Assembly: GCA_026129095.1 (NCBI GenBank)
Contig: JAHCIT010000005.1
Location: 248,001-312,000, forward strand
Direction of reading: 5' to 3'
From: Deltaproteobacteria bacterium
GTDB taxonomy: Bacteria; JAGRBM01; JAHCIT01
DNA length: 64,000 nucleotides
In this document: positions 1 to 64,000 of the stretch, piece after piece
How the letters are laid out: each line of letters begins with the position of its first letter
Position numbering within the stretch: position 1 is the first letter of the stretch
Notes under the pieces: model-generated
The model's input: only the letters and a program-made list of their open reading frames with translations
What the model was told of the DNA's origin: nothing
The model's database searches: none
Position numbers and translations under genes: made by a program

Positions 1-90
1 CTTGCGGATCGGGGCCGGCATCGCCTGCTCGATCCACTGGCGGACCTCTTCCCTGAATCTGATCTGCTCGGGGGTAAACGACATGTCCAT
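1..90 (-). CDS. Acyl-CoA dehydrogenase, N-terminal part (cut by window edge)
   Basis: Thirty codons read leftwards from an ATG at 90 and run off the window. The first residues, MDMSFTPEQIRFREEVRQW, are the standard opening of acyl-CoA dehydrogenases, where helix A follows an 'F(T/S)xEQxxFRxEVRxW' pattern. These are FAD flavoenzymes that introduce an alpha-beta double bond in acyl-CoA thioesters. An AGGAG sequence lies just upstream of the ATG. Only the N-terminus is visible, so the catalytic base and FAD site cannot be checked. A second ATG two codons in is an alternative start. Confidence 0.7.
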   Translation of the reverse strand, partial: MDMSFTPEQIRFREEVRQWIEQAMPAPIRK

Positions 91-228
91 GACGGTACCG
101 GTCTCCTGGTCGTGATGCTTATTTGGATGGGCGCGCCCGTGCGCGGCCCCTATGAGTAGCCCAAAGCCCCAAGGCCCGCCAACGGAAAACCGCCGTGAAA
201 ACTCCGATTTCTTTTGCCGTCAGGTGAC

Positions 229-615
229 AGCGGCGTCAGGGGCGAGCGGGCCTCTTTCTACGAGGAGAACTACCTCGCCAACCTCATCGCCTGGGACTGG
301 CCGCGCATCTCGGAGAAGATCGCGCCCGTCCTCGTCCGGATGGTCCGCTACCTGCTCCTGATGCCCCACCGGCTGCTGCTGGGCTGGCTACTGGTGCTGC
401 TCACGCTGCAGGCGGCACGGGAACTCGCCCGCCGGGACCCCGCCGCTCCTGCCTTCGCGCCCCACCGGCTGCTGCTCGCTTCCGCCTGGATGTATCTCGC
501 GGCCGTTTACCTGATGTTTCTCGTCTCGCCCTGGTACGGCGACATGCAGGTCCGGGCCGCCTTCGACCGGATTCTCACGCATCTGGGGCCGGTGATGGGA
601 GTGGCGGCTGTCCTT
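229..615 (+). pseudogene. Remnant of a polytopic membrane protein (copy 1 of a repeated 3' segment)
   Basis: The frame is open from about 214 with no convincing start. It encodes a membrane-protein interior: a soluble lead ('SFYEENYLANLIAWDWPRIS') and then hydrophobic segments containing LLLGWLLVLLTL and YLAAVYLMFLVSPWYGDM. The part from about 461 to 610 is repeated, inverted, at 46511-46661, where it carries a one-base insertion. After about 615 the frame runs into unrelated AT-rich sequence and loses coding character. The parent family is unknown; the composition recalls the membrane half of a glycosyltransferase-like protein. I infer a fragment left by rearrangement beside the Rhs locus, not a working gene. 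Confidence 0.5.
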
Positions 616-635
616 CAAAATAGCTGCACACCACC

Positions 636-1082
636 CTACTCGTCCCATTCATCCGGAAGCTGATACAATCCGCCTACGTCCCTGCAATGAGTTCGTGGAT
701 TTTGAAATTCAGGAAAGTAATAAAAATAAAAGTAAGACGCATATCTCTCATGGATTTTCGGGTAGGCATCATCCAATACACATCTACTAATAGCTCCCTT
801 ATTTGCACATTCGGCAGTTGAGAATTCACCATTCAACTGTGTTTCACAATCCTCACGAATTACATTTTCGCCGAAACTGAAATTTCCGTCGGCTCCAGAC
901 TCCAAAAATATATTCAAGCAGTAGTTTTCGACAGGAACATTGCACGAAACCCACTTAAAATCCGTATAATCACACCCAAAGATACAAAAGACCATTAGGG
1001 TGCCACACAATCGAAGACTTTCAGTACGGCCATTTCCCCCACGGCCACGACTCCTGATTGTGCCCAATGCCAAATTTTTCAT
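636..1082 (-). CDS. Small putative lipoprotein downstream of Rhs tail 1 (possible immunity protein)
   Basis: About 148 residues if it starts at ATG 1082. A hydrophobic stretch ending MVFCIFGC looks like a lipobox, so the mature protein would begin at Cys and be membrane-anchored. The mature part is rich in Cys, Asn, Tyr and Phe, and the DNA is clearly more AT-rich than the Rhs gene before it. Its 5' end overlaps the 3' end of the Rhs tail by about 60 bases. A TTG or ATG nearer the lipobox is an alternative start and would remove most of that overlap. Position directly after an Rhs tail is where immunity genes sit, but no family is recognised; the immunity role is inference. Confidence 0.5.
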   Translation of the reverse strand: MKNLALGTIRSRGRGGNGRTESLRLCGTLMVFCIFGCDYTDFKWVSCNVPVENYCLNIFLESGADGNFSFGENVIREDCETQLNGEFSTAECANKGAISRCVLDDAYPKIHERYASYFYFYYFPEFQNPRTHCRDVGGLYQLPDEWDE

Positions 1083-2043
1083 GATGTCCTGCCTCCAGGG
1101 GGTTTGATCGACCATGCCAGTCTCCACTGAATACCAGGCTCGACAAACCTGTCGCTACATGCAGCGGGATGTAGGCATTTCCAAGCACGCCAACCTGGGA
1201 TGCGAAATGAACAGACTCGTCGTACATCTTTCCGCCATAGGTATGGCGTGCTGGACTCCCCGCACGGCCCTTTGGGGATTTTATCAGTACCGCATGCCCC
1301 AAGGTCTGGGCTGGTGCATCGCCAAGCACGAATCCGGCGCCCGAGAATGCAATCACCCCGGTGCCATCGACAGATTCGGCATGGATGCCAACATGCTTCC
1401 CCTGCATCGCACCGACTGCAATCGCGGCAACGCCAGCCGTCAGTCCGAATAGTGTCGTTCGGGCCCCGGTCAGATATCCGTGGAACCCCACGCCCCCCTG
1501 CCGCTGGGTCGATGCGTAGGTTGCCGCGTCTGCACCGATCACAAATGGGTTTGCCGCCATCTGCCCAAGTATATCCCAGAACGCATCCGACAGCCCAAAG
1601 CCGGGCAAGGGAATGGGGAGAATTGCCATGAAGAGTGCCTGCATGACGATGCTGATCACGCTGGATAACACTTTCAGAACGAACTTCTTCACCCACTTCC
1701 AGAACCCGTACCCGTCCACATCCACCCGGTTCAGCGGGTTGTTGAGCACGTAGCTGAACCGGTTCAGATCCTGCGGCTCAAATGTCCGCCCCTGCCAGTC
1801 CTGCACCTGCTCCCGGATGCCGTCCGCAGGCGCGGCTCTGCCCGACTGGAACCCCCATTCGACAAGCCGCATCGCCTGAAGCGGAGCGGGTTCGAGTTGC
1901 CGGGGATCGGCGGAGATGAACCGGCCCACGAGGGGGTCGTAGTAACGGTTTTCGAAGTTCATGAGGCCAAGCGCGGCGTCCTGCCGCTTGCGGGTGAATG
2001 TCAGGTCATTGGCCGGTCCGGTATTCATCGCCAGTCCCACCAT
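1021..2043 (-). CDS. Rhs-repeat protein C-terminal tail with variable domain (5'-truncated, copy 1)
   Basis: 340 residues. Residues 1-110 are the conserved end of an Rhs core: a 'FTRKRQDAALG' lead, NRYYDPLVGRFISADP, and then RFSYVLNNPLNRVDVDG. From the motif GYGFW (near base 1,700) the sequence becomes unique: hydrophobic segments followed by a His-rich end (GDWHGRSNPLEAGHHEKFG). Full Rhs proteins have more than a thousand residues of YD repeats. Here a stop lies about five codons upstream of the ATG, so the shell is missing. Rhs tails usually carry a toxin released after core cleavage; I do not recognise this domain. A near-identical core segment occurs in mirror orientation at 44748-45143. 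Confidence 0.75.
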   Translation of the reverse strand: MVGLAMNTGPANDLTFTRKRQDAALGLMNFENRYYDPLVGRFISADPRQLEPAPLQAMRLVEWGFQSGRAAPADGIREQVQDWQGRTFEPQDLNRFSYVLNNPLNRVDVDGYGFWKWVKKFVLKVLSSVISIVMQALFMAILPIPLPGFGLSDAFWDILGQMAANPFVIGADAATYASTQRQGGVGFHGYLTGARTTLFGLTAGVAAIAVGAMQGKHVGIHAESVDGTGVIAFSGAGFVLGDAPAQTLGHAVLIKSPKGRAGSPARHTYGGKMYDESVHFASQVGVLGNAYIPLHVATGLSSLVFSGDWHGRSNPLEAGHHEKFGIGHNQESWPWGKWPY

Positions 2044-2170
2044 CTTGCGCCCAGTATATCACGGCCCCCTGATCCCCATAATCAGAACTGATTTCTGTTC
2101 TGGATAACCCTTTCCCGGCATTCCCAAGGGGCAAGACCGCCTGGCGGCCGCGCCTCACCTCAAACGAGGC

Positions 2171-2200
2171 GTGGTGAGCCGTGGTGAAGCGTGGTGGCTG
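2171..2200 (+). repeat. Decamer tandem repeat, array 1
   Basis: Three consecutive 10-base units: gtggtgagcc, gtggtgaagc, gtggtggctg. The unit matches the consensus of the second array 60 bases to the right. The units are too short and have no spacers, so this is not a CRISPR. Function unknown. Confidence 0.6.
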
Positions 2201-2260
2201 TAATTAACTGTTTTCACTTACTATTTTGGCGTGATCTCCATCACCTTCTACCGGCCTGAC

Positions 2261-2310
2261 CCATGGTGAGGTGTGGCGAAGCGTGGTGAGCCGTGGTGAG
2301 GCGTGGCGGC
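2261..2310 (+). repeat. Decamer tandem repeat, array 2
   Basis: Five consecutive 10-base units with consensus GCGTGGTGAG: ccatggtgag, gtgtggcgaa, gcgtggtgag, ccgtggtgag, gcgtggcggc. The same unit forms array 1 at 2171-2200. Both arrays sit between a truncated Rhs gene and a housekeeping gene, near a probable rearrangement boundary. Confidence 0.6.
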
Positions 2311-2531
2311 GGCCCGGTTCACCGGCCGGGCGCAACACGGCTAACAGCCTGAAAAGCAGGACACTAATTTCCTGAAACCGAAGCAATTTGCGAAACTTTC
2401 AAACCCCTTCAGGGCCGGGCCTGCTGCTTTTTCAATGGGGCGTGCGGACCCATGTCCGCCACCCATTATACCACGGGGGCCGGAACGGGCCGGTGAGGTG
2501 TCAGGCAGGGAGCAGGGCCTGGCGGCCCGGC

Positions 2532-3572
2532 TCAGGTGTTCGACAGGTCGCGCTCGGCGGGCGCGGTGCCGCCGTTCGCCAGCCGGATCTGGTGCGAGCT
2601 GTGGATGTCGAGGGCCGCGGGGTCGGCGGGCACCCGCTCGGTGGCGGCGGCAAGGGCGGCCTGGAACATGGCCACCCAGTCGTCCTTCGTCTCCTCGGTG
2701 GGAAACAGGAACTCGTTGGCGATGTTGAGCGCCATGATGGCGGGGCTGCGCTCCTCGTCGAGATCAATGCCGAGCACCTTGAAGGCCGCCTTCATCGCCA
2801 TCACCTGCTTGGAGCGGCCCAGTTCCATTACCTTCCGGGGCTCGATGCCGAGGGTTTCGAAATCCTTCTCCAGCATCTTCGTCTCCCACATGGCCCAGAA
2901 CAGGATCCGCGCCTGGAAGACCATCATCGCGCTCACCTCGGCCTTCGACATGCCCCGGATCATCTCCGGCAGATACTGCATGCCAAGGCCCACGTGCCGG
3001 GCCTCGTCGCGCTCATAGTATTTCATCAGCTCGGCGATGACCGGCTCGGCCTTCAGTTCCCGCACGGTCTGGAAGATCGTGAGCGCCATCGTCTCGATCA
3101 TGAGCTGCATGCCGAGCAGCTTGTAGGCGAGGTTCGGCGTGTCGAGCACGAGGTCCAGGAGCGCCTGCGGCGGGCGGTCCATCCGCTTGGGGACGTAGCC
3201 CAGTTCCTTCAGGTAATCGTGCATCACGTAGAAGTGGCGGGCCTCGTCGAACGCCTGGCTCGTGGCGGCCATCTTCGCCTCCAGCGGCACCAGCCCGTCG
3301 GCGAGCTGGGCGCTGATCTTCCACGCGGCGAGTTCGCCCCACATGATGATGGCGAAGATGCGCGAGATGGCCTTGCGCTTGTCGTCGGGGATATTGATGC
3401 CGCCGTGCTCCCTGAGCAGCATCGGGAGGATATCCTTCCCGTCCCAGGCGAGATCCTGTCCCTTGTGGTAGATGTTCTCGCACCTGGCGAACCGGCGGGC
3501 CTGCTCGGCGTCGCGCTCCATGTCGAACATGTCGTAGCGAATCTGGGTCTTTCCGTATCCGGCAATGGCCAT
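2532..3572 (-). CDS. Ferritin-like diiron protein (R2-like oxidase/oxygenase)
   Basis: 346 residues, helical, with a complete carboxylate-bridged diiron set: E80 (WGELAAW), E110-x-x-H113 (DEARHFYV), E160 (QLMIETMAL) and E190-x-x-H193 (DEARHVGLG). Two ExxH pairs plus two helix glutamates are the signature of ribonucleotide-reductase-R2/AurF/R2lox-like four-helix bundles, which activate O2. The substrate cannot be told from sequence. The gene lies 19 bases downstream of a TetR gene on the same strand, so the two probably form one transcript under TetR control from the palindrome at 4256-4269. No signal peptide, so it should be cytoplasmic. Confidence 0.75.
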   Translation of the reverse strand: MAIAGYGKTQIRYDMFDMERDAEQARRFARCENIYHKGQDLAWDGKDILPMLLREHGGINIPDDKRKAISRIFAIIMWGELAAWKISAQLADGLVPLEAKMAATSQAFDEARHFYVMHDYLKELGYVPKRMDRPPQALLDLVLDTPNLAYKLLGMQLMIETMALTIFQTVRELKAEPVIAELMKYYERDEARHVGLGMQYLPEMIRGMSKAEVSAMMVFQARILFWAMWETKMLEKDFETLGIEPRKVMELGRSKQVMAMKAAFKVLGIDLDEERSPAIMALNIANEFLFPTEETKDDWVAMFQAALAAATERVPADPAALDIHSSHQIRLANGGTAPAERDLSNT

Positions 3573-3591
3573 GATGGAATCTCCTTAAGCG

Positions 3592-4242
3592 TCAGGGTTT
3601 CAGGGCGACGGCCCCGCGGAACAGGACCTGCTTGATGTCCTCGAACATGAGGCGGGCTTCCTGCCCGTTCTCCATGAAGTTGCTGTGGACGACGAACCCG
3701 GCGATCACCGCCTGCACCAGCGCGGCCGCCCGGTCCAGGGGGAGCATCAGCCGGCCGGCGTCGGGGCCGAGCGCCGCCCGGATCGTCTCGCACACCAGCC
3801 GGTGCTGGAGGCGGTCGAACTCCCGTATCCGCTCCCGGAGGCGTTCGTTGAAGTTGGCCGTGGACCACATCTCCATGAGGAAGGCGACGCGCTCGCGGTT
3901 GGCGATCAGCAGGTCGAACAGGGCGTCAGCGGCCGTGAGCAGCCGCTCGACCGACGGGGCCTCGACACGCGAACGCTCCAGCACGCCCGCCGCGATCCCC
4001 TCGCTCATGCGCGTCACGGCGGCGATGAGGATCTCTTCCTTGGAGGCGAAGTGGTAGTGGAGAAGGCTTTTCGACACCCCCGCGGCGAGCGCGATCTCCT
4101 TGGTGGAGGCGCCTTCGTAGCCGTGGCGGGCGAAACACTGGATGGCCGCCTCGACGATGCGGTCCACCGATTCGGGAACAGAATCAGCACCCTGCGCCGG
4201 TCTGGCGGTTTCGGCATCGGTTTGGCGGGGGTTCGTGACCAC
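3592..4242 (-). CDS. TetR-family transcriptional regulator
   Basis: The N-terminal helix-turn-helix is typical: 'IVEAAIQCFARHGYEGAST', then KEIALAAGVSKSLLHYHF and SKEEIL. The C-terminal helices form the ligand and dimerisation part. I choose the GTG at 4242 as the start because the longer frame (ATG at 4284) would place the perfect palindrome at 4256-4269 inside the coding region; with the GTG the palindrome sits just upstream, where a TetR repressor would block its own promoter. The downstream partner is the diiron protein. The divergent gene at 4355 could share the operator. The ligand is unknown. Confidence 0.85.
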   Translation of the reverse strand: MVTNPRQTDAETARPAQGADSVPESVDRIVEAAIQCFARHGYEGASTKEIALAAGVSKSLLHYHFASKEEILIAAVTRMSEGIAAGVLERSRVEAPSVERLLTAADALFDLLIANRERVAFLMEMWSTANFNERLRERIREFDRLQHRLVCETIRAALGPDAGRLMLPLDRAAALVQAVIAGFVVHSNFMENGQEARLMFEDIKQVLFRGAVALKP

Positions 4243-4255
4243 GGATTTCTTATAA

Positions 4256-4269
4256 ACTGGCCAGCCAGT
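4256..4269. promoter_or_regulatory. Probable TetR operator
   Basis: ACTGGC-CA-GCCAGT is a perfect 6+6 inverted repeat with a two-base centre, just upstream of the preferred GTG start of the TetR gene and in the gap to the divergent gene at 4355. The shape is that of many TetR operators. Autoregulation is inferred from position. Confidence 0.55.
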
Positions 4270-4354
4270 CAGTGTCAACAACATTCATCCATAACAACCT
4301 TAATCCGTTGTAATTATTGGAATCTTCAGCCTCCGGTGCTACAGGCCACCCGCC

Positions 4355-5329
4355 ATGAGTCGCCGCAAGAAACTGTTTGTTACTGCCGCCATCGTCCTGC
4401 TTGTTGCCCTGGGAATGATGCTGCTCCGCCAGCGCCCGGCACCCAAGACCCCGCGCCAACGGGAACGGGCAGCCGAATCCCGGCGGGATCCGGTCCGCGA
4501 GGCCAGGCCCCTCGCCAGCGCCAAGCCCCCCGAAGCCGGGGAAGAGGCGGAGGAGGAGGAAAAGCCCAGGTCCCGCTGCGGCAGGGGTGCCGGCCGGGAG
4601 ATCCGGCTCCAGCGGCTCGATGAGGTCATCTGGATCAAGACCAACGACGAGCTCTTCGAACTGCCCGAGGCCTATAGCGGCGATCACCGGGTCCGGGCCA
4701 CCGGCAAGGAACAGGAGCGCGAGCGCAAGCGCCCCAGGAAGGAACGGCGGATGATCCGCCTCCATTCGCTCATCCCCACCGGACAGGGGAGCATCGCGGC
4801 CATTGATCTCGTCCCCTGTTTCGGTGACGCCTGGCGGTTCCCCATGGCCGAACTGGACGAGAACCCCGACCGCTACGTCCTGATGCAGAACAAACGCGGG
4901 GTGCTGAAACTGACCGACCGGGTGAAGAACTCCCCGATGGTGGTGAAAAACCTCTATTCGATCGACCTCATTCCCTACGGCGACCCGCGCCTCGACGGCC
5001 CCCGGCCGGGGATCATCGAGAACGACGAAGAAGACCGGATGCACCTCGTCATCGACGCGCCGGGACAGGAACTGAAGACCCTCACCCGCGTGAAGATCCG
5101 CTCCTGCGGCGAGGAGGGATGCCCCATCACCGACTTCCTGCCGCCCGACGTTACCGAGGACTACTGCATCGAGAACAAGCCGGGCATGCGGCTCCGGATG
5201 CGGCCCGCGATCCTGACGAAAAGCCGCGTATGGATACCGGAGCGGGGGCCGGGCCTCCTGTTCTACCCCGGCGGGGTGAAGGGAGCCGCCGTGAACCAGC
5301 CGCTGTCCCTGGGGCCCTGCGATCCGTGA
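4355..5329 (+). CDS. Membrane-anchored protein of unknown function upstream of mosAB
   Basis: 324 residues. Residues 2-5 are basic and are followed by one hydrophobic helix (LFVTAAIVLLVALGMMLL), so the protein is anchored with its bulk probably in the periplasm. Residues 27-75 are a charged, Pro/Glu/Arg-rich linker. The rest is a mixed alpha/beta region with four conserved-looking Cys near the C-terminus (CGEEGC, DYC, and GPC before the stop). It is divergent from the TetR gene and 68 bases before mosA on the same strand, so it may be co-expressed with the molybdenum-storage pair. No family recognised. Confidence 0.7.
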   Translation: MSRRKKLFVTAAIVLLVALGMMLLRQRPAPKTPRQRERAAESRRDPVREARPLASAKPPEAGEEAEEEEKPRSRCGRGAGREIRLQRLDEVIWIKTNDELFELPEAYSGDHRVRATGKEQERERKRPRKERRMIRLHSLIPTGQGSIAAIDLVPCFGDAWRFPMAELDENPDRYVLMQNKRGVLKLTDRVKNSPMVVKNLYSIDLIPYGDPRLDGPRPGIIENDEEDRMHLVIDAPGQELKTLTRVKIRSCGEEGCPITDFLPPDVTEDYCIENKPGMRLRMRPAILTKSRVWIPERGPGLLFYPGGVKGAAVNQPLSLGPCDP

Positions 5330-5397
5330 AACTTGCATCCCCCGGGATGGCCGTTATGCTCCGCCGCTTCCGGTAACGGGAAAAGGAAATCTCCCCA

Positions 5398-6228
5398 ATG
5401 GCCGACATCATCAAGGAAGGCGAAAAGAACCGCACGCACATCGTCGGGCGGTTCATGCGCGAATCCCTGCTGAGCAAGGAACTGCTCGCCAGCACCGAAC
5501 CCCAGCGCGAGGTCCGGCTCCTGCCGGAGGCGAACATCATCGGGGTGGGCGGCCACTCGATCATGGACCGCGGCAAGGCGGCCGTGCTGCCGCTCTGCGA
5601 CGCGCTCGTCCGCGCCAAGGCGAAATACAAGATGATCGTCGGCGTGTCCGGCGGCACCCGCATGCGCCACACGATGAGCGTGGGGCTTGATCTGGGGCTT
5701 CCCACGGGCGGGCTCGCCCAGATCGCCGGGGCGGTTGAGGAACAGAACGCGGCGCTGCTGCAGGCCATCCTCTCGGCCCACGGCGGCGTTGCCATGTGCC
5801 GCGAGCATTTCCCCGAGCTTCCGATCTACCTGGAAGTGGGCATCCTGCCGATCGTGATCTGCATGCCGCCCTACCACTTCTGGGAGGAACCGCCCAGGAA
5901 GGGCCGCCTCCCGATGAACGGACCGGACGTGGGCCTCTACCTTACGGCCGACGTGGTGGGTGCCAGGAGCCTCATCTTCATCAAGGACCAGAAGGGCCTT
6001 TACACCGACAACCCGGATACCAACCCGAACGCGAAGTTCATCCCGGAAGCGACGTGCGACGAGATTCTCAGGGCCGACTACCCCGAACTCATCATCGAGG
6101 AAAAGGTACTGGAATACATGAAGAACGGCCGCCACATCCGCGAGATCCAGATCATCAACGGCCTGGAGCCGGGGAACCTGGAACGGGCCCTCAACGGCGA
6201 GCATGTGGGCACGATCATCCGCGCCTGA
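5398..6228 (+). CDS. mosA: Molybdenum storage protein subunit, MosA-like (amino acid kinase fold)
   Basis: 276 residues of the UMP-kinase/amino-acid-kinase fold. It follows the Azotobacter MosA pattern: a glycine loop (IGVGGHSIMDRG), a GGTRMRH segment, 'SVGLDLGLPTGGLAQIAG', the nucleotide-binding DxGLYT segment (KGLYTDNPD) and a C-terminal EPGNLERALNGEHVGTII. MosA and MosB form a hetero-hexamer that packs polyoxomolybdate clusters in a cavity at the expense of ATP. The assignment rests on remembered similarity to the Azotobacter proteins, and annotation pipelines may call it a uridylate kinase. The paralogue follows 63 bases later. A GGAAA ribosome site precedes the ATG. Confidence 0.75.
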   Translation: MADIIKEGEKNRTHIVGRFMRESLLSKELLASTEPQREVRLLPEANIIGVGGHSIMDRGKAAVLPLCDALVRAKAKYKMIVGVSGGTRMRHTMSVGLDLGLPTGGLAQIAGAVEEQNAALLQAILSAHGGVAMCREHFPELPIYLEVGILPIVICMPPYHFWEEPPRKGRLPMNGPDVGLYLTADVVGARSLIFIKDQKGLYTDNPDTNPNAKFIPEATCDEILRADYPELIIEEKVLEYMKNGRHIREIQIINGLEPGNLERALNGEHVGTIIRA

Positions 6229-6291
6229 TTCCTGACGCCCTGCTCCCACAGGCTGAAAACAGGCGACACCCAGCGAAGGAACCACCCAAAC

Positions 6292-7077
6292 GTGAGCACG
6301 ACCCCCGAGCGCAGAGTCATTGAATCCCTGATCGACGAGAAAAACGCGCCGGTCACGGCCATCCTGCCCAATACGAAGGTCATCAAGATCGGCGGCCAGT
6401 CGGTGATGGACCGGGGCCGGTCCGCGCTGTTTCCACTGGTGGACGAAATCGCCCAGTGCGCTAAAGACGGCTTCCACCTCCTGCTCGGCGCTGGTGGCGG
6501 CACCCGTGCGCGGCACGCCTACCAGATCGGCCTCGACCTGGAGGTACCCACCGGCGTGATGGCCCGTATCGGCTGCGCCGTGCCCCGGCAGAACGCCCGG
6601 ATGCTCCAGATGCTGCTCGCCAAGCACGGCGGCGTCTACATCATGCCCGATGACTTCGAGAAGCTGCCCCTCTATTTCCGGCTGGGCTGCATCCCGGTCA
6701 TGTCCGGCATGCCCCCGCACGAATACTGGGAGAAACCGAGCCCCGGCACCCGTATCCCGCCGAACCGGACGGACGCGGGTGTATACCTCGCCGCTGAGGC
6801 CCTTGGCGCCCCCATGTGCTTTTTTGCCAAGGACGAGGAAGGACTCTTCACCGATGATCCGAAGAAGAACCCCAAGGCCGAGTTCATTCCGAAAATCCAT
6901 GTACGCGAACTGATGAAACGCGATCTTGATGACCTGGTGGTCGAACGGAGCGTGCTCACCTATCTGGACCGCGCCCAGTCCTGCAAGCAGATCCAGATCT
7001 TCAACTCGCTCAAGCCCGGCAATCTCACCCGCGCTCTCAAGGGCGAGCACGTGGGAACGATCATTTACGCCGACTGA
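6292..7077 (+). CDS. mosB: Molybdenum storage protein subunit, MosB-like (amino acid kinase fold)
   Basis: 261 residues, GTG start, paralogous to the previous gene. Motifs run VIKIGGQSVMDRGRSALF, GGGTRARH, GMPPHEYWEKP, RTDAGVYLAAEALGAP, DEEGLFTDDP and a C-terminal KPGNLTRALKGEHVGTII. The IKIGGQSVxDRG and 'RALxGEHVGTII' segments match MosB closely. Together with MosA it would build the molybdate/tungstate storage cage in the cytoplasm. No nif, mod or molybdopterin gene is in view, so the demand served is unknown. A housekeeping UMP kinase is unlikely because two tandem diverged copies and both Mos-type C-termini are present. Confidence 0.75.
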   Translation: MSTTPERRVIESLIDEKNAPVTAILPNTKVIKIGGQSVMDRGRSALFPLVDEIAQCAKDGFHLLLGAGGGTRARHAYQIGLDLEVPTGVMARIGCAVPRQNARMLQMLLAKHGGVYIMPDDFEKLPLYFRLGCIPVMSGMPPHEYWEKPSPGTRIPPNRTDAGVYLAAEALGAPMCFFAKDEEGLFTDDPKKNPKAEFIPKIHVRELMKRDLDDLVVERSVLTYLDRAQSCKQIQIFNSLKPGNLTRALKGEHVGTIIYAD

Positions 7078-7091
7078 AGGTGGACGGGCTC

Positions 7092-7472
7092 ATGCGTAGC
7101 CGCCATTCGCTTCCACTTGCCGCCGCCTTCCTTGTTTCCTGCGGCGCCAGGACTGCGCCACAACCGGAAACACCCAGCCTCCGGTGCCCGGAGATATCGG
7201 TGTTCGTCCGGGAGGGGTGCCCCCACTGCACGGCGGCCAAGGCCTATCTGGCGGAGTTCGCCGCCCGCGAACCCGGCCTCAAGGTCAGCTATCTCGATGT
7301 CCGCGCCAATCCGGCAAACCGGGACCGGCTGAAGACGCTCGCTGGCGAGCACGGGATCGAAACCATCGGCGTGCCGTCGTTCCTCATCTGCGGGGACTTT
7401 CTGGTGGGATTCAGTGAAACGGCCACACCGGCCGAGATCGAGCGGCGGGTGAAACAGCCCGCCTACCCCTGA
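7092..7472 (+). CDS. Thioredoxin/glutaredoxin-fold lipoprotein
   Basis: 126 residues from the ATG at 7092. The signal peptide ends AAFLVSC, a lipobox, so the protein is a lipoprotein facing the periplasm. The mature domain begins with a beta strand and the redox motif CPHC (VREGCPHCTAAKAYL), then VPSFLICG with the cis-Pro typical of thioredoxin folds. It would be a small thiol oxidoreductase. It follows mosB by 14 bases and is probably co-transcribed, though a functional link to Mo storage is only a guess. Its last bases overlap the convergent gene at 7463. Confidence 0.75.
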   Translation: MRSRHSLPLAAAFLVSCGARTAPQPETPSLRCPEISVFVREGCPHCTAAKAYLAEFAAREPGLKVSYLDVRANPANRDRLKTLAGEHGIETIGVPSFLICGDFLVGFSETATPAEIERRVKQPAYP

Positions 7473-7708
7473 TAGTCGGGCGAACCGGGAGCCGGTTCAT
7501 ACCCGTCGTTGTTCTCACGACATATCTTGCAGAGAATCATGCTGGTGGGACCGGCTTTGGCCGGGTTGGTGCAGCGGAAAATCATCGCCGACATCCGGTC
7601 ATTGTGCGAGGTGCCTTCTGGCAGCGCCGCCACGGCCGCCTCGTCGCGCACCTTGTAGACGCACTTTCGCAGGTCATGTCCGGAGCCCTTGGGACGCAGT
7701 TCAGCCAT
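7463..7708 (-). CDS. Small Cys-containing hypothetical protein
   Basis: 81 residues. Cysteines are arranged RCTNPAK...ILCKICREN, a C-x13-C-x2-C pattern that could bind zinc. There is no signal peptide or membrane segment. It lies 45 bases downstream of the DUF167 gene on the same strand, at the end of the divIVA-proC operon, and overlaps the convergent lipoprotein gene by 10 bases. Coding quality looks good (clean start, gene-like codon use), but no family is recognised. Confidence 0.55.
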   Translation of the reverse strand: MAELRPKGSGHDLRKCVYKVRDEAAVAALPEGTSHNDRMSAMIFRCTNPAKAGPTSMILCKICRENNDGYEPAPGSPDYQG

Positions 7709-7753
7709 GGGACCAGTATATGCTTGCCGGATACGGCAGGGGCAAACATCCCC

Positions 7754-8068
7754 CTACCAAGCCAGCCGTTCGGCGTCGGCTGCGGCAATACCGGCAATCC
7801 GGAGCCGCTTGTCACGGGATTTGTGGCCGCTCTCCAGCGTGACCTGTGAACTCCGGATCCCCAGCACTCCGGCGATCAGATCAGCCAGCTCATCATTTGC
7901 ACGGCCTTCCAGGGGCGGCGAAGTCAGGGCCACCTTCAGTACCGGACCTGACGGCATCTGGTGGATACCCTGCACCCCTGCTCTCCGGGCGCGGGGCTGG
8001 ACATGAACGTGGAGGAAAATTCCGCCCGCCGGATCATCCGTCCATGGCGCGGAGCGGGTGCTGGTCAC
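7754..8068 (-). CDS. DUF167/YggU-family protein
   Basis: 104 residues with the family signature: LHVHVQPRARRAGVQG near the N-terminus, then LKVALTSPPLEGRANDEL and 'VTLESGHKSRDKRLRI'. The 'APPxxGxANxxL' and 'xxGxxSRxKxxxI' motifs define YggU/DUF167. Its biochemical role is unknown. The family is commonly found next to yggT, proC, yggS and divIVA, as here: it is 23 bases downstream of divIVA on the same strand. Confidence 0.85.
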   Translation of the reverse strand: MTSTRSAPWTDDPAGGIFLHVHVQPRARRAGVQGIHQMPSGPVLKVALTSPPLEGRANDELADLIAGVLGIRSSQVTLESGHKSRDKRLRIAGIAAADAERLAW

Positions 8069-8091
8069 GAGTTCCCTGGGTGCAAAGACGG

Positions 8092-8604
8092 TCAGCCCGC
8101 CTGCTCGCCCTTCTTGATGAAGGCGACCTTCTTTTCGATCTGCGCCCGCTCGGCCTCGCTGGACGACTGGGCCTCAAGCAGCTTCTGGTGGAGTTCCAGC
8201 TCGGCGCGCAGGTGTGTTTCAAACTGGAGACGGAGCCGCTTCAGTTCCTGTATCTGCCCCTGAAGATCGGCCATGCGGTTATGCGCGTCCTTGACCAGCG
8301 CGTCGGCCTTCAGTTCGGCTTCGGCAACAGTGAGCTCGGCCTGTTTCTGGGCATTGCGGCGCATCTCCTCAACGGCCCGCTGCGCGGTCACAAGCGTGTC
8401 CTTCAGCGTCTGCTCACGGGTGCGGTGCTGCAGGATTTCCTGCTCCTGGCGGGCGATCGTCTCCCGCATGGTATTGTTCTCGCGCACCACGTCGGCATAG
8501 GCGCTCGCCACGGCCTCCAGGAAGTTTTTCACTTCCTGCTCGTTGAAACCGCGGAATGACCGGTTGAATATTTTCTGCTGAATCTCCATCGGAGAGAGTT
8601 TCAT
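8092..8604 (-). CDS. divIVA: DivIVA-domain coiled-coil protein
   Basis: 170 residues. The N-terminal 50 residues (SPMEIQQKIFNRSFRGFNEQ, then EVKNFLEAV) match the DivIVA/GpsB membrane-binding domain. The remainder is almost continuous coiled coil. DivIVA proteins mark negatively curved membrane and recruit division or polarity proteins. The gene overlaps the end of proC by four bases, so translation is coupled. The operon order maf-yggS-proC-divIVA-DUF167 recurs in many bacteria. There is no yggT between proC and divIVA. Confidence 0.85.
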   Translation of the reverse strand: MKLSPMEIQQKIFNRSFRGFNEQEVKNFLEAVASAYADVVRENNTMRETIARQEQEILQHRTREQTLKDTLVTAQRAVEEMRRNAQKQAELTVAEAELKADALVKDAHNRMADLQGQIQELKRLRLQFETHLRAELELHQKLLEAQSSSEAERAQIEKKVAFIKKGEQAG

Positions 8605-9485
8605 CGCCCACCACCTTTGCGTGCCGTCCGCCGTTTCGGGGCGGATGACGCCTTGTTAACCTTCTTGCGCTGCATTGTACCCGCTGTTGCCGCAGACCCC
8701 AACTGGCGCGACCGCTCCGTGGCTGCCTTCACGGCAGCTATGAACGCAGACCGCATGCCGTGCCGTTCCAGCTCGGCGCATCCGGCAATGGTCGTCCCGC
8801 CAGGGGAAGTCACCTGATCCTTGAGCTGGGCCGGATGCCGGCCGGTCGCAATGACCATCCGGGCCGCGCCGAGAACGGTCTGCGCGGCCAGCTTCAAGGC
8901 AACATCGCGGGGAAGGCCCGCCAGCACGCCGCCATCGGAGAGTGCCTCGATCATCTCGAATACGTAGGCGGGGCCAGACCCGGAGAGACCGGTCACAGCG
9001 TCCAGATCGGATTCCTTTGCCACTTCCACCACTTCGCCCACGGCAGCTAGCCACTTGCGGATTCGTTCCCGCTCCGGAACAGCGACTTCAGAAAAACAGA
9101 TGCCGGACGCGCCCTCGCCCACCAGTGCCGGTGTATTGGGCATCACCCGGGCAATGCCTCCCGAAAACCAGGTGCGGAGCGTGGCGATGGTCGAACCCGC
9201 AAGTATCGAGATCACGGTCTTGCGCGCAAACCCCTTTGCATAGGCGGGCCCCGCCTCCGGCAAGGTCTGGGGCTTGACGGCGAGCAGCAGCACCTCGGCC
9301 CGGAACGAATCCGCCGGACGGCCACTCACCTGCACCTTGAGATCATGCCTGAGCTCATCGCGCCGCGTTGCCAATGGCTCAATAATGATGATCTCGGATG
9401 CCTTCAGCGTGCCGGCGCGAACAAGCCCGGATGCCAGGGCTCCGCCCATGGCTCCGCCGCCCGCTATGGCCAGTTTCAGTGACAC
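8601..9485 (-). CDS. proC: Pyrroline-5-carboxylate reductase
   Basis: 294 residues. An N-terminal Rossmann motif (IAGGGAMGGALASGLV) binds NAD(P)H, and the C-terminal dimerisation domain carries the P5CR signature ('PGGTTIAGCAELERHGMRSA'). The enzyme makes proline from pyrroline-5-carboxylate in the cytoplasm. The last 25 residues are a Lys/Arg-rich tail beyond the usual 270-residue length. It shares four bases with divIVA. Confidence 0.93.
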   Translation of the reverse strand: MSLKLAIAGGGAMGGALASGLVRAGTLKASEIIIIEPLATRRDELRHDLKVQVSGRPADSFRAEVLLLAVKPQTLPEAGPAYAKGFARKTVISILAGSTIATLRTWFSGGIARVMPNTPALVGEGASGICFSEVAVPERERIRKWLAAVGEVVEVAKESDLDAVTGLSGSGPAYVFEMIEALSDGGVLAGLPRDVALKLAAQTVLGAARMVIATGRHPAQLKDQVTSPGGTTIAGCAELERHGMRSAFIAAVKAATERSRQLGSAATAGTMQRKKVNKASSAPKRRTARKGGGR

Positions 9486-9534
9486 CTGACAGATCCTGCT
9501 TCCTTAGTATCCGGCACCTGCGGAGCACCGCTCC

Positions 9535-9558
9535 CCGCCATCAACAAGCCGATGGCGG
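9535..9558. terminator. Hairpin between yggS and proC
   Basis: CCGCCATC and GATGGCGG form a perfect 8-bp stem with an 8-base loop in the 146-base gap between yggS and proC. No T-tract follows on either strand, so it could be an attenuator or an RNA-stability element within the operon. Confidence 0.35.
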
Positions 9559-9631
9559 ATACACGGTACAGACGAGGGCCGTCACTGTCGTTCGTGGGTG
9601 GGGCAGAAGGAACCGAAGGACCGGAGGAAAC

Positions 9632-10336
9632 TCAGGCGGGTTCACGGTCCGGCCGGGAGCCAAAGATGGCGGTCCCGATCCGTATGTGCGTTGCGCCTTC
9701 AGCGATAGCCACCTGGTAGTCATCCGACATGCCCATTGAGAGCACCGGGGGACCGTCGCCAGCTGACATATTGAACCTTCCGGACAGTTCTTTCAAGCGA
9801 CGGAATACCGGGCGGGCCTCGTCCGGGCTTCCCCCAAGTGGCCCCATGCACATCAGTCCCCTCAGATCGACAGCCGCTTTCTGGCTTTGCGCCGCCTCCA
9901 TAAGTGCGGGCAGATCCGGCTCCCGTGCCCCGGTTTTGCCCGCATCGCCTGAAAGGTTCAGTTCGAGAAGTATGGGCTGGCGAATCTGCCGGCTTTCAGC
10001 GACGCGGGCAATTTCGTCTATGAGGCGTACCGAATCGACCGAGTGGATCAGTGCTGTCCGGCCCACCAGGTATTTCACCTTGTTCGTCTGCAGGTGGCCG
10101 ATGAAATGCCACCGCACCGGCGCATCCGCGAGTTCGTCCGCCTTTTTCCGCCACTCCTGAACGTAGCTTTCGCCGATATCGGACAGGCCGGCAGAAACCG
10201 CCTCCCGCACCGCCGATGCCGGATGGAACTTGGAAACGCCGATGAGCGTGATCTCCGACGGACTGCGCCCACAGGACCGGCAATGGGCGGCAATTTCCTC
10301 GCGGACAAGGGCAATGCGGCGGGCGATACCGGTCAC
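9632..10336 (-). CDS. yggS: YggS/PLPBP-family pyridoxal-phosphate homeostasis protein
   Basis: The GTG at 10336 gives 234 residues, the usual family length, and avoids overlap with maf; the longer frame to 10417 adds a non-conserved Cys/Arg-rich leader. Motifs include LIGVSKFHPASAV with the PLP lysine, GESYVQEWRKK, 'WHFIGHLQTNKVKYLV', 'SVDSVRLIDEI' and LSMGMSDDYQVAIAEGATHI. YggS binds PLP on a fold-type III barrel and buffers vitamin B6 and amino-acid pools. It lies 13 bases after maf. Confidence 0.92.
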   Translation of the reverse strand: MTGIARRIALVREEIAAHCRSCGRSPSEITLIGVSKFHPASAVREAVSAGLSDIGESYVQEWRKKADELADAPVRWHFIGHLQTNKVKYLVGRTALIHSVDSVRLIDEIARVAESRQIRQPILLELNLSGDAGKTGAREPDLPALMEAAQSQKAAVDLRGLMCMGPLGGSPDEARPVFRRLKELSGRFNMSAGDGPPVLSMGMSDDYQVAIAEGATHIRIGTAIFGSRPDREPA

Positions 10337-10349
10337 GGCTGCGCCGCCC

Positions 10350-10931
10350 TCACCCGGGAAGCACGCCAAATGCGGCGAGCATCCGGGCGGTCTCCGCCAT
10401 CGGCAGGCCAATGACATTGGTATAGGAGCCGCTGATCTTCTCTATGAGAAAGGCCCCGGCACCCTGGATTGCATAGCCTCCGGCCTTGTCCATCGGCTCT
10501 CCGGTCAGGACGTATTTTTCGATTACCGGACGGGAATGGCTGAAGAACCTCACCCGGGTCCGGACGGAGCGGACTTTTTCCCTGACGCCGTCCGTGACGG
10601 CGATGGCAGTAAAAACCTCATGCTCGCAGCCCGAAAGCTGGCGCAGCAGACGGACCGCGTGGTCATTGGAGGCCGGCTTTCCCAGAATCTGCCCGTCCAG
10701 AACGACCGTGGTGTCTGCAGCAAGCACCACATGGCCTGTTGCGTTGTATTTCGCGATCACCGCCCTTGCCTTCTCACGGGCAAGGCGCCTCACCATGTCC
10801 ACCGGAGTTTCCGTGCGACGAAAAGTTTCGTCAATGGCAGGAACGAGAACCCGGAACCGGTAACCGGCTCCCGACAGCAGTTCCCGGCGGCGGGGAGACG
10901 AGGAAGCGAGGAGAAACAGCGGCGATTTCAA
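10350..10931 (-). CDS. maf: Maf-family nucleotide pyrophosphatase
   Basis: 193 residues with the Maf signature: LLASSSPRRRELL at the N-terminus, DTTVVLDGQILGKP in the middle, and a GGYAIQGAGAFLIEKISGSY segment. Maf enzymes hydrolyse dTTP, UTP or modified nucleotides to monophosphates and can arrest septation when overproduced. The gene starts four bases after the histidine-kinase stop and is probably co-transcribed with it. Confidence 0.92.
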   Translation of the reverse strand: MKSPLFLLASSSPRRRELLSGAGYRFRVLVPAIDETFRRTETPVDMVRRLAREKARAVIAKYNATGHVVLAADTTVVLDGQILGKPASNDHAVRLLRQLSGCEHEVFTAIAVTDGVREKVRSVRTRVRFFSHSRPVIEKYVLTGEPMDKAGGYAIQGAGAFLIEKISGSYTNVIGLPMAETARMLAAFGVLPG

Positions 10932-10934
10932 GCG

Positions 10935-12155
10935 TCAGGGTCCTTTCCGCCTGGTGGCCACCGCAATGGCCTCCAGAAACCGGTCCGTATCATAGGGCTT
11001 CATCATCCGGATCACGCCATCGTCGGCAGTGCTGCCGGTAACATCGTCACCCGTGATGAGAATCGCCGGGAAAGCCGGCTGTTCCTTGCGCACGATCGAG
11101 ATTACCTCCGTGCCCGTGAGCCCAGGCATGTTTTCATCCACAATGATGAGGTCGAAACTCCCGGCTTGCGACTGGAATATCTGTACCGTTTCAAGTCCGT
11201 CGCGGGCGAGGGTCACCTTGTGGCCGAACTTTTCCAGCAACCGGGAACCAAGGAGACGGTTGGGTTCATCGTCGTCGGCCAGGAGGATTCGTACCGGGCC
11301 GCCCGGCGCCTTCAGCGGGGCTGATCCAGCGGGTGCGGCCGGGGCGGTTTCACCCGAAGCCGCAACCAGCGGCAGCTCAATATGAAAAGTTGCGCCTCGC
11401 AGGGGTTGCCGGGGCGCAAGCCTGAGCCGCCCGTTCTGGTCATGGGCGAGACGCCAGGCATGGCTGAGACCGGGACCGGATATCTTCCCGCCGGTCCGGG
11501 CCGAATAAAAGGGATCGAATATCCGGGGGCGGTCGGCTGCAGGGATGGCGGGGCCGGTATCAGTCACAGCGATTCGCACAACTCCGGAACCGGCCGGCTG
11601 CTCCAGGGAGAAGACTATTTTTCCTTCTCCCCCCATCGCCTCCGCGGCACTCAATGCCAGTTCCGAGAGCATTTGTACAAACAGCAGTTCATCCACCCGG
11701 ACACCCGCGACGCCAGGACTTTCCGTGGCCATCACGGTATCAACCGTCACCTTCGGGGGCATCCGTTTCCGGACGGCGGTGGTGGCGCTCTCCAGCAGTG
11801 TCCATGCATCCAGGGCCCGAAACTGCGGCCTCACCGGCCGGGAAAAGCCGGTCAGCGCAGCGGTGAGCTCCGCTCCACGTCGTGTGGACTGGTCGATCAG
11901 ATTGACCAGTTCCGCGGCGTCTGGCGGCAGGCCGCCCTGGATTTTCAGAAGCGCCGCCGTGTTCATGATGCTGTTGATGACGTTGTTGAACTCATGGGCA
12001 AGCCGCCCCGCAAATGCGCCAAGGGCGTCAAGACGGGCATCCAGATCGCCGGCTTCCTCCGGGCAGTCCGGTCCGCTTCCCATTCCCACCGGCGGATCTT
12101 TTTCATCGGCACTCATGGCGAACTTCCCGCTTTTCTTCTCTATACTGCCGCCCAT
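10935..12155 (-). CDS. Soluble hybrid histidine kinase with degenerate ATP site and C-terminal receiver
   Basis: 406 residues from ATG 12155; ATG 12116 is an equally good start. The H-box is LAHEFNNVINSIM (H54). The ATPase domain is unusual: the N-box Asn is replaced (ELALSAAEAM, S169), the G1 box reads DTGPAIP instead of DxGxG, while the F-box (FDPFYSA) and a GPGLSHAWR G2-like loop remain. The C-terminal receiver has acidic D294-D296, acceptor D340 (LIIVDENMPG), a Thr in ILITGDD and Lys in MMKPYD. There is no sensor or membrane segment. The start codon overlaps that of the divergent tldD-like gene. It may be a weak kinase or a phosphotransfer scaffold. Confidence 0.8.
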   Translation of the reverse strand: MGGSIEKKSGKFAMSADEKDPPVGMGSGPDCPEEAGDLDARLDALGAFAGRLAHEFNNVINSIMNTAALLKIQGGLPPDAAELVNLIDQSTRRGAELTAALTGFSRPVRPQFRALDAWTLLESATTAVRKRMPPKVTVDTVMATESPGVAGVRVDELLFVQMLSELALSAAEAMGGEGKIVFSLEQPAGSGVVRIAVTDTGPAIPAADRPRIFDPFYSARTGGKISGPGLSHAWRLAHDQNGRLRLAPRQPLRGATFHIELPLVAASGETAPAAPAGSAPLKAPGGPVRILLADDDEPNRLLGSRLLEKFGHKVTLARDGLETVQIFQSQAGSFDLIIVDENMPGLTGTEVISIVRKEQPAFPAILITGDDVTGSTADDGVIRMMKPYDTDRFLEAIAVATRRKGP

Positions 12156-13953
12156 GTGGACTGTTCAACCGGGCTGGCCCCGCCGCCTGTTCGCCCTGAT
12201 ATCTCTCGCCCTCACCTTCCTGCCGTTTGCCGGATGCAAACCGGCACCGGTAGCGGCCCCGCGGTCCGAGCCCGCTGCCGCGCAGGCAGCCTCTGACGAA
12301 GGGGAAACCTGGCTTCTCGACCGCGAGACCTACCCGGCCGTTCTTGCCGCCATGCGGCAGGAACTGGACCGCTCGCGCACCCAGCTCAAGGCGAAGGATT
12401 TTCCGGCTCCGTACTTCACTGCCTACCGGATCAACGATCTCCGGCAGGTAAATATCGCCGGACGCGCCGGTGGCCTGCATACCGACAGCTCGACCCGTCA
12501 GCGCGGACTTTATACGGAGGTCCGCGTGGGGGACTATGGCTTCGACAACACCGGAGGCAGCCGGTACCAGTCGGGCGGCGGTTTCGGTTTCATGGGCTGG
12601 AGCCGCCCGCCGCTCCTGTCACTGGACGCCGACGTACAGGCGATCCGTTTCGACCTGTGGTCAGGAACCGACCAGGCATACAAACAGGCCGTCTCGCAGT
12701 TCTTCCAGCGGCGGGCGAGTCATGTCAGCCGGGTGGACCGGTACAAAACGGGGAGTTTCGCCCGTGCCCAGCCGGTGCAGTTCGAGGGCGAACCGGTGCG
12801 GTTCGATCCGGACGCCGCCCGCTGGCGGGACCGGGTACGGCGGCTGTCGGCCAGGCTGCGGGAGACGCCCGAAGTACTGGACGCCGACGTACGGTACACG
12901 GCCTATGGCGTTGAGCGTTATTTCGTGAACAGCGAGGGAACGGCCATCGCCGAGGCCTTCACCAACTATTCCATTTTCATCATCGCCCAGGGACGTGCCG
13001 ACGACGGCCAGCAGGTGGAAACCGTTCGGCCCTACTACGGACGCACACAGGAAGATCTGCCTTCATTCGATCAGCTTCTCAAGGATGTGGAATCAGCCGC
13101 CCAGGAACTTGTGCAGATACGTAACGCCCCGGTCCAGACGCCCTATACGGGTCCGGTCATTCTCTCTCCATCGGCGGCGGGCGTCTATTTCCATGAGGCG
13201 GTCGGGCACCGGCTCGAGGGAGAACGCCAGGATGATGATGAGGGCGGCCAGACGTTCGCCGACAAGCTGGACATGGAAATCATTCCCACGTTCATCGATG
13301 TTTTTGACGATCCCACCCAGGACCGGGAGAGCGGCATCACGCTCAACGGCCATTACCGTTATGACGATGAAGGGGTTCCCGCACAACGGGTCGAGCTGGT
13401 GCGATCCGGGGTTCTGAAGGATTTTCTCCTGTCGCGATCGCCCATCCGCAATCGTGACCGGTCGAACGGGCACGGCCGGGCCGGCGTCTTTTCGGCACCG
13501 ATGGCACGCATGGGGAACCTCATCGTCCGCTCCAGCCACACGCTGCCCAAGGACAGGCTGTTCGAGGAGCTCCGAGCCGAGGCCACGCGGCAGGGCAAGC
13601 CTTATGGTCTCTATGTCGAGGAGGTGGACGGCGGCGAGACGAACACGAGCCGCTGGGGGGTCCAGTCGTTCAAAGGGGTCGCCCGCAAGCTCTACCAGGT
13701 GGACGCCGCCACCGGGAAACTCACCCTCGTACGGGGGGCCGATATCGTCGGCACACCGCTGGCATCCATCCGCAAGATCACCGTCACCGGTGATGACTAC
13801 CATGTGTTCAACGGCTTCTGCGGGGCCGAAAGCGGCTATATCCCCGTCGCGGCCGTGGCACCGAGCGTGCTGGTGACGGAAGTCGAGCTCCAGCGCCGGA
13901 GCGAGGAGCCGCTCACCCAGCCAATCCTGAAACCACCCACGGTCACGCGCTGA
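12154..13953 (+). CDS. TldD/PmbA-family metallopeptidase, lipoprotein form
   Basis: 599 residues from the ATG at 12154; the open frame continues upstream only as an antisense shadow of the kinase gene. Residues 1-25 are a signal peptide with lipobox (LPFAGC), so the enzyme is predicted to be membrane-anchored outside the cytoplasm. The TldD zinc motif HEAVGHRLEGE is at H347-H352. The C-terminal half holds the usual TldD segments (SNGHGRAGVFSAPMARMGNL, EEVDGGETNTSRWG, GADIVGTPLASI). TldD normally pairs with TldE in the cytoplasm to process peptides; no partner gene is present here. Confidence 0.85.
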   Translation: MWTVQPGWPRRLFALISLALTFLPFAGCKPAPVAAPRSEPAAAQAASDEGETWLLDRETYPAVLAAMRQELDRSRTQLKAKDFPAPYFTAYRINDLRQVNIAGRAGGLHTDSSTRQRGLYTEVRVGDYGFDNTGGSRYQSGGGFGFMGWSRPPLLSLDADVQAIRFDLWSGTDQAYKQAVSQFFQRRASHVSRVDRYKTGSFARAQPVQFEGEPVRFDPDAARWRDRVRRLSARLRETPEVLDADVRYTAYGVERYFVNSEGTAIAEAFTNYSIFIIAQGRADDGQQVETVRPYYGRTQEDLPSFDQLLKDVESAAQELVQIRNAPVQTPYTGPVILSPSAAGVYFHEAVGHRLEGERQDDDEGGQTFADKLDMEIIPTFIDVFDDPTQDRESGITLNGHYRYDDEGVPAQRVELVRSGVLKDFLLSRSPIRNRDRSNGHGRAGVFSAPMARMGNLIVRSSHTLPKDRLFEELRAEATRQGKPYGLYVEEVDGGETNTSRWGVQSFKGVARKLYQVDAATGKLTLVRGADIVGTPLASIRKITVTGDDYHVFNGFCGAESGYIPVAAVAPSVLVTEVELQRRSEEPLTQPILKPPTVTR

Positions 13954-13958
13954 TTCCA

Positions 13959-14141
13959 ATGCGATTCTGGGCCGGCAAGCTGATTGAGGTGTTCGGGATC
14001 GGGCTGGTGGGGTTCGGTCTTGTGCAGGGCTTTTTCGAGCGCGACATGTACACCGAGCTCGGAATGCTGATCGCCGGGGGGACCGTGTTTTACATCGGCT
14101 ACATCATCGAAGGCGGCGGCAGGGGAAACTCCGCGGGATGA
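13959..14141 (+). CDS. Small two-helix membrane protein
   Basis: 60 residues with two hydrophobic segments (FGIGLVGFGLVQGFF and LGMLIAGGTVFYIGYII) separated by a short charged loop. It begins five bases after the tldD-like stop and overlaps the start of glnE by four bases, so it is embedded in an operon and probably translated. The family is unknown; it could be an accessory of the lipoprotein peptidase. Confidence 0.6.
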   Translation: MRFWAGKLIEVFGIGLVGFGLVQGFFERDMYTELGMLIAGGTVFYIGYIIEGGGRGNSAG

Positions 14142-16924
14142 GCCGTGCCGAAACAGTCGCTGGGTTTTCCCCCCGTTACGGGCGGTGGGCCGAATCGAAC
14201 ACGGAACGGGCCGCCAGCATCGCCGCCGATCCGCCTGCAGTAACGCCGGAATATCTCGAAACCCGTTTCGCCGGGATGAGCGGCGGACCATCGAACTCCC
14301 GGGACGATTTCTGCCGTAACCTTCGCACCCTCAAATACGAGGCGATGTATTCCATCTGCGTGCAGGACTTCTGCGGTCTGGTGACGCTTGGGGACTACTC
14401 CAGAATCCTCGCCCAGATCACCGCCACCGGAGAGTTTGCCGTCGATGCCGCGACACGCTGGGCACTGGCGGAAGCGGAACGGCAATGGGGCCCGCCCGTC
14501 TATCCCGGTTTCGACGGGAAATCCGCCACGGCGCAGTTCGCCGTACTTGGCCTGGGAAAACTTGGCGCCGGCGAACTCAACTTCAGCTCCGACGTGGATC
14601 TCATCTTTCTCCACTCGACCGTGACCGGCGAACCGGAAAAGGGTGCAACGGCGCTGCCACCGGCCGACTACTTCAGCCGTGTGGGGCAGATGCTGTCACG
14701 GGCGCTTTCGGACCGGACCGGCGACGGTTTTGTATTCCGCGTGGACCTCAATCTGCGGCCCGAGGGCAAGGCTGGCCCGCTGGTGCTGCCGCTTGAGGCG
14801 ATGGCGAACTACTACGAGATGTTCGCGGCCGCCTGGGAGAAATCGGCGCTCGCCAAGGCCCGGCCCGTGGGCGGCAGCCGTGCACTGGGCGGACTGTTCC
14901 TGAAGCAGATGGAGCCGGTGATCTACCGGCGCTATCTGGATTTCGCGGCGGTGAGTTCGATCAGGTCCATGAAGGGACTGATCGAGGACCGGGAGAGCCA
15001 GAAAAAGCAGGGGACCATTTCCGTCAAGCTGGGCGAGGGCGGCATACGCGATCTCGAGTTTTTCGTGCAGGCGCTGTGCCTGCTTTACGGCGGGAAGATC
15101 CCTGACCTGCGCACCCGCTCGGCAATAGAGGGATTACGGCAGCTCCGGCTGAACCGGCTCCTGAGCCAGGTGGAACACGACCGGCTGCTGGAGGCGTATT
15201 TGTTCCTCCGGCGCACGGAAAACCATATCCAGATGGCCGAGGAAGAGCAGGCCTATGACCTCCCCGCCCATCCGGAAGCGCTGGAGAACCTCGCCCGGTC
15301 GATGGGATTCACTGGTGGCGCCACTGCCGCCACGGAGCCGTTCCTGGAAGAACTCACCGACCACATGAAGACGGTCCGGCAGAGCTTCGACGCATTTTTC
15401 TCCGAAAGCAGGGACAGCCGGATCGGACAGCGGCTCCGTTCCCAGTTCAACCTGGCAGCGCTGTCCAGGGACATCGAGGAACAGCTTGACGCCATTGCGC
15501 GCCGCCTAGAGGGCGAAATCAGCCGTACTGCCGACGCCGAGATGGCCCATACGAACCTTGAGCTTCTCATGGATACCATAGGCCGGAGGATGAGCTTCTG
15601 GGGGACGCTCCTGGACAATCCCGCCCTGTGCGAACGGCTGGTATCGGTACTGGGCTCCAGCGATTTCCTGTCGAAAATCCTGGTTCGCAACTGGCGCATG
15701 CTGGACCGGATACTGTCCGCGGATTCGGCCGACGCATCGGCTTCGATCGGGACACTGCGCGAATCGTTCGCCGGCATCCGTGCAGGGTGCGCACCGGATG
15801 CAGGTGCAACGGAAGTGGCCGAAGAGGAGATCAACTGTCTCCGCACCTTCCGGAACCTGCATACGCTGGAGGTCGGCTTGCTGGATCTGGCGGGCGACAT
15901 CGACACGCCCGAGGCCTCCCGGCGGCTGACATGGATCGCACGGGTTTGCCTCGAAGAGGCACTGAAACTGGCCCTTAAGGATTCCCTCCACCGGCATGGC
16001 GAACCTGTCGACGAGGAAACCGGCAAGCCCGCCCGGTTCGCCATCATCGGGATGGGGAAGCTCGGCGCCGGAGAGATGAGCTACGGGTCGGACCTCGACG
16101 TGATCTTCCTTTTTTCCGGTGCCGGGGAAACCCGGACCACCCGCGAGGGGCAGAAGCAGCTGGCCAACATCGAGTTCTTCATACGTGTGGCGCAACGGCT
16201 CATTTCGTACCTGACAGTGAAGACGGCCGAGGGCTCCTGTTACGAAGTGGATGCCCGCCTGCGGCCCTCCGGCAACGCGGGGCTTCTGGTGACGAGTTTC
16301 CGCCAGTTCTGCACCTACCACGAAAAGAGCGCCCAGACCTGGGAAAAGCAGGCGCTCCTTAAGGGCCGGTTCGCCGCCGGTGACGAGCCGTTCGGGTCAG
16401 AAATCGAAAAGGCCATCCGCCACATACTCATAGAGGCGCCTACAGGCAGTATCGCTTCCGAGATAGCCCATTTGCGGTCACGGATGGAAAAGGAACTCGC
16501 AAAAGAGGACATTCGCCACAAGAACCCCAAGACGGGCAGAGGCGGAATCGTCGATATCGAATACACGGTGCAGTATCTCCAGCTCCGGCACTTCCGGCAG
16601 CACCCGGACCGGCTCTGGCTGGCCTCCACGCTGGACGCGATCCGCGAGCTGAACGGACTGAAACTTCTGCCTGACGAAGACGCTCAAGTGCTTCTGGACG
16701 GTTACACATTCATCCAGAGGCTGAGCAGCCGCATGCGGATCGTGCAGGACCGGCCGATGAAGGACATAGATCTGGAACCCACCGAACTCGACGCCCTCGC
16801 CTACCGGATGGGCTACTCGGGTGGAGGCCGCACAGAAGCCCGCCGCCGTCTCATGGATGACTACCGGCGCCATACCGAGGCGGTACGTGACGTCTATCTC
16901 CGTACGCTCGGTATCCGGGAGTAG
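14138..16924 (+). CDS. glnE: Bifunctional glutamine synthetase adenylyltransferase/deadenylyltransferase
   Basis: 928 residues, full length. Two nucleotidyltransferase domains in tandem each carry the G-KLGAGE and SD(V/L)D(L/V)IFL motifs: GLGKLGAGELNFSSDVDLIF in the N-terminal half and GMGKLGAGEMSYGSDLDVIF in the C-terminal half, followed by the arginine-rich 'RGGIVDIEYTVQYLQLR' segment. The N-terminal domain removes AMP from glutamine synthetase and the C-terminal one adds it, under PII/glutamine control. It starts inside the preceding small membrane-protein gene. No glnA or glnB in view. Confidence 0.96.
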   Translation: MSRAETVAGFSPRYGRWAESNTERAASIAADPPAVTPEYLETRFAGMSGGPSNSRDDFCRNLRTLKYEAMYSICVQDFCGLVTLGDYSRILAQITATGEFAVDAATRWALAEAERQWGPPVYPGFDGKSATAQFAVLGLGKLGAGELNFSSDVDLIFLHSTVTGEPEKGATALPPADYFSRVGQMLSRALSDRTGDGFVFRVDLNLRPEGKAGPLVLPLEAMANYYEMFAAAWEKSALAKARPVGGSRALGGLFLKQMEPVIYRRYLDFAAVSSIRSMKGLIEDRESQKKQGTISVKLGEGGIRDLEFFVQALCLLYGGKIPDLRTRSAIEGLRQLRLNRLLSQVEHDRLLEAYLFLRRTENHIQMAEEEQAYDLPAHPEALENLARSMGFTGGATAATEPFLEELTDHMKTVRQSFDAFFSESRDSRIGQRLRSQFNLAALSRDIEEQLDAIARRLEGEISRTADAEMAHTNLELLMDTIGRRMSFWGTLLDNPALCERLVSVLGSSDFLSKILVRNWRMLDRILSADSADASASIGTLRESFAGIRAGCAPDAGATEVAEEEINCLRTFRNLHTLEVGLLDLAGDIDTPEASRRLTWIARVCLEEALKLALKDSLHRHGEPVDEETGKPARFAIIGMGKLGAGEMSYGSDLDVIFLFSGAGETRTTREGQKQLANIEFFIRVAQRLISYLTVKTAEGSCYEVDARLRPSGNAGLLVTSFRQFCTYHEKSAQTWEKQALLKGRFAAGDEPFGSEIEKAIRHILIEAPTGSIASEIAHLRSRMEKELAKEDIRHKNPKTGRGGIVDIEYTVQYLQLRHFRQHPDRLWLASTLDAIRELNGLKLLPDEDAQVLLDGYTFIQRLSSRMRIVQDRPMKDIDLEPTELDALAYRMGYSGGGRTEARRRLMDDYRRHTEAVRDVYLRTLGIRE

Positions 16925-16986
16925 CGGCTCCCCCCCTTGCCCCATCCGCCACGAATGGCCATGTAGTCAGCGGAGGTTTTCCATCC

Positions 16987-17568
16987 ATGATGAAAAGGAT
17001 TTCACTGCTCGCGGCAACGCTGGTCCTCCTGACCGGCTGCGGCACCTACAACGATATTGTCGCCAGGGACGAAGGTGTAACAAAGGCGGCTGCTGACGTG
17101 GAAGCCCAGCTCCAGCGGCGAAGCGATCTCGTGCCCGGACTGATCGCCTCCGTGCAGAAGGTTGCCGACCAGGAAAAGGACGTCCTTACCGCTGTCACCG
17201 AAGCCCGGGCGAGGGCCTCCCAGATGCAGTTCTCCGGCGACGTGCTGACCGATCCGAATGCCATGAAGGCGTTCCGCGAGAATGTGGCGGCCCTGCGCGG
17301 CGCACTCTCCCGCCTCCTCGTCACAGTCGAAAAGTATCCCGATCTCAAGTCGAGCGAGGCATTCATGAGCTTCAATGCGCAGCTGGAGGGAACCGAGAAC
17401 CGCATCGCCGTTGCCCGCACCCGGTACAACGAGGCGGTTGCCGCGTACAATACCCGTATCCGCCAGATACCGGGCAACCTTTTGGCAGGGTGGTTCGACT
17501 TCAAGCCCAAGGTGGCCTTCGAAGCGGATGAGGCTGCAAAAACCGCCCCCAAGGTGGAGTTCCGGTAG
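16987..17568 (+). CDS. lemA: LemA-family lipoprotein
   Basis: 193 residues. The signal peptide ends LVLLTGC, a lipobox. The rest is the LemA helical domain: 'YNDIVARDEGV', QLQRRSDLVPGLIASVQ, 'ENRIAVARTRYNEAVAAYN' and a C-terminal DFKPKVAFEA segment. LemA proteins are membrane-attached helical bundles of unclear function, usually encoded before TPM-domain proteins, as here. The next gene starts 10 bases later. Confidence 0.92.
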   Translation: MMKRISLLAATLVLLTGCGTYNDIVARDEGVTKAAADVEAQLQRRSDLVPGLIASVQKVADQEKDVLTAVTEARARASQMQFSGDVLTDPNAMKAFRENVAALRGALSRLLVTVEKYPDLKSSEAFMSFNAQLEGTENRIAVARTRYNEAVAAYNTRIRQIPGNLLAGWFDFKPKVAFEADEAAKTAPKVEFR

Positions 17569-17577
17569 CAGGCGCCG

Positions 17578-18315
17578 GTGAAGATCTTGCGACCGGGCTG
17601 GTTCATTGCCGCACTGCTGGCGGGCATTCCTGCTTCCGCCCTGGCCCGGTTCGAACCGCCGCCCCCTCCGAAAACGTATGTCCATGACGGCGCAAAAATG
17701 CTCGATGACGGGACACGTACCCGCATCGAATCGCTCCTGGAGGAGCTGAACCAGCGTCGGAAGATCCAGTTCGTCGTGGCAACCTTTCCGTCGCTCGCGG
17801 GAGACTCCCTGGAGGAAGCAAGCCTCCGCACCGCGGAGAACTGGAAAATCGGGCACAAGGGAGTTGATTCGGGACTCCTGCTCGTCATTTTCCGCGACGA
17901 CCGGCAGTTGCGGTTTGAAACGGGCTACGGCCTTGAGGGTGTCTTTACCGATTTTGCCGCCGACCAGATCATCCGCAAGGTGATCGTGCCGAGATTCCGC
18001 GAAGGCGATTTCTCCGGTGGCATCAGCGCCGGAGTCCATGCCGCTGCCGATGTGCTCATCACGGGCAAGGTGGATTTCGGACCTGACGAACGGGATACGG
18101 CCGGCAGTCCGGCTGCCATCGACACCATCATTTCGCTGCTGATCATGGGGTTCATCCTGTGGAGCATTTTCGCCGCTCCGCGCCGCCGCTATCCGTATTA
18201 CGGGGGCGGCTTCGGGAGAGGCGGCGGCTTCGGGGGTGGTTTTGGCGGGGGCGGAGGCGGATTTGGCGGCGGGGGCGGTGGTTTCGGTGGAGGCGGCGCC
18301 AGTGGCCGCTGGTAG
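17578..18315 (+). CDS. TPM-domain (YgcG-like) membrane protein
   Basis: 245 residues, GTG start. A signal peptide (WFIAALLAGIPASALA) precedes a TPM domain: 'VHDGAKMLDDGTRTRIESLL', 'FVVATFPSLAGDSLEEASLR', the GLLLVIFRDDRQLRFETGYG core, and FSGGISAGVHAAADVL. One transmembrane helix (IISLLIMGFILWSIF) is followed by a short Gly/Phe-rich cytoplasmic tail made of GGGFG repeats. TPM proteins act with LemA in the envelope; some bind metals and show phosphatase activity. It lies between lemA and a second TPM gene. Confidence 0.88.
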   Translation: MKILRPGWFIAALLAGIPASALARFEPPPPPKTYVHDGAKMLDDGTRTRIESLLEELNQRRKIQFVVATFPSLAGDSLEEASLRTAENWKIGHKGVDSGLLLVIFRDDRQLRFETGYGLEGVFTDFAADQIIRKVIVPRFREGDFSGGISAGVHAAADVLITGKVDFGPDERDTAGSPAAIDTIISLLIMGFILWSIFAAPRRRYPYYGGGFGRGGGFGGGFGGGGGGFGGGGGGFGGGGASGRW

Positions 18316-18324
18316 GAAACAGTC

Positions 18325-19032
18325 GTGAACGAACTGCTCGACATGATGGTTCAGACAGACCGCCCGACAGCAGCCGGGATCATTCTGCTCGCGGCACTGC
18401 TTGTCCAGCCGGTCTGGTTCGCCGCTGAAAGGCTCCGTGACCGGCCCCTGTGGCAGCGGCTCGGCATGGGAATCGCCATCGCCGGTACAGCCGCAGGTCT
18501 GATCTGGATTCCCGGAGCCGGGTTCTATTCACTCGGACCGCTCATGGCGCTGAACCTTTACCTCTGGCTCAGGCACCGCCGCTACGAAAAGGAATCCCGG
18601 GCCATCGAGGAGGAAATCGAGAAGGGGTTCCTGAGCCGGTCCGGCCGCGAGGACATCGAGGCGATGATCCGGGATGTGGAAAAGGCCTCCAGCGCCGAAC
18701 TGCGCGTGCTGGTGGAACTGGATCATGAAGGCGATCCGGCAGAACGCGCCCGCGATCTCTACCACCGGCTTGGAATGGACCGGACCCGCGACGGGACCGG
18801 TGTCCTGTTCTATTTCGAGGTCCGCCAGCGGCGGTTCGCCATCTGGGGATCGCTGCCGGACTCACTGGCCGCCCGTGCCGTGCAGCTCGGTGAGGAGGCA
18901 TTCCGTCAGGAACGGTTTGCCGACGGGATCGTTTCCATGATCGGCGAACTGCTGGACCATCTGGCGAAACAGTTTCCACCGCGGGCGGACAATTTCAACG
19001 AACTGCCGGACCATGTGATCGTGATACGCTAG
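18325..19032 (+). CDS. Second TPM-domain membrane protein
   Basis: 235 residues, GTG start. Two or three transmembrane helices occupy the first 85 residues (GIILLAALLVQPVWFAAE, LGMGIAIAGTAAGLIW, SLGPLMALNLYLWL). A truncated TPM-like domain follows (IEAMIRDVEKASSAELRVLV, then GTGVLFYFEVRQRRFAIWG, ending DGIVSMIGELLDHLAKQF). The topology is the reverse of the preceding gene: membrane part first, domain last. This lemA-TPM-TPM trio is common. Its end overlaps the convergent RND gene by four bases. Confidence 0.85.
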   Translation: MNELLDMMVQTDRPTAAGIILLAALLVQPVWFAAERLRDRPLWQRLGMGIAIAGTAAGLIWIPGAGFYSLGPLMALNLYLWLRHRRYEKESRAIEEEIEKGFLSRSGREDIEAMIRDVEKASSAELRVLVELDHEGDPAERARDLYHRLGMDRTRDGTGVLFYFEVRQRRFAIWGSLPDSLAARAVQLGEEAFRQERFADGIVSMIGELLDHLAKQFPPRADNFNELPDHVIVIR

Positions 19033-21389
19033 GCTTGCTTGCCCTTGTGCGTGCGGGCGATGGCCCCTGCGTAGCGTGCCTCCAGATCCTTCTTCCCCGG
19101 CTTGAATATCCAGATCAGCGCCTGATGCATGCTGAGGTCTCCGATCAGGGAACCGATGATCGTCGAAACCGTGAGTATCCCGAAATGATAAACCGGGATG
19201 AGGTCCGAGATGAGAAGGACTGAAAATCCGCCGATGAGAATTGCCGACGAATAGAGGAACGCCTTGCCACGGGTGTTGGTCGTGTAGTCGATCGCCTCTT
19301 CGTAGGTATGGCCGTCCTCCATCGACTGGTTGAAGCCGATCAGATAGTGGATCGTGTTATCCACGAGCCCGATCGCGATGGACGGCGACATGCAGGTGGC
19401 AAGGTCCAGCGGAATCCCCAGTGCACCCATGACCCCGAAGGTGAACATGACCGGAAGGATATTCGGGATGAACGCCACAACCGCCCGTGAAAAGCTCCGG
19501 AGCACGATCCAGAACTGGAGCAGCATGAACAGGGCCGACACGGACAGGGAATTGATCTGCGACGAAGTCACCTTGTCGATCATGTTCGACATGAGCCGGA
19601 CGACACCCGACACCTTCCCCACGAAGTCGGGCTTGAGCTGGTCATTGATGTAGATTTCGGTGGCGCGGATCAGGTCGGTCAGTTCGTTCGATGTCAGCGC
19701 CTTTACCCGGGAGGTGATCCTGCCGGCCGAGCCGTCGGACGCGATGAAGCGCGTCAGCAGGGGCTCCCGCCTCCGGGCGTGCGGCATCAGGCGGAGCACG
19801 CCGTCTACCTCTTCTTCCCGGGTCGGCAGCGTCCGGCCGCCGCCAAACAGGGCCCGTTTGCCTTCAGCCATGATGTCGGATGGCCCCAGCACGCCCGTGA
19901 TCTCCTCGCGGCGATCAAGGAAGTTGGCGATCTTGTCCATCTCCCAGTAGTGCGTGACCTTGTTCAGCCGGCCCCCGGGTTCCCTGGATTCGATAAACAC
20001 CTCGAACGGCATGGTGCCGCCCAGGTTTTCCTCGAAAAACCGGTAGTTGCGCGTGAACTCGGTACGCTCGGCGAAGAACTTGATCGGGTTTGTTTCCACC
20101 GTGATCCAGGTGGCGCCCCACAGCGAAACGCCGAGGAACACGAACGAGGCGATGACAACCGGCCAGGGACGGGTCCGGTTCAGCCTGGAGACCGACCGGA
20201 GGAACCGGTCCACCCACCCGCTCTCGACGCTCGCCCGGACTTCAGGGCGCGGGGGCCGGGTGAGCAGCAGCAGGACCGGCGTCAGCGTGATGGCCGAGAA
20301 GAATGCGGCCAAGATGGCGACTGCCGTCAGGATGCCGGTCTGGACCACCGGCAGCACGTCGGCGGTCGCCAGCGCCAGGAAGCCGATGGATGTCGTGAGG
20401 CTGGAGAAGAAGCAGGGGCGAATCATCCGGCCCATCGTGACGATGACGGCCTCCTCCTTGTCCGGGTGCTCTTCAAGGGTGTGGTAGTAGTGCGTTACGA
20501 TATGCACGGCATCGTTGACGCCGATGACGAGAATCACCGGGATGACAATCGAGCTGGCGATCGTGAGCGGCGCACCCGCTGCGGCAAAGAGGCCGAGCAG
20601 CCAGATGCTCGATACGATCATGGTCAGCGCCGGGATCAGCACGCCGATGAGATTCCGGAATGTCAGCATCAGCACGATTACCGTGAACGCCAGCACTATC
20701 GGCGTCAGCAGCACCATGTCCCGCAGGACGGACCGGTACAGCTCCGACGCATAAACAGGCGTCCCGGCCAGCCGCACAAGTCCCGGTGCCTCTCCGGCAG
20801 CATCGCGGGCCTGCTCCATGAGCCTGGTGATTTCCAGCCGGTGACTGGGGTTGTCCGGATCGCCCTCAATCACAACGTAAACGAAGGCGGTCTTCAGGTC
20901 CGGCGAAACCAGGAGATTCCGGTAGACGTTCGTGCCATTCAGCTTGGCCAGCACATAGCGCCGGTCGGCCTCGGAAAGCTGCGTCTTCTTGACGATCGGT
21001 TCGCCCATTTTCGGGATCGAACCGGACAGGTCGATCGAATCGAGATCGGTCGCCGTCGCCGCCGAGATTGCGGCTATGACACCGGGCTTTCTCCGTATCT
21101 CGCTCACGAGGCGGGTGATGTATTCGAGCGACGGCTGGCCGAGCGCATCACCATCGGTATGCGAGAAGATGACGAATTCATCAGTGCCAAACTTCTTCTG
21201 GAGCGCCTGGTAGGCCTGGAGGTCAGGATCACTCTGGAGGAAAAAATACTCCAGTTCCGTCACGATCCGGAGCCGCGACACCGCCACGCTCAGGCAGGCA
21301 GCCGTAATGGCGATCTGGATCGCCAGCACCCAGGTCCGCTTGCCAAGGAACCAGCGCGCCATGCGCTCATACACATTCCGGTCGGTCAC
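19029..21389 (-). CDS. RND-superfamily exporter (MMPL/COG1033 type)
   Basis: About 786 residues from the GTG at 21389, which has a GGAGG ribosome site 10 bases before it; ATG 21422 and ATG 21362 are alternatives. The architecture is a first helix, a large periplasmic loop, a five-helix block (ending LTPVLLLLTRPPRPE), then the same again. The second block holds DLATCMSPSIAIGLVDNTIH and the first IPVILVIGVNDAVHIVTHYY, both with the Asp expected for proton coupling. These single-subunit transporters move lipids, hopanoids or sterols; the substrate is unknown. No adaptor protein or TolC-like gene is adjacent. Confidence 0.88.
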   Translation of the reverse strand: MTDRNVYERMARWFLGKRTWVLAIQIAITAACLSVAVSRLRIVTELEYFFLQSDPDLQAYQALQKKFGTDEFVIFSHTDGDALGQPSLEYITRLVSEIRRKPGVIAAISAATATDLDSIDLSGSIPKMGEPIVKKTQLSEADRRYVLAKLNGTNVYRNLLVSPDLKTAFVYVVIEGDPDNPSHRLEITRLMEQARDAAGEAPGLVRLAGTPVYASELYRSVLRDMVLLTPIVLAFTVIVLMLTFRNLIGVLIPALTMIVSSIWLLGLFAAAGAPLTIASSIVIPVILVIGVNDAVHIVTHYYHTLEEHPDKEEAVIVTMGRMIRPCFFSSLTTSIGFLALATADVLPVVQTGILTAVAILAAFFSAITLTPVLLLLTRPPRPEVRASVESGWVDRFLRSVSRLNRTRPWPVVIASFVFLGVSLWGATWITVETNPIKFFAERTEFTRNYRFFEENLGGTMPFEVFIESREPGGRLNKVTHYWEMDKIANFLDRREEITGVLGPSDIMAEGKRALFGGGRTLPTREEEVDGVLRLMPHARRREPLLTRFIASDGSAGRITSRVKALTSNELTDLIRATEIYINDQLKPDFVGKVSGVVRLMSNMIDKVTSSQINSLSVSALFMLLQFWIVLRSFSRAVVAFIPNILPVMFTFGVMGALGIPLDLATCMSPSIAIGLVDNTIHYLIGFNQSMEDGHTYEEAIDYTTNTRGKAFLYSSAILIGGFSVLLISDLIPVYHFGILTVSTIIGSLIGDLSMHQALIWIFKPGKKDLEARYAGAIARTHKGKQA

Positions 21390-21500
21390 AGGGAAACAGC
21401 CTCCACCGGCGCCCGGATTCATCGGGCGCGGAAACCCCCTGAAAATCAGGTGTTCTGCTGTTTTTCACAGGTGGAAGCGGAAGGCAACAGCCTTCCGGTA

Positions 21501-21542
21501 ACGTCCAGAGTACCGGACGTGAATGGATGTTAACGGTAACAT
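21501..21542. promoter_or_regulatory. Two inverted repeats in the RND-SDR gap
   Basis: ACGTCC-8 nt-GGACGT (21501-21520) and ATGTTA-ACGG-TAACAT (21527-21542) are perfect inverted repeats a few bases apart in the region between two divergent genes. The second is operator-like in size and symmetry. A regulator binding here could act on either gene. The function is inferred from symmetry alone. Confidence 0.4.
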
Positions 21543-21614
21543 GCGGGAGCTTCCGGGGCCGCCACGGTTTCCAGGGAAGCCTCCAGCGGGCGTATCCCTC
21601 TTGCCCTTCCCTGC

Positions 21615-21671
21615 CGGAGCCCATACGGTTGGCTCCGCCGGAATGGCTGCGGCAGGCCGCAGCCATTCCGG
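21615..21671 (+). promoter_or_regulatory. Abutting stem-loops in the SDR leader
   Basis: Two adjacent hairpins end 46 bases before the SDR start codon. The first has a 7-bp stem (CGGAGCC/GGCTCCG, 21615-21637). The second has a perfect 15-bp stem, CCGGAATGGCTGCGG, loop CAGG, and its complement (21638-21671). No T-tract follows. A leader RNA that attenuates or stabilises the SDR message is a reasonable reading; a terminator for an upstream transcript is the alternative. Confidence 0.45.
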
Positions 21672-21717
21672 ATATCTGTCGATAACGCTTACGATAAGGA
21701 AGAAGAGGAACGGTTCC

Positions 21718-22599
21718 ATGAATCTGCTCAAGGGAAAAACAGTGGCAATTACAGGTGCAGGCGGCGGTATCGGACGCGCCCATGCGCTACTGGCGGCCAA
21801 GGAAGGCGCGCAGGTGGTCGTGAACGATCTGGGCGGTTCACGCGATGGCACCGGTTCGGGGACGACGATGGCCGAAAAGGTGTGCGAGGAAATCCGGGCC
21901 ATGGGAGGCAAGGCGGCGGCCAACTATGGAAACGTCGCCACGGCCGAGGGGGCCAACTCCATCGTTGAGACGGCGGTCAAGGAGTTCGGCAAGCTGGACG
22001 CCATGATCTGCAATGCAGGCATCCTGCGTGACAAGTCCTTCAAGAACATGAACGACGAGCTGTGGGATCCGGTGATGGCGGTCCACCTGAAGGGCACCTA
22101 CTACTGCGCCAAGGCGGCGTGGATGCACTTCCTCGACAAGCAGATCAAGGGACGGCTCGTGTTCACCAGTTCCACTTCGGGACTTTTTGGCAACTTCGGC
22201 CAGACGAACTACGGCGCGGCCAAGGCCGGAATCTGGGGGCTGATGAACTGCCTGTGGCGCGAAGGCGAAAAGGCGGGAATTACCGTCAATGCCATCTGCC
22301 CGGTGGCACTCACCCGCCTCACCGAGGATCTGGCCGGTTTCAAGGGCGATAGCGCCCCCATGGCCGAACTGAAACCCGAGCACATATCGCCAACCGTCAT
22401 CTGGCTCTGTTCCGACCAGGCGGCAGGCGTCAGCGGCCGGACGTTCCTTGTGAAAGGCGCCGAGGTGGAACTCCTGACGCTGATCCGTGAACCCGGAGCC
22501 AAGACCAGCAGCAAGGATCCGTGGGATCCTTCCGAACTGGGACCGCGCCTTGCCGACGCGGTCAGGAAATCGCAGTTCAAGGCGAGCTGGTCATCCTGA
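21718..22599 (+). CDS. Short-chain dehydrogenase, multifunctional-enzyme-2 type
   Basis: 293 residues from the ATG at 21718, which follows a purine-rich AAGAAGAGGAA site. Classical SDR motifs are all present: AITGAGGGIGRAHAL for the cofactor, CNAGIL, catalytic Ser in SSTSGLFGNFG and YGAAK. The 'VVVNDLGGSRDGTGSG' segment after the second strand is typical of the hydroxyacyl-CoA dehydrogenase part of peroxisomal-type multifunctional enzyme 2, so 3-hydroxyacyl-CoA oxidation is likely. The C-terminal 40 residues extend past the SDR core. A hairpin-rich leader precedes it. Confidence 0.85.
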   Translation: MNLLKGKTVAITGAGGGIGRAHALLAAKEGAQVVVNDLGGSRDGTGSGTTMAEKVCEEIRAMGGKAAANYGNVATAEGANSIVETAVKEFGKLDAMICNAGILRDKSFKNMNDELWDPVMAVHLKGTYYCAKAAWMHFLDKQIKGRLVFTSSTSGLFGNFGQTNYGAAKAGIWGLMNCLWREGEKAGITVNAICPVALTRLTEDLAGFKGDSAPMAELKPEHISPTVIWLCSDQAAGVSGRTFLVKGAEVELLTLIREPGAKTSSKDPWDPSELGPRLADAVRKSQFKASWSS

Positions 22600-22646
22600 T
22601 CCAGCCCTTCTTGCCCCAGTTCCCGTTCCGGCGCTACGAAGTACGG

Positions 22647-23864
22647 ATGCAACGCTTCCGCCACTTCGTAGCGCCGGTCCTGCTTCTTCTGGCCGCCTGC
22701 GCCGCCAAGCCGGAAAGTCCGCCTGCGGGCCCTGCCCCCCAATCCGGGGCTATTCCGGAAATTCATGACGAAACCGAACAGCCTGTCCCGGTGACAGTCT
22801 TGCCAGTGGAACCGGAATCCGCCGCACGGCATGGAGCGGTCACCATTGCCGCCGCCGGAGACGTGACGCTTGGAAACCATTTCAAGGTATTTGACCCGGA
22901 ACTGAAGCAGAAGCGCGGGCTCACCGGCGACGATATCCTCGACTACCCGTTCCTGCATGTTCGCAAGTGGTTCAGGGAGGCTGATATCGCCATCGTGAAC
23001 TACGAGGGCACATTCACCACCTCCACCGAGAAAACGGTCAAGAACTTCACCTTCAAGGCAGATCCGCACGAAGTGGACAAGCTGAAACGTGCCGGAATCG
23101 ATGTGGTGTCTCTGGCCAACAATCACGCCTCCGACTTCGGGGAAACCGGCCTCAGGGATACGGCCCGGACGCTCGACCAAGCCGGTATTCTCCACTTCGG
23201 AGCGGGGGAAAACCTCGCCGCCGCCCGCCGCCCGGCACGGCTGGAAGCGAACGGGCTTGGTGTCTGCTTTACCGGTTACCTTTATCTGGGGCTCCACTCC
23301 ATCGAGCCGGACGTGGTCTGGGCGGGAGAGGCCAAATCCGGTGTTGCCGGCGTGCCGAGCTACGAGGGCAACGAGGCAGACATGGCGGCGATGCTCACCG
23401 AAGACCTCGCCGCCATGGGTAACCGCAGGGATTGCGACTTCCGGGTGGTGTTTTTCCACTGGGGACGCGAGGGAACCCACGAACTGATGCCCTACCAGCG
23501 GGAACTGGCGACAATTGCGGTCCAGCACGGGGCCGATGCCGTGCTGGGCGCACACCCCCATGTCCTGCAGGCGGTGGAATACCTGGAGGGCCCTGCGGGA
23601 CTGGTGCCCGTTATCTATTCGATGGGGAACTTCGTTTTCGCCGGGAACTGGAACCCGAAACGGAAGGATTCCGTGATCGCGCTTCTCCTTCTGGAAATCA
23701 CCCCGGAGGGCCGCCGCCGGACGATGGAGTTCGTCCCGGTCTACTCCGACCGGTACCCCGAGTTTCCCTTCCAGCCCTGGCCGCAGGCCCCCGAAAAGGC
23801 CGAAAAAACTGTCCAGCGGATGCTTTGCTGGGCCCAGGCCGCCACGGTGGAGGAGTGCGAATAG
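22647..23864 (+). CDS. CapA-family (poly-gamma-glutamate capsule type) lipoprotein
   Basis: 405 residues from the ATG at 22647. The signal peptide ends LLLLAAC, a lipobox. The CapA/PGA_cap calcineurin-like fold shows its motifs in order: AGDVTLGNHF, IVNYEGTFT, SLANNHASDFGETGL, 'VVFFHWGREGTHE', GADAVLGAHPHVLQ and YSMGNFVFAG. CapA-like proteins act in capsule polyglutamate attachment or as uncharacterised metallophosphatases. No capBC genes are nearby, so the capsule role is not supported by context. It follows the SDR by 47 bases. Confidence 0.85.
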   Translation: MQRFRHFVAPVLLLLAACAAKPESPPAGPAPQSGAIPEIHDETEQPVPVTVLPVEPESAARHGAVTIAAAGDVTLGNHFKVFDPELKQKRGLTGDDILDYPFLHVRKWFREADIAIVNYEGTFTTSTEKTVKNFTFKADPHEVDKLKRAGIDVVSLANNHASDFGETGLRDTARTLDQAGILHFGAGENLAAARRPARLEANGLGVCFTGYLYLGLHSIEPDVVWAGEAKSGVAGVPSYEGNEADMAAMLTEDLAAMGNRRDCDFRVVFFHWGREGTHELMPYQRELATIAVQHGADAVLGAHPHVLQAVEYLEGPAGLVPVIYSMGNFVFAGNWNPKRKDSVIALLLLEITPEGRRRTMEFVPVYSDRYPEFPFQPWPQAPEKAEKTVQRMLCWAQAATVEECE

Positions 23865-23960
23865 GTATCCCTCTTGCCTCTTGCCAGGGGCGGCGGGTAT
23901 CCGTTAGGTAACGTCCGCGCCGGAAACCGGCGTCAAAACGGCCCAAGAGGTTTGCCCCGG

Positions 23961-24476
23961 ATGGCCCACTTCATCACCGACAAATGCACCGGCTGCACCA
24001 TGTGCATTCGCGTCTGCCCGACCGGGGCCATTACCGGCGACAAGCGGGACATCCACCTCATCGATCCGGACCTGTGCATCGACTGCTCGACTTGCGGGAT
24101 TTACTGCCCCTATGACGCCATCGAGGACGGTCTTGGCGTGATTGTCCCGAAGATCAAGCCCAAGGATATCCCCAAGGCCTATGTGGTCGACGAACTGTGC
24201 TCGGGATGTGTTTTCTGCGTGGACGCCTGCCCCTTCGACTGCATCGAAATGGTGGACAAGCAGGTTCCGGGCGAGGCCGGCAACTTCAAGATTGCCTGGG
24301 TTGACCAGAAGAAATGTGTTTCCTGCAAACTTTGCGCGCAGGTCTGCATCAAGGACGCGATCCGCGTCGAGCGCCCTACTGTCTTCCAGAACGAGAGCTA
24401 CCAGGGGTTCCAGCGCCCCGAGGAGCACATGATCTCCCTGAAGAAAATGATGCAGGTTCCTGGCACTGCCGCCTGA
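23961..24476 (+). CDS. Ferredoxin-like protein with four [4Fe-4S] motifs
   Basis: 171 residues from the ATG at 23961. Four CxxCxxCxxxC motifs lie at C9-C19, C39-C49, C80-C90 and C119-C129, three of them followed by Pro, in two bacterial-ferredoxin pairs joined by a linker (VIVPKIKPKDIPKAYVVDEL). There is no signal peptide, so it is cytoplasmic. It probably passes electrons as a subunit or partner of a dehydrogenase or reductase, but no such enzyme is adjacent; the gene stands alone between capA-like and PLD-like genes. Confidence 0.85.
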   Translation: MAHFITDKCTGCTMCIRVCPTGAITGDKRDIHLIDPDLCIDCSTCGIYCPYDAIEDGLGVIVPKIKPKDIPKAYVVDELCSGCVFCVDACPFDCIEMVDKQVPGEAGNFKIAWVDQKKCVSCKLCAQVCIKDAIRVERPTVFQNESYQGFQRPEEHMISLKKMMQVPGTAA

Positions 24477-24512
24477 GCGTACCGCTTCCCGCTGACCAGC
24501 CCGACCTGTGAT

Positions 24513-25718
24513 CTACTGCCGCTGTACTGACGGCTTTGTCCGCTTGCGCCCCGGTTTCGCCTTCTTGCTGCCGAAATCACGGCGGAGCCGCTCATGCTCG
24601 GCGACGGCGGCGTCAGCCAGCGGGCCGGAATCGGCGAAATAGACATTTTCGTCGTTCAGCTCGTTCGCCGGCCGCGTGTAGTTGAAGCTTCCCGTGGCGA
24701 GCCGGCGGCCGTCAACGACCAGAAACTTGTGATGCAGTTTGCCCGGTGGCGGACTCCGGAGCACCTCGCATCCGGCCTCCTCAATCCGCTCATCGGGGCT
24801 CCACGACTGGCCTGCCTGGCCCGCGTCAAACAGTCCGATGCACCGGACCCCTCTCCGGGCCGCCCGGATCACGGCATCGGTGAGAGCCGAGCTTTCCGAA
24901 AAGGTGAAGATCGCAAACCGCACTTCCTCAGTGGCACCGTCAACCATCGCCACCAGTTCACTCTCGGCGTCGGAGGCTGGGGTAAAGAGCACACGGTTGC
25001 GGCTTCCGCCCGAAAGCTCCACCCACCCGGGCAGCTTTGGTTGCCGTTTCACCCGGCGGCCAAAGGCTCCGCTCCATGCTTCCATGAACTTTGTCCGGTA
25101 GGCCCTGACGATCTGCGGTCCGGTGATGATGACCGCGTTGTTGAAGTTCACGCGCGCATCAGTCCTCGTGAAATTCATTGATCCGGTCCAGACCGCCTCG
25201 TTCTTCAGCCCGTAGTCACGCACCACGAACTTGTGATGGAAGATTGCCGGATTGTAGTCCGGCCGGATGTCTATCCCGGCACGCCAGAAGTCGGAGATGA
25301 TCTGGCGGTTCACGTCCAGCGAATCGGGCAGCACTTCGGGGCCGATACCAGCGGTCACACCGGGCCTGCTTCCGCCCGTCTCCGGCAGGGGGGCTTTTGC
25401 CAGCAGGTAGTCCATTTCCACCACCACGCGAACCTTGAGCCGCCGCCGGTGGGTCGAAAGCCCCCGCACCCGGTCAATGAGTGCGCGGGCCAGTTCCGGG
25501 TGATCCCATTCCTGCACGAGGATATCGAGACTGCAGCAGGCGTCTGCGAGAAAGGCCGTCAGCTCGCTCTCCAGATCGTCCGGAGCCCCGCGGGATTTCG
25601 GTCCGGCGAGAAACCGGACCGTGCCATCTGCCGCATGGACAGCCGCCCCCGCCCCGTGCAAGGCTATGGCCAGCACGATGAACAGCCGGAAATCACAAAG
25701 GTTCTTACGCAGGCTCAT
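24513..25718 (-). CDS. Secreted phospholipase-D-superfamily protein
   Basis: 401 residues from the ATG at 25718. An N-terminal hydrophobic signal (FRLFIVLAIALHGAGAAVHA) predicts export. Both HKD motifs are present: HHKFVVRDYGLKNEAVWTGS in the first half and HHKFLVVDGRRLATGSFNYT in the second, each with the downstream Ser/Asn. The superfamily cleaves phosphodiesters in lipids or nucleic acids. The arrangement resembles cardiolipin-synthase-like or Nuc-like exported enzymes. The C-terminus is a Lys/Arg-rich tail. Its start region overlaps the divergent gene at 25678. Confidence 0.85.
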   Translation of the reverse strand: MSLRKNLCDFRLFIVLAIALHGAGAAVHAADGTVRFLAGPKSRGAPDDLESELTAFLADACCSLDILVQEWDHPELARALIDRVRGLSTHRRRLKVRVVVEMDYLLAKAPLPETGGSRPGVTAGIGPEVLPDSLDVNRQIISDFWRAGIDIRPDYNPAIFHHKFVVRDYGLKNEAVWTGSMNFTRTDARVNFNNAVIITGPQIVRAYRTKFMEAWSGAFGRRVKRQPKLPGWVELSGGSRNRVLFTPASDAESELVAMVDGATEEVRFAIFTFSESSALTDAVIRAARRGVRCIGLFDAGQAGQSWSPDERIEEAGCEVLRSPPPGKLHHKFLVVDGRRLATGSFNYTRPANELNDENVYFADSGPLADAAVAEHERLRRDFGSKKAKPGRKRTKPSVQRQ

Positions 25719-26577
25719 GGTCCTCGCAGTATTGCTTACCGGTATGTCAGGACGTGACACACCGGTCCGGGCGGCCAGTGATCCGGTCCGGATCGAAACG
25801 GGCGTTCATCTCCTGTCGGTCGGGCCCATCGAACGCGATTCCTACTACGCCGACTACTATCTCTGGTTCCGGTGGGAAGGTGATCCACGTCTCAACTCCT
25901 TCGAGATTATCAACGGCATTTCGGCGGGCAACAACTTCCAGAGTGTACCAGTTGAAATCCGCACGACCAGCGATGGCTGGAACGTCGAGGTCTATCGCCT
26001 TTCGGGACTGTTCAAGCGGTATTCGGACTCGAGGAAGATCGTGCTCCAGATCGAGAACACGGTGAACGAGATCGACACGGTGGTCTATGCGGGGCATCCT
26101 CCGACACTGGAACCGACTGTCGGAGCGTCCGGATGGACGCTGACCCGGCCGTCGTGGATCGAGAAAATACATACTTATCCGACCGCCTTCGGCGATGGTC
26201 CCGGGCCGCCCACCGAATCAAGTTATTCGCGCCTTGAGCTGGACATCCGGCTCATACCCCGAATGGATGCTTTCCGTGGTCTGGGCCTCGTGGGCTCCAT
26301 CCTCGCCTTCGTGCTCATCGCGCTTACGGGGCTTCCCCGGTTTGATGTATCGGCAGCGGACCTTTCAATCGGCGCCGGTGGCGTGTCGCTCCTGGTGGGG
26401 CTCTCCGGACTTGCCGGTTCGACGGGGGCCCTGTGGGCAGGGGTCGTGGGGCTGGCTGCCGCCGCCTGCGCCGGAGCTGCCCGCCGGTTCGGGGCGCGGG
26501 ACGTACAGGCGCTCGTTCTTTATATCGGCTCGCTGGGCCTGGCCGCGTATGCGGTAGTGCTCGCCTCCCTCTTCTGA
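25678..26577 (+). CDS. Exported protein with soluble beta domain and C-terminal membrane helices (pLGIC-like?)
   Basis: About 299 residues from ATG 25678; ATG 25717 is the alternative. A signal peptide (LMVLAVLLTGMSG) leads to a roughly 190-residue beta-rich domain beginning 'VRIETGVHLLSVGPIERDSY' and ADYYLWFRWEGDPRLN. Three or four transmembrane helices follow (LGLVGSILAFVLIALTG, GGVSLLVGLSGLAG, LWAGVVGLAAAACAG, LYIGSLGLAAYAVVLASLF). The VxxGVxLxxIxxxxRDSYxxDxYxWFRW pattern resembles the start of bacterial pentameric ligand-gated channel relatives; that is a low-confidence inference. It overlaps the PLD gene at its start and the TIGR02757 gene at its end. Confidence 0.6.
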   Translation: MNSRKSQRFLRRLMVLAVLLTGMSGRDTPVRAASDPVRIETGVHLLSVGPIERDSYYADYYLWFRWEGDPRLNSFEIINGISAGNNFQSVPVEIRTTSDGWNVEVYRLSGLFKRYSDSRKIVLQIENTVNEIDTVVYAGHPPTLEPTVGASGWTLTRPSWIEKIHTYPTAFGDGPGPPTESSYSRLELDIRLIPRMDAFRGLGLVGSILAFVLIALTGLPRFDVSAADLSIGAGGVSLLVGLSGLAGSTGALWAGVVGLAAAACAGAARRFGARDVQALVLYIGSLGLAAYAVVLASLF

Positions 26578-27518
26578 CCGGACCTTCCCTTGCGAAGGCG
26601 GGTGCGGCTTGTCCCGGCCCGGCACACCGGCAGCAGCATGCAACTGGCGCAAGTCACGCGGTCCGGCTTGGCCGGACAGTCGCCCAAGATACCCAGCCGG
26701 CAGAGGGCGAAGTCGTAACGGAGCGGGTCATCTGGGTCCAGCAGCCTGAGCGAGGCAGTGGCCTCCTGGGCAGCCGCCCATCCGTTGGTCGCCCGGTCCG
26801 TAAGTCCCAGGTAGCGGACGATGCGTGAGAGGTGCGCGTCGAGCGGCAGCACAAGCTGGGACGGCTGGATAAAATCCCAGAGCCCGACGTCCAGCTCATC
26901 CCGCCGGACCATCCAGCGCAGAAAGAGGTTCATCCGCTTGCAGGCCGATCCGTCCGCTGGGTCGGAAAGCAGGAAACGGGCCGACGCCGGACCCGGCAGC
27001 AGCCCGTCCGCGTATACCGGCGTGCAGTCGCTCGCCAGCATGCTCCGCACCCAGCCGGACAGGGCCGGGCCGATGTCAGAGTCGCCGGTCTTATAGAACT
27101 GCCGGAAATGCTCACCAAGCCTCCCCCACCGGGCGAGCGAAAGCCCCGTCCAGTGCAGCAGCAACAGGACGTCATCCCCCGAATTGAACCGGTGGCGAAA
27201 GGGCGCCAGACGGCGACGGACTTCGTTCCGGTCGAAATCGCGCAGGAAGGCCGCAGGGGACGGGCCCAGAATCTCCAGCACCCGCTCGATTGAACCGAAA
27301 ATCGTCCGGACATTGCCGTAGGCAAGAGCGGCCGACAGCAGCGCAACGGTTTCGCGGTCTTCTGGGAGCCGGTAACGGTGCACATACCGAAGCGGATCGG
27401 TTTCGAGGAAACCGGCATGGTGATACCGGATGAACAGCGGCTCCAGAAACGACTTGAGTTTCGCGGCACGGGCCGCTGTGAGACGGCTTCGGGGTGGATT
27501 TTCCAGGCCGGAGGCCAT
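26520..27518 (-). CDS. TIGR02757 (DUF2400) family protein
   Basis: 332 residues. The N-terminal RYHHAGFLETDPLRYVHRY and 'ALLSAALAYGNVRTIFGSIE', the middle 'CKRMNLFLRWMVRRDELDVG' with LWDFIQPSQLVLPLDAHL, and 'LCRLGILGDCP' are the conserved blocks of this family. A Cys set (GDCPA, TCASCMLLPVC) near the end is like the iron-sulfur loop of endonuclease III relatives. The family is helical and distantly related to HhH-GPD DNA glycosylases; its substrate is unknown. It is the last gene of the ppiD-rsmG cluster. Confidence 0.85.
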   Translation of the reverse strand: MASGLENPPRSRLTAARAAKLKSFLEPLFIRYHHAGFLETDPLRYVHRYRLPEDRETVALLSAALAYGNVRTIFGSIERVLEILGPSPAAFLRDFDRNEVRRRLAPFRHRFNSGDDVLLLLHWTGLSLARWGRLGEHFRQFYKTGDSDIGPALSGWVRSMLASDCTPVYADGLLPGPASARFLLSDPADGSACKRMNLFLRWMVRRDELDVGLWDFIQPSQLVLPLDAHLSRIVRYLGLTDRATNGWAAAQEATASLRLLDPDDPLRYDFALCRLGILGDCPAKPDRVTCASCMLLPVCRAGTSRTRLRKGRSGQKREASTTAYAARPSEPI

Positions 27519-27536
27519 GACGAAAGGGCCGCCGCG

Positions 27537-27893
27537 CTATTGCGGTGCCCCGGCTGGTCCGGCCGGCTCGACCGGTATGGACGTTGCTTCCGGCAGGCGG
27601 CGGGCACCCTTGCGCTCCAGCTGGAAAATAACGGGAGTCTTGATTTCAGCCCGGTCCACCTCATCCACAACGATACCGCGGAAGGTGTCGTCCGTTCCCT
27701 TTTGCGAGTTCAGCACCGGCCGGTGAACGATAGCGCGAACGGTAGTGCGGCGGTGCTTGCCCTTCACATTGGTGAAAACCAGCCGGTCACCCACCGTCAG
27801 CGGCTGCTCCGGCATCAAACCGATAACAAGGACTCCCTTGTCGTCCAGGGTATAGGCATGGAGCCCTTCAAAAAACAGTTCGCCGTCACTCAT
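27537..27893 (-). CDS. Small beta-rich hypothetical protein
   Basis: 118 residues, mostly beta strands (HAYTLDDKGVLVIGL, LTVGDRLVFTNVKGKHRRT, TVRAIVHRPVL, FRGIVVDEVDRAEI), ending in a Pro/Ala-rich tail. The PLTVGDRLVF pattern recalls the domain-2 beta barrel of EF-Tu-like proteins, but the match is weak. There is no signal peptide. It lies between rsmG and the TIGR02757 gene on the same strand, 18 bases before the latter. Confidence 0.6.
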   Translation of the reverse strand: MSDGELFFEGLHAYTLDDKGVLVIGLMPEQPLTVGDRLVFTNVKGKHRRTTVRAIVHRPVLNSQKGTDDTFRGIVVDEVDRAEIKTPVIFQLERKGARRLPEATSIPVEPAGPAGAPQ

Positions 27894-27966
27894 GACTCGT
27901 GTTCCTGCCAGTTCGCCGGTATTCGCCCTCTTGCGGTTTCCATACTGCCTTCAGCCTGCCGGGAGG

Positions 27967-28629
27967 TCAACGCGCCGCCCTCCGGCAGACGACACGGACG
28001 GCATTTTCCCGGTGGCGGCGGGGTTCCAGCCTCACGACCGATTCGATTTTCCACTCCGGGGCCGATGCTGCCAGTTCGGCCCGTTCAGATGCCTCAAACG
28101 CCGGCCCCCGGATGAACAGGGCCCTGCCGTCAGGGCCCAGGAGCTCACCGGCGAGGTTCAGGACAAACGCCGGAGTACCCAGTGCCTGCGCCGTCAGGCG
28201 CGAGAACGAGCCGGGTTTGCCGAACAGTCCCTCCTTCACTGATTGCGGCGTAATCCGTATGGCGAACGCCCGGTAGTTGTCCAGCCCCAGAAGGCGGGCG
28301 GCATGCTCCTGGAAGGTGACCTTTTTCTGGCGGGCTTCGATACTGATGACACGGACGGAGGGGATCGCCCAGGCGATGACGAGCCCCGGGAACCCGGCCC
28401 CCGATCCCACATCGGCCACCGTGGAGCCGGCCGGAATCTCCTGTGCAATATCGAGTGCGTCCAGAACGAGGGCTTCGAGAATGGCCTCTTCATCCGGCAG
28501 GGCCGTGAGCCGTACCGTCCGGTTCCATTTCAGGAGTTCGCGGGCGAGATCCGCAAGCGGACCAGGCCCGGTGCGCGGTGAACCGGCGGCGGCCAGCCGC
28601 TCTGCAACGCGCCGGTTGAGCGCATCCAT
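27967..28629 (-). CDS. rsmG: 16S rRNA (guanine-N7) methyltransferase
   Basis: 220 residues. The class I methyltransferase core is clear: VADVGSGAGFPGLVIAW binds SAM, followed by SIEARQKKVTFQEHAARLLG, and ITPQSVKE and 'SRLTAQALGTP' in the RsmG positions. RsmG methylates G527 of 16S rRNA in the 30S head. It sits 12 bases downstream of ppiD. The usual gidA/parAB neighbours of rsmG are absent here. Confidence 0.9.
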   Translation of the reverse strand: MDALNRRVAERLAAAGSPRTGPGPLADLARELLKWNRTVRLTALPDEEAILEALVLDALDIAQEIPAGSTVADVGSGAGFPGLVIAWAIPSVRVISIEARQKKVTFQEHAARLLGLDNYRAFAIRITPQSVKEGLFGKPGSFSRLTAQALGTPAFVLNLAGELLGPDGRALFIRGPAFEASERAELAASAPEWKIESVVRLEPRRHRENAVRVVCRRAAR

Positions 28630-28641
28630 GCGCCCGCCACC

Positions 28642-30699
28642 TCAGGAGGCCGCGTCGGCTTCGTCCCCGCCGATCAGCTTGTCCACATCCATCTTGTAGT
28701 CGACGGTGGTTTCAGCCTTGATCTTGTCCAGAAGCTGCTGCTGGATTTCGTTCCGCATATGGCGGGTGATCTCCTCGCGAAGCTCCGACATCTGCGCTTC
28801 CTTCTGGGCAGGATCGGGATCCTGCCGGGACTTGAGGCGAATCAGCACGAGCTTGTCCTCCACCTCGAAGGGACCGGCCGTTTCACCGGGTGTCTTGAGA
28901 TTGAATGCCGCCAGCTTTAGCGCGCCGGACTTTCCGATCTGGTTCACCACATCACGGCCGGAGGCACCAGCGGCCGAACCGGAATCGCTGCGCGAGAAGA
29001 CACCCGTATCGCCCGAGGCCGCTCCCTTGAGAAGCCTGGCCGCACGCTCGGCCGATCCACCGGGCCCGCTCATTGCCTTCCGGGCCTTGTCGAGGTCCGC
29101 GGCGATCCGCTCCCGGGCAAGCTGCTTTTTCACCCGCTCGGTAATCTGTTCACGGACCTCTTCCAGCGGACTCGGTGCAGGCGGCATCACATCCTTGAGC
29201 TGATAAACAATGACCCGGTTGCCGATCCGGGCCATCCGGGGAGCATCTCCCGGCTTCAGTGTTCCAAAAATTGCCTCTTCGTCGTCCTGGCCCAGCCTTC
29301 CGATTCCGGCGAGTGCTTCGCCACGGGAGAACGGCGGCGAGACGATGATTTCGGGCGCGCCATCACCGCCCGTCGCGGGCAGGCCGCTGGACCGGACCTT
29401 GTCAAGAAAGGCGGCCGATTCGATATCCACCACTGCCTGCGCCCGCTGGTTGGCAAGCTTGCGCCGGATCGCATCCTTCTGGTCATCGAATGGCTTTCGC
29501 GCACCAGTAGCGAACTTCTCCGAGACGTGAATAAACCGGTATGCACCCATCGACTCGAAGATTTCCGATGTATCGCCGAGGGCAAGCGTCTTGGCCTTCC
29601 CGACGATATCCTTGTTGAAGTACTTGTCGCTGATGAGTCCCAGGTCACCGCCACGCTTGAGCAGCTTCTCGCGGCGGTCGGTGCTCACCTCATTGGCCAC
29701 GGCGGCGAAATCCTCACCCCCACGGACACGGGCGAGAGCCTTTTCAATGATGTCCCCGGCCTTGGCCTTCTTCTCGTCCGCAGAAAGCTTCTTCAGCGCC
29801 TCGTCTTCGGGGTTGCCGAGGTCAAACCCGACGACCATTTCCCGCACCCGGAAGTTTTCCTCCGCGAACGTGAACTCCTCTGCATTCTGGTCATAGTAGG
29901 CGCGAATATCCGCATCGGAGATATTCTTCACGTTGTCGCGGTCACGGACTTCCTTGCTGGCCGGATTGAAGTCGGCATAACGGACCACCCGGCGCTCGGG
30001 CCGGAAAAACTCGACCTGGTTCTGGTTGTAATAATTGCGGATTTGCTCCTCGGTGGGCTTCATCGAGGAGGCCAGTTCAGCAATTCCGGTGCTGACGAAC
30101 TCAAGCGCAATCTTGGTATTGCGGTCCAGCCATTCCTGCTCCACATGAGCCCGGCTCGGCCGGACTCCATCGTAGAAGAGATTCGTCAGCTTCTGCCGGA
30201 TCAGATCCTCGCGCAGCTCATTCTCGAACTTTTCGGCCGTGGTCCGCCGCCGCTGCAGCCATTCCTGGTAGTTCTGGAGCCGGAATACGCCTTTCTCATC
30301 ATGAAAAGCGGGGGTTTCGCGCACCATGCGCCTGATTTCCTCGTCGCTCACATTGAGTCCCAGCTCGCGGGCCCGGTCGAGCGCCCCATACCGGAATATC
30401 AGCCGGTCTATCGAGAAGCTCTTTACCTGGGGAAGGAAGTAGGACTTGAGCTGTTCCCACTGGTCGCCATACTGCTCCTGAAACCGGTATTCCATCTGGC
30501 GGTAGGCTTCGAGGAACTCCCTGACCGTAATCTTGTGCTTGCCATTGATGACGGCGAAAGTTTGCTCTGCGCCCTCGCGGCTGCTCCGCCCGACATTGGG
30601 TACGACCATGAACCCGATGAAAAAAGACCCCGCCAGAAGCCAGAGGAGGATCTTGGAACCCAGTGACTTGAAACGCTGCGATACGGTCTGCTTGGCCAT
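28642..30699 (-). CDS. ppiD: Periplasmic peptidyl-prolyl isomerase, PpiD/SurA type
   Basis: 685 residues from the ATG at 30699. One N-terminal helix (ILLWLLAGSFFIGFMVV) anchors it in the inner membrane. A SurA-N-like chaperone domain follows ('VINGKHKITVREFLEAYRQM', DEEIRRMVRETPAFHDEKG), then a PPIC parvulin domain around residues 270-380 ('VRGGEDFAAVANEVSTD', GGDLGLISD) and a long helical C-terminal part. PpiD helps newly exported proteins fold. It heads the rsmG cluster and is divergent from mreC, with a 256-base gap that should hold both promoters. Confidence 0.88.
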   Translation of the reverse strand: MAKQTVSQRFKSLGSKILLWLLAGSFFIGFMVVPNVGRSSREGAEQTFAVINGKHKITVREFLEAYRQMEYRFQEQYGDQWEQLKSYFLPQVKSFSIDRLIFRYGALDRARELGLNVSDEEIRRMVRETPAFHDEKGVFRLQNYQEWLQRRRTTAEKFENELREDLIRQKLTNLFYDGVRPSRAHVEQEWLDRNTKIALEFVSTGIAELASSMKPTEEQIRNYYNQNQVEFFRPERRVVRYADFNPASKEVRDRDNVKNISDADIRAYYDQNAEEFTFAEENFRVREMVVGFDLGNPEDEALKKLSADEKKAKAGDIIEKALARVRGGEDFAAVANEVSTDRREKLLKRGGDLGLISDKYFNKDIVGKAKTLALGDTSEIFESMGAYRFIHVSEKFATGARKPFDDQKDAIRRKLANQRAQAVVDIESAAFLDKVRSSGLPATGGDGAPEIIVSPPFSRGEALAGIGRLGQDDEEAIFGTLKPGDAPRMARIGNRVIVYQLKDVMPPAPSPLEEVREQITERVKKQLARERIAADLDKARKAMSGPGGSAERAARLLKGAASGDTGVFSRSDSGSAAGASGRDVVNQIGKSGALKLAAFNLKTPGETAGPFEVEDKLVLIRLKSRQDPDPAQKEAQMSELREEITRHMRNEIQQQLLDKIKAETTVDYKMDVDKLIGGDEADAAS

Positions 30700-30955
30700 T
30701 TGAACCTTAACCTGACAAAAACAGCCAAAAGGCTGGAATTTCCACGGGATAGGGCGGGGCTCCACCAGCCTGAATCCACCAAACCCGGGACCCCTCTAGT
30801 GGCCGGGAGAGCGGCCCCTTGTCAATCCCGCCCTTTGCCCCTTCAGGACACTGGCGCTCTGCCGCTGGACCGGTAATAAACATGCAGAAGGCCAAGGGCA
30901 GGGAACCGGAGAGCTTCACCGCCCGGTTAAGGAAAGGACTCGCTTCCGGCCATCC

Positions 30956-31834
30956 ATGTTCGCACTCTGGAACCGCCCTGCTCCCCGCCTGATATTTCTG
31001 ACGCTTGTTGCGATGGGAGCCTTTGCCACGAGCGTCTCCCGGCAGAACCAGATCGGCCCCATCCCGGCACTGGTACTGGACGCTTTCTCCCTCCTGCAGA
31101 TGACGGCCGCAAAGACAGTCAGCCTCACTGGCGAAGCAGGCAGCCGCTACGTGTATCTTGTCGGTGTGCAGAAACGCCTGGACCAGCTGGAAACGGAACG
31201 CGGCCACCTTCTTGCCGAACGGGCCGCGCTCGTCGAACTGGCGCGGGAAAATACCCGGCTCCGCGAACTGATCGGTCTCAAGGAAAAACTCGGCGGCGAT
31301 CTCGTTGCCGCCCGCGTCATCGGGATCGCCGACGAGGAAAAGGCGACACTTACCATCGACCGTGGTTCGCTCTCGGGAATCCAGCCAGGACAGGCCGTTC
31401 TCGCCAACGGCGGCGTGATCGGGCAGATCTGGTACGCCGGACGGCTTACATCCACTGTGCTGCTGCTGGAAGATCCCCGAAGCCGGGTGCCTGTCTACAA
31501 TGCCCGTTCACGGGCCCGGAGCATCGTGACGGGCGGTGGAGCAGGCGATCCGCTGGAAGTAAACCGCGTCCGCCGTACCGATGACGTTCAGCCGGGCGAC
31601 CTGCTCATTTCGGCCGGGTCAGGGCTGATCTTTCCCCGTGGCCTCCCTGTGGCGATGGTAACTGCCGTGGGAAATCCCGGCGTCGGCCTTACGCTGCCCG
31701 TGACGGCTGTTCCGGCAGCCAGTGTCAGGCATCTGGATGAGGTGCTGGTGGTACGGGCGCGGGCCGAGGCCGGAGACGAAACGGAGGAAACCCCGGCTGA
31801 TATCCAGCCACCTGCCGAAGGAAACCCGCCATGA
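30956..31834 (+). CDS. mreC: Rod-shape-determining protein MreC
   Basis: 292 residues. A short cytoplasmic N-terminus and one membrane helix (LIFLTLVAMGAFATSVS) precede a coiled coil (QKRLDQLETERGHLLAERAA, ending ENTRLRELIGL) and the twin beta-barrel MreC core ('AARVIGIADEEKATLTIDRG', 'GGVIGQIWYAGRLTSTVLLL', ISAGSGLIFPRGLPVAMV). MreC links the MreB cytoskeleton to cell-wall enzymes. The mreB gene normally upstream is not here; instead the divergent ppiD lies to the left. Confidence 0.93.
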   Translation: MFALWNRPAPRLIFLTLVAMGAFATSVSRQNQIGPIPALVLDAFSLLQMTAAKTVSLTGEAGSRYVYLVGVQKRLDQLETERGHLLAERAALVELARENTRLRELIGLKEKLGGDLVAARVIGIADEEKATLTIDRGSLSGIQPGQAVLANGGVIGQIWYAGRLTSTVLLLEDPRSRVPVYNARSRARSIVTGGGAGDPLEVNRVRRTDDVQPGDLLISAGSGLIFPRGLPVAMVTAVGNPGVGLTLPVTAVPAASVRHLDEVLVVRARAEAGDETEETPADIQPPAEGNPP

Positions 31835-32397
31835 TTGATCCGAATGCCGATCCGGTGTGGCGCGGGTTTTTCCTGTACGTGCTGGCGGGCGCCATCTGCC
31901 TGATCCTCCAGCAGACAGTCCTCATACCGTTCCTGCCGTGGCTCACCATCCAGCCGCTGGTGGTACTCACTGTCCATGCCGGCTTCCGCCGGGGTCCATT
32001 CGAGGCAGGCTGGATCGCTACCGTGCTGGGCATCCTGTGGGATGTGACAGGGAGCGGCCTGTTCGGTGCCTGCTGGCTGCGGCTGATGTTCGTCCTCCTG
32101 GCGGTCCATTTTGGCCGCCGTTTCCTGCGGGACACACTCCCTTTTCTGCTGTTTGCCGTCGTTCTGGCCACGGTGATCGAACGGGCGGCGATCATACTGC
32201 AATATACCGGGTTCGCCGGCTTGCCATCCGGTCCCGCCGGAAGCCTGTCAAACCTGCCGGCGTCCGTGTTTTTCAACCTGATCCTCACCGTAGTCCTCTC
32301 GGCGCTGATCGAATGGGCCTTCCGGATCCGTCCATTCCGGCTGTCGGAGGCTGGCATCTCGGTAACCGGCCCAGGCGGTTTCGGGCGCGAAAGGTAG
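31831..32397 (+). CDS. mreD: Rod-shape-determining protein MreD
   Basis: 188 residues, almost entirely hydrophobic with five predicted helices (FFLYVLAGAICLILQQTV, LTIQPLVVLTVHAGF, WIATVLGILWDVTGSG, FLLFAVVLATVIERAA, LILTVVLSALIEWAF). The length and the position four bases overlapping mreC and directly before mrdA identify MreD, the small membrane partner of MreC in the elongasome. Confidence 0.88.
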   Translation: MIDPNADPVWRGFFLYVLAGAICLILQQTVLIPFLPWLTIQPLVVLTVHAGFRRGPFEAGWIATVLGILWDVTGSGLFGACWLRLMFVLLAVHFGRRFLRDTLPFLLFAVVLATVIERAAIILQYTGFAGLPSGPAGSLSNLPASVFFNLILTVVLSALIEWAFRIRPFRLSEAGISVTGPGGFGRER

Positions 32398-32400
32398 GAA

Positions 32401-34362
32401 ATGGCTTCCTACCTCGACACTAGCGAAATCCTGAAACGCCTGCAGGGTCGGGTTACGTTTCTGGTGATCCTGTTCGCCATTCCGCTCCTGCTGCTGGTGG
32501 CGCGCCTGTTCGTGCTGCAGATCGTACACCACGAGTTCTACGCGGGGCTGAGCCGGGACAACAAGCTCATCAGTGAGCGGATTGCCGGATATCGCGGCAT
32601 TGTGAAGGACCGCCACGGAATCACTCTGGCGGAATCGCGGGCGGGGTTCTCTCTCGTGCTGCTGCCGGACCAGTTCCGGGCGCCCCGGCACGACAAAATC
32701 CGCAGGGCAGAGATAGATGCCGTCATCACCCAGATCGCCGGACTGCTGGAGGATGAGCCGGAGAATATCCGCCGTTTCATCGCCTCATGGAAGGGCCGGG
32801 ACCGGTTCTTTTACCAGCCTTACCGGCGCGATCTCACCTGGGACCAGATGTCCCGGATCGAGGAAGCGCATCTTCCGCCTGCCTATGCCGATGTCGTTAC
32901 CGATCCGGTACGGGACTACCCGTTCGGACGAAACCTGTCGCACGTGCTTGGTTACGTGGGCGAGGTAAACGAAACGGAACTGGCGCAACTCCGCGAGGCC
33001 CACCCCGGCAAGGACTACCGGCAGGGTGACTGGATCGGGAAAGCCGGTCTGGAGCTCACCTTTGAACAGGATCTCCGGGGCCAGCCGGGATACCGCGAAC
33101 GGGTAGCCAATGCCCGTGGCGAACTGGTGGAGCCCGAGGATCTCGCGGAATTCGGCATCTCCGGCGAATACATCCCGGCACAGGCGGGGAACTCGCTCGT
33201 GCTCACCATCGACGCCGAACTGCAGACGTACGCCTGGGAACGGATGCTCGGCACCCGTGAAGGCGCACTGATCGCACTCGATCCGCGGAACGGCGAAATC
33301 CTGGCCATGATCGACAAGCCGGGCTTTGACCCCAACCAGTTCTCGATCGGAATATCCGGTGCCGCGTTCAGCGCGCTGCTGAACGATCCCGACCGTCCGC
33401 TTTTTTCCCGCGCCATACAGGGACGCTACCCGCCCGGCTCGACCTACAAGATCGTCACCCAGGCCGCCGCCCTCCAGGAAGGCGTCATCGGCCCGCACAC
33501 GTCCTGGCTGTGCACCGGCAAGAAAAAGTTCGGGAACCGCGACTTCGGGTGCTGGAAGAAGGAAGGACACAGCACCATGGCGGCGCACGATGCGATGAAG
33601 CACAGCTGTGACGTCTACTTCTACAGCGCCGGGGCCCTGCTCGGCATCGACAAGCTGGCCTACTGGTCGGGGCACTTCGGCCTCGGCAAGCCCACCGGAA
33701 TCGAACTCCCACGCGAAACTGCCGGTGTGAACCCCAGTCCCGAATGGAAACAGCGGACAATGAAGGAACCCTGGTACTGGGGCGAGGTTATCAGTTCAGC
33801 CATCGGACAGGGTTACACACTGATGAGCCCCCTCCAGGTGGCCAAGATGACATCCGTCATCGCGGCAGGCGGGCGGGTCTTCCGTCCGCATCTGGTCCGC
33901 CAGGTCCAGTCCCCAACCGGAAAACTCATCCGCACCATTCCCGTGGATCCCGAAATCGTCCTCCCTCTCCGGCCGGAAGTCATCGATACGGTAGCCGACG
34001 GAATGCGGGCCGTCGTGAACGAGCCCGGCGGAACGGCCTACCGCGTTCACAGCAAGGAAATCGTGATCGCCGGGAAGACCGGAACCGCGCAGGTCACAAC
34101 CATGGACGTCCAGCGCCAGTACAAGGAGCAGAAGCTGCCTCTGCCCTACGAGCTTGAGGATCACGCCTGGTTTACCGCCTTCGCTCCGGCCGGGCCGTAC
34201 GAAACGCCGGAGATCGTCGTCGCCGCGCTCATCGGCCATGGCGGATCAGGAAGCCGTACGGCTGCGCCGGTCGTGGCCGATGTCATCGCGGAATGGAAGC
34301 GGCTGAAGGAGCGCCGGCAGCTTGAGGCAAGCGCCGCTGGTGCCGGGGGCGGACACCGATGA
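32401..34362 (+). CDS. mrdA: Penicillin-binding protein 2 (elongation transpeptidase)
   Basis: 653 residues. One N-terminal membrane helix (FLVILFAIPLLLLVARLFVL) leads to the pedestal domain (YRGIVKDRHGITLAES) and the transpeptidase. Active-site motifs are S347 in PPGSTYKIVTQ, SCD at 402 and KTGTAQV (K559). PBP2 crosslinks peptidoglycan during rod elongation, paired with RodA, whose gene overlaps by four bases. The gene begins three bases after the mreD stop. Confidence 0.95.
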   Translation: MASYLDTSEILKRLQGRVTFLVILFAIPLLLLVARLFVLQIVHHEFYAGLSRDNKLISERIAGYRGIVKDRHGITLAESRAGFSLVLLPDQFRAPRHDKIRRAEIDAVITQIAGLLEDEPENIRRFIASWKGRDRFFYQPYRRDLTWDQMSRIEEAHLPPAYADVVTDPVRDYPFGRNLSHVLGYVGEVNETELAQLREAHPGKDYRQGDWIGKAGLELTFEQDLRGQPGYRERVANARGELVEPEDLAEFGISGEYIPAQAGNSLVLTIDAELQTYAWERMLGTREGALIALDPRNGEILAMIDKPGFDPNQFSIGISGAAFSALLNDPDRPLFSRAIQGRYPPGSTYKIVTQAAALQEGVIGPHTSWLCTGKKKFGNRDFGCWKKEGHSTMAAHDAMKHSCDVYFYSAGALLGIDKLAYWSGHFGLGKPTGIELPRETAGVNPSPEWKQRTMKEPWYWGEVISSAIGQGYTLMSPLQVAKMTSVIAAGGRVFRPHLVRQVQSPTGKLIRTIPVDPEIVLPLRPEVIDTVADGMRAVVNEPGGTAYRVHSKEIVIAGKTGTAQVTTMDVQRQYKEQKLPLPYELEDHAWFTAFAPAGPYETPEIVVAALIGHGGSGSRTAAPVVADVIAEWKRLKERRQLEASAAGAGGGHR

Positions 34363-35483
34363 CGGGAAGGACCGGACCCTCGCGCCTGGACGGCTGGATC
34401 ATCTGGCCGCTCGCCATGATTTCCGTCGCGTCGGTGATCAATCTCGTGAGCGCAGGACAGACCATCGCCGGCAGGCCCGTCTGGATTTCGCAGGTGGTTG
34501 CCATCGCGGTTGGTGCGGTGATCTTCGGGATCGTTTCGCTGGTGGACCTGAAGTCCATCGAGCGGTGGGCCTACTGGCTGTATGCGACTGGCATCCTGGT
34601 GCTCGCCTCAGTGCATTTCGTGGGATACAGCGCTGGCGGTGCAAAAAGCTGGCTCAGGCTGGGTCCGGTGGGGCTTCAGCCGTCAGAGCCGATGAAAATC
34701 ATCCTCATCATCACGCTGGCACGATTGCTGGTCCGGCAGGGACTGGAACGGCCCGTGGGACTGAGCTCCCTGCCCAAGATACTGGCACTTGCATTACCGC
34801 CTCTCGCACTGATCCTGAAGGAGCCGGACGTCGGGACAGCGGTGATTTATGCCACCATGATCGGAACGCTGATCCTCTTCGCAGGGATCGACACGACGCT
34901 GAAACGTCTTGCAGCCGGTTCGATGATCCTCGTTATCGGTGGCCTGTCCTTCTATGTCTTCATTCTGGATCGCGACCCGCTCCAGCACCTGAAGGCACAC
35001 CACCGGAAGCGGCTCGTCGCACTTGTCGATCTTGAATCCGATCCCAAAGGTGTCGGCTACCAGCAGATCCAGGCCAAGATCGCCATCGGCTCAGGTGGCA
35101 CAGGGGGCCTTGGATGGATGCGCGGCAGGCAGAGCCAGTTTGCCTACGTGCCCAAGCAGCATACCGATTTCGCCTTCTGTGTGCTGGCCGAGGAGTGGGG
35201 ATTCACCGGAGCGCTCGCCGTGATCACCTGCTTCTGGATCCTGATACTCCGGGGGGCCGCAGCCGCCCGCGAATCCCGCGACCCGTTCGGGACGCTCCTC
35301 TGCGTGGGGGTCGTGTCCCTTCTTTTCTGGCACATGGTCATCAACCTGGGAATGAATCTCGCCGTCATGCCGGTCATCGGCATTCCGCTGCCGGTCATAT
35401 CCGCTGGAGGAAGCTCCGTGCTGACACTGTTCGCCGGAATGGGCATCATCGCGGCGGTTTACCGGGACCGGTTCCATTTCTAG
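34359..35483 (+). CDS. rodA: Peptidoglycan glycosyltransferase RodA (SEDS family)
   Basis: 374 residues with about ten membrane helices. SEDS motifs include VGYSAGGAKSWLRLGPVGLQ, 'QPSEPMKIILIITLARLL', LKEPDVGTAVIYA, GYQQIQAKIAIGSGG, 'YVPKQHTDFAFCVLAEEWG' with the catalytic Asp, and VIGIPLPVISAGGSSVL near the end. RodA polymerises lipid II glycan strands with PBP2. It closes the mreC-mreD-mrdA-rodA operon. Confidence 0.95.
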   Translation: MTGRTGPSRLDGWIIWPLAMISVASVINLVSAGQTIAGRPVWISQVVAIAVGAVIFGIVSLVDLKSIERWAYWLYATGILVLASVHFVGYSAGGAKSWLRLGPVGLQPSEPMKIILIITLARLLVRQGLERPVGLSSLPKILALALPPLALILKEPDVGTAVIYATMIGTLILFAGIDTTLKRLAAGSMILVIGGLSFYVFILDRDPLQHLKAHHRKRLVALVDLESDPKGVGYQQIQAKIAIGSGGTGGLGWMRGRQSQFAYVPKQHTDFAFCVLAEEWGFTGALAVITCFWILILRGAAAARESRDPFGTLLCVGVVSLLFWHMVINLGMNLAVMPVIGIPLPVISAGGSSVLTLFAGMGIIAAVYRDRFHF

Positions 35484-35504
35484 CCGTAGTGCGGATGGCC
35501 GGCT

Positions 35505-36179
35505 CTACTTGAGCCCCGGCCCGCTTTTCACACCGACGCGGGGGCAGATATCCGCCAGGATGCAGCCCTCGCAGCGGGGCTTCCGTGCCGCACAGGTGTC
35601 CCGGCCGAGAAAGATCAGACGGTGGGAAAAATTGGTCCACTCGTCTTCCGGCAACAGGCCCATCAGCTCGAACTCCACCTTGACGGGATCCGTGTGACGG
35701 GTGAGACCCAGGCGGCGGGAGAGCCGTCCCACATGCGTATCCACCACGAGTCCGGGAATATCGAAGGCGTTGCCGCGTACCACGTTGGCTGTCTTGCGGC
35801 CGACACCGCGAAGCGAAATGAGGGCGTCCAGTTCCACCGGTACCCTGCCACCGAACCTTTCAACGATATCCCGGCAGGCCTCCTGTATTGATTTCGCCTT
35901 TGAACGGAAGAAACCGGTCGAGCGGATCAGCTTCTCGATTTCCCCGATATCGGCACGGGCGAATGCCTCTGCCGTGGGGAACCGGGCAAACAGGGCTGGT
36001 GTCACCATGTTGACCCGCACATCCGTACACTGGGCCGACAGGATTGTTGCCACGAGCAGCTGGAGCGGCCCCTCATGGACAAGCGCGCACTCGGGATCCC
36101 TGTACCGGCGCTTGAGACGCCGGACCACTTCCAGGGCACGGGTCCGCCTGGCCACGGCTGTTTCACGGGATTTAGCCAT
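35505..36179 (-). CDS. nth: Endonuclease III (DNA glycosylase/AP lyase)
   Basis: 224 residues from the ATG at 36179; the open frame upstream belongs to the antisense of the neighbour. The helix-hairpin-helix LRGVGRKTANVV and the catalytic Asp region VDTHVGRLSRRLGL are intact, the lysine equivalent is in SAQCTDVRVN, and the 4Fe-4S loop CAARKPRCEGCILADICP closes the protein. Nth removes oxidised pyrimidines in base-excision repair. Its start overlaps the end of the PLP-enzyme gene by eight bases. Confidence 0.93.
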   Translation of the reverse strand: MAKSRETAVARRTRALEVVRRLKRRYRDPECALVHEGPLQLLVATILSAQCTDVRVNMVTPALFARFPTAEAFARADIGEIEKLIRSTGFFRSKAKSIQEACRDIVERFGGRVPVELDALISLRGVGRKTANVVRGNAFDIPGLVVDTHVGRLSRRLGLTRHTDPVKVEFELMGLLPEDEWTNFSHRLIFLGRDTCAARKPRCEGCILADICPRVGVKSGPGLK

Positions 36180-37284
36180 TACCAGGCCCCGCTTGAGCGA
36201 ACAGGGAGCGTACCGGATCCGGAAGCGCCGTCTCTGGTACCGCTGCAAGCCCTCCCGACATGTCCGCACTGCTGTAGGTGTTCCAGAACATCGCCGGCCC
36301 CTTGCAGCCACGCGCACGGTGCAGCAGCGCCGCAAGAGTTTTCCCCGTATAAGTGGTTTCGAGACTCAACCCTTCGCTCTCCCCGGCCCGGCGGACCGCC
36401 TCGCGTGACGCCGCCGTCGGGTCGCCATAGCAGCGGCCCAGATAGCCGGTCTCGAACCGCAGCCGTGCACGGGAAACGGGAGGTAACGGACGGCCCGTGA
36501 GCGACTGGAGCTTTCGGTGACCGGCTTCGGCCAGCAGCCAGACAACGTATGGGTTGCTCAGGGGCCGCTCCACAACCTGCACGGCTCGAACATTCACGTC
36601 TGCTTCCGCCAGATGAAACCCGAGCAGCAATCCTGCTGCCGTTCCGCCAGAACCCGCCGCGACAAAAACATCGGACGGGAGGGGACATTCCCCCGCTTTC
36701 GCCTGACCGACCAGTTCCAGTGCCGCTCCGGCATAGGCCAGCACGGTAAGCGGTGTCGAACCGCCCGGAACCAGGACATACGTCCGGTTACCAGGCAGGA
36801 ATGTACGGCCCGCTTCCGCCGCGATCCGCGCCGCCATTTCTGCCGGGCCGGATACGGGCACGATGTCCGCCCCGAAGGAGTGCAAAAGGCGCTGAACCTC
36901 CACCACATGCGGCGTCAGCGGCTGGGGCATCACATAACCAGTGGTCCCGATCCCGAAGCTCCGGGCAAAAGCCGCCGTGGCCAGCACATGATGGGAGCCC
37001 CAGCCTCCACCTGTGACAATCCGTTTCAACCCGCGGCGGAAAACTTCCGGGAAAACCAGTTCCAGCTTCCGGACCTTGTTGCCGCCATAGAGGCCAGAAC
37101 TGGTATCGTCGCACTTGAGCCATATCTCCGCCCCCGTTTCACGCGACAAACCCCCTGCCCGTTTTACTGGCGTCGGAAAGCGCCCAAGCGGTTCGGCGGG
37201 CAATCGGCCAGCGAGCTCCGGAGCAAAGCGGTACAAGGCGTCGGGCGGCATCAGCAGGAAAGGTAGCATGGAGCCGGGCGTCAT
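36172..37284 (-). CDS. PLP-dependent D-cysteine desulfhydrase / ACC-deaminase-family enzyme
   Basis: 370 residues of the tryptophan-synthase-beta fold. The PLP lysine lies in LYGGNKVRKLELVFPE, the phosphate-binding loop is AAGSGGTAAGLLLG, and GGGWGSHHVLATAAFARSFG and VPGGSTPLTVLAY match the ACC deaminase/DcyD family. Substrate choice between D-cysteine, ACC and other amino acids cannot be made from sequence. It lies upstream of nth on the same strand and is divergent from ugd. Confidence 0.85.
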   Translation of the reverse strand: MTPGSMLPFLLMPPDALYRFAPELAGRLPAEPLGRFPTPVKRAGGLSRETGAEIWLKCDDTSSGLYGGNKVRKLELVFPEVFRRGLKRIVTGGGWGSHHVLATAAFARSFGIGTTGYVMPQPLTPHVVEVQRLLHSFGADIVPVSGPAEMAARIAAEAGRTFLPGNRTYVLVPGGSTPLTVLAYAGAALELVGQAKAGECPLPSDVFVAAGSGGTAAGLLLGFHLAEADVNVRAVQVVERPLSNPYVVWLLAEAGHRKLQSLTGRPLPPVSRARLRFETGYLGRCYGDPTAASREAVRRAGESEGLSLETTYTGKTLAALLHRARGCKGPAMFWNTYSSADMSGGLAAVPETALPDPVRSLFAQAGPGNG

Positions 37285-37329
37285 TGGCGAAATCCCGTTC
37301 GGGACCGTCTACAATCATCGCCAGAGCCT

Positions 37330-38637
37330 ATGCGGATAGCAGTTATCGGAGCCGGTTATGTGGGTCTTGTGACGGGGACGTGTCTCGCCGAGACGGGAAA
37401 CGACGTGGTTCTGGTGGACACGGACCCGGAGAAGATCAAAGTCCTGCGGCGTGGCGAGTGCCCCATCTACGAGGCAGGCCTGGAGCGCCTGATCCAGAGA
37501 AACGTGAAGGGCGACCGGCTCGCCTTTACCACGGATACGGCTTCCGCCGTGAAGGGCCGGCAGGTGGTATTCATCTGCGTTTCGACCCCGCCGGGCGAAA
37601 ACGGCCAGTGCGATACCCGGAACATTGAATCGGCTGCCCGCGCACTGGCACCCGCACTGGCAGCAAATACCATCGTAGCCCTGAAAAGTACCGCTCCTGT
37701 AGGAACGACAGCGAAAATACGCGAGTGGATTTCTGCCGGAACACAAACCCCGTTCCATGTGGCGTCAAACCCCGAGTTCCTCAAGGAAGGAACGGCGGTC
37801 AATGATTTCCTCAAGCCCGACCGGATCATCATCGGTTCCGACAATCCGGTGGTGTTCGAAACACTGGAGGCACTCTACGCGCCATTTGTGCGTACCAACA
37901 AACCCATACTGCGGATGGATATCGCCAGCAGCGAACTCTCCAAATATGCCGCAAACGCCTACCTCGCCATGCGTATTTCGTACGTGAATGAACTGGCGTT
38001 GCTTACTGGCCGGGTTGGAGCCGATATCTCCGCCGTTCGTCGCGCCATCGGCAGCGATCCGCGCATCGGCGAAGGGTTTCTGTTCCCCGGGCCGGGCTAT
38101 GGCGGATCGTGTTTCCCAAAAGACGTCCTGGCCTACCGGGAGCTTGGCCGGTCGGCGGGACTCACACTGGAGCTGGCCGAAGCAACCCACCGCGTAAATG
38201 AGCGCCAGAAGCAATACGTGCTGGAACGGACTATCGAAGCACTCGGTGGCCAGCCGAAGGGGAAGCGTGCAGCTATCTGGGGGCTTTCGTTCAAGGCCGG
38301 AACCGACGACTGCCGGGATTCAGCTTCGCTCACCGTGATTGAGGGGTTGCATTCGGCAGGCGTTCTGGTCACCGGCTACGACCCTGAGGCCCGCGAACGG
38401 AATCTGGGCGACGTGGCCCGCCATGTCCGTCTGGTGCAGAAACCGTACGACGCGCTTGAGGATGCCGACGTGCTTGTGATTCTGACCGAGTGGAACGAAT
38501 TCCGCGAGCCGGACTTTGAGCGGATGAAGTCGCTGCTGAAGTCGCCCGTTGTCGTTGATGGCCGGAACCTGTACCGGAAGAACCGGATCGAATCACTCGG
38601 TTTCCGCTACTTTGGTATCGGGGGCCACCGTACGTGA
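37330..38637 (+). CDS. ugd: UDP-glucose 6-dehydrogenase
   Basis: 435 residues. The N-terminal NAD site is VIGAGYVGLVTGTCLAETG; the catalytic cysteine lies in PGYGGSCFPKD; the middle 'SELSKYAANAYLAMRISYVN' and the C-terminal 'AIWGLSFKAGTDDCRDSASL' complete the family pattern. The enzyme oxidises UDP-glucose to UDP-glucuronate. Its stop overlaps the GTG start of the next gene, which decarboxylates that product, so the pair makes UDP-xylose. Confidence 0.95.
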   Translation: MRIAVIGAGYVGLVTGTCLAETGNDVVLVDTDPEKIKVLRRGECPIYEAGLERLIQRNVKGDRLAFTTDTASAVKGRQVVFICVSTPPGENGQCDTRNIESAARALAPALAANTIVALKSTAPVGTTAKIREWISAGTQTPFHVASNPEFLKEGTAVNDFLKPDRIIIGSDNPVVFETLEALYAPFVRTNKPILRMDIASSELSKYAANAYLAMRISYVNELALLTGRVGADISAVRRAIGSDPRIGEGFLFPGPGYGGSCFPKDVLAYRELGRSAGLTLELAEATHRVNERQKQYVLERTIEALGGQPKGKRAAIWGLSFKAGTDDCRDSASLTVIEGLHSAGVLVTGYDPEARERNLGDVARHVRLVQKPYDALEDADVLVILTEWNEFREPDFERMKSLLKSPVVVDGRNLYRKNRIESLGFRYFGIGGHRT

Positions 38638-39599
38638 CTGTCCCAAACCTTGCGGATTTCTACCGGGGTGGCGCCGTTGTTATTGCCGGTGGCGCCGGCT
38701 TCATCGGCTCACACCTTGCAGAACGGCTGATGGCTCTGGGCGCGGGCGTCACGGTCATTGACAATGAACTGACAGGTTCGAGAAAGAATCTTGCCGGCAG
38801 CCCGGCCGTCACGTTCATCCGGGCAGACGTGACCGAGCCGCTGCCTCCGCTGCCCCCGAAACCTGCCGCCGTTTTCAATCTCGCTTCGGCGGCCTCCCCG
38901 GTTCATTACACGAAATACGCCATCGAGACGCTCCGTGCCGGCTCAAAGGGAACGGAAAACCTGCTCGACCTGGCTGAAAAATCCGGGGCCGTATTCGTGC
39001 AGGCCTCCACAAGCGAGGTTTACGGCGACCCTGATATCCACCCCCAGCCCGAAACCTACTGGGGCCGGGTAAATCCCGTGGGGCCCCGCTCCATGTACGA
39101 CGAGGCAAAACGCTACGGGGAGGCCCTGTGCGCCGCCTATGAACGAAGCCGCGGTGCCAACGTCCGGATTGCCCGCATTTTCAATACGTATGGGCCACGA
39201 ATGCAGCTTGATGATGGGCGCGTGGTGCCCAACTTCATCGCACAGGCTCTCCGGGGCCAGCCGCTCACTGTATATGGAGACGGGAAACAGACCCGCTCGT
39301 TCTGCTACGTGAGCGACCTGGTGGACGGCCTGCTCAGGCTTGGGGCGTCGGACGTGCGCGGCCCGGTGAACCTGGGGACTGGCGATGAGCGCACCATTCT
39401 GGACTTCGCCGGACTGATCCGGAAACTTACCGGCGCACAATCGGAAATTGCCTTCCGGCCGCTGCCCACGGACGATCCGCTGCAGCGCAAGCCCGACAAC
39501 ACCCGCGCCCGGCAGCTTCTTGGATGGGAACCGGTAGTGCCGCTGGAAGATGGCCTTAAAGAGACAATCCGCTACTTCCAGAAGGTCATGGGAGCCTGA
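38634..39599 (+). CDS. uxs: UDP-glucuronate decarboxylase (UDP-xylose synthase)-like SDR
   Basis: 321 residues, GTG start overlapping the ugd stop. The extended-SDR NAD motif is GGAGFIGSHLAERL; catalytic residues lie in ASTSEVYGDP and SMYDEAKRYGE. The segment 'PQPETYWGRVNPVGPRS' is the UXS-specific signature, distinguishing it from epimerases. It would convert UDP-glucuronate to UDP-xylose for cell-surface glycans. The following glycosyltransferase gene starts 40 bases on. Confidence 0.88.
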   Translation: MTVPNLADFYRGGAVVIAGGAGFIGSHLAERLMALGAGVTVIDNELTGSRKNLAGSPAVTFIRADVTEPLPPLPPKPAAVFNLASAASPVHYTKYAIETLRAGSKGTENLLDLAEKSGAVFVQASTSEVYGDPDIHPQPETYWGRVNPVGPRSMYDEAKRYGEALCAAYERSRGANVRIARIFNTYGPRMQLDDGRVVPNFIAQALRGQPLTVYGDGKQTRSFCYVSDLVDGLLRLGASDVRGPVNLGTGDERTILDFAGLIRKLTGAQSEIAFRPLPTDDPLQRKPDNTRARQLLGWEPVVPLEDGLKETIRYFQKVMGA

Positions 39600-39638
39600 C
39601 TATCGCCCTTCCCTCTCCGCTCGACTATCTATCTCTCC

Positions 39639-40331
39639 ATGCCCGAACTCACGGTTATCATTCCCTGCTACAATGAGCGCGAGACGATCCGCGAGATCGT
39701 CTCGCGGGTGCTCGCCACGGGCTATGATCTTGAAATCGTCATCGTCGACGACGGTTCGACTGATGGCACCCGCGACCTGCTGTCTTCCCTGGAGAGTCCG
39801 AAGGTCCGCGTGGTGCTCCAGCCGCACAACATGGGAAAAGGGGCCGCCCTCCGGCGCGGCATAGAGGAGGCCAAGGGCAAATTCGTGATCATTCAGGACG
39901 CAGATCTCGAATACGACCCGGCCGACTACAGCCGCCTGCTGGAACCCATGCGTACGGGACAGTACGACGCCATCTACGGGAGCCGGTACGCCGATGGCTG
40001 GCGCGGCAAGTCGCCTTTCTGGCACTTCTTCGTGAACTGGACACTCACGACGATCGGCAATCTGGTCTTCGACCTTGATCTCACCGACATGGAATCCTGC
40101 TACAAGTGCTTCCGGCGGGATCTCATCCAGGATGTCCCCCTCAAGTCCAACCGGTTCGGTTTTGAGCCGGAAGTCACGGCCAAGCTCGCCCGGCGCGGGG
40201 CACGACTTGCCGAAGTGCCTATCAGCTATGACCGGCGGGGTTTTGACGAGGGCAAGAAGATTGGCTGGAAGGACGGCTTCGCCGCCCTCTGGCACATTGT
40301 GCACTTCGGCTGGCTGTCGCGGGAATACTAG
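39639..40331 (+). CDS. Family 2 glycosyltransferase, dolichol-phosphate-mannose-synthase-like
   Basis: 230 residues, GT-A fold. It has [47 protein letters not shown] and the metal-binding QDADLEYDP. The C-terminal '[12 protein letters not shown]' and [15 protein letters not shown] segments are typical of DPM1-like enzymes that load a polyprenyl phosphate. There is no membrane helix. It follows ugd-uxs and may transfer a sugar made by that pathway, an inference from order only. Confidence 0.88.
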
Positions 40332-40404
40332 GAAAACTACTTGAAGACGACAGTATCACCCGGCGCCAGACACTGTCAGTGATCCGGGCTGCGTGATTTG
40401 GGCG

Positions 40405-41040
40405 TCAGTACTTCACAGAACAGCCATAGGCCTGGGTCGAGGCCGTGGCCACCGGCTTTCCTGCCATTGCCTCATCAAGGGCCTGCGAGACGTAGTTGAC
40501 CGACTTCGGAATGTCCTTCTGGTCGGTAGAACGCTTGCTGTCGATGGCCCCGGCATAGATGAGATCCCCCTTGGGATCGATGACAAACATATGCGGTGTC
40601 GTCTTGGCATCATAAGCCCGGCCGATCTTCCCCTCCGGGTCCAGTATCACGGCTGTGGGGGACGCGTTGTGTTTCTTCACGTCGGCATTGGCTTCTTCTG
40701 GTGTCGAATAGCCCTGTTTTCCAGGTGCGGATGAAATGACGCTCAGCCAGATGGTTTCCTTTTCCGTGTATTTTTTCTGCAAGCCCTGCATGTTGCCGCT
40801 GTCATAGTGCTTGGCCACATATGGACAGCCATGGTTCAGCCACTCGAGCACTACATATTTTCCCCGGTAATCGGACAGGTTGTAATCCTTTCCATCACTG
40901 CCCTTCCCGGTAAACGACGGGGCAGGTTTGCCGATCTCAAGCGCCGATGCCCTGCTGCTCATCAGCACACTGATACCGGCGCCCATCGCCACCAGCGTCA
41001 TCACTGCCGCTATTCCCTGTATCCACGTTTTCTTCTTCAT
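40405..41040 (-). CDS. Exported AhpC/TSA-type redoxin
   Basis: 211 residues from the ATG at 41040. A signal peptide (IAAVMTLVAMGAGISVLMSS) predicts export. The peroxiredoxin-like fold begins 'EIGKPAPSFTGKGSDGKDYN' and has one reactive-Cys motif, NHGCPYVAKHY, in place of CxxC; TTPHMFVIDPKG follows. A 'CPxVxKHY' motif is common in redoxins that partner DsbD-like reductases. The dsbD gene lies immediately upstream on the same strand, so the pair probably forms a periplasmic reducing module. Confidence 0.83.
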   Translation of the reverse strand: MKKKTWIQGIAAVMTLVAMGAGISVLMSSRASALEIGKPAPSFTGKGSDGKDYNLSDYRGKYVVLEWLNHGCPYVAKHYDSGNMQGLQKKYTEKETIWLSVISSAPGKQGYSTPEEANADVKKHNASPTAVILDPEGKIGRAYDAKTTPHMFVIDPKGDLIYAGAIDSKRSTDQKDIPKSVNYVSQALDEAMAGKPVATASTQAYGCSVKY

Positions 41041-41120
41041 GGTGTCCAACCTCGCTGAAAGTCCAGTTGCGGATTTCCTACCACGGTCCGGCCGGAATGT
41101 CCCCCGTGCTGCCTCCCCGC

Positions 41121-43214
41121 TCACCGGGGAGATTGAACGGCGTTAATCACGATGGAAGCCGTAAGGACCGGCGGCAGGAGCTCGACCCGGCCGGAAATAC
41201 CTTCCGGATACCAGGCATAGGTGGGCACGCTGTTGCGGCCGAGCCGGGCGAGACTCCCCGCGATCACACTGTCTTTCTGCGTCCAGTCGGCCTTCAAAAC
41301 GGTGGCTTCCGCGACACCAAATGCAGCCCGCACATCATCACGGGAGAAAACCGTCCGCTCGTTCACCTGGCAGGTGATGCACCAGGCGGCGGTATAGTTG
41401 ACGAAGAGGGGTTTTCCCGAAACAGCTAGCTCTGCCTCCGGCGACCAGGGTTTCCAGAACGCATCCGCCGATGGGGCGCCGCTGACCGCTACCGCAGGCG
41501 GCCGGGCGGTTGCGGCAAGTCCAATCGCCCCGGCAAGGAAAGCCATCGCTGCCACTACGGGCAACGGGCGTAACTGGAACTGCGTCCGCCCCCAGAGCCA
41601 TCCGGCAATGGCGAGCAGCCATAGCGCCCATAGCAACCGGACTGCATTGTCCACTCCGGACAGATGGCCGTAGACCCACAGCAGCCAGATGCCAGTTCCA
41701 TAGAGCGGGAACGCCATCACGCGCCGGAAGGTGTCAAGCCACGGACCGGGGCGCGGGAGTTTTTCCAGCCAGGCGGGAAACTCCGACAACACGACATAGG
41801 GCGTGGCCATTCCGGCTCCCAGTCCCGCGAATACAGCCACCGCAGAAACAGCGGGCTGCGTCAGGGCAAAGCCCAGCGCCGGTCCCATGAACGGTGCCGT
41901 GCAGGGTGTGGCGACGACCGTCGCCAGAACGCCGGTAAGAAACGACCCGCCATAACCTCCGCCGGCCGAACTGCCCAGGCGCGTGAACGAAAGACCGATT
42001 TCGTACAAACCGGACAGGCTCAGCGCCAGTGCGAACAGCAGCATGACCAGTGCGGCGACAAAGCCGGGCGACTGCAACTGGAAGCCCCAGCCAAGCTGCT
42101 CGCCTCCCGCCCGGAGCAGCAGTAGCGCAGCGGCCAGCACGGCAAAGGCCGCCATGACACCCGAAGCGAACACCCATCCATGCCGCCGGACACGGGCCGG
42201 ATCGGAATCCGCCTGCTCGACAAAACCCAGTATTTTCAGTGTCAGCACCGGGAAAACGCACGGCATGAGGTTCAGAAGCAGGCCGCCCATGAAGGCAAAA
42301 AGAATGGCGAGCAGGAGACCTGGACCTGCCCGGTCCATGCCCCCGGATCGCACTGCCTCGAATGAGAATGCCTTCCGGGTTCCGTCTGGCAGTTTCCCGG
42401 CGAGCAGTCCGGGCAGAACCGTTACCGGTGACGGATGCATCGCTTCCTTCGGCACGGAAACCCGCACGACCTCGTTGGCGGCTTCGACCTTCTGCGGGGC
42501 AGCGTTCACGAGGATGCCTTCGGTTTCGGGAAAGAGCCGGAGTGTTCCCGGATCGACCCCGCCCAGCACGTTACGCCGGACCACAACAGTGACCATGCCG
42601 CTCCGGTCTTCCACCACTGCGGCGCCCGCCGGTAGCGAATGAGGCCGGGTGGCGCGGGCTGCCTCGAAGAGCGGTCCGTGCGGACCGGGCCGGGGAGCGG
42701 TTTCCACGGGGATCACAAGTTCGAGCCGTGCCGAGCCAGGAATACAGTCCTCGCGGCACACGAGCCATTTGGCTTCCGTCACAAGGCGAACCGTCTCACC
42801 GGGGACCGCGGAGCTGTCCAAGGCAAATTCGACCGGGAAGACCACTTCTCCCTCGTAGCCATAGTTCAGCAGTGGCCCGACCGGAATCCGCTCCGGCGCG
42901 GGCCAGTGAAGCGCGCCGGCCGTCACCTCCGGTGGCAACTCCCACTCAAAGCGTGGCGCCTCGCCCGAATCGCCGGGGTTCTTCCAGTAAACGTGCCATT
43001 CGGGATCGAGCGTGAACTTCACCCCGGCTTCAAACTGGCTGCCGGGAGAGAGGGCAGCGGAGTCGGCCACCAGTTCCACTGTCACATGATCGCGCCGGAC
43101 TGGTCCTGAAACCCCGGCAGGCACTGCCGATTCGCCGGCATGGGACGATATCGCTGACAGCAGCCAGAGAAATAACCCGAACGCCGGCACCCGGCCCTGG
43201 AGGGCAAAATTCAC
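41121..43214 (-). CDS. dsbD: DsbD-family thiol:disulfide interchange protein
   Basis: 697 residues. A signal peptide precedes a periplasmic alpha-like domain (about 1-270: 'FTLDPEWHVYWKNPGDSGEA', VCREDCIPGSARLEL). Eight membrane helices follow, with the conserved Cys in LMPCVFPVLTLKILG and VATPCTAPFMGPALGFAL. The C-terminal thioredoxin domain has AAWCITCQVNERTVF. DsbD carries electrons from cytoplasmic thioredoxin to periplasmic partners, here probably the redoxin gene downstream. Confidence 0.92.
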   Translation of the reverse strand: MNFALQGRVPAFGLFLWLLSAISSHAGESAVPAGVSGPVRRDHVTVELVADSAALSPGSQFEAGVKFTLDPEWHVYWKNPGDSGEAPRFEWELPPEVTAGALHWPAPERIPVGPLLNYGYEGEVVFPVEFALDSSAVPGETVRLVTEAKWLVCREDCIPGSARLELVIPVETAPRPGPHGPLFEAARATRPHSLPAGAAVVEDRSGMVTVVVRRNVLGGVDPGTLRLFPETEGILVNAAPQKVEAANEVVRVSVPKEAMHPSPVTVLPGLLAGKLPDGTRKAFSFEAVRSGGMDRAGPGLLLAILFAFMGGLLLNLMPCVFPVLTLKILGFVEQADSDPARVRRHGWVFASGVMAAFAVLAAALLLLRAGGEQLGWGFQLQSPGFVAALVMLLFALALSLSGLYEIGLSFTRLGSSAGGGYGGSFLTGVLATVVATPCTAPFMGPALGFALTQPAVSAVAVFAGLGAGMATPYVVLSEFPAWLEKLPRPGPWLDTFRRVMAFPLYGTGIWLLWVYGHLSGVDNAVRLLWALWLLAIAGWLWGRTQFQLRPLPVVAAMAFLAGAIGLAATARPPAVAVSGAPSADAFWKPWSPEAELAVSGKPLFVNYTAAWCITCQVNERTVFSRDDVRAAFGVAEATVLKADWTQKDSVIAGSLARLGRNSVPTYAWYPEGISGRVELLPPVLTASIVINAVQSPR

Positions 43215-43328
43215 GGCGCCACTTTAGGCGATCCTGCTGCCATGGGCATTACCAATCCATTCACCCATATTACGGCACCTGCCATTCTGGATGCTGCCAT
43301 GCCGGTATGTGAAGCAGTATCAGGCCGG

Positions 43329-44708
43329 TTATTCCCTGAGCACAGCCCCGGAGATCCTGCGCCAGACGGGCAGCAGGTGCCGGTTCCGGTAGTCCGGATA
43401 TTGTGAATAGACCGCCGGTGCTGCCACCATTTGGAGGAGTCGCGGCACGACCAGCCGGATGAGTGCAGGGTGCCGTGCGAAGGCGGCGGCTTTCGCCGGG
43501 AGCGACACAAGCGGCGGCGTCTCCAGTCTCTGGACAAAACCGGGCCACGCCATGGTCTCGTCGAAGATTCCGCTCGCGAACATCTCCCCGACGCCTTCCG
43601 TGCCGATGTCGCTGCTCATGCGCCGCATTGCCTCGTAAGCGGCGATCACGGCGCCGAATTCGCGCTGGAACCGGCACTGGTAGTCCCAGAGCTGCTCGTC
43701 GCCGCCCGGATCCTTCGCCTGCGTGACCGAGTCGGCCAGCATCCGTCCGGCGATCAGCCCGTAGCCGATGCCGCTCCCGTGAGCCGGGAACACCTGGCAG
43801 GCGGCGTCTCCGACGAGAGCGACGCCTCCGGCGGCCAGCCTGTCGCAGGTCCGGCGAAGTGGAATGAGCGCGCCGCCGCCGAAAACCGGTTCGCCGATCC
43901 ACGGGTGCTCCCGCCGCACACGGGCCATGATCTCCGGCCCTTTCGCCCAGGGGCCCTCAGCCATCGAACCGGTCAGCACGGCGACTTCCTCGAGGTTCTT
44001 CTCGACGCGGATCATGAGCGCCGAGAACCCGCCATCGAGCCCCATCCAGTTCACGGCCTCGCCCGGCTGCGCGCCGTGGCGGTCCAGAAAGCGGCGCATC
44101 CCTTCCGGATCCTTCAGTTCGTAGACAAAATGGCTGGCCGAACACAGGTCCTTGGCCTCGACGTCCGGACATGAATCCCGCAGGGCGGGGATGTGGCGCC
44201 TGAGCACTCCGGACCGGCCGCTCGCATCCACGAACAGCTTGGCCCGGAACCGGAAGCCGCCGCTTCGGCCGTCCTCCGCAGACGCATTGACCGAGATTTC
44301 CCGCAGGCGGCCGTCCTCTATTACCGGCGCCAGATTCCGGCACTTCCCGAAAAGGACGGCGCCGCTCGCACGGGCGTCCCGCTGCAGCCGTTCCGTGAGC
44401 AGGCGCATGTCCACTTCGATGATGGGGTTATCCGGAAAACGGAGGGTCGTTCCGTCGGGGCCGGTCATGTGAACCGGGTCGCCAGCAGCCCGCAGCTCGG
44501 GTTCCCTGGGAAACGGCACTCCCGCCCGTTCGAACTGCCACCGGAGCACGCCGTTGCACCAGCGGGCGCCGGTCTTGTCCATCGTCCGGCTGTCCAGCAG
44601 CGCTACCGACAGGCCTGCTCCAGCAAGTGCACGGGCGGCGCCGCTTCCGGCGGTTCCGGCTCCGACCACAACGGCGTCCTTTTCGACCAGTTCCGGCTGG
44701 ACAGGCAT
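43329..44708 (-). CDS. FAD-dependent oxidoreductase, geranylgeranyl-reductase-like
   Basis: 459 residues from the ATG at 44708; an 11-codon longer form from 44741 is possible. The N-terminal dinucleotide motif is DAVVVGAGTAGSGAARALAG; the second FAD motif is 'GVALVGDAACQVFPAHGSG' with IGYGLIAGRMLADS. These fit the p-hydroxybenzoate hydroxylase/geranylgeranyl reductase superfamily. The substrate is unknown. Its 5' end abuts the broken Rhs tail 2, so the upstream neighbour it once had may have been lost. Confidence 0.82.
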   Translation of the reverse strand: MPVQPELVEKDAVVVGAGTAGSGAARALAGAGLSVALLDSRTMDKTGARWCNGVLRWQFERAGVPFPREPELRAAGDPVHMTGPDGTTLRFPDNPIIEVDMRLLTERLQRDARASGAVLFGKCRNLAPVIEDGRLREISVNASAEDGRSGGFRFRAKLFVDASGRSGVLRRHIPALRDSCPDVEAKDLCSASHFVYELKDPEGMRRFLDRHGAQPGEAVNWMGLDGGFSALMIRVEKNLEEVAVLTGSMAEGPWAKGPEIMARVRREHPWIGEPVFGGGALIPLRRTCDRLAAGGVALVGDAACQVFPAHGSGIGYGLIAGRMLADSVTQAKDPGGDEQLWDYQCRFQREFGAVIAAYEAMRRMSSDIGTEGVGEMFASGIFDETMAWPGFVQRLETPPLVSLPAKAAAFARHPALIRLVVPRLLQMVAAPAVYSQYPDYRNRHLLPVWRRISGAVLRE

Positions 44709-44747
44709 ATGCGGCCGCGATTGTGGCACATGACGGCACATATGTGA

Positions 44748-45398
44748 TGGTTTCGCAGCCGTGATGGAACGGTTTTCCTAGATGCTGGACATGGGGCCAT
44801 TACGCATTTCGGCCAGTCATACGAACGTGATAAACTGGGCCGTATCGTGAGGAAAACAGAAACCACGAATGGCGTTGTGCGGGAGTATGCCTACACCTAC
44901 GACCCCCAGGCGGGCCGGTTCATCTCGGCCGACCCCCGGCAGCTCGAACCCGCGCCGCTCCAGGCGATGCGGATGGCGGAGTGGGACTACCAGAGCGGCA
45001 GCGCCAGCGCCGGTTCCATGTCGGAAGAACGGCTCGCTGACTGGCGGGGGCGGACGTTCGAGCCGCAGGACCTCAACCGCTTCAGCTACGTGCTCAACAA
45101 CCCGCTGAACCGGGTGGATGTGGACGGGTACGGGTTCTGGAGAAAATTTTTCAAAGTTGTGTTAGCGGTAGTGGTAATCGCTGCTACTTCAGCATTGGCA
45201 GGACTTGTATTCGCAGCTATTGGTGGCACCAATCTGGGTGTTGCGGCCGGAGTTGGTGGGTTTACCGGCGGGTCATTGGGCCTGGCCCGGTCCGCCCATC
45301 GAAATGTAGATGACTTGGAAGGGATGTTAGTGGGTTCCATGATTGGAACCGGAATAGGCATTCTAACCGGAATTCTCACGTATCTTGGCGGAGCATGA
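44748..45398 (+). CDS. Rhs-repeat protein C-terminal tail with variable domain (5'-truncated, copy 2)
   Basis: The Rhs frame is open from 44748, after a TGA, with YD-repeat-like sequence (ITHFGQSYERDKLGRIV, VVREYAYTYDPQAGRF), then ISADPRQLEPAPLQAM, RFSYVLNNPLNRVDVDG and GYGFW. No proper start exists; GTG 44847 is the first possible one. After GYGFW (base 45143) the tail is hydrophobic and Gly-rich (LAVVVIAATSALAGLVF, GMLVGSMIGTGIGILTG) and ends after 85 residues. The core is nearly identical in DNA to copy 1 at 1021-2043 but the tail is different, as expected of Rhs cassettes. The shell is missing, so it is probably not functional. Confidence 0.7.
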   Translation, partial: WFRSRDGTVFLDAGHGAITHFGQSYERDKLGRIVRKTETTNGVVREYAYTYDPQAGRFISADPRQLEPAPLQAMRMAEWDYQSGSASAGSMSEERLADWRGRTFEPQDLNRFSYVLNNPLNRVDVDGYGFWRKFFKVVLAVVVIAATSALAGLVFAAIGGTNLGVAAGVGGFTGGSLGLARSAHRNVDDLEGMLVGSMIGTGIGILTGILTYLGGA

Positions 45399-45702
45399 TA
45401 TTCGGGGAAAACCTCACTGAAGTTTCTGAATTTCTTAAGACAGTGCCCGAAATGGCAAGGAGGCTTAGAGGGACTCCAAACCCAGCCGTGGACAGGCGGC
45501 GGCCGGTGGAGAAGTCGCCTATTCGCTTGCCAGGAAGATATCAGACCCGCACTAAACTTTATCTTCCAAGACGGCCTTACGGGCAGAGGAATCTCGTTCA
45601 GCAGTATTTACTGGCGGCATTGTTACCGGCGGGTATTTTGCGGCGAAAAAGGATCGATCAGCTCGTGGATTACCTAAAGAACAGAAGGAACTGCATTTCT
45701 AG
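45395..45702 (+). pseudogene. Broken gene following Rhs tail 2 (possible immunity gene)
   Basis: An ATGA overlap with the Rhs stop opens a frame reading MIFGENLTEVSEFLKTVPEM. Near 45470-45500 coding character moves to another frame: GQAAAGGEVAYSLARKISDP, an in-frame TAA at 45553, then KTALRAEESRSAVF and TGGIVTGGYFAAKKDRSA up to a TAG at 45700. One frameshift and one stop would restore a protein of about 100 residues. The uninterrupted 117-codon frame in this place switches to Arg/Pro-rich nonsense after the first third. The family is unknown; position suggests an Rhs partner gene. Confidence 0.5.
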
Positions 45703-45768
45703 GATATCCACGGGAATCTTCGATGTCACATCGCTCGCCCCCATATAACTAAAAGCCAGTGATATGAA

Positions 45769-46510
45769 GTGTCCATCAGCAATAACAGAATTGCTCCCTT
45801 GGTCCTGATCAGTTTGGCATTGGCAGTCTCCTGCCCAGTTGCATGCCGGGCCCAGCCCTGGAACCTATCGACGATGGTGCTTGATCCGGCGGGCAGCTTC
45901 TTCTTTCGGAAAGGATGAAATACCCCAATTCCTTCCGATTTCTGGATTGACCATGAGGTAACGGTCAGCGAATACTATCAGTGTCCGTGGGCGTTCGGTA
46001 CTCCGCCTGAACCCGTTTTGATTGGATTGTACGCTGCAGCTGAACCATCCGTTCTTCTTCGGAAGCCTGGTGAGCCCCGCCCGGCCGCGAGCCGTCCGCA
46101 ACTGCGTAACGGGACCAGCCAGTATCTACCGCCAGTGGGCAGCGTTGGCTGCCGACAGAAAGGGAATGGGAGAAGGCTGCACGGGGCGATGACCGGCGGA
46201 TGCCCCCCGGGCGACGCCGCCGTCCAGGACGCGGTGATGAGGAAAACAATGTCTGGTTGTGGCGCAAAACGACATGATGTTTTTGCTCAAAGCCGGATGG
46301 AAACCGCCGCATGGCCTGTGCGACATGTCCGGCAATGTGTGGGAGCGGTGGTTGACTGGGCAGAGATTCGGGAAGATCGGAGGCAATAAAATTATCAAAG
46401 GTGGGACGTATCGTTGCGATCAGGATTCAAAGACATTGAAACTGACATACCAGGGTGGGGGAAGAAACGAGTTCGCCGTAGATGTTGTCGGCTTTCGATG
46501 TGCGAAATAG
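45769..46510 (+). pseudogene. Decayed formylglycine-generating-enzyme-like (FGE-sulfatase/SUMF1) gene
   Basis: Fragments of one protein lie in order in three frames. Frame one, from GTG 45769: a signal-like start (APLVLISLALAVSC), MVLDPAGSFFFRKG, a TGA at 45916, then FWIDHEVTVSEYYQC. Frame two, near 46143: RWLPTEREWEKAARGDD. Frame three, up to 46510: GLCDMSGNVWERW, IIKGGTYRCD and VGFRCAK. These are the landmarks of the FGE-sulfatase domain. At least one stop and two frameshifts disable it. An exported FGE-like protein is the likely ancestor. Confidence 0.75.
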
Positions 46511-46661
46511 CGAGTGCCATCCCCATCACCACCCCCGCGTGGGTGAGTATCCGGTCGAAGGTGGCTTGGGGCCTGCATGTCGCCGTACCAGGGCGAGACG
46601 AGAAACATCAGGTAAACCGCCGCGAGATAAATCCAGACGGAAGCGAGCAGCAGCCGGCGGG
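46511..46661 (-). repeat. Inverted second copy of the membrane-protein 3' segment
   Basis: The reverse complement matches 461-610 closely, including the stretch encoding YLMFLVSPWYGDM. Relative to copy 1 it has one extra base just after that motif, which breaks the frame. Together with the Rhs tails this makes two mirror-image blocks about 44 kb apart. The segment is a non-functional remnant here. Confidence 0.7.
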
Positions 46662-46675
46662 GTACGTCACCTGTA

Positions 46676-46789
46676 ATGTCATATGAAGACTGGCGGGCAG
46701 CGGGGGACGCTTATCGAACGAAATATCTGAATCCGCTGTTCGTTCCGGGGGATCAGGAACGGCTGGTCGCGGATCTGCTCTCGGCATAG
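46676..46789 (+). pseudogene. Short gene fragment, probably a C-terminal remnant
   Basis: 37 codons from ATG 46676 to TAG encode MSYEDWRAAGDAYRTKYLNP and LFVPGDQERLVADLLSA, a charged amphipathic helical tail with good codon use. It lies directly against the membrane-protein remnant and looks like the last exon-sized piece of a larger soluble protein cut off by the rearrangement. A genuine micro-protein is the alternative. Confidence 0.3.
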
Positions 46790-46978
46790 ACATTTAAAAC
46801 CGCCCCAAGCAATGTGGTTTCAGAAATGCCTATTCCTGATGCTCTCCCCGATCGATGCCATTATTCGGGAAAATATGACCTCCGTGGGTCTAGCGGTTGG
46901 GAAACTATTAGAATTGGCACGTTATTTCTGATTGGGGGTTTTGGCATTTTGGAAGTATTCCATGGACCGGTCTCATCG

Positions 46979-47527
46979 ATGAAAGCACTACTTCCCTCTC
47001 TCTTCCTTCTTTTCCTTGGGTCCGCCCTGTCCGCCTCGGCAGAACCTGATTGTGCGGCTCTGAGCGGTGACGAGGCGGTGCTTCCGGGGGAGTTTCTTCC
47101 GTCGAGTTGGAAATCCGAGAAGCTTCCGGACAAGGGAGATATAGGCCGGTCATTGGAAGAACTCGATTACGGCGATGAACTGCCGGTTTCCCTTGGCATG
47201 GATCTGAACAATGACGGCAAGGAAGAGCTGTTTCTGACCAGTCCGGGTGGACGATCGTGCGGGAATGCCGGTTGTCCGTATATTCTTCTCGAAAACGGCT
47301 CGATGAAACTGATCGGGAAGTTCTTTGGCCATCTGGCTGTGCTGGATGAGCGTGTCAATAAGTACCGGATCATCCAGTCGTTCAGCCGTCTAAGAGTAGA
47401 GGCGACGAACCTGGATACCTGGGTATTTGACGGAAAAGAGTTCAGGCAAGTTTCGCACGCGATCCTAGACCCGTGCGGATTCGAACAATGGGGCCGTCGA
47501 ATCCGCAAAGCGGCTTCAGGCAAATAG
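46979..47527 (+). CDS. Exported hypothetical protein with a DxNxDG calcium-type loop
   Basis: 182 residues from the ATG at 46979, where a clean signal peptide begins (ALLPSLFLLFLGSALSASA). The longer frame to 46814 adds unconserved leader. The mature part has a calcium-binding-like loop, GMDLNNDGKEELFLTSPGG, as in FG-GAP/VCBS proteins, and four Cys (PDCAAL, RSCGNAGC, DPCGFEQ) that could form disulfides. It is convergent with the serine hydrolase. No family recognised. Confidence 0.65.
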   Translation: MKALLPSLFLLFLGSALSASAEPDCAALSGDEAVLPGEFLPSSWKSEKLPDKGDIGRSLEELDYGDELPVSLGMDLNNDGKEELFLTSPGGRSCGNAGCPYILLENGSMKLIGKFFGHLAVLDERVNKYRIIQSFSRLRVEATNLDTWVFDGKEFRQVSHAILDPCGFEQWGRRIRKAASGK

Positions 47528-47555
47528 GGATAGTATTAATGCGGGTATGACGTGC

Positions 47556-48929
47556 TTACCGTAGCGCCGCGATTACGTGGCTTAAGAATTTTGATACGCT
47601 TTCGATTTCCCCGTTTCGTCCGTGTGATGCGCCCATCCGGACTATCACGAGATCGCATTCGGGGATAACAATCAGATACTGGCCGAGCATCCCCTTCGCA
47701 TAAAAGGAACCCCTCGGTGCCTTAGGGATGCTCCACGGAACCGTCGTAAACGGGATATCGCCATCCAATCCGTTGATCCAAAATCCTGCGCCGTAACCGG
47801 TACCGAGTGTCGGACGAGTTGAATACTCAACCCACCCTTCCGGCAGTATTCGCTGTCCGGATACGACACCGTCATGGAGGTACAGCAGGCCGAATTTCGC
47901 CCAGTCCCGGGCTGAAGCCAGTAAGTAAGTTGATCCTACCGGTGTCCCGGCCGCGTCGCTTTCCAATACTGCGGTCTTCATCCCGAGTGGACTGAAAAGC
48001 TCCTGTTGAGCAAAGGCGGCCAGATCGCCGCCGGCTCTGTCCTTCAGAATCCCGGACAGGATCAACGTGTTACCGCTCGTGTAGCTCCAGGATTTTCCGG
48101 GTTCGCAGTCCAGCGGCGCACTTCTCGCATACGCCGCCATATCCGGTTCCAGGTACATCATCCGCGCAACCGGGGAATAGGGGCTCCCGGACTCTCCAAG
48201 GTCCAGACCGCTGGTCATTCGCATCAGGTGATCGACTGTTATCCGGCTTCGTTCGTCTCCGGACCATTCCCTCAGCTGCGTCACAGCGTTCACGTCCAGT
48301 CTGCCCTGCCGGACCAGAATACCCGCAAGTGCGTTCATCACCGACTTCGCCATCGAATAACCGAGCAGCGGTGTATTGGTCTGGATGCCGGACGCATATT
48401 TCTCCGCGACGACACGGCCGTGGTGAATCACGACGATAGCCCTAGTCATTCGCGGTTCGCCGCTGGCCGGCTCTTCGAAAGCTTCATCCATAGCGGCTGA
48501 GAGCCGCGCACTTATTGGAGTGACCGGTTCGATCCCATCGGCGATGTCCGGAAGAACAGTCCCGAATTCACCACCGTGAATCTCTATCGCATATCGCTCA
48601 GGTAAATTGCCGTTATCCGGTAGGAGCAGGCAGCCGCGACCTTTCCGATAAGCTGCCCGTCGTTTGAAACCGCCGAAAATGGTGGCTGAGGTTTCCTGAT
48701 TGATACGGTCCACGGAAAAACCGGTCGCCCAGGAGATGAAGCCGAATCCCGGTCGTGGTTTCACGCTCTCAATATAGGATCTTTGAGGCTCCAGACCTGT
48801 AACAAACGTCTCTGAGCAGACGTTGTGACTGACAAGCCCGGACGCAACCCGAAAGGGCTGGGAAACCGAGCAACCAGAAAGCAGGACAGCGCCGGGCACG
48901 GATAACCATAGGGCCAAGTGTCGGGTCAT
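47556..48929 (-). CDS. Serine hydrolase lipoprotein (class C beta-lactamase/NylB fold)
   Basis: 457 residues from the ATG at 48929. A lipobox (GAVLLSGC) predicts a lipoprotein. The catalytic fold has the SxxK motif in LLGYSMAKSVMNALAGIL, a YTSGN motif (WSYTSGNTLILSGIL), and a late 'GMLGQYLIVIPECDLVIVRM' strand. Such enzymes hydrolyse amides or esters, often cell-wall or oligomer substrates, and true beta-lactamase activity is unlikely. Its start overlaps the end of the upstream membrane gene by four bases, so the two are translationally coupled. Confidence 0.82.
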   Translation of the reverse strand: MTRHLALWLSVPGAVLLSGCSVSQPFRVASGLVSHNVCSETFVTGLEPQRSYIESVKPRPGFGFISWATGFSVDRINQETSATIFGGFKRRAAYRKGRGCLLLPDNGNLPERYAIEIHGGEFGTVLPDIADGIEPVTPISARLSAAMDEAFEEPASGEPRMTRAIVVIHHGRVVAEKYASGIQTNTPLLGYSMAKSVMNALAGILVRQGRLDVNAVTQLREWSGDERSRITVDHLMRMTSGLDLGESGSPYSPVARMMYLEPDMAAYARSAPLDCEPGKSWSYTSGNTLILSGILKDRAGGDLAAFAQQELFSPLGMKTAVLESDAAGTPVGSTYLLASARDWAKFGLLYLHDGVVSGQRILPEGWVEYSTRPTLGTGYGAGFWINGLDGDIPFTTVPWSIPKAPRGSFYAKGMLGQYLIVIPECDLVIVRMGASHGRNGEIESVSKFLSHVIAALR

Positions 48930-49351
48930 GACTTCGACCTGCGTCTGCGGCCGAAATAGAGGCGGGCTGTCACGCGCGCTATCGGTGTCAGCACAACAAT
49001 TCCAGCCGCCTGAATGACCGGCACCAATATGATTGCGATGGGTCCCTGTGCATCGGGGTGGAAGAAGATGACATCCGCCAGCAGAATTAGCCCACCAAGG
49101 CTGGCCACCAGTGTCACTGTGAAGTTCGCTACTGACGTCAGGCGACTCCCTGAGAGGAAAGGTGTCAGGATCGCCATGAGTGCATGCGGGAACAGCAGCC
49201 AAAGCGAAAACAGGATGCCGGCCTTCAGTGAACTCGGAGATAAGACCCTGACCATTGCCAGCGTCAGGGCCGCAGACACAAGCAGAATGCTATAGGCAAA
49301 TTTCAGGATCTTTCGTACGTTAGTTGCCGAAGGTGCGCTTTCTCTCGCCAT
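48926..49351 (-). CDS. Four-helix membrane protein upstream of the serine hydrolase
   Basis: 141 residues with four hydrophobic segments (FAYSILLVSAALTLAMV, AGILFSLWLLFPHALMAIL, NFTVTLVASLGGLILLADVI, GPIAIILVPVIQAAGIVVL) and a basic C-terminus (RRRRSKS). No family recognised. The four-base overlap with the serine-hydrolase gene shows an operon. It is divergent from the gene at 49431. Confidence 0.65.
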   Translation of the reverse strand: MARESAPSATNVRKILKFAYSILLVSAALTLAMVRVLSPSSLKAGILFSLWLLFPHALMAILTPFLSGSRLTSVANFTVTLVASLGGLILLADVIFFHPDAQGPIAIILVPVIQAAGIVVLTPIARVTARLYFGRRRRSKS

Positions 49352-49430
49352 TATATTCGTTGAATTCTAGACGGATCACGGCCGTAATGCAGATTTACAG
49401 CGAAATTGCCGCCTTCTGCTAGAATGAGAC

Positions 49431-49781
49431 ATGCACATCTCGAAGCCAGTGCGGCTATTCATTTGTTTTTTCACTGGTGCACTGTTTTTCCTGATGGCCG
49501 CTCTACCACTGGCAATACCGGTTGGGAGAGTCCTGCCGCCGCTGGCCGCCCCGCTGTTTTTTGGCGGACTGTTCGCCTGGTTTATCCCCGGCCTGCTTCT
49601 AAAATGGACGGGAGCCTTCACCTTCGTCGAATTCGGAGCGCGTCCCAATGGTATATGGGGATATCTGGCGGCGGTTACTTTCTGGGCGGCGGTCTCAGCG
49701 TTGATCGCCTGGTTGTCCGCGAGACCTAAACCTGTGCGATCTAAAACACATCTGCCGCCAACGTCGTACATCGATTCTTGA
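49431..49781 (+). CDS. Three-helix membrane protein
   Basis: 116 residues with three hydrophobic segments (FICFFTGALFFLMAALPLAI, PLFFGGLFAWFIPGLLLKW, YLAAVTFWAAVSALIAWL). A short polar tail follows. No family recognised. It precedes the large membrane protein at 49835 on the same strand and is divergent from 49351, with a 79-base gap for both promoters. Confidence 0.65.
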   Translation: MHISKPVRLFICFFTGALFFLMAALPLAIPVGRVLPPLAAPLFFGGLFAWFIPGLLLKWTGAFTFVEFGARPNGIWGYLAAVTFWAAVSALIAWLSARPKPVRSKTHLPPTSYIDS

Positions 49782-49834
49782 AAGCCGTCGCCGAGGATCG
49801 TCGACAACCCGCCGCAATCGCGGTAAAAAAGCCA

Positions 49835-51613
49835 ATGGCTCGCCGTTTACTGATTGTCTTTCTGGTGATTTCACTCTGCCTTCTCGCCGCAGAAACGCTC
49901 GTGACCGATGCGGCGATGTCAGTCAGCGGTGTGAGGGGTTCCGACCGTCAGTTCTGGCTCGTCTATCTGGCGCTGATCGGCGCACCGTATCTCCTAGCGG
50001 TTGTGCTTCTGCTTTCCAGGAAGCGGGGATACGGTAATGCACTTGCTGGCGGCACTGCGGCGACGGCGATCGTCGCTCTCGGTCCTTTCTCAGTCCTGAC
50101 CGTAATTTTCGCTGGTTTTACGTTGGGGAACCGGGACCAGATCTGGACTATTTTCCTGTTGGTCCTCTTCGTGCTTGCGCAGATTCCGGTGACCGTTCTG
50201 TCCATTGTCGAATGGAGAAAACCGGCTCCGTCCGAGCGGCCGGACAAGGCGCTTCCCGTCGGTGTCCTTGGTCCTGTCCTTTATGCACTGATCCTGTTCG
50301 CTGGCGGGAAAGAGTTTATCGCCTACGGAGACCGTCGTACCCAGACGGCATTGAGTAACCAGAGCCAGACAGGAACGGTATTTTCCGCTGTCGTGGATTG
50401 TCTGAACCGGCACCGGAGCATCAATCCGCAGGCCGGTTATCCTGCAACATTGGACGAGCTAGCGGCTGGCGGCTCGCCGTGCGCGAGTCCCGACCTGTTG
50501 AAAGACAGCCCTGAAGGGTACGAGATCAGCTATTGGAGCGGTGTGAAGCCGGAGTCCGGTCCTCGGGGTGTTTTTTCGCTCTGTGCGGCGCCCAGAAAAG
50601 CCTGGAAAACCGGTTACCAGATCTACGTGGCGGACGAAATCGGTGCATTGAACGGTTTTTCGCCGCGTCCGGAGGATGCCGACCGCTGGAGCTGTACCGA
50701 TGTCTGGCGGTCCGAACCCAGAAGACTGATCAAGCACTGCGCCGTCCGGTTTGCCAGCGACCGCGGGACTTATCCGGCGTCCCTCTCCGATCTTGGACCG
50801 GCGGGCTCCGGGTGTCTGACAGTTTTGCCTGACGGCCGCGAGGCTCGTATCGAAGGAGATTGGTACTCAGGATCACGTGGTGAAGCGGTGCAGTTCGTCA
50901 CCGTCCGAAATTCTTTTGGCAATGTCAACGGTTTCGAGATTCACTGGCGCCAGTCGCTGGAGGGCCGGGACGTGTACTGGATGTCTGACGAAAGCGGGAG
51001 GGTTCATGTCTCCGCTAGCCAACGGGCGGCTCGCTCTGATCCTTCTCCGGCCGAGCTGATGAAACAGTTTGAAGCGGAAGCGCATGCCCGTGCCGGTGAA
51101 ATAGTGCGCCTCGAATCAGCTTGCGGCGGAGGGTCGCTGGCAGATTGCGACCGCCTCGCGCTGAAGACCTACGAACCGACGAGCCCGTCGAGGGCCGAAG
51201 AGTTGTGGGTGCGGGCCTGTAACGGAGGTCTGCTCAGGAGCTGCCTTTTTGTTCCTCCGGCACGGCGCGATAAGGCGATGTGGCATCTCGTCTACGACCG
51301 GCAGGAATGTGAAACACAAACCAAGGGCGAATGCCCCGAGCTTGATCGGATGGCCGAACGGGACCGGAACTGCCGCCAGGGAAACCAGATTCAGTGCCGG
51401 GAGGCCGCCTACGACTGGGAGTATCACCGCGACCGCGATCACGCGAACGACCTCTGGAAGTCGGCCTGCGAATCGGGTGACCGGGAAAGCTGCTATCTCT
51501 TTCAAGTCAGGGACATCGAATACGCCCAGGTGCTCGGATGGAAGAAAAGGTGCCGAAACAGCGAGAAGGAACCGTGCGAGTGGTTAGCCCGCCGGGTCAA
51601 AGATTTTCGTTAG
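49835..51613 (+). CDS. Membrane protein with repeated pilin-like and Cys-rich Sel1-like segments
   Basis: 592 residues from ATG 49835; a TTG at 49778 is also open. Five membrane helices fill the first 170 residues. The exported part has two similar modules, each with a 'YPA(T/S)LxxL' strand and a Cys: 'NPQAGYPATLDELAAGGSPC' and RGTYPASLSDLGPAGSGC, like globular parts of minor pilins. The last 190 residues hold Cys-paired helical repeats (LESACGGGSLADCDRLALK, WVRACNGGLLRSC, WKSACESGDRESCYLF), the pattern of disulfide-linked Sel1-like repeats. Function unknown; likely a surface or envelope protein. Confidence 0.65.
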   Translation: MARRLLIVFLVISLCLLAAETLVTDAAMSVSGVRGSDRQFWLVYLALIGAPYLLAVVLLLSRKRGYGNALAGGTAATAIVALGPFSVLTVIFAGFTLGNRDQIWTIFLLVLFVLAQIPVTVLSIVEWRKPAPSERPDKALPVGVLGPVLYALILFAGGKEFIAYGDRRTQTALSNQSQTGTVFSAVVDCLNRHRSINPQAGYPATLDELAAGGSPCASPDLLKDSPEGYEISYWSGVKPESGPRGVFSLCAAPRKAWKTGYQIYVADEIGALNGFSPRPEDADRWSCTDVWRSEPRRLIKHCAVRFASDRGTYPASLSDLGPAGSGCLTVLPDGREARIEGDWYSGSRGEAVQFVTVRNSFGNVNGFEIHWRQSLEGRDVYWMSDESGRVHVSASQRAARSDPSPAELMKQFEAEAHARAGEIVRLESACGGGSLADCDRLALKTYEPTSPSRAEELWVRACNGGLLRSCLFVPPARRDKAMWHLVYDRQECETQTKGECPELDRMAERDRNCRQGNQIQCREAAYDWEYHRDRDHANDLWKSACESGDRESCYLFQVRDIEYAQVLGWKKRCRNSEKEPCEWLARRVKDFR

Positions 51614-51623
51614 ACGTAACTTA

Positions 51624-52070
51624 CTATGACTTGGCGGGACCTTCCGTTCCGATAATCCGGACGATAATGAGACCTTCAACTATCGATCCGATGAGCAGGA
51701 TACCAAGTTCGACTGCCGCTAGCGACAACGGTTCGCCGAGCAACGTCATGTAGATGAACCATTCCTGGAACAGCCAGTACATGGCCCAGATCATAACGCC
51801 CCATGCGATTCCTTTGGTTTTCCAATTCGAGCCGGGAACGGAATCTCTGAGGATTCCGAACATCACTCCATGAATTGCCGACAGGACCACCAGTCCGGCG
51901 ACAGATACCGGAATGTTCCGGAGCGGCGTGACCTCCCGGAATAGCCTGCTCTGTCGTGCCGGGTCGTAGAGCAGATCCCGGACCCAACTGATCGAATAGA
52001 TGCCTCCAAGAAGGCCGTTGCCGAAAAAACCGCCGGTTATCCCGGCTATTACCGAGCGTAGATGTTTCAT
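51624..52070 (-). CDS. Four-helix membrane protein
   Basis: 148 residues: 'VIAGITGGFFGNGLLGGIYS', VSVAGLVVLSAIHGVMFGIL, AWGVMIWAMYWLFQEWFIYM and LAAVELGILLIGSIVEGLII are hydrophobic. The start overlaps the stop of the next gene (52067) by four bases, so they are one operon with the SDR at 52795. Unknown family. Confidence 0.65.
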   Translation of the reverse strand: MKHLRSVIAGITGGFFGNGLLGGIYSISWVRDLLYDPARQSRLFREVTPLRNIPVSVAGLVVLSAIHGVMFGILRDSVPGSNWKTKGIAWGVMIWAMYWLFQEWFIYMTLLGEPLSLAAVELGILLIGSIVEGLIIVRIIGTEGPAKS

Positions 52071-52798
52071 GAAATCTCCTTTGACGGGAATCCATTCACC
52101 CGTATGTCTGCAAGCCTGATCCAGACCAGTAACGGTCCGGGTAATGTTGAAAATGCGCCAATCCTGGGTACTACCTTCCGGTTCGTATAAATCCGGAGGC
52201 CCCCCGCTCGTTGATGTTCAAGACAGAAATTCGCCGCAGCGGCCCAGCGTCCTATCACGTCCGCCGTATAGTCATGGCGGAGCAGCAGTCCCTCGGGGCT
52301 GAATTGAAATGACTGGTTTCGGCAGTGCGTCGGGAAATTATCGGGAAAGACCGCGTCCAGAATAATGTCGCCAGCATTCGACCGCCGGTCACGGATCACC
52401 ATGCCCGGCTCGGTCAGAAGCCAGGGGAATGACAGATAATTCCATAGTGCGTAGCCGCAGAAATAGAGGAGATCTGCCGCATCCCATCTGAAGTTCCGGC
52501 TGAAATGTTCGAATGAGCTTCGGGGCGACTCACGTTCCAGCACAACATCGGATTCTGAGCGGATCGACACGACGTCCGGAGTCCAGATTCCTGAATATCC
52601 CTGTGCCGGATAGTTGTCGATCCGGACGACCCGCCGGCGGGGTTCCACATGGATAGGCTTGCCTATCAGCTTTCCGCCCTGGAACCGGGAACGGAAGGCG
52701 AGCCCGTCAGTCGAAAGAATGGCCTCGATCGTTTCGCATGACGCCCACCGTTCCATTCCGCCATGAGCTGCCACGACCTCGCGCAACGATGGGTTCAT
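52067..52798 (-). CDS. Hypothetical soluble protein between membrane protein and SDR
   Basis: 243 residues, no signal peptide, rich in Trp, Arg and Tyr. N-terminal VVAAHGGMERWASCETIEAI resembles the opening of lipid-binding beta-barrel proteins ('xAHGGxxxWxxxxxIxxxxxxxG'), followed by strands (GKPIHVEPRRRVVRID, GDIILDAVFPDNFPTH, PEGLLLRHDYTADVIG). It overlaps its neighbours by four bases on both sides. A lipid- or quinone-binding role is a guess. Confidence 0.65.
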   Translation of the reverse strand: MNPSLREVVAAHGGMERWASCETIEAILSTDGLAFRSRFQGGKLIGKPIHVEPRRRVVRIDNYPAQGYSGIWTPDVVSIRSESDVVLERESPRSSFEHFSRNFRWDAADLLYFCGYALWNYLSFPWLLTEPGMVIRDRRSNAGDIILDAVFPDNFPTHCRNQSFQFSPEGLLLRHDYTADVIGRWAAAANFCLEHQRAGGLRIYTNRKVVPRIGAFSTLPGPLLVWIRLADIRVNGFPSKEIS

Positions 52799-53592
52799 GG
52801 GTATCCGATATCTACCACTCGGCCGGTGAAAGCAGAGGCAGCTTCGGTTGCGAGAAAAGCGATGGCCTGACCTGCGTTTTCGAGTGTCAACGGGCGTCCC
52901 GAGACCTGGAGCTTCCGGATCCGCTCGGCGTATTCAGCGACCGGTATTCCCGCCGTGACGGCATTGGCCGCCATGGTGAGCTGAATCGTCCGGGTTTCGC
53001 CGATCGAGTCCAGACGGGCACAAACCACCCGAATGCCGCGCGGGGCATATTCGGCCGTCAATACTCGTGCCAGACCTTCGACTGCGTCGCTGGCTGCTGT
53101 GATTCCGGCCATATGCGGGATGGAATGGCGCGATAGAGAGGATGTGATCAGAATGATGACGCCGCCATCTGTCGTCATCCGCCGGGCTACGAGACTTGAG
53201 GTCAGAAACTGCGACCCGGCGATTGCTCTCAGGGTTCCGGTGAATTGGTCGAATTTCAGCTCCGTCGAGGGAAGCCCGTATCCGGCATCCACCGGGGAAA
53301 GCCCAATGCCGTTAAAGGTAATATCAAAACGCGGGATGAGCCGCTCGATCTTTCGCAGGTATCCTTCAACGGAAGCCGTGTCAGCCGCATCTACGATATC
53401 TGCCGCTACAGTCCGGCCGAGAGCCTTTTCCAGCCGTTTTGCCGCTAGCTCAAGTCGCCCCTCATTCCTCGCTGAAAGGAATAGCCGCGCACCCAGTCTT
53501 CCGAGCGAAGCGGCAACTGCTTGCGAAATCTCTCCGGTTGCAGCAAAGATGACTGCGTTCCGTCCAGCGAGTGGTAAACTTGTCTGACTCAT
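52795..53592 (-). CDS. SDR-fold protein lacking the Tyr-xxx-Lys pair
   Basis: 265 residues of the SDR fold. The glycine motif is altered (IFAATGEISQAVAASLG), the acidic/basic discriminator is LSARNEGRLE, and the serine strand is present (IILITSSLSRHS). In place of YxxxK the sequence reads MAGITAASDAVEGLA, so both catalytic Tyr and Lys are missing. The C-terminal FTGRVVDIGYP keeps the fold signature. It may bind cofactor without turnover or act as a sensor. It is first in a three-gene operon and divergent from the ECF sigma factor. Confidence 0.75.
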   Translation of the reverse strand: MSQTSLPLAGRNAVIFAATGEISQAVAASLGRLGARLFLSARNEGRLELAAKRLEKALGRTVAADIVDAADTASVEGYLRKIERLIPRFDITFNGIGLSPVDAGYGLPSTELKFDQFTGTLRAIAGSQFLTSSLVARRMTTDGGVIILITSSLSRHSIPHMAGITAASDAVEGLARVLTAEYAPRGIRVVCARLDSIGETRTIQLTMAANAVTAGIPVAEYAERIRKLQVSGRPLTLENAGQAIAFLATEAASAFTGRVVDIGYP

Positions 53593-53653
53593 CGAACCGC
53601 CTGACTGCGTAGTGGCGCTATCACATATAAGACGTTCGAGGAGCCCGAAACGG

Positions 53654-54379
53654 ATGGAAGAAAATAGCGGTCAGATATACGAACGGCTCCGTCCGGAGCT
53701 TACGGCCTATTTATGCCGGCTGGTTATCCGACCGGCCGTCGCCGAAGAAATAACCCAGGCGGCATTTGTCCGGTTTCTGGAGAGCCGTGAGGATCCCGCA
53801 TGGCAGCCAGAATCGGCAAAAGCCTGGCTCTTCCGGGTTGCCACAAACCTCGCCATCGACGAGCGGCGCAAGCATTCGAACTGGCGTGAGAATGCTCTAA
53901 CTGAACTGAAGATCGCTGCCGAAGCCGACGCAGGCTTTGTCGCAAGCTCGCAGGAACTGGCGTCTACCCCTGAAACTGGCACCATAGCTCGCGAGCACTT
54001 GATTGCCTGCTTTGCCTGCGTGCTCCGGAATCTTCCGGAACAGAAGGCGGCGGCACTGCTGCTCAAGGAGGTTCACGGTTTTTCGCTAGCCGAATCGGCC
54101 TCAGTCCTTGAAGCCACGGAGAATCAGGTGAAGAACTGGCTTCAGGAAGCACGCAGCTACATGGACTCGAAATACCGAACCACCTGTGCGCTGATCACGA
54201 AGGAAGGCGTTTGCCATCAGTGTGTCGAACTGGACGGTTTTTTCCGTGCCGACCGGGGCCGGCCCATCGAAGGCGGCGTAGATCACCTGGCGGAACGGAT
54301 TGAACTGCTTAAGACCGGCCGGTCGAAGCCGTGGGGGAGATGGCACAGGATGATGTTCGGTTTGCTCGACAGGCTCTGA
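53654..54379 (+). CDS. ECF-type RNA polymerase sigma factor with Cys-containing C-terminal extension
   Basis: 241 residues from the ATG at 53654. Sigma-70 region 2 (YERLRPELTAYLCRLVIRP, then 'KAWLFRVATNLAIDERRK') and region 4 (LRNLPEQKAAALLLKEVHGF, 'ENQVKNWLQEARSYM') are clear. A 60-residue extension begins TTCALITKEGVCHQCVELDG, a Cys pattern seen in some ECF groups that may sense metal or redox state. No anti-sigma gene is obvious; the membrane protein that follows by 15 bases could take that place. Confidence 0.85.
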   Translation: MEENSGQIYERLRPELTAYLCRLVIRPAVAEEITQAAFVRFLESREDPAWQPESAKAWLFRVATNLAIDERRKHSNWRENALTELKIAAEADAGFVASSQELASTPETGTIAREHLIACFACVLRNLPEQKAAALLLKEVHGFSLAESASVLEATENQVKNWLQEARSYMDSKYRTTCALITKEGVCHQCVELDGFFRADRGRPIEGGVDHLAERIELLKTGRSKPWGRWHRMMFGLLDRL

Positions 54380-54394
54380 ACCATAAGAAGCGCA

Positions 54395-54988
54395 ATGAAA
54401 GTCACCACAGACAGCTCCGGTAGGCTCTTGCTCGAAGAAGGTCTGCCGGCGCTTCGCTGGTCCCTTGTTGCGGGTGCCGTAGGCCTGTCGGTCCATTGGG
54501 GGGGAGCGCTCAGCACCGGGACGGCAACGACACTAAACCTTCTCCTTGAAGGAGTTGCCGTCGGTTTTGTTCTTCTGTGCGGTCTTTTGGTTCAGGACTC
54601 TAGGTTTCAATTTGACCCGGTCCGGAAGGTCCTGAGCTGGGAGTCTCGACGTCTGATCGGAACGAAACAGGGACGGATGCCGTTCGATGGCATCCGGCAC
54701 GTTGCTGTCTTGAAGCTGAGTCAGCGCGAGGGAAGTGCCGTCTCCACTTACTATCAGGTCGTTCTGGTCACCGACGCATTGCAACTCCGGCTCGGCAGCC
54801 GGGACCTGGACGAAACGGAAGCACTTTTGCTCGCCGGATCGGTGCATAAAGTTCTCGGCATTGATGAACCGCCCCGCATCGCTGCGCCGGCAGAGGTGGT
54901 AGAGGCCGGCGTGAAGATCGACGCGATCAAAGCCCGGCGGACCGAGACGGGGGAAACATTGGAAGAGGCGAGCAAAGATCTGCAATGA
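54395..54988 (+). CDS. Two-helix membrane protein following the ECF sigma factor
   Basis: 197 residues. Two membrane helices (RWSLVAGAVGLSVHWGG and LLLEGVAVGFVLLCGLLV) are followed by a cytoplasmic or periplasmic beta domain with the 'FDPVRKVLSWESRRLIGTK' and FDGIRHVAVLKLSQREG segments, a PH-like fold of the DUF-type 'membrane helix pair plus YxxFxxI'. A charged helical tail ends the protein. It is the last gene with the high-GC composition before the island starts. Confidence 0.6.
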   Translation: MKVTTDSSGRLLLEEGLPALRWSLVAGAVGLSVHWGGALSTGTATTLNLLLEGVAVGFVLLCGLLVQDSRFQFDPVRKVLSWESRRLIGTKQGRMPFDGIRHVAVLKLSQREGSAVSTYYQVVLVTDALQLRLGSRDLDETEALLLAGSVHKVLGIDEPPRIAAPAEVVEAGVKIDAIKARRTETGETLEEASKDLQ

Positions 54989-55057
54989 TGGCTGTTATTC
55001 ATGATCGTCACGGACGACCAGCGCAAGCCGGACCTGTCCAACCCCGTGACAAACTGA

Positions 55058-55082
55058 CTTTTGCTAAATAGTATTTCAAAAG
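55058..55082. promoter_or_regulatory. Inverted repeat upstream of the methyltransferase gene
   Basis: CTTTTG-13 nt-CAAAAG is an inverted repeat inside an AT-rich stretch (ttgctaaatagtattt) about 70 bases before the methyltransferase start. This is the expected place for a promoter or a repressor site controlling a restriction-modification operon. No controller-protein gene is present. Confidence 0.3.
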
Positions 55083-55148
55083 GTAGGAATGGCAGCGTAG
55101 CGATTACGAGTGATCCTAGGGGCGGTCGGCAATGCAGCCTGCTAATTG

Positions 55149-56420
55149 ATGGTCAAGATGAAGCCACGAGCAGCAGATTTCTACCGAATTAATCCGCCCG
55201 GCGTTTGTTCTCGCCGAAATAGATTAACTGCCGTCGATCTTTTTGCAGGCGCAGGCGGCATCTCGCTTGGGTTGATGAATTCTGGGTTCGATGTGCTTTT
55301 CGCGTCTGATATTTCCGGTCCGTGTATGGCGACGCATACGCTAAATCTTCCGAATATTAAATTCCAGCAAACCGATATCAGGTCTCTATCAGGCGCGAAA
55401 ATATTGCGTCAGACTGGTTTAGGTCGGGGCGAGCTGGACCTATTGATTGGTGGGCCACCGTGCCAAGGTTTTAGTATCCTCGGACAACGTGTCCTTGAAG
55501 ATCCTCGTAACCGCCTGTTTCAAGAGTTTGTTCGCATTGTTGGCGAACTGAAGCCCCGCGTCGCCGTGATCGAAAATGTCCCGGGCCTCGCTACCCTGAG
55601 CAAAGGTGTGCTTTTGAGTAGAATCGGGGCAGCCTTCGGAAGATTGGGTTATCGTGTGGAATGCGCGGAGCTTTTAGCTGCCCAATATGGTGTTCCCCAG
55701 ATGCGTTGGAGAATGTTTTTCGTCGCATGGCGGTCAGATTTCGGCCCGCGAACTGCGGGTTTCCCCGTCCCAACTCATGGGCGATTGGGAATTGGTGATC
55801 TAGTCCCAAATCGAAAGATTACAGACGTCCAATCCAAAGGCTTCCTGTCAATTTGGGATGCAATTAGTGATCTTCCGCCAATTGAGAGCGGCGAAGTCGG
55901 AACGATATATACGAATAAACCCAAATCGCCGTATCAAGTAGCCATGCGAGCAAACTGCAAACGCGCCGAATTGCACAATCACTATGCTCCAAAATTGTCA
56001 CCCATAAATCTCCAGAGAATTCAGACGCTCCAACCCGGCCAAGACTGGCGAGACTTACCACGAGAATTACTCCCTCCGGGGATGCAGCGCGCGCTACGAA
56101 AGGACCACACTCGTCGTTTTAGACGGATGAAGTGGGATGGCATTGCGCGCGCCATCATCACTAGATTTCGCGATCCCAAATCGGGGGAGTACATCCACCC
56201 CGACCAAACCCGCACGATAAGCATTCGGGAGGCTGCTCGTATTCAATCGTTTCCAGATTGGTTCGTGTTTGAAGGGAACTATACCGATCAGTACGATCAG
56301 ATCGGGAATGCCGTTCCGCCACTATTGGCACGCGCTGTAGGAACTGAAATCCAACAGGCTCTTGCAGCAGCGAGTGTTGAGCGTATAGTGCCAAAATCAC
56401 GATATAAAATTCCTGCGTGA
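55149..56420 (+). CDS. DNA (cytosine-5) methyltransferase of a NotI-like system
   Basis: 423 residues from ATG 55149 (TTG 55146 is also open). C5-methyltransferase motifs are in order: DLFAGAGGISLGL binds SAM, GGPPCQGFSILGQR carries the nucleophile (C105), VIENVPGLATLS, QYGVPQMRWRMFFVAW, and the late RIQSFPDWFVF and QIGNAVPPLLARAVG. The target-recognition part lies between about residues 205 and 330. It should protect host DNA from the restriction enzyme whose gene starts one base before its stop. GC content falls sharply relative to the left neighbour. Confidence 0.92.
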   Translation: MVKMKPRAADFYRINPPGVCSRRNRLTAVDLFAGAGGISLGLMNSGFDVLFASDISGPCMATHTLNLPNIKFQQTDIRSLSGAKILRQTGLGRGELDLLIGGPPCQGFSILGQRVLEDPRNRLFQEFVRIVGELKPRVAVIENVPGLATLSKGVLLSRIGAAFGRLGYRVECAELLAAQYGVPQMRWRMFFVAWRSDFGPRTAGFPVPTHGRLGIGDLVPNRKITDVQSKGFLSIWDAISDLPPIESGEVGTIYTNKPKSPYQVAMRANCKRAELHNHYAPKLSPINLQRIQTLQPGQDWRDLPRELLPPGMQRALRKDHTRRFRRMKWDGIARAIITRFRDPKSGEYIHPDQTRTISIREAARIQSFPDWFVFEGNYTDQYDQIGNAVPPLLARAVGTEIQQALAAASVERIVPKSRYKIPA

Positions 56421-57538
56421 TGAAGAAACCAAGCAAAGCCGCTCGTGGAAATTATGTTAGCGAATGGTTCGGCCATCGCGTATTTCCGAATGTCGTAGCC
56501 GGGAAAAAGAGTTTGAAAGAGCAGCAAGCAGAGTCGTGCCCCTTCTTAACCGCTGCAATTGGTGAGGTCAGAACATGTATCAAAAGTAGTGCTGCGCGAG
56601 GTGTGTGCACGATCAACACTGCTACTAGTGGTACCAGAATGGATTGGCTGGTCTGCCCATACCGAGCTCTTGATCCGTCACTTCTTGAAAGTGCGGTCAG
56701 ACGGCTATTCGGATTTCGCGAAAGCCAAGCTGTATATATCATTCCTGCCATTCGGTTAGAGGCAGAGAAAATCAGAGAAGAGATAGGCCAAAGGCTCCGA
56801 TCAGGAGATCGGGTATTTATTTATTTTGACGAAAAACTAGGCGGCGAACTAAGTATACCCGCAACTGCGAAGTCGCCAGAGTTTTCCTTCGACGTCACAA
56901 TAATCGAAATCGAATTATCAGATGGTCGGCCGCATGTTGGCCGTTTTGGCGTTATTGAAATTCAGACCATGGATTTCCACGGCTCATATAGAAAGGCCGT
57001 TGCTAATCTCAAGGACGCTCTTCGGCTGCACCCAAAAGATTTTGCTACATCATTACAGACCAATCAAAACTGGTTGAGTGAGGATATTGAAGGTCCAAAT
57101 ATAGCCAATGTGTTTAAACGAACATTCTATCAAATGATGTTTAAGTTTCAGCTCGGTCAAAATCCACGTTGTGCAGGATGTGTCCTTGCCGTTCCACTGT
57201 CGGTTTGGGAAAGTTGGCAGCGTCACTTGGGACAACCAGAGCTGAGATCAGAGCCAGATGGGACATTCAGTCTGTTCCCAAGTGGTGGTGCCCGACCCCC
57301 CATTGTACCGGCTTGGATATACGTATTTGATATAAGTTCTATGAGTCGAACATCGCCCAGCCCACTAGTAATTTCAAAGATTATTGCTACCGATGCGACA
57401 TCTATTTCTCACTATGCACTTCAGGTCGCACCCGCAGCAGCATTAGAAAATATAGCATCTGCAACGGGTATGTTGACGCTTTTGGCACGCCGTATAAGCA
57501 GGCTTTGGCCGGAGTTAGGTACAACGTTAACGGTGTGA
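56420..57538 (+). CDS. NotI-family type II restriction endonuclease
   Basis: 372 residues from the ATG at 56420, overlapping the methyltransferase stop (TGATG). As I recall the NotI sequence, the match runs along the whole protein: EWFGHRVFPNVV, CPFLTAA, WLVCPYRALDP, EKLGGELSI, PEFSFD, VIEIQTMDFHGSYRKAV, GPNIANVFKRTFYQMMFKFQ and RCAG. Cysteines 40, 53, 63 and 79 fit NotI's iron site, and D158, E180 and Q182 its PD-(E)xQ catalytic set. NotI cuts GCGGCCGC; I infer a similar target. An alternative GTG start adds one residue. Confidence 0.88.
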   Translation: MKKPSKAARGNYVSEWFGHRVFPNVVAGKKSLKEQQAESCPFLTAAIGEVRTCIKSSAARGVCTINTATSGTRMDWLVCPYRALDPSLLESAVRRLFGFRESQAVYIIPAIRLEAEKIREEIGQRLRSGDRVFIYFDEKLGGELSIPATAKSPEFSFDVTIIEIELSDGRPHVGRFGVIEIQTMDFHGSYRKAVANLKDALRLHPKDFATSLQTNQNWLSEDIEGPNIANVFKRTFYQMMFKFQLGQNPRCAGCVLAVPLSVWESWQRHLGQPELRSEPDGTFSLFPSGGARPPIVPAWIYVFDISSMSRTSPSPLVISKIIATDATSISHYALQVAPAAALENIASATGMLTLLARRISRLWPELGTTLTV

Positions 57539-57795
57539 GGATTCCTTCCGTAGCGAATTATTGCGGGGGGGGATGATGATTGACACGTCCAGCAGGACGG
57601 ACCAATCGTACCAGATACGAGGATGAATCCATGATGGCCCGGGAACCCCAAAGGCATCTGGTTTGAGACTAGCCTTGGAGTGCACGGAATTGTCACGCGG
57701 TGTGCCATCTGGCGAAAACAGGATAATGCATTTGGGGTGTTGTAAAAATCGTATGGATATTTAAAATACGAATGATAGGTGCCATACTTTCCCTA

Positions 57796-58063
57796 ATGGC
57801 GGGGAAGCTCGTGACACTTGTGGTCACCTTCGACCTGGATGAAGACGATGATTACGACGATGCGTACAAGGTCTTAGCTAACTTCAATCTTGAGCCCGTA
57901 ACCACGAAAAAAATTGCCATTGCCGAGCACTACAGTGATGGGGAAGGTAACTATTGAAAATGCTGCTGCGGCTCGCGACGCAATTTTGGAGGTATTGAGG
58001 GCTGCCGGTTTGACCGTTAAACAAATCCTGGTTGTTGACGCAAACAAATGGGCCTCTAAATGA
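57796..58063 (+). pseudogene. Frameshifted small gene in the defence island
   Basis: Frame one from ATG 57796 encodes MAGKLVTLVVTFDLDEDDDY, then 'KVLANFNLEPVTTKKIAIAE' and HYSDGEG before stopping at 57955. A second frame, from ATG 57938, continues as if nothing had happened: GKVTIENAAAARDAILEVLR, AAGLTVKQILVVDANKWASK, and TGA at 58061. A small indel near 57945 would join them into one acidic alpha/beta protein of about 90 residues. Two overlapping genes are possible but less likely, since the second piece starts mid-fold. Family unknown. The 257 bases before it hold nothing I can identify. Confidence 0.5.
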
Positions 58064-58177
58064 ACCTGATCTCGGGCTGCTGACTGTGCTAAAACCGGTG
58101 CACACGCACGGCTGCTTTACATCAAGAGACACGCGGCGCCCTTCCAGACGATCGCGCTGGAAGACCTATGACAGAGC

Positions 58178-58816
58178 CTAATGCAAAAATTCATTAAATT
58201 TGAAGATGAAATTTCCGACCGATGCGACTTTGCTTAAGGGTTCGAGCAGTCTTGAAATAATACCGGCGTCGGGCTTCGTCTTAGAGAACTGCCGTTCAAT
58301 TTCATCCAAGTCGCCCAAATGCTCACGTCTCTCAACGTCGGTCAGATTTGCGTCACTGCTTAGAGCGTTCTTTGCGGCCCTAATTAGGGTGGCCAAAGTT
58401 TCTGAATCGACTGGACTGGGAAGGGTTTGGCTAATTGAGCTGTGCTTTCCCGTGAAAGCTATCTGGTTACTATTTCCATGCACGTTTACGACATTTACTT
58501 CGTGCTGGACATTATTGCCATCGTCGCTGCCGTCACGGTTTGATTCGACAAACATTCGTCCCTTCCCGGTCAGTTCCGCGTGAACCATTCCCTTGGGAAG
58601 AAATAGGCATTTGGCTATGCCTTGATCTTGCAGAGCATGCCCAGCGTCGATGAACCATCCGGAATCTGGCACGTCTATATCGAGAGCTCCCGCAATTTCC
58701 GGAAGCGGATAGTAGTGTGAACCCTTCTCTTGATCGAGGAGATAAAGCTGCTCAACAAGTTGGTTGAAGAATTCTGTGAAGGTAACCCGTGCCATAGAAG
58801 TTTTTTCCTGCGTCAT
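58178..58816 (-). CDS. Hypothetical protein with an amyloid/RHIM-like G-N-Q motif
   Basis: 212 residues. The N-terminal 95 residues form a winged-helix-like region (FTEFFNQLVEQLYLLDQEKG, YYPLPEIAGALDIDVPDSGW, AELTGKGRMFVES). Residues 107-131 read VNVVNVHGNSNQIAF then TGKHSSISQT, alternating hydrophobic and G/N/Q/S residues like bacterial amyloid-signalling or RHIM-type motifs. A helical C-terminal part follows (LATLIRAAKNALSS, VERREHLGDLDEIERQF). It is divergent from the MBL gene, with a 270-base gap. A role as regulator or effector of the conjugation system is speculation. Confidence 0.6.
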   Translation of the reverse strand: MTQEKTSMARVTFTEFFNQLVEQLYLLDQEKGSHYYPLPEIAGALDIDVPDSGWFIDAGHALQDQGIAKCLFLPKGMVHAELTGKGRMFVESNRDGSDDGNNVQHEVNVVNVHGNSNQIAFTGKHSSISQTLPSPVDSETLATLIRAAKNALSSDANLTDVERREHLGDLDEIERQFSKTKPDAGIISRLLEPLSKVASVGNFIFKFNEFLH

Positions 58817-58936
58817 ACACCTGAAATCCAGTTATTCGAGTTTCGAAGCTGAACTGTCCCAGATTACAAGATTGCTGATGGAGCCTCTATATTTCCCCAT
58901 AATATCACATGGTTATATTTTTTATTTTTCGTACCC

Positions 58937-58965
58937 TTGACGTTTTTTGAGCGATAGCCATTTTA
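58937..58965 (+). promoter_or_regulatory. Possible promoter for the MBL/E2-E1-JAB operon
   Basis: TTGACG at 58937-58942 is a good -35 box; 17 bases later ATTTTA (58960-58965) is a weak -10. It lies in the AT-rich gap about 120 bases before the MBL start codon and is oriented toward it. The rest of the 270-base gap shows no gene. Confidence 0.3.
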
Positions 58966-59086
58966 AGCAATGAGGGCTTTGGGGCTAAATCATTTGGTTT
59001 GGCCGACGTTGTGTTTTGGGAAGGCGTGAGCCTCAAAGACTTCATTCTTCGATCTCTTTTCGGCAACTCCTTTCCAGAATGGCACG

Positions 59087-60226
59087 ATGTTGAATGCTGA
59101 AGTGGCATTTAAGGGAGTTACCGTGACCTCCGAAGACTTGTATCCGAAAAGCAATGTAATGCGTGTCCTTTTTCTGTACGTTGGGCAGGGAGAGGCAACC
59201 CTTTTTCTCGTACCTGACGGCCTTGGTGGACACATCTCCATGCTTGTGGACTGCAACTATTCGCCGTCACTCAACGGAATCGACCTGCCATGCTTTTTAG
59301 CGGATACGCTCCCTAAGAATTCCAAGGGCAGACCGGTTCTCGACTTGTTCGTTAATACGCACCCTCATTCGGATCATCTTGGTGGCCTCAAAGCTCTACG
59401 GCAGGCCATAGAGATTCAGAACGTCTGGCACAGCGGTCATAATCCTGGCCGGGAACACGGTGATGCCTATAAAGAGCTGCAAACCCTGATGAAAGAAGTG
59501 GAAGACCGAAAGGGAAAGGTTGAAGAACTTCAGGGATCCCGGACGGCGGTCAAATTCGGAGCCGCTGAAGTTCATATCCTGGCGCCAGCCGAATACGTGA
59601 AAGATGAAATCGCCGACGAAAAGGCCGAAACACGCTATCAGCGTATACATGAGCATTGTGCGGTGCTTCGGGTAAGATACGGCTCCGCCGGCAAAAAAGT
59701 AGGTGTCCTGGTGACCGGGGATGCCGATAAAGCCGCATGGGAAAATCACATCACCGATTACCACGGTGCAAAAGAAGAGAACCGGCTAAAATCGGAAATA
59801 CTTAGTGCTTCCCACCACGGGTCCAGAACGTTTTTCAAAACGGATGAGGACGATGACAAGCCGTACACCAAACATCTCGATTACATCCAGCCAGAACGCT
59901 TGGTAATTTCCGCGCCGGCCCAGAAGGACAGTCCTCACGATCATCCGCACGATGATGCTCTTGAACTTTATCAAACATACATCGAAACGGACTGCATTCA
60001 CCATATGGGAGCCGGGCGTTGGTCATTTCAACTCGATGTTGATGACAAAGGGGATTACGAACTTGAAGAGGACCGAGGTAAAATTGCGGATGAATACCCG
60101 GCTTCGGATGATGATGAAAAATCAGACAAAGGCGGCGGCAGTGGCGGCACAAAAGCTACCATCGCCAGCACGCCCATCAGCCGTGTCGGCAAAACCCATC
60201 CAATGGGGATGCCAAGCGAGCGGTAA
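59087..60226 (+). CDS. Metallo-beta-lactamase-fold hydrolase, partner of the E2-E1-JAB fusion
   Basis: 379 residues. The MBL core is of the ComEC/competence type: VLFLYVGQGEATLFLV at the start, the metal motif NTHPHSDHLGGL (H92, H94, D96, H97), VLVTGDADKAAW (D212) and SASHHGSRTFF (H243/H244). The last 45 residues are an acidic, Gly-rich disordered tail (DEKSDKGGGSGGTK) ending in a short basic segment, KTHPMGMPSER. No signal peptide, so it is cytoplasmic. Its stop shares one base with the start of the fusion gene (TAATG), so the two products are made together. The substrate is unknown; nucleic acid, a nucleotide signal or a conjugate are possible. Confidence 0.82.
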   Translation: MLNAEVAFKGVTVTSEDLYPKSNVMRVLFLYVGQGEATLFLVPDGLGGHISMLVDCNYSPSLNGIDLPCFLADTLPKNSKGRPVLDLFVNTHPHSDHLGGLKALRQAIEIQNVWHSGHNPGREHGDAYKELQTLMKEVEDRKGKVEELQGSRTAVKFGAAEVHILAPAEYVKDEIADEKAETRYQRIHEHCAVLRVRYGSAGKKVGVLVTGDADKAAWENHITDYHGAKEENRLKSEILSASHHGSRTFFKTDEDDDKPYTKHLDYIQPERLVISAPAQKDSPHDHPHDDALELYQTYIETDCIHHMGAGRWSFQLDVDDKGDYELEEDRGKIADEYPASDDDEKSDKGGGSGGTKATIASTPISRVGKTHPMGMPSER

Positions 60227-62613
60227 TGTTCCCAGGCATTCCATGGTTCGTTGAGCATCCTGATCTGTATCGATCGGAGGCTAGTGAACTTCGAGAAAAG
60301 TTCCCCGAAATGACGGAGATGCCGGAACCGGATATTTCGGGGCGTGTCTACTTCTATGGCGCTTTGAAATTCCACTCCGGACGAACGACAACTTCCGTCA
60401 ATATCGTTTTGTATTATCCAGCCGATTTTCCGTATTCGTCGCCCGCTGTTATCCCGGTAGAAAAATTGCCCCACGAGTTGGGGCAAGAAGCACCGCTTCT
60501 GCTTGATCGCTCGAATATCCGTTTCTTTTCCGCCCGTCACCAAATGGCTAGCGGAATGATTTGTCTTTACGAAGCAGATGGCCGCCCTTGGCACCATCTT
60601 GCCGTGACGGGTGTTGAAGCACTCCACAGGGCCAGGAAATGGCTACGTCACGCAATACGAGGGCAATTCCCTAGCGATCTCGATGGCGATCATGCAGAAC
60701 TCTCAGAACATTACCAGGCAACTGGTGACGTATTGGTCGGCCCGGCAATGCATCGAACTAATCTAGGGGCTCCGAAGCGGTTCCTAGCCGTTCAACTTCG
60801 ACCTAAGCAGCAACTATTCGCGGTAACTCATGTCCAATATGAACACGGATGGGCAGATGATCGAGCCGTCTTTAATAGACTAATGCCTGAAGCATTTGGG
60901 AACGAGCAGTGGTGGGATTCCGCAGGGACGACAGAAAATCTGGATATTTTGCGGGTGAAACCGGACTGTCTGGTCGGCGAGTGCTACCCCATTTCCGGGG
61001 AGCCTCGGCCATATCGATCAGCTTCCGAATTCGCCCAAACGCTATATCCGGAAAAGGGCGCCGCAGCCATTGAAGCTCTTCAAGAAAAATATGCTGTTGA
61101 GCGGACCTGCCGGGAAAAGGTGGTATTGCCTATTCAATATCCAGGCAGGGCAGGCAGTTGGGAATGGCTATTTATCGAATTGCAAATAAAAAACACTGCT
61201 CCTGAACGAATCAAAGCTCCCACAGGGGAGATGGTCCCTCTCTTAGATTTAAGTCCTTCATCCCGAACAGCACTCGCTACTGCTGTCCCAACAGTATTAC
61301 GCCAACATGATTTACAGCGCAGAAGTTTGGAGCTTCGCAATGGTGGCCGAGCCCAGCCGGACATTAATAACTGGACGGTATCGCTATTTGGAGCCGGAGC
61401 CATCGGCTCCGAAACGGGCGTGCTTCTTGCCAAAGCGGGAATCGGGAAACTGAAGATATGGGACAACCAAATCCTTTCAGCCGGGAATACCATTAGGCAT
61501 CTATCCGGGCTCTTTGGTGTCGGGTTTCCCAAGGCGTCGCTGACGGAACTGATGGTTAAGCAGCACAATCCGCATTGTGAGGTGGCGTCAACTTTTGGGG
61601 ATGCCCTCGATGCGATAACGAGAAACCCGAATGATGCATGGGGATCCAATGCGACTATCAGCACCATCGCCGATGATGGTGTCGAGTTGCGGTTGAATAA
61701 GCTGGCAGTATCGAGCGGCAAGACGGTTTACTATTTGCGCGCCCTCAGGTCCGGTTCGGTAGGTCAACTGCTGCGGGCTATACCTGGCAGTGGTGCGTGT
61801 CTGGAATGTCTGGCGCATTATCTGCAAGATGAGACGCCGGATCCAAAATCGTTCCCAATGGATGAAATCCCCGGAGAAATTGTCGCTCGTGAATGCGGTA
61901 GACCCATACTTGCGGCAAGTGCAATGGATCTTACGACCGTAGCGGCATTTGGCAGCAGACTTATTCTTGGCGATCTGGCGCAACCGTCTGAAAACAATTT
62001 ATGGGTTTGGACGACCGATGGTATCCCAGGACATTCGGAACTGGCCAAGCCATTTTCGATGGCCTCGTCGTTTTTACCTCCGCACCCAGCATGTTCAGTG
62101 TGCCGCCCCAAGGCGATTGGCAATGTTCATTTTCCAAAGGACGTTCAAGCTCGAATGATAGATTTGGCTCGGCAACATGAGCCGAACGAGACGGGCGGTA
62201 TGCTTATCGGCTATCGGAAGGGACAGGACGTATTTGTTCTGGAGGCAAGTGACGCGGGACCAAAGGCCACCAGCATGCCGTCACGGTTTGAGAGAGATGG
62301 GGGTTACAGTGAAACGTATCTAATGGATGCCGTGCGGCGGAATGGCAACGGTATTGATTATGTCGGTGATTGGCACAGTCACCCCGGATATCCGGCAGTT
62401 CCTAGCCCAAGGGACGCGGTTTCTATGCATGATATTGCGGCAGATCCGGGATACCGTACCGATTACCCGATAATGGCGATAGTCGGCCTGCCCGATAGCG
62501 GGAAATCGGGTGATCCTGAATTCACCTGTTACTGCTTTCCCAAGGGGAGCAGTAGTTACAGCGTCGGTGTGAGGATCACCGATTCTGCTCCAGTATCACG
62601 AACAGGCGATTAA
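60226..62613 (+). CDS. E2-E1-JAB triple-fusion ubiquitin-like conjugation protein
   Basis: 795 residues, three domains. E2-like (1-150): YYPADFPYSSPAVIP and a catalytic-Cys region ASGMICLYEADG (C113). A linker region (150-380) is unassigned. E1/ThiF (380-630): the ATP loop LFGAGAIGSETGVLLAKAG, D413 in IWDNQ, R424 in NTIRHL, zinc-type CLEC (525/528) and CSVC (623/626), and a possible thioester Cys in ARECGRPIL (C557). JAB/JAMM (640-795): E655, then WHSHPGYPAVPSPRD (H717, H719, S727, D730), the complete zinc-protease set. It could activate, transfer and remove a ubiquitin-like modifier. CBASS Cap2/Cap3 is the nearest well-known analogue. Confidence 0.9.
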   Translation: MFPGIPWFVEHPDLYRSEASELREKFPEMTEMPEPDISGRVYFYGALKFHSGRTTTSVNIVLYYPADFPYSSPAVIPVEKLPHELGQEAPLLLDRSNIRFFSARHQMASGMICLYEADGRPWHHLAVTGVEALHRARKWLRHAIRGQFPSDLDGDHAELSEHYQATGDVLVGPAMHRTNLGAPKRFLAVQLRPKQQLFAVTHVQYEHGWADDRAVFNRLMPEAFGNEQWWDSAGTTENLDILRVKPDCLVGECYPISGEPRPYRSASEFAQTLYPEKGAAAIEALQEKYAVERTCREKVVLPIQYPGRAGSWEWLFIELQIKNTAPERIKAPTGEMVPLLDLSPSSRTALATAVPTVLRQHDLQRRSLELRNGGRAQPDINNWTVSLFGAGAIGSETGVLLAKAGIGKLKIWDNQILSAGNTIRHLSGLFGVGFPKASLTELMVKQHNPHCEVASTFGDALDAITRNPNDAWGSNATISTIADDGVELRLNKLAVSSGKTVYYLRALRSGSVGQLLRAIPGSGACLECLAHYLQDETPDPKSFPMDEIPGEIVARECGRPILAASAMDLTTVAAFGSRLILGDLAQPSENNLWVWTTDGIPGHSELAKPFSMASSFLPPHPACSVCRPKAIGNVHFPKDVQARMIDLARQHEPNETGGMLIGYRKGQDVFVLEASDAGPKATSMPSRFERDGGYSETYLMDAVRRNGNGIDYVGDWHSHPGYPAVPSPRDAVSMHDIAADPGYRTDYPIMAIVGLPDSGKSGDPEFTCYCFPKGSSSYSVGVRITDSAPVSRTGD

Positions 62614-63248
62614 CTGGTTGGAAGATTTAGGAATTGGACAAAAAGTTCGCGGGCGTAATAGCAGCCGAAACGATGCATTCGGGCTAGAGCTATCGCAACT
62701 AGTACCCCGAAAAACAACACAGGCCTCCAGCTTCCTGGCCCCTTCTCCCATAACAACAGGGCGGCCACGACCAATAAACTGGCGGCGATTCCACGGCACA
62801 GACCATAGTTGCCATTGAATCGTTCGATTCGCTCTAGTCGATTAGCCGCGCCAATTGCCGCATGTATCTGCCGGGTAATCGGCGTCCATTCGGCTGCCGC
62901 AATTTTGGATAATTCGACCGGTTCATTTCGGCCGAGTAATTTCTGGAGTCGTGTTTCGAGTAATCGCTGCTGATCGGGGCTTATCAAGTTCCCACGACCG
63001 GAAATAACCCAGTCGGTAGGCATTCCTTTGAAGATTTTCCAATGTAACGTTTCAAGCCTATTTCCTATGAACTGAACCAAATGGCCAGCGGCGTACGAAA
63101 GAATGATAAATACCCCAAGATCACCAAACGACGCTCCCGATGCTTTCGCTATCAGGGAGATCGATGGATAGATCAACGATGCGCCGAATATAGTGATTGC
63201 GCCTGGCGCTAAAATGCCCGCGAATTCGTAAAAGTCGAATTGCTTCAC
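62610..63248 (-). CDS. Membrane protein convergent with the E2-E1-JAB gene
   Basis: 212 residues, GTG start at 63248. Two N-terminal membrane segments (FAGILAPGAITIFGASLIYP and LGVFIILSYAAGHLVQFIG) and two near the end (GIAASLLVVAALLLWE, PVLFFGVLVAIALA) flank a helical cytoplasmic middle. Its stop overlaps the fusion-gene stop by four bases, tail to tail, and its start overlaps the upstream small frame by four bases. Unknown family. A membrane-damaging effector is one idea for such a neighbour, but nothing in the sequence proves it. Confidence 0.65.
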   Translation of the reverse strand: MKQFDFYEFAGILAPGAITIFGASLIYPSISLIAKASGASFGDLGVFIILSYAAGHLVQFIGNRLETLHWKIFKGMPTDWVISGRGNLISPDQQRLLETRLQKLLGRNEPVELSKIAAAEWTPITRQIHAAIGAANRLERIERFNGNYGLCRGIAASLLVVAALLLWEKGPGSWRPVLFFGVLVAIALARMHRFGCYYARELFVQFLNLPTS

Positions 63249-63439
63249 GTTTGTGCATCCTCAAAGCGTATCTTTGGACAGGTTTTCCGCTTACGCAACT
63301 TTAGCCCGCTCACATTCCCCTTTCGGGTAGAAGGATAAAAAGAGATTCGAACCGTTGGGACATTTAAGCCCTCAGACTCCGGCATAGTGCCCCAGCCCCT
63401 ATCGCTTTTTGCGCCGGGGACCGGGATAAAACCGTCCAC
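63245..63439 (-). CDS. Small basic hypothetical protein
   Basis: 64 residues, with basic segments (YPSTRKGNVSGLKLRKRKTC) and no membrane helix. Support is mainly positional: its stop overlaps the GTG start of the membrane-protein gene (GTGA), the form expected for translational coupling. No family recognised, and the frame could be accidental. Confidence 0.35.
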   Translation of the reverse strand: MDGFIPVPGAKSDRGWGTMPESEGLNVPTVRISFYPSTRKGNVSGLKLRKRKTCPKIRFEDAQT

Positions 63440-63613
63440 ATAAACATAACCAGTGATACAAGAACTACCTAACCCCAGTAACTAACTAGCAATAACCCAC
63501 ATATCTAAAATCTCTTGGTCATTTTGCCCCTACCCCCTAATGTGGCGGGATTGTGCGCCAACCTTAACCGAGTAAAATGCAGACCTGAGACATGGCAAGG
63601 AGCCAATAGTTAT

Positions 63614-64000
63614 ATGAGCACGAAACCAAAGACCGATGAGACGAAAGAGAGCCTGTCCCGCAATGAGGGCAAATGGACCCCAAAGCTGATGGCAGCAGGG
63701 TGGGTCGCAATTCCAGCGGTAATCATTGAGCAACAGGCGAAATTGCAGCTCAGTCCGACCGACATGAATATCATTCTGTTTCTCGCATCCAAGTGGTGGG
63801 AGAAAGAAAAACTGCCGTTTCCCAGCAAGAAACATATCGCGGAAAGTATCGGTATCGACGCGAAGACGGTTCAGCGCAGGATCAGCCAGCTCGAAAAGGT
63901 CGGCTATCTGAAACGCCATATTCGTCAACGGGCCGACAAGAGCTTCAAGTCGAACATGTATTCGTTCGATGGGCTCATCGAAAAAAGCACTCCTCTTGCC
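63614..64000 (+). CDS. Helix-turn-helix protein, N-terminal part (cut by window edge)
   Basis: 129 codons from the ATG at 63614, preceded by AAGGAG, run off the right edge. After a charged N-terminus comes GWVAIPAVIIEQQAKLQLSP, then 'MNIILFLASKWWEKEKLPFP' and a winged-helix motif: 'SKKHIAESIGIDAKTVQRRI', SQLEKVGYLKRH. This layout is common in regulators or replication-type proteins on integrative elements. The 174 bases before it are AT-rich and should hold the divergent promoters. What follows is outside the window. Confidence 0.75.
   Translation, partial: MSTKPKTDETKESLSRNEGKWTPKLMAAGWVAIPAVIIEQQAKLQLSPTDMNIILFLASKWWEKEKLPFPSKKHIAESIGIDAKTVQRRISQLEKVGYLKRHIRQRADKSFKSNMYSFDGLIEKSTPLA

What the first reader, a model, noticed from the sequence alone, without database searches (positions are those of the whole stretch)
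55149..57538. NotI-like restriction-modification pair with predicted GCGGCCGC specificity
The endonuclease follows the NotI layout, including four Cys for the iron site and a D-E-Q catalytic set. NotI-type enzymes are rare. I can see GCGGCCGC in the window at 2144-2151, 3722-3729, 14825-14832 and 44711-44718, none noticed within the island, so host sites would need methylation by the adjacent enzyme.
Basis: partly seen in the sequence, partly recalled or inferred. Interest (0 to 1): 0.6.

Follow-up and report, generated by a model that had tools for sequence, protein, structure and literature searches.

The report
NotI-type restriction system, cytosine-5 partner
This is a two-gene DNA-cutting and self-marking defence system whose cutter is a close relative of the laboratory enzyme NotI, but whose self-marking enzyme puts the protective methyl group on a different atom of cytosine from the enzyme predicted for most NotI relatives.

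Summary
Window 55149-56420 encodes a complete cytosine-5 DNA methyltransferase (MTase). The overlapping 56420-57538 encodes a NotI homologue: phmmer E=4e-91 and 45% identity to NotI (PDB 3BVQ/3C25), and its AlphaFold model matches DNA-bound NotI at TM 0.87-0.91. The iron-site cysteines (41/54/64/80) and the D159-E181-Q183 set are invariant in all 30 NotI-clade proteins aligned.

The GCGGCCGC specificity is a reasonable inference and is not shown. The host has 395 sites (O/E 0.90, no avoidance), and none of the nine other hosts of this subtype avoids the motif. The lack of sites in the island is chance (0.75 expected).

Beyond the finding, NotI relatives split by partner. The window and nine proteobacterial loci use this m5C MTase. 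Eighteen others, including the sister of NotI, use an SPPY amino-MTase, which on an all-G/C site can only be m4C. One branch of the nuclease tree separates the two; its direction is unresolved. The m5C MTase's nearest plasmid and phage relatives (40-43%) sit beside distant 'NotI family' (PF12183) nucleases. Some Streptomyces hosts of m4C-type systems avoid GCGGCCGC up to tenfold, supporting that target for that branch. It is a new variant of a well-known kind, of modest interest.

The parts
55149..56420 (+). C5-cytosine DNA methyltransferase (423 aa), predicted protective partner; motifs I DLFAGAGG, IV PPCQGFS, VI ENV, VIII QYGVPQMRWR, IX REAARIQSFPD, X QIGNAVPPLLA
   Evidence: Pfam DNA_methylase 1.8e-63; motifs; 60-65% identical to the partners of nine other NotI-type nucleases
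56154..56192 (+). core of the MTase target-recognition region (IITRFRDPKSGEY), nearly invariant in all ten m5C partners and different in the plasmid PF12183 partners (ILTKCDPHWGAY)
   Evidence: alignment; sequences; position
56420..57538 (+). NotI-type restriction endonuclease (372 aa from ATG 56420; GTG 56417 is an alternative start); overlaps the MTase stop (TGATG)
   Evidence: phmmer 4.3e-91 to NotI, 45% identity, model TM 0.87/0.91 to 3C25
56537..56656 (+). Cys4 iron site: Cys41, 54, 64, 80 (codons at 56537, 56576, 56606, 56654; numbering from GTG 56417)
   Evidence: invariant in 30/30 NotI-clade proteins and in the PF12183 relatives aligned; positions
56891..56965 (+). catalytic set D159, E181, Q183 (codons at 56891, 56957, 56963) of the PD-(D/E)XK-type site
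   Evidence: invariant in 30/30 and in PF12183 relatives
2144..2151 (.). GCGGCCGC site in host DNA
3722..3729 (.). GCGGCCGC site in host DNA
14825..14832 (.). GCGGCCGC site in host DNA
44711..44718 (.). GCGGCCGC site in host DNA, last before the low-GC island

Best explanation
A complete Type II restriction-modification system of the NotI kind. The nuclease binds its palindrome as a dimer, with a Cys4-iron element positioning the DNA-reading parts, and cuts unmodified DNA with a D-E-Q metal-dependent active site. The target is most likely GCGGCCGC. The MTase, made first from the overlapping operon, places m5C in each strand of the same site and blocks cutting. Shown here: homology, fold, intact motifs, operon, and conserved pairing in ten genomes. 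Inferred: activity, dimerisation, iron, the target sequence, which C is methylated, and that m5C blocks cutting. It differs from the NotI branch proper in using m5C where that branch is predicted to use m4C. The NotI fold appears to tolerate either mark, since NotI itself is blocked by m5C at CpG (PMC4741620). It sits at the start of a lower-GC, probably recently acquired, defence segment.
For: REase. MTase. The same pair in the same order directly upstream in nine more loci (L002-L009, L011), 60-65% MTase identity; L007/L009 and L002/L004 are sisters in both trees. Specificity: 25 polar residues invariant in 30/30; 32 of 43 polar positions fixed in NotI plus five carriers (four strongly and one moderately avoiding) are kept in all ten m5C-clade proteins; only S60A and L145I separate the clades. 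GCGGCCGC avoidance in four actinobacterial carriers of m4C-type relatives, O/E 0.10-0.25; in Streptomyces 3 of 5 carriers against 3 of 60 non-carriers have fewer than 60 sites per Mb, Fisher p=0.004. NotI cuts only sites unmethylated at CpG (PMC4741620). GC falls from about 0.63 to 0.50 across the segment.
Against: No cleavage or methylation data. No avoidance of GCGGCCGC in this host (395 sites, O/E 0.90; 1.04 in an 864-kb sample) or in any m5C-subclade host. Three Streptomyces without a detected NotI relative also avoid the motif, so avoidance is not exclusive to carriers. Positions 124 and 138, fixed in the avoiding set, vary or differ in the m5C clade. The phylogenetic order of the two chemistries is unresolved.
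Confidence: 0.72

Rival explanations
1. An active Type II system whose specificity has drifted from GCGGCCGC, for example relaxed or altered at the outermost base pairs (CGGCCG core or another 7-8 bp site), with nuclease and m5C MTase matched to that site.
For: About 55% of nuclease residues differ from NotI. No avoidance of GCGGCCGC in any m5C-subclade host. Q138 of the avoiding set is D in 8 of 10 m5C-clade proteins and position 124 varies. The MTase recognition block differs from those of PF12183-paired MTases.
Against: 25 polar residues invariant across the whole clade including NotI; only two conservative clade-separating positions. No other 8-bp palindrome is strongly avoided in the host sample, and CGGCCG is at O/E 0.92.
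Confidence: 0.2
2. A relic or silenced system: the MTase is active but the nuclease is inactive or unexpressed, so the pair no longer restricts.
For: No expression data; no host avoidance, as expected without restriction pressure.
Against: Both frames are open and full length, all Cys and catalytic residues are kept, the model is confident throughout, and the pairing is conserved in ten distant genomes.
Confidence: 0.06
3. The neighbouring m5C enzyme is not the cognate protector; it is an unrelated MTase next to a NotI-type nuclease.
For: Most NotI relatives use a different MTase class.
Against: Translationally overlapping genes, the same MTase family in nine further loci, nearest MTase relatives beside NotI-family nucleases, parallel sister pairs in the two trees.
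Confidence: 0.02

Closest known systems
NotI restriction-modification system (Nocardia otitidis-caviarum; PDB 3BVQ, 3C25)
   Same: Nuclease fold, Cys4 iron site, D-E-Q catalytic set, 45% identity.
   Different: Partner chemistry. The nearest NotI relative seen (L028, Rhodococcus, sister to NotI at 100/100) sits beside an SPPY PF01555 amino-MTase, as do 17 others. The window uses a C5-cytosine MTase. The M.NotI sequence itself was not available here.
PF12183 'NotI family' nuclease + DNA cytosine methyltransferase pairs on proteobacterial plasmids and a Pseudomonas phage (e.g. pESA2, pVIM_Pse-KSS435, vB_Pae_U8)
   Same: Closest outside relatives of the window's MTase (40-43%); nucleases share the Cys4 and D-E-Q residues; same gene order in nearly all.
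   Different: Nucleases are about 300 aa and only remotely similar (hhalign probability 98.6%); the MTase recognition block differs, so a different target is expected; the target is unknown.
DraI (R.DraR1-M.DraR1) system for CCGCGG (PMC10855626)
   Same: Precedent for one cytosine-only site being served by m4C in one system while the catalogued systems use m5C.
   Different: GIY-YIG nuclease, unrelated to NotI; there m4C is the exception, and R.DraR1 still cut m5C DNA.
Fused m4C-MTase/NotI-type nuclease (L026, Proteobacteria MAG)
   Same: Same NotI-type nuclease domain.
   Different: MTase is SPPY class (PF01555) and fused to the nuclease in one 714-aa protein.

Membership tests
NotI-type restriction endonuclease | Sequence homology to NotI over the full length | tested here: met
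   phmmer 4.3e-91, residues 11-366; 45% identity
NotI-type restriction endonuclease | NotI fold | tested here: met
   Model pLDDT 89.9; 3C25/3BVQ the only significant PDB matches, TM 0.84-0.87 by query length, 0.90-0.91 by target length
NotI-type restriction endonuclease | Cys4 iron site | tested here: met
   Cys41/54/64/80 invariant in 30/30; iron itself not testable
NotI-type restriction endonuclease | D-E-Q catalytic residues | tested here: met
   D159, E181, Q183 invariant in 30/30
NotI-type restriction endonuclease | Cleaves GCGGCCGC | not testable with these tools
   Only indirect: residue conservation; no host avoidance in this subclade
NotI-type restriction endonuclease | Match to Pfam PF12183 (NotI) | tested here: inconclusive
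   No match at E<=10, but the NotI sequence itself also fails to match, so the profile does not test membership
NotI system, SPPY amino-MTase (m4C) branch | SPPY/PF01555 partner MTase | tested here: not met
   Partner is a C5-cytosine MTase; the pair is therefore filed as a sister subtype
Type II restriction-modification system | Adjacent nuclease and separate MTase genes | tested here: met
   Overlapping genes at 56417-56420
Type II restriction-modification system | MTase protects against the cognate nuclease at one site | not testable with these tools
   Needs methylome or protection assay
C5-cytosine DNA methyltransferase | Motifs I, IV (PPC), VI (ENV), VIII, IX, X | tested here: met

The most novel reading that the evidence does not exclude
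NotI's lineage once changed its protective mark. The m5C MTase kept by the window's subclade is the older partner, shared by descent with the plasmid PF12183 systems, and the well-known NotI branch replaced it with an m4C enzyme while keeping GCGGCCGC. That would be a natural case of one endonuclease family swapping methyl chemistry at a fixed target.
Probability: 0.3. Interest if true: 0.5.

Novelty: new variant of a known kind. Interest (0 to 1): 0.34.

Why it matters
If the target is the same, an m5C partner for a NotI-type nuclease gives a natural tool for protecting NotI sites with m5C. It also gives a clean test of how a restriction enzyme accepts two different protective marks. The survey exposes an annotation gap, since the Pfam 'NotI' profile misses NotI and the close relatives tried, and it shows strong natural avoidance of GCGGCCGC in some Streptomyces and Actinomadura. 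As a biological surprise it is modest: restriction systems are known to exchange MTases.

Tried and rejected
Host avoidance as proof of specificity: negative in this host and subclade. Absence of sites in the island as evidence: rejected, 0.75 expected. Viral contigs, phage records and plasmid records for the nuclease: no relatives by sequence. Rooting the NotI clade with PF12183 nucleases: the root moves with the columns used (AU p about 0.21 either way), so no claim is made on which chemistry is older. The PF12183/m5C association was first seen through MTase hits and so was biased; looks that start from the nuclease show PF12183 also with DPPY adenine-type MTases (L053, L054, L059) and an SPPY one (L058). 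Literature on M.NotI chemistry and the NotI structure paper: not found or not held. Published target for a PF12183 member through Acinetobacter NEB 394: none found. Link between the RM pair and the neighbouring 6A-MBL-like genes: not seen beside the other NotI-type loci.

Full report
Observation. The first is a 423-aa C5-cytosine MTase with all standard motifs. The second overlaps its stop codon (TGATG) and is a 372-aa protein whose only significant PDB sequence relative is NotI (phmmer 4.3e-91; 45% identity). An AlphaFold model built only on window and locus sequences (pLDDT 89.9, pTM 0.87) matches DNA-bound NotI 3C25 (E 1.8e-43, TM 0.87 by query, 0.91 by target) and nothing else significantly apart from the apo NotI entry. 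The four cysteines and D159/E181/Q183 are invariant in 30 NotI-clade proteins and in the remote PF12183 relatives aligned, so they mark the whole superfamily. [quoted passage not shown]

The sites. GCGGCCGC occurs four times in the window, against 5.25 expected. It is absent from the low-GC segment, where fewer than one is expected. The host genome (3.67 Mb, 23 contigs) has 395 sites; with the observed 7-mer and 6-mer counts 437 are expected, O/E 0.90. A same-order genome in which no relative of the nuclease was found has 0.87. In 864 kb of host sequence no 8-bp palindrome with at least 20 expected copies is strongly avoided. So the host carries no footprint of restriction at any 8-bp palindrome tested. 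That fits a recent arrival, in line with the GC fall from about 0.63 to 0.50, but does not test the target.

Relatives. A scan of one genome per species for 84,980 species found 29 further NotI-type loci, a lower bound because the scan needs one of two peptide patterns. None was found in viral contigs, phage records or plasmid records. In nine (L002-L009, L011; Alpha- and Betaproteobacteria where the record names a class) the same m5C MTase family lies directly upstream, 60-65% identical to the window's, with a nearly invariant recognition block. Seventeen have a separate SPPY amino-MTase gene, directly upstream in sixteen and downstream on the other strand in L015; L022 is a second copy in the genome of L019. 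In L026 a PF01555 MTase is fused to the nuclease in one 714-aa frame. Seven of these 18 MTases were scanned against Pfam and all match PF01555. L012 and L030 begin at contig ends. The site has only G and C, so an amino-MTase for it can only make m4C. SPPY is the m4C signature cited in PMC10855626.

Chemistry switch. On the nuclease tree the m5C- and SPPY-paired proteins are separated by one branch. Which is older is unresolved: adding the remote PF12183 nucleases as outgroup puts the root on either side depending on the columns kept (AU p about 0.21 both ways). The window's MTase has its nearest outside relatives (40-43%) on plasmids and one Pseudomonas phage, each beside a NotI-family nuclease in the records opened (annotated as hypothetical in the phage and in one plasmid, but matching PF12183 or near-identical to one that does). 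The more distant plasmid and phage MTases opened (under 40%) are not. In the MTase tree the NotI-clade m5C enzymes are a clade (100/99) next to those (94/89). PF12183 nucleases also occur with DPPY and SPPY MTases, so this nuclease superfamily exchanges MTase classes generally. A published precedent for m4C against m5C at one site is the CCGCGG system of Deinococcus (PMC10855626).

Specificity. Twenty-five polar residues are invariant in all 30 proteins, and only S60A and L145I separate the two groups. Four actinobacterial hosts of SPPY-type systems (L018, L019, L020, L024) have GCGGCCGC at O/E 0.17, 0.22, 0.10 and 0.25 while the reversed control word is at 0.91-0.98. Among Streptomyces, 3 of 5 carriers but also 3 of 60 non-carriers fall below 60 sites per Mb (Fisher p=0.004). 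Avoidance thus supports GCGGCCGC for the m4C branch but is not exclusive to carriers, and other hosts, including all ten of the m5C subclade, show little or none. NotI is blocked by CpG methylation (PMC4741620), which makes m5C a plausible protective mark for this fold. The prediction stands at about 0.7.

Verdict. A real, apparently intact NotI-type Type II system with a cytosine-5 partner: a sister subtype of the NotI system.

Noticed in passing
window 59087-62613: MBL-fold protein followed by an E2-E1-JAB fusion, resembling the 6A-MBL antiphage system but far below the curated cut-offs (79.8 of 220 bits; 137 of 320 bits): a divergent ubiquitin-like conjugation defence next to the RM pair.
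   Followed up: partly
window 58178-58816 (-): Small protein with weak matches to the candidate defence family PDC-M14B (1.7e-06) between the RM pair and the 6A-MBL-like genes.
   Followed up: no
L026:4981-7125: Natural fusion of a PF01555 amino-MTase (m4C-type branch) and a NotI-type nuclease in one 714-aa frame.
   Followed up: partly
Pfam PF12183 against NotI, window, L007, L013, L019, L028: The Pfam family named NotI does not match NotI (residues 12-365), the window protein, L007 or L013 even at E<=10, nor L019 and L028 at 0.1; it matches only the remote plasmid group.
   Followed up: yes
genomes of L018, L019, L020, L024 and Streptomyces G114, G117, G130: GCGGCCGC is strongly depleted; G114, G117 and G130 have no detected NotI-type gene, so a lost system or another enzyme for the same site may exist.
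   Followed up: partly
host genome (864 kb sampled): CTCGAG is strongly avoided (75 observed, 310 expected), also CGCGCG and GTCGAC; possible past restriction systems.
   Followed up: no
L057:1351-2652: A 433-aa frame that starts as a C5-cytosine MTase and runs into a PF12183 nuclease sequence without the MTase C-terminal half: a deletion chimera or assembly error.
   Followed up: no
G000: The host phylum is represented by only two genomes in the held set, so the host is from a very sparsely sampled lineage.
   Followed up: no
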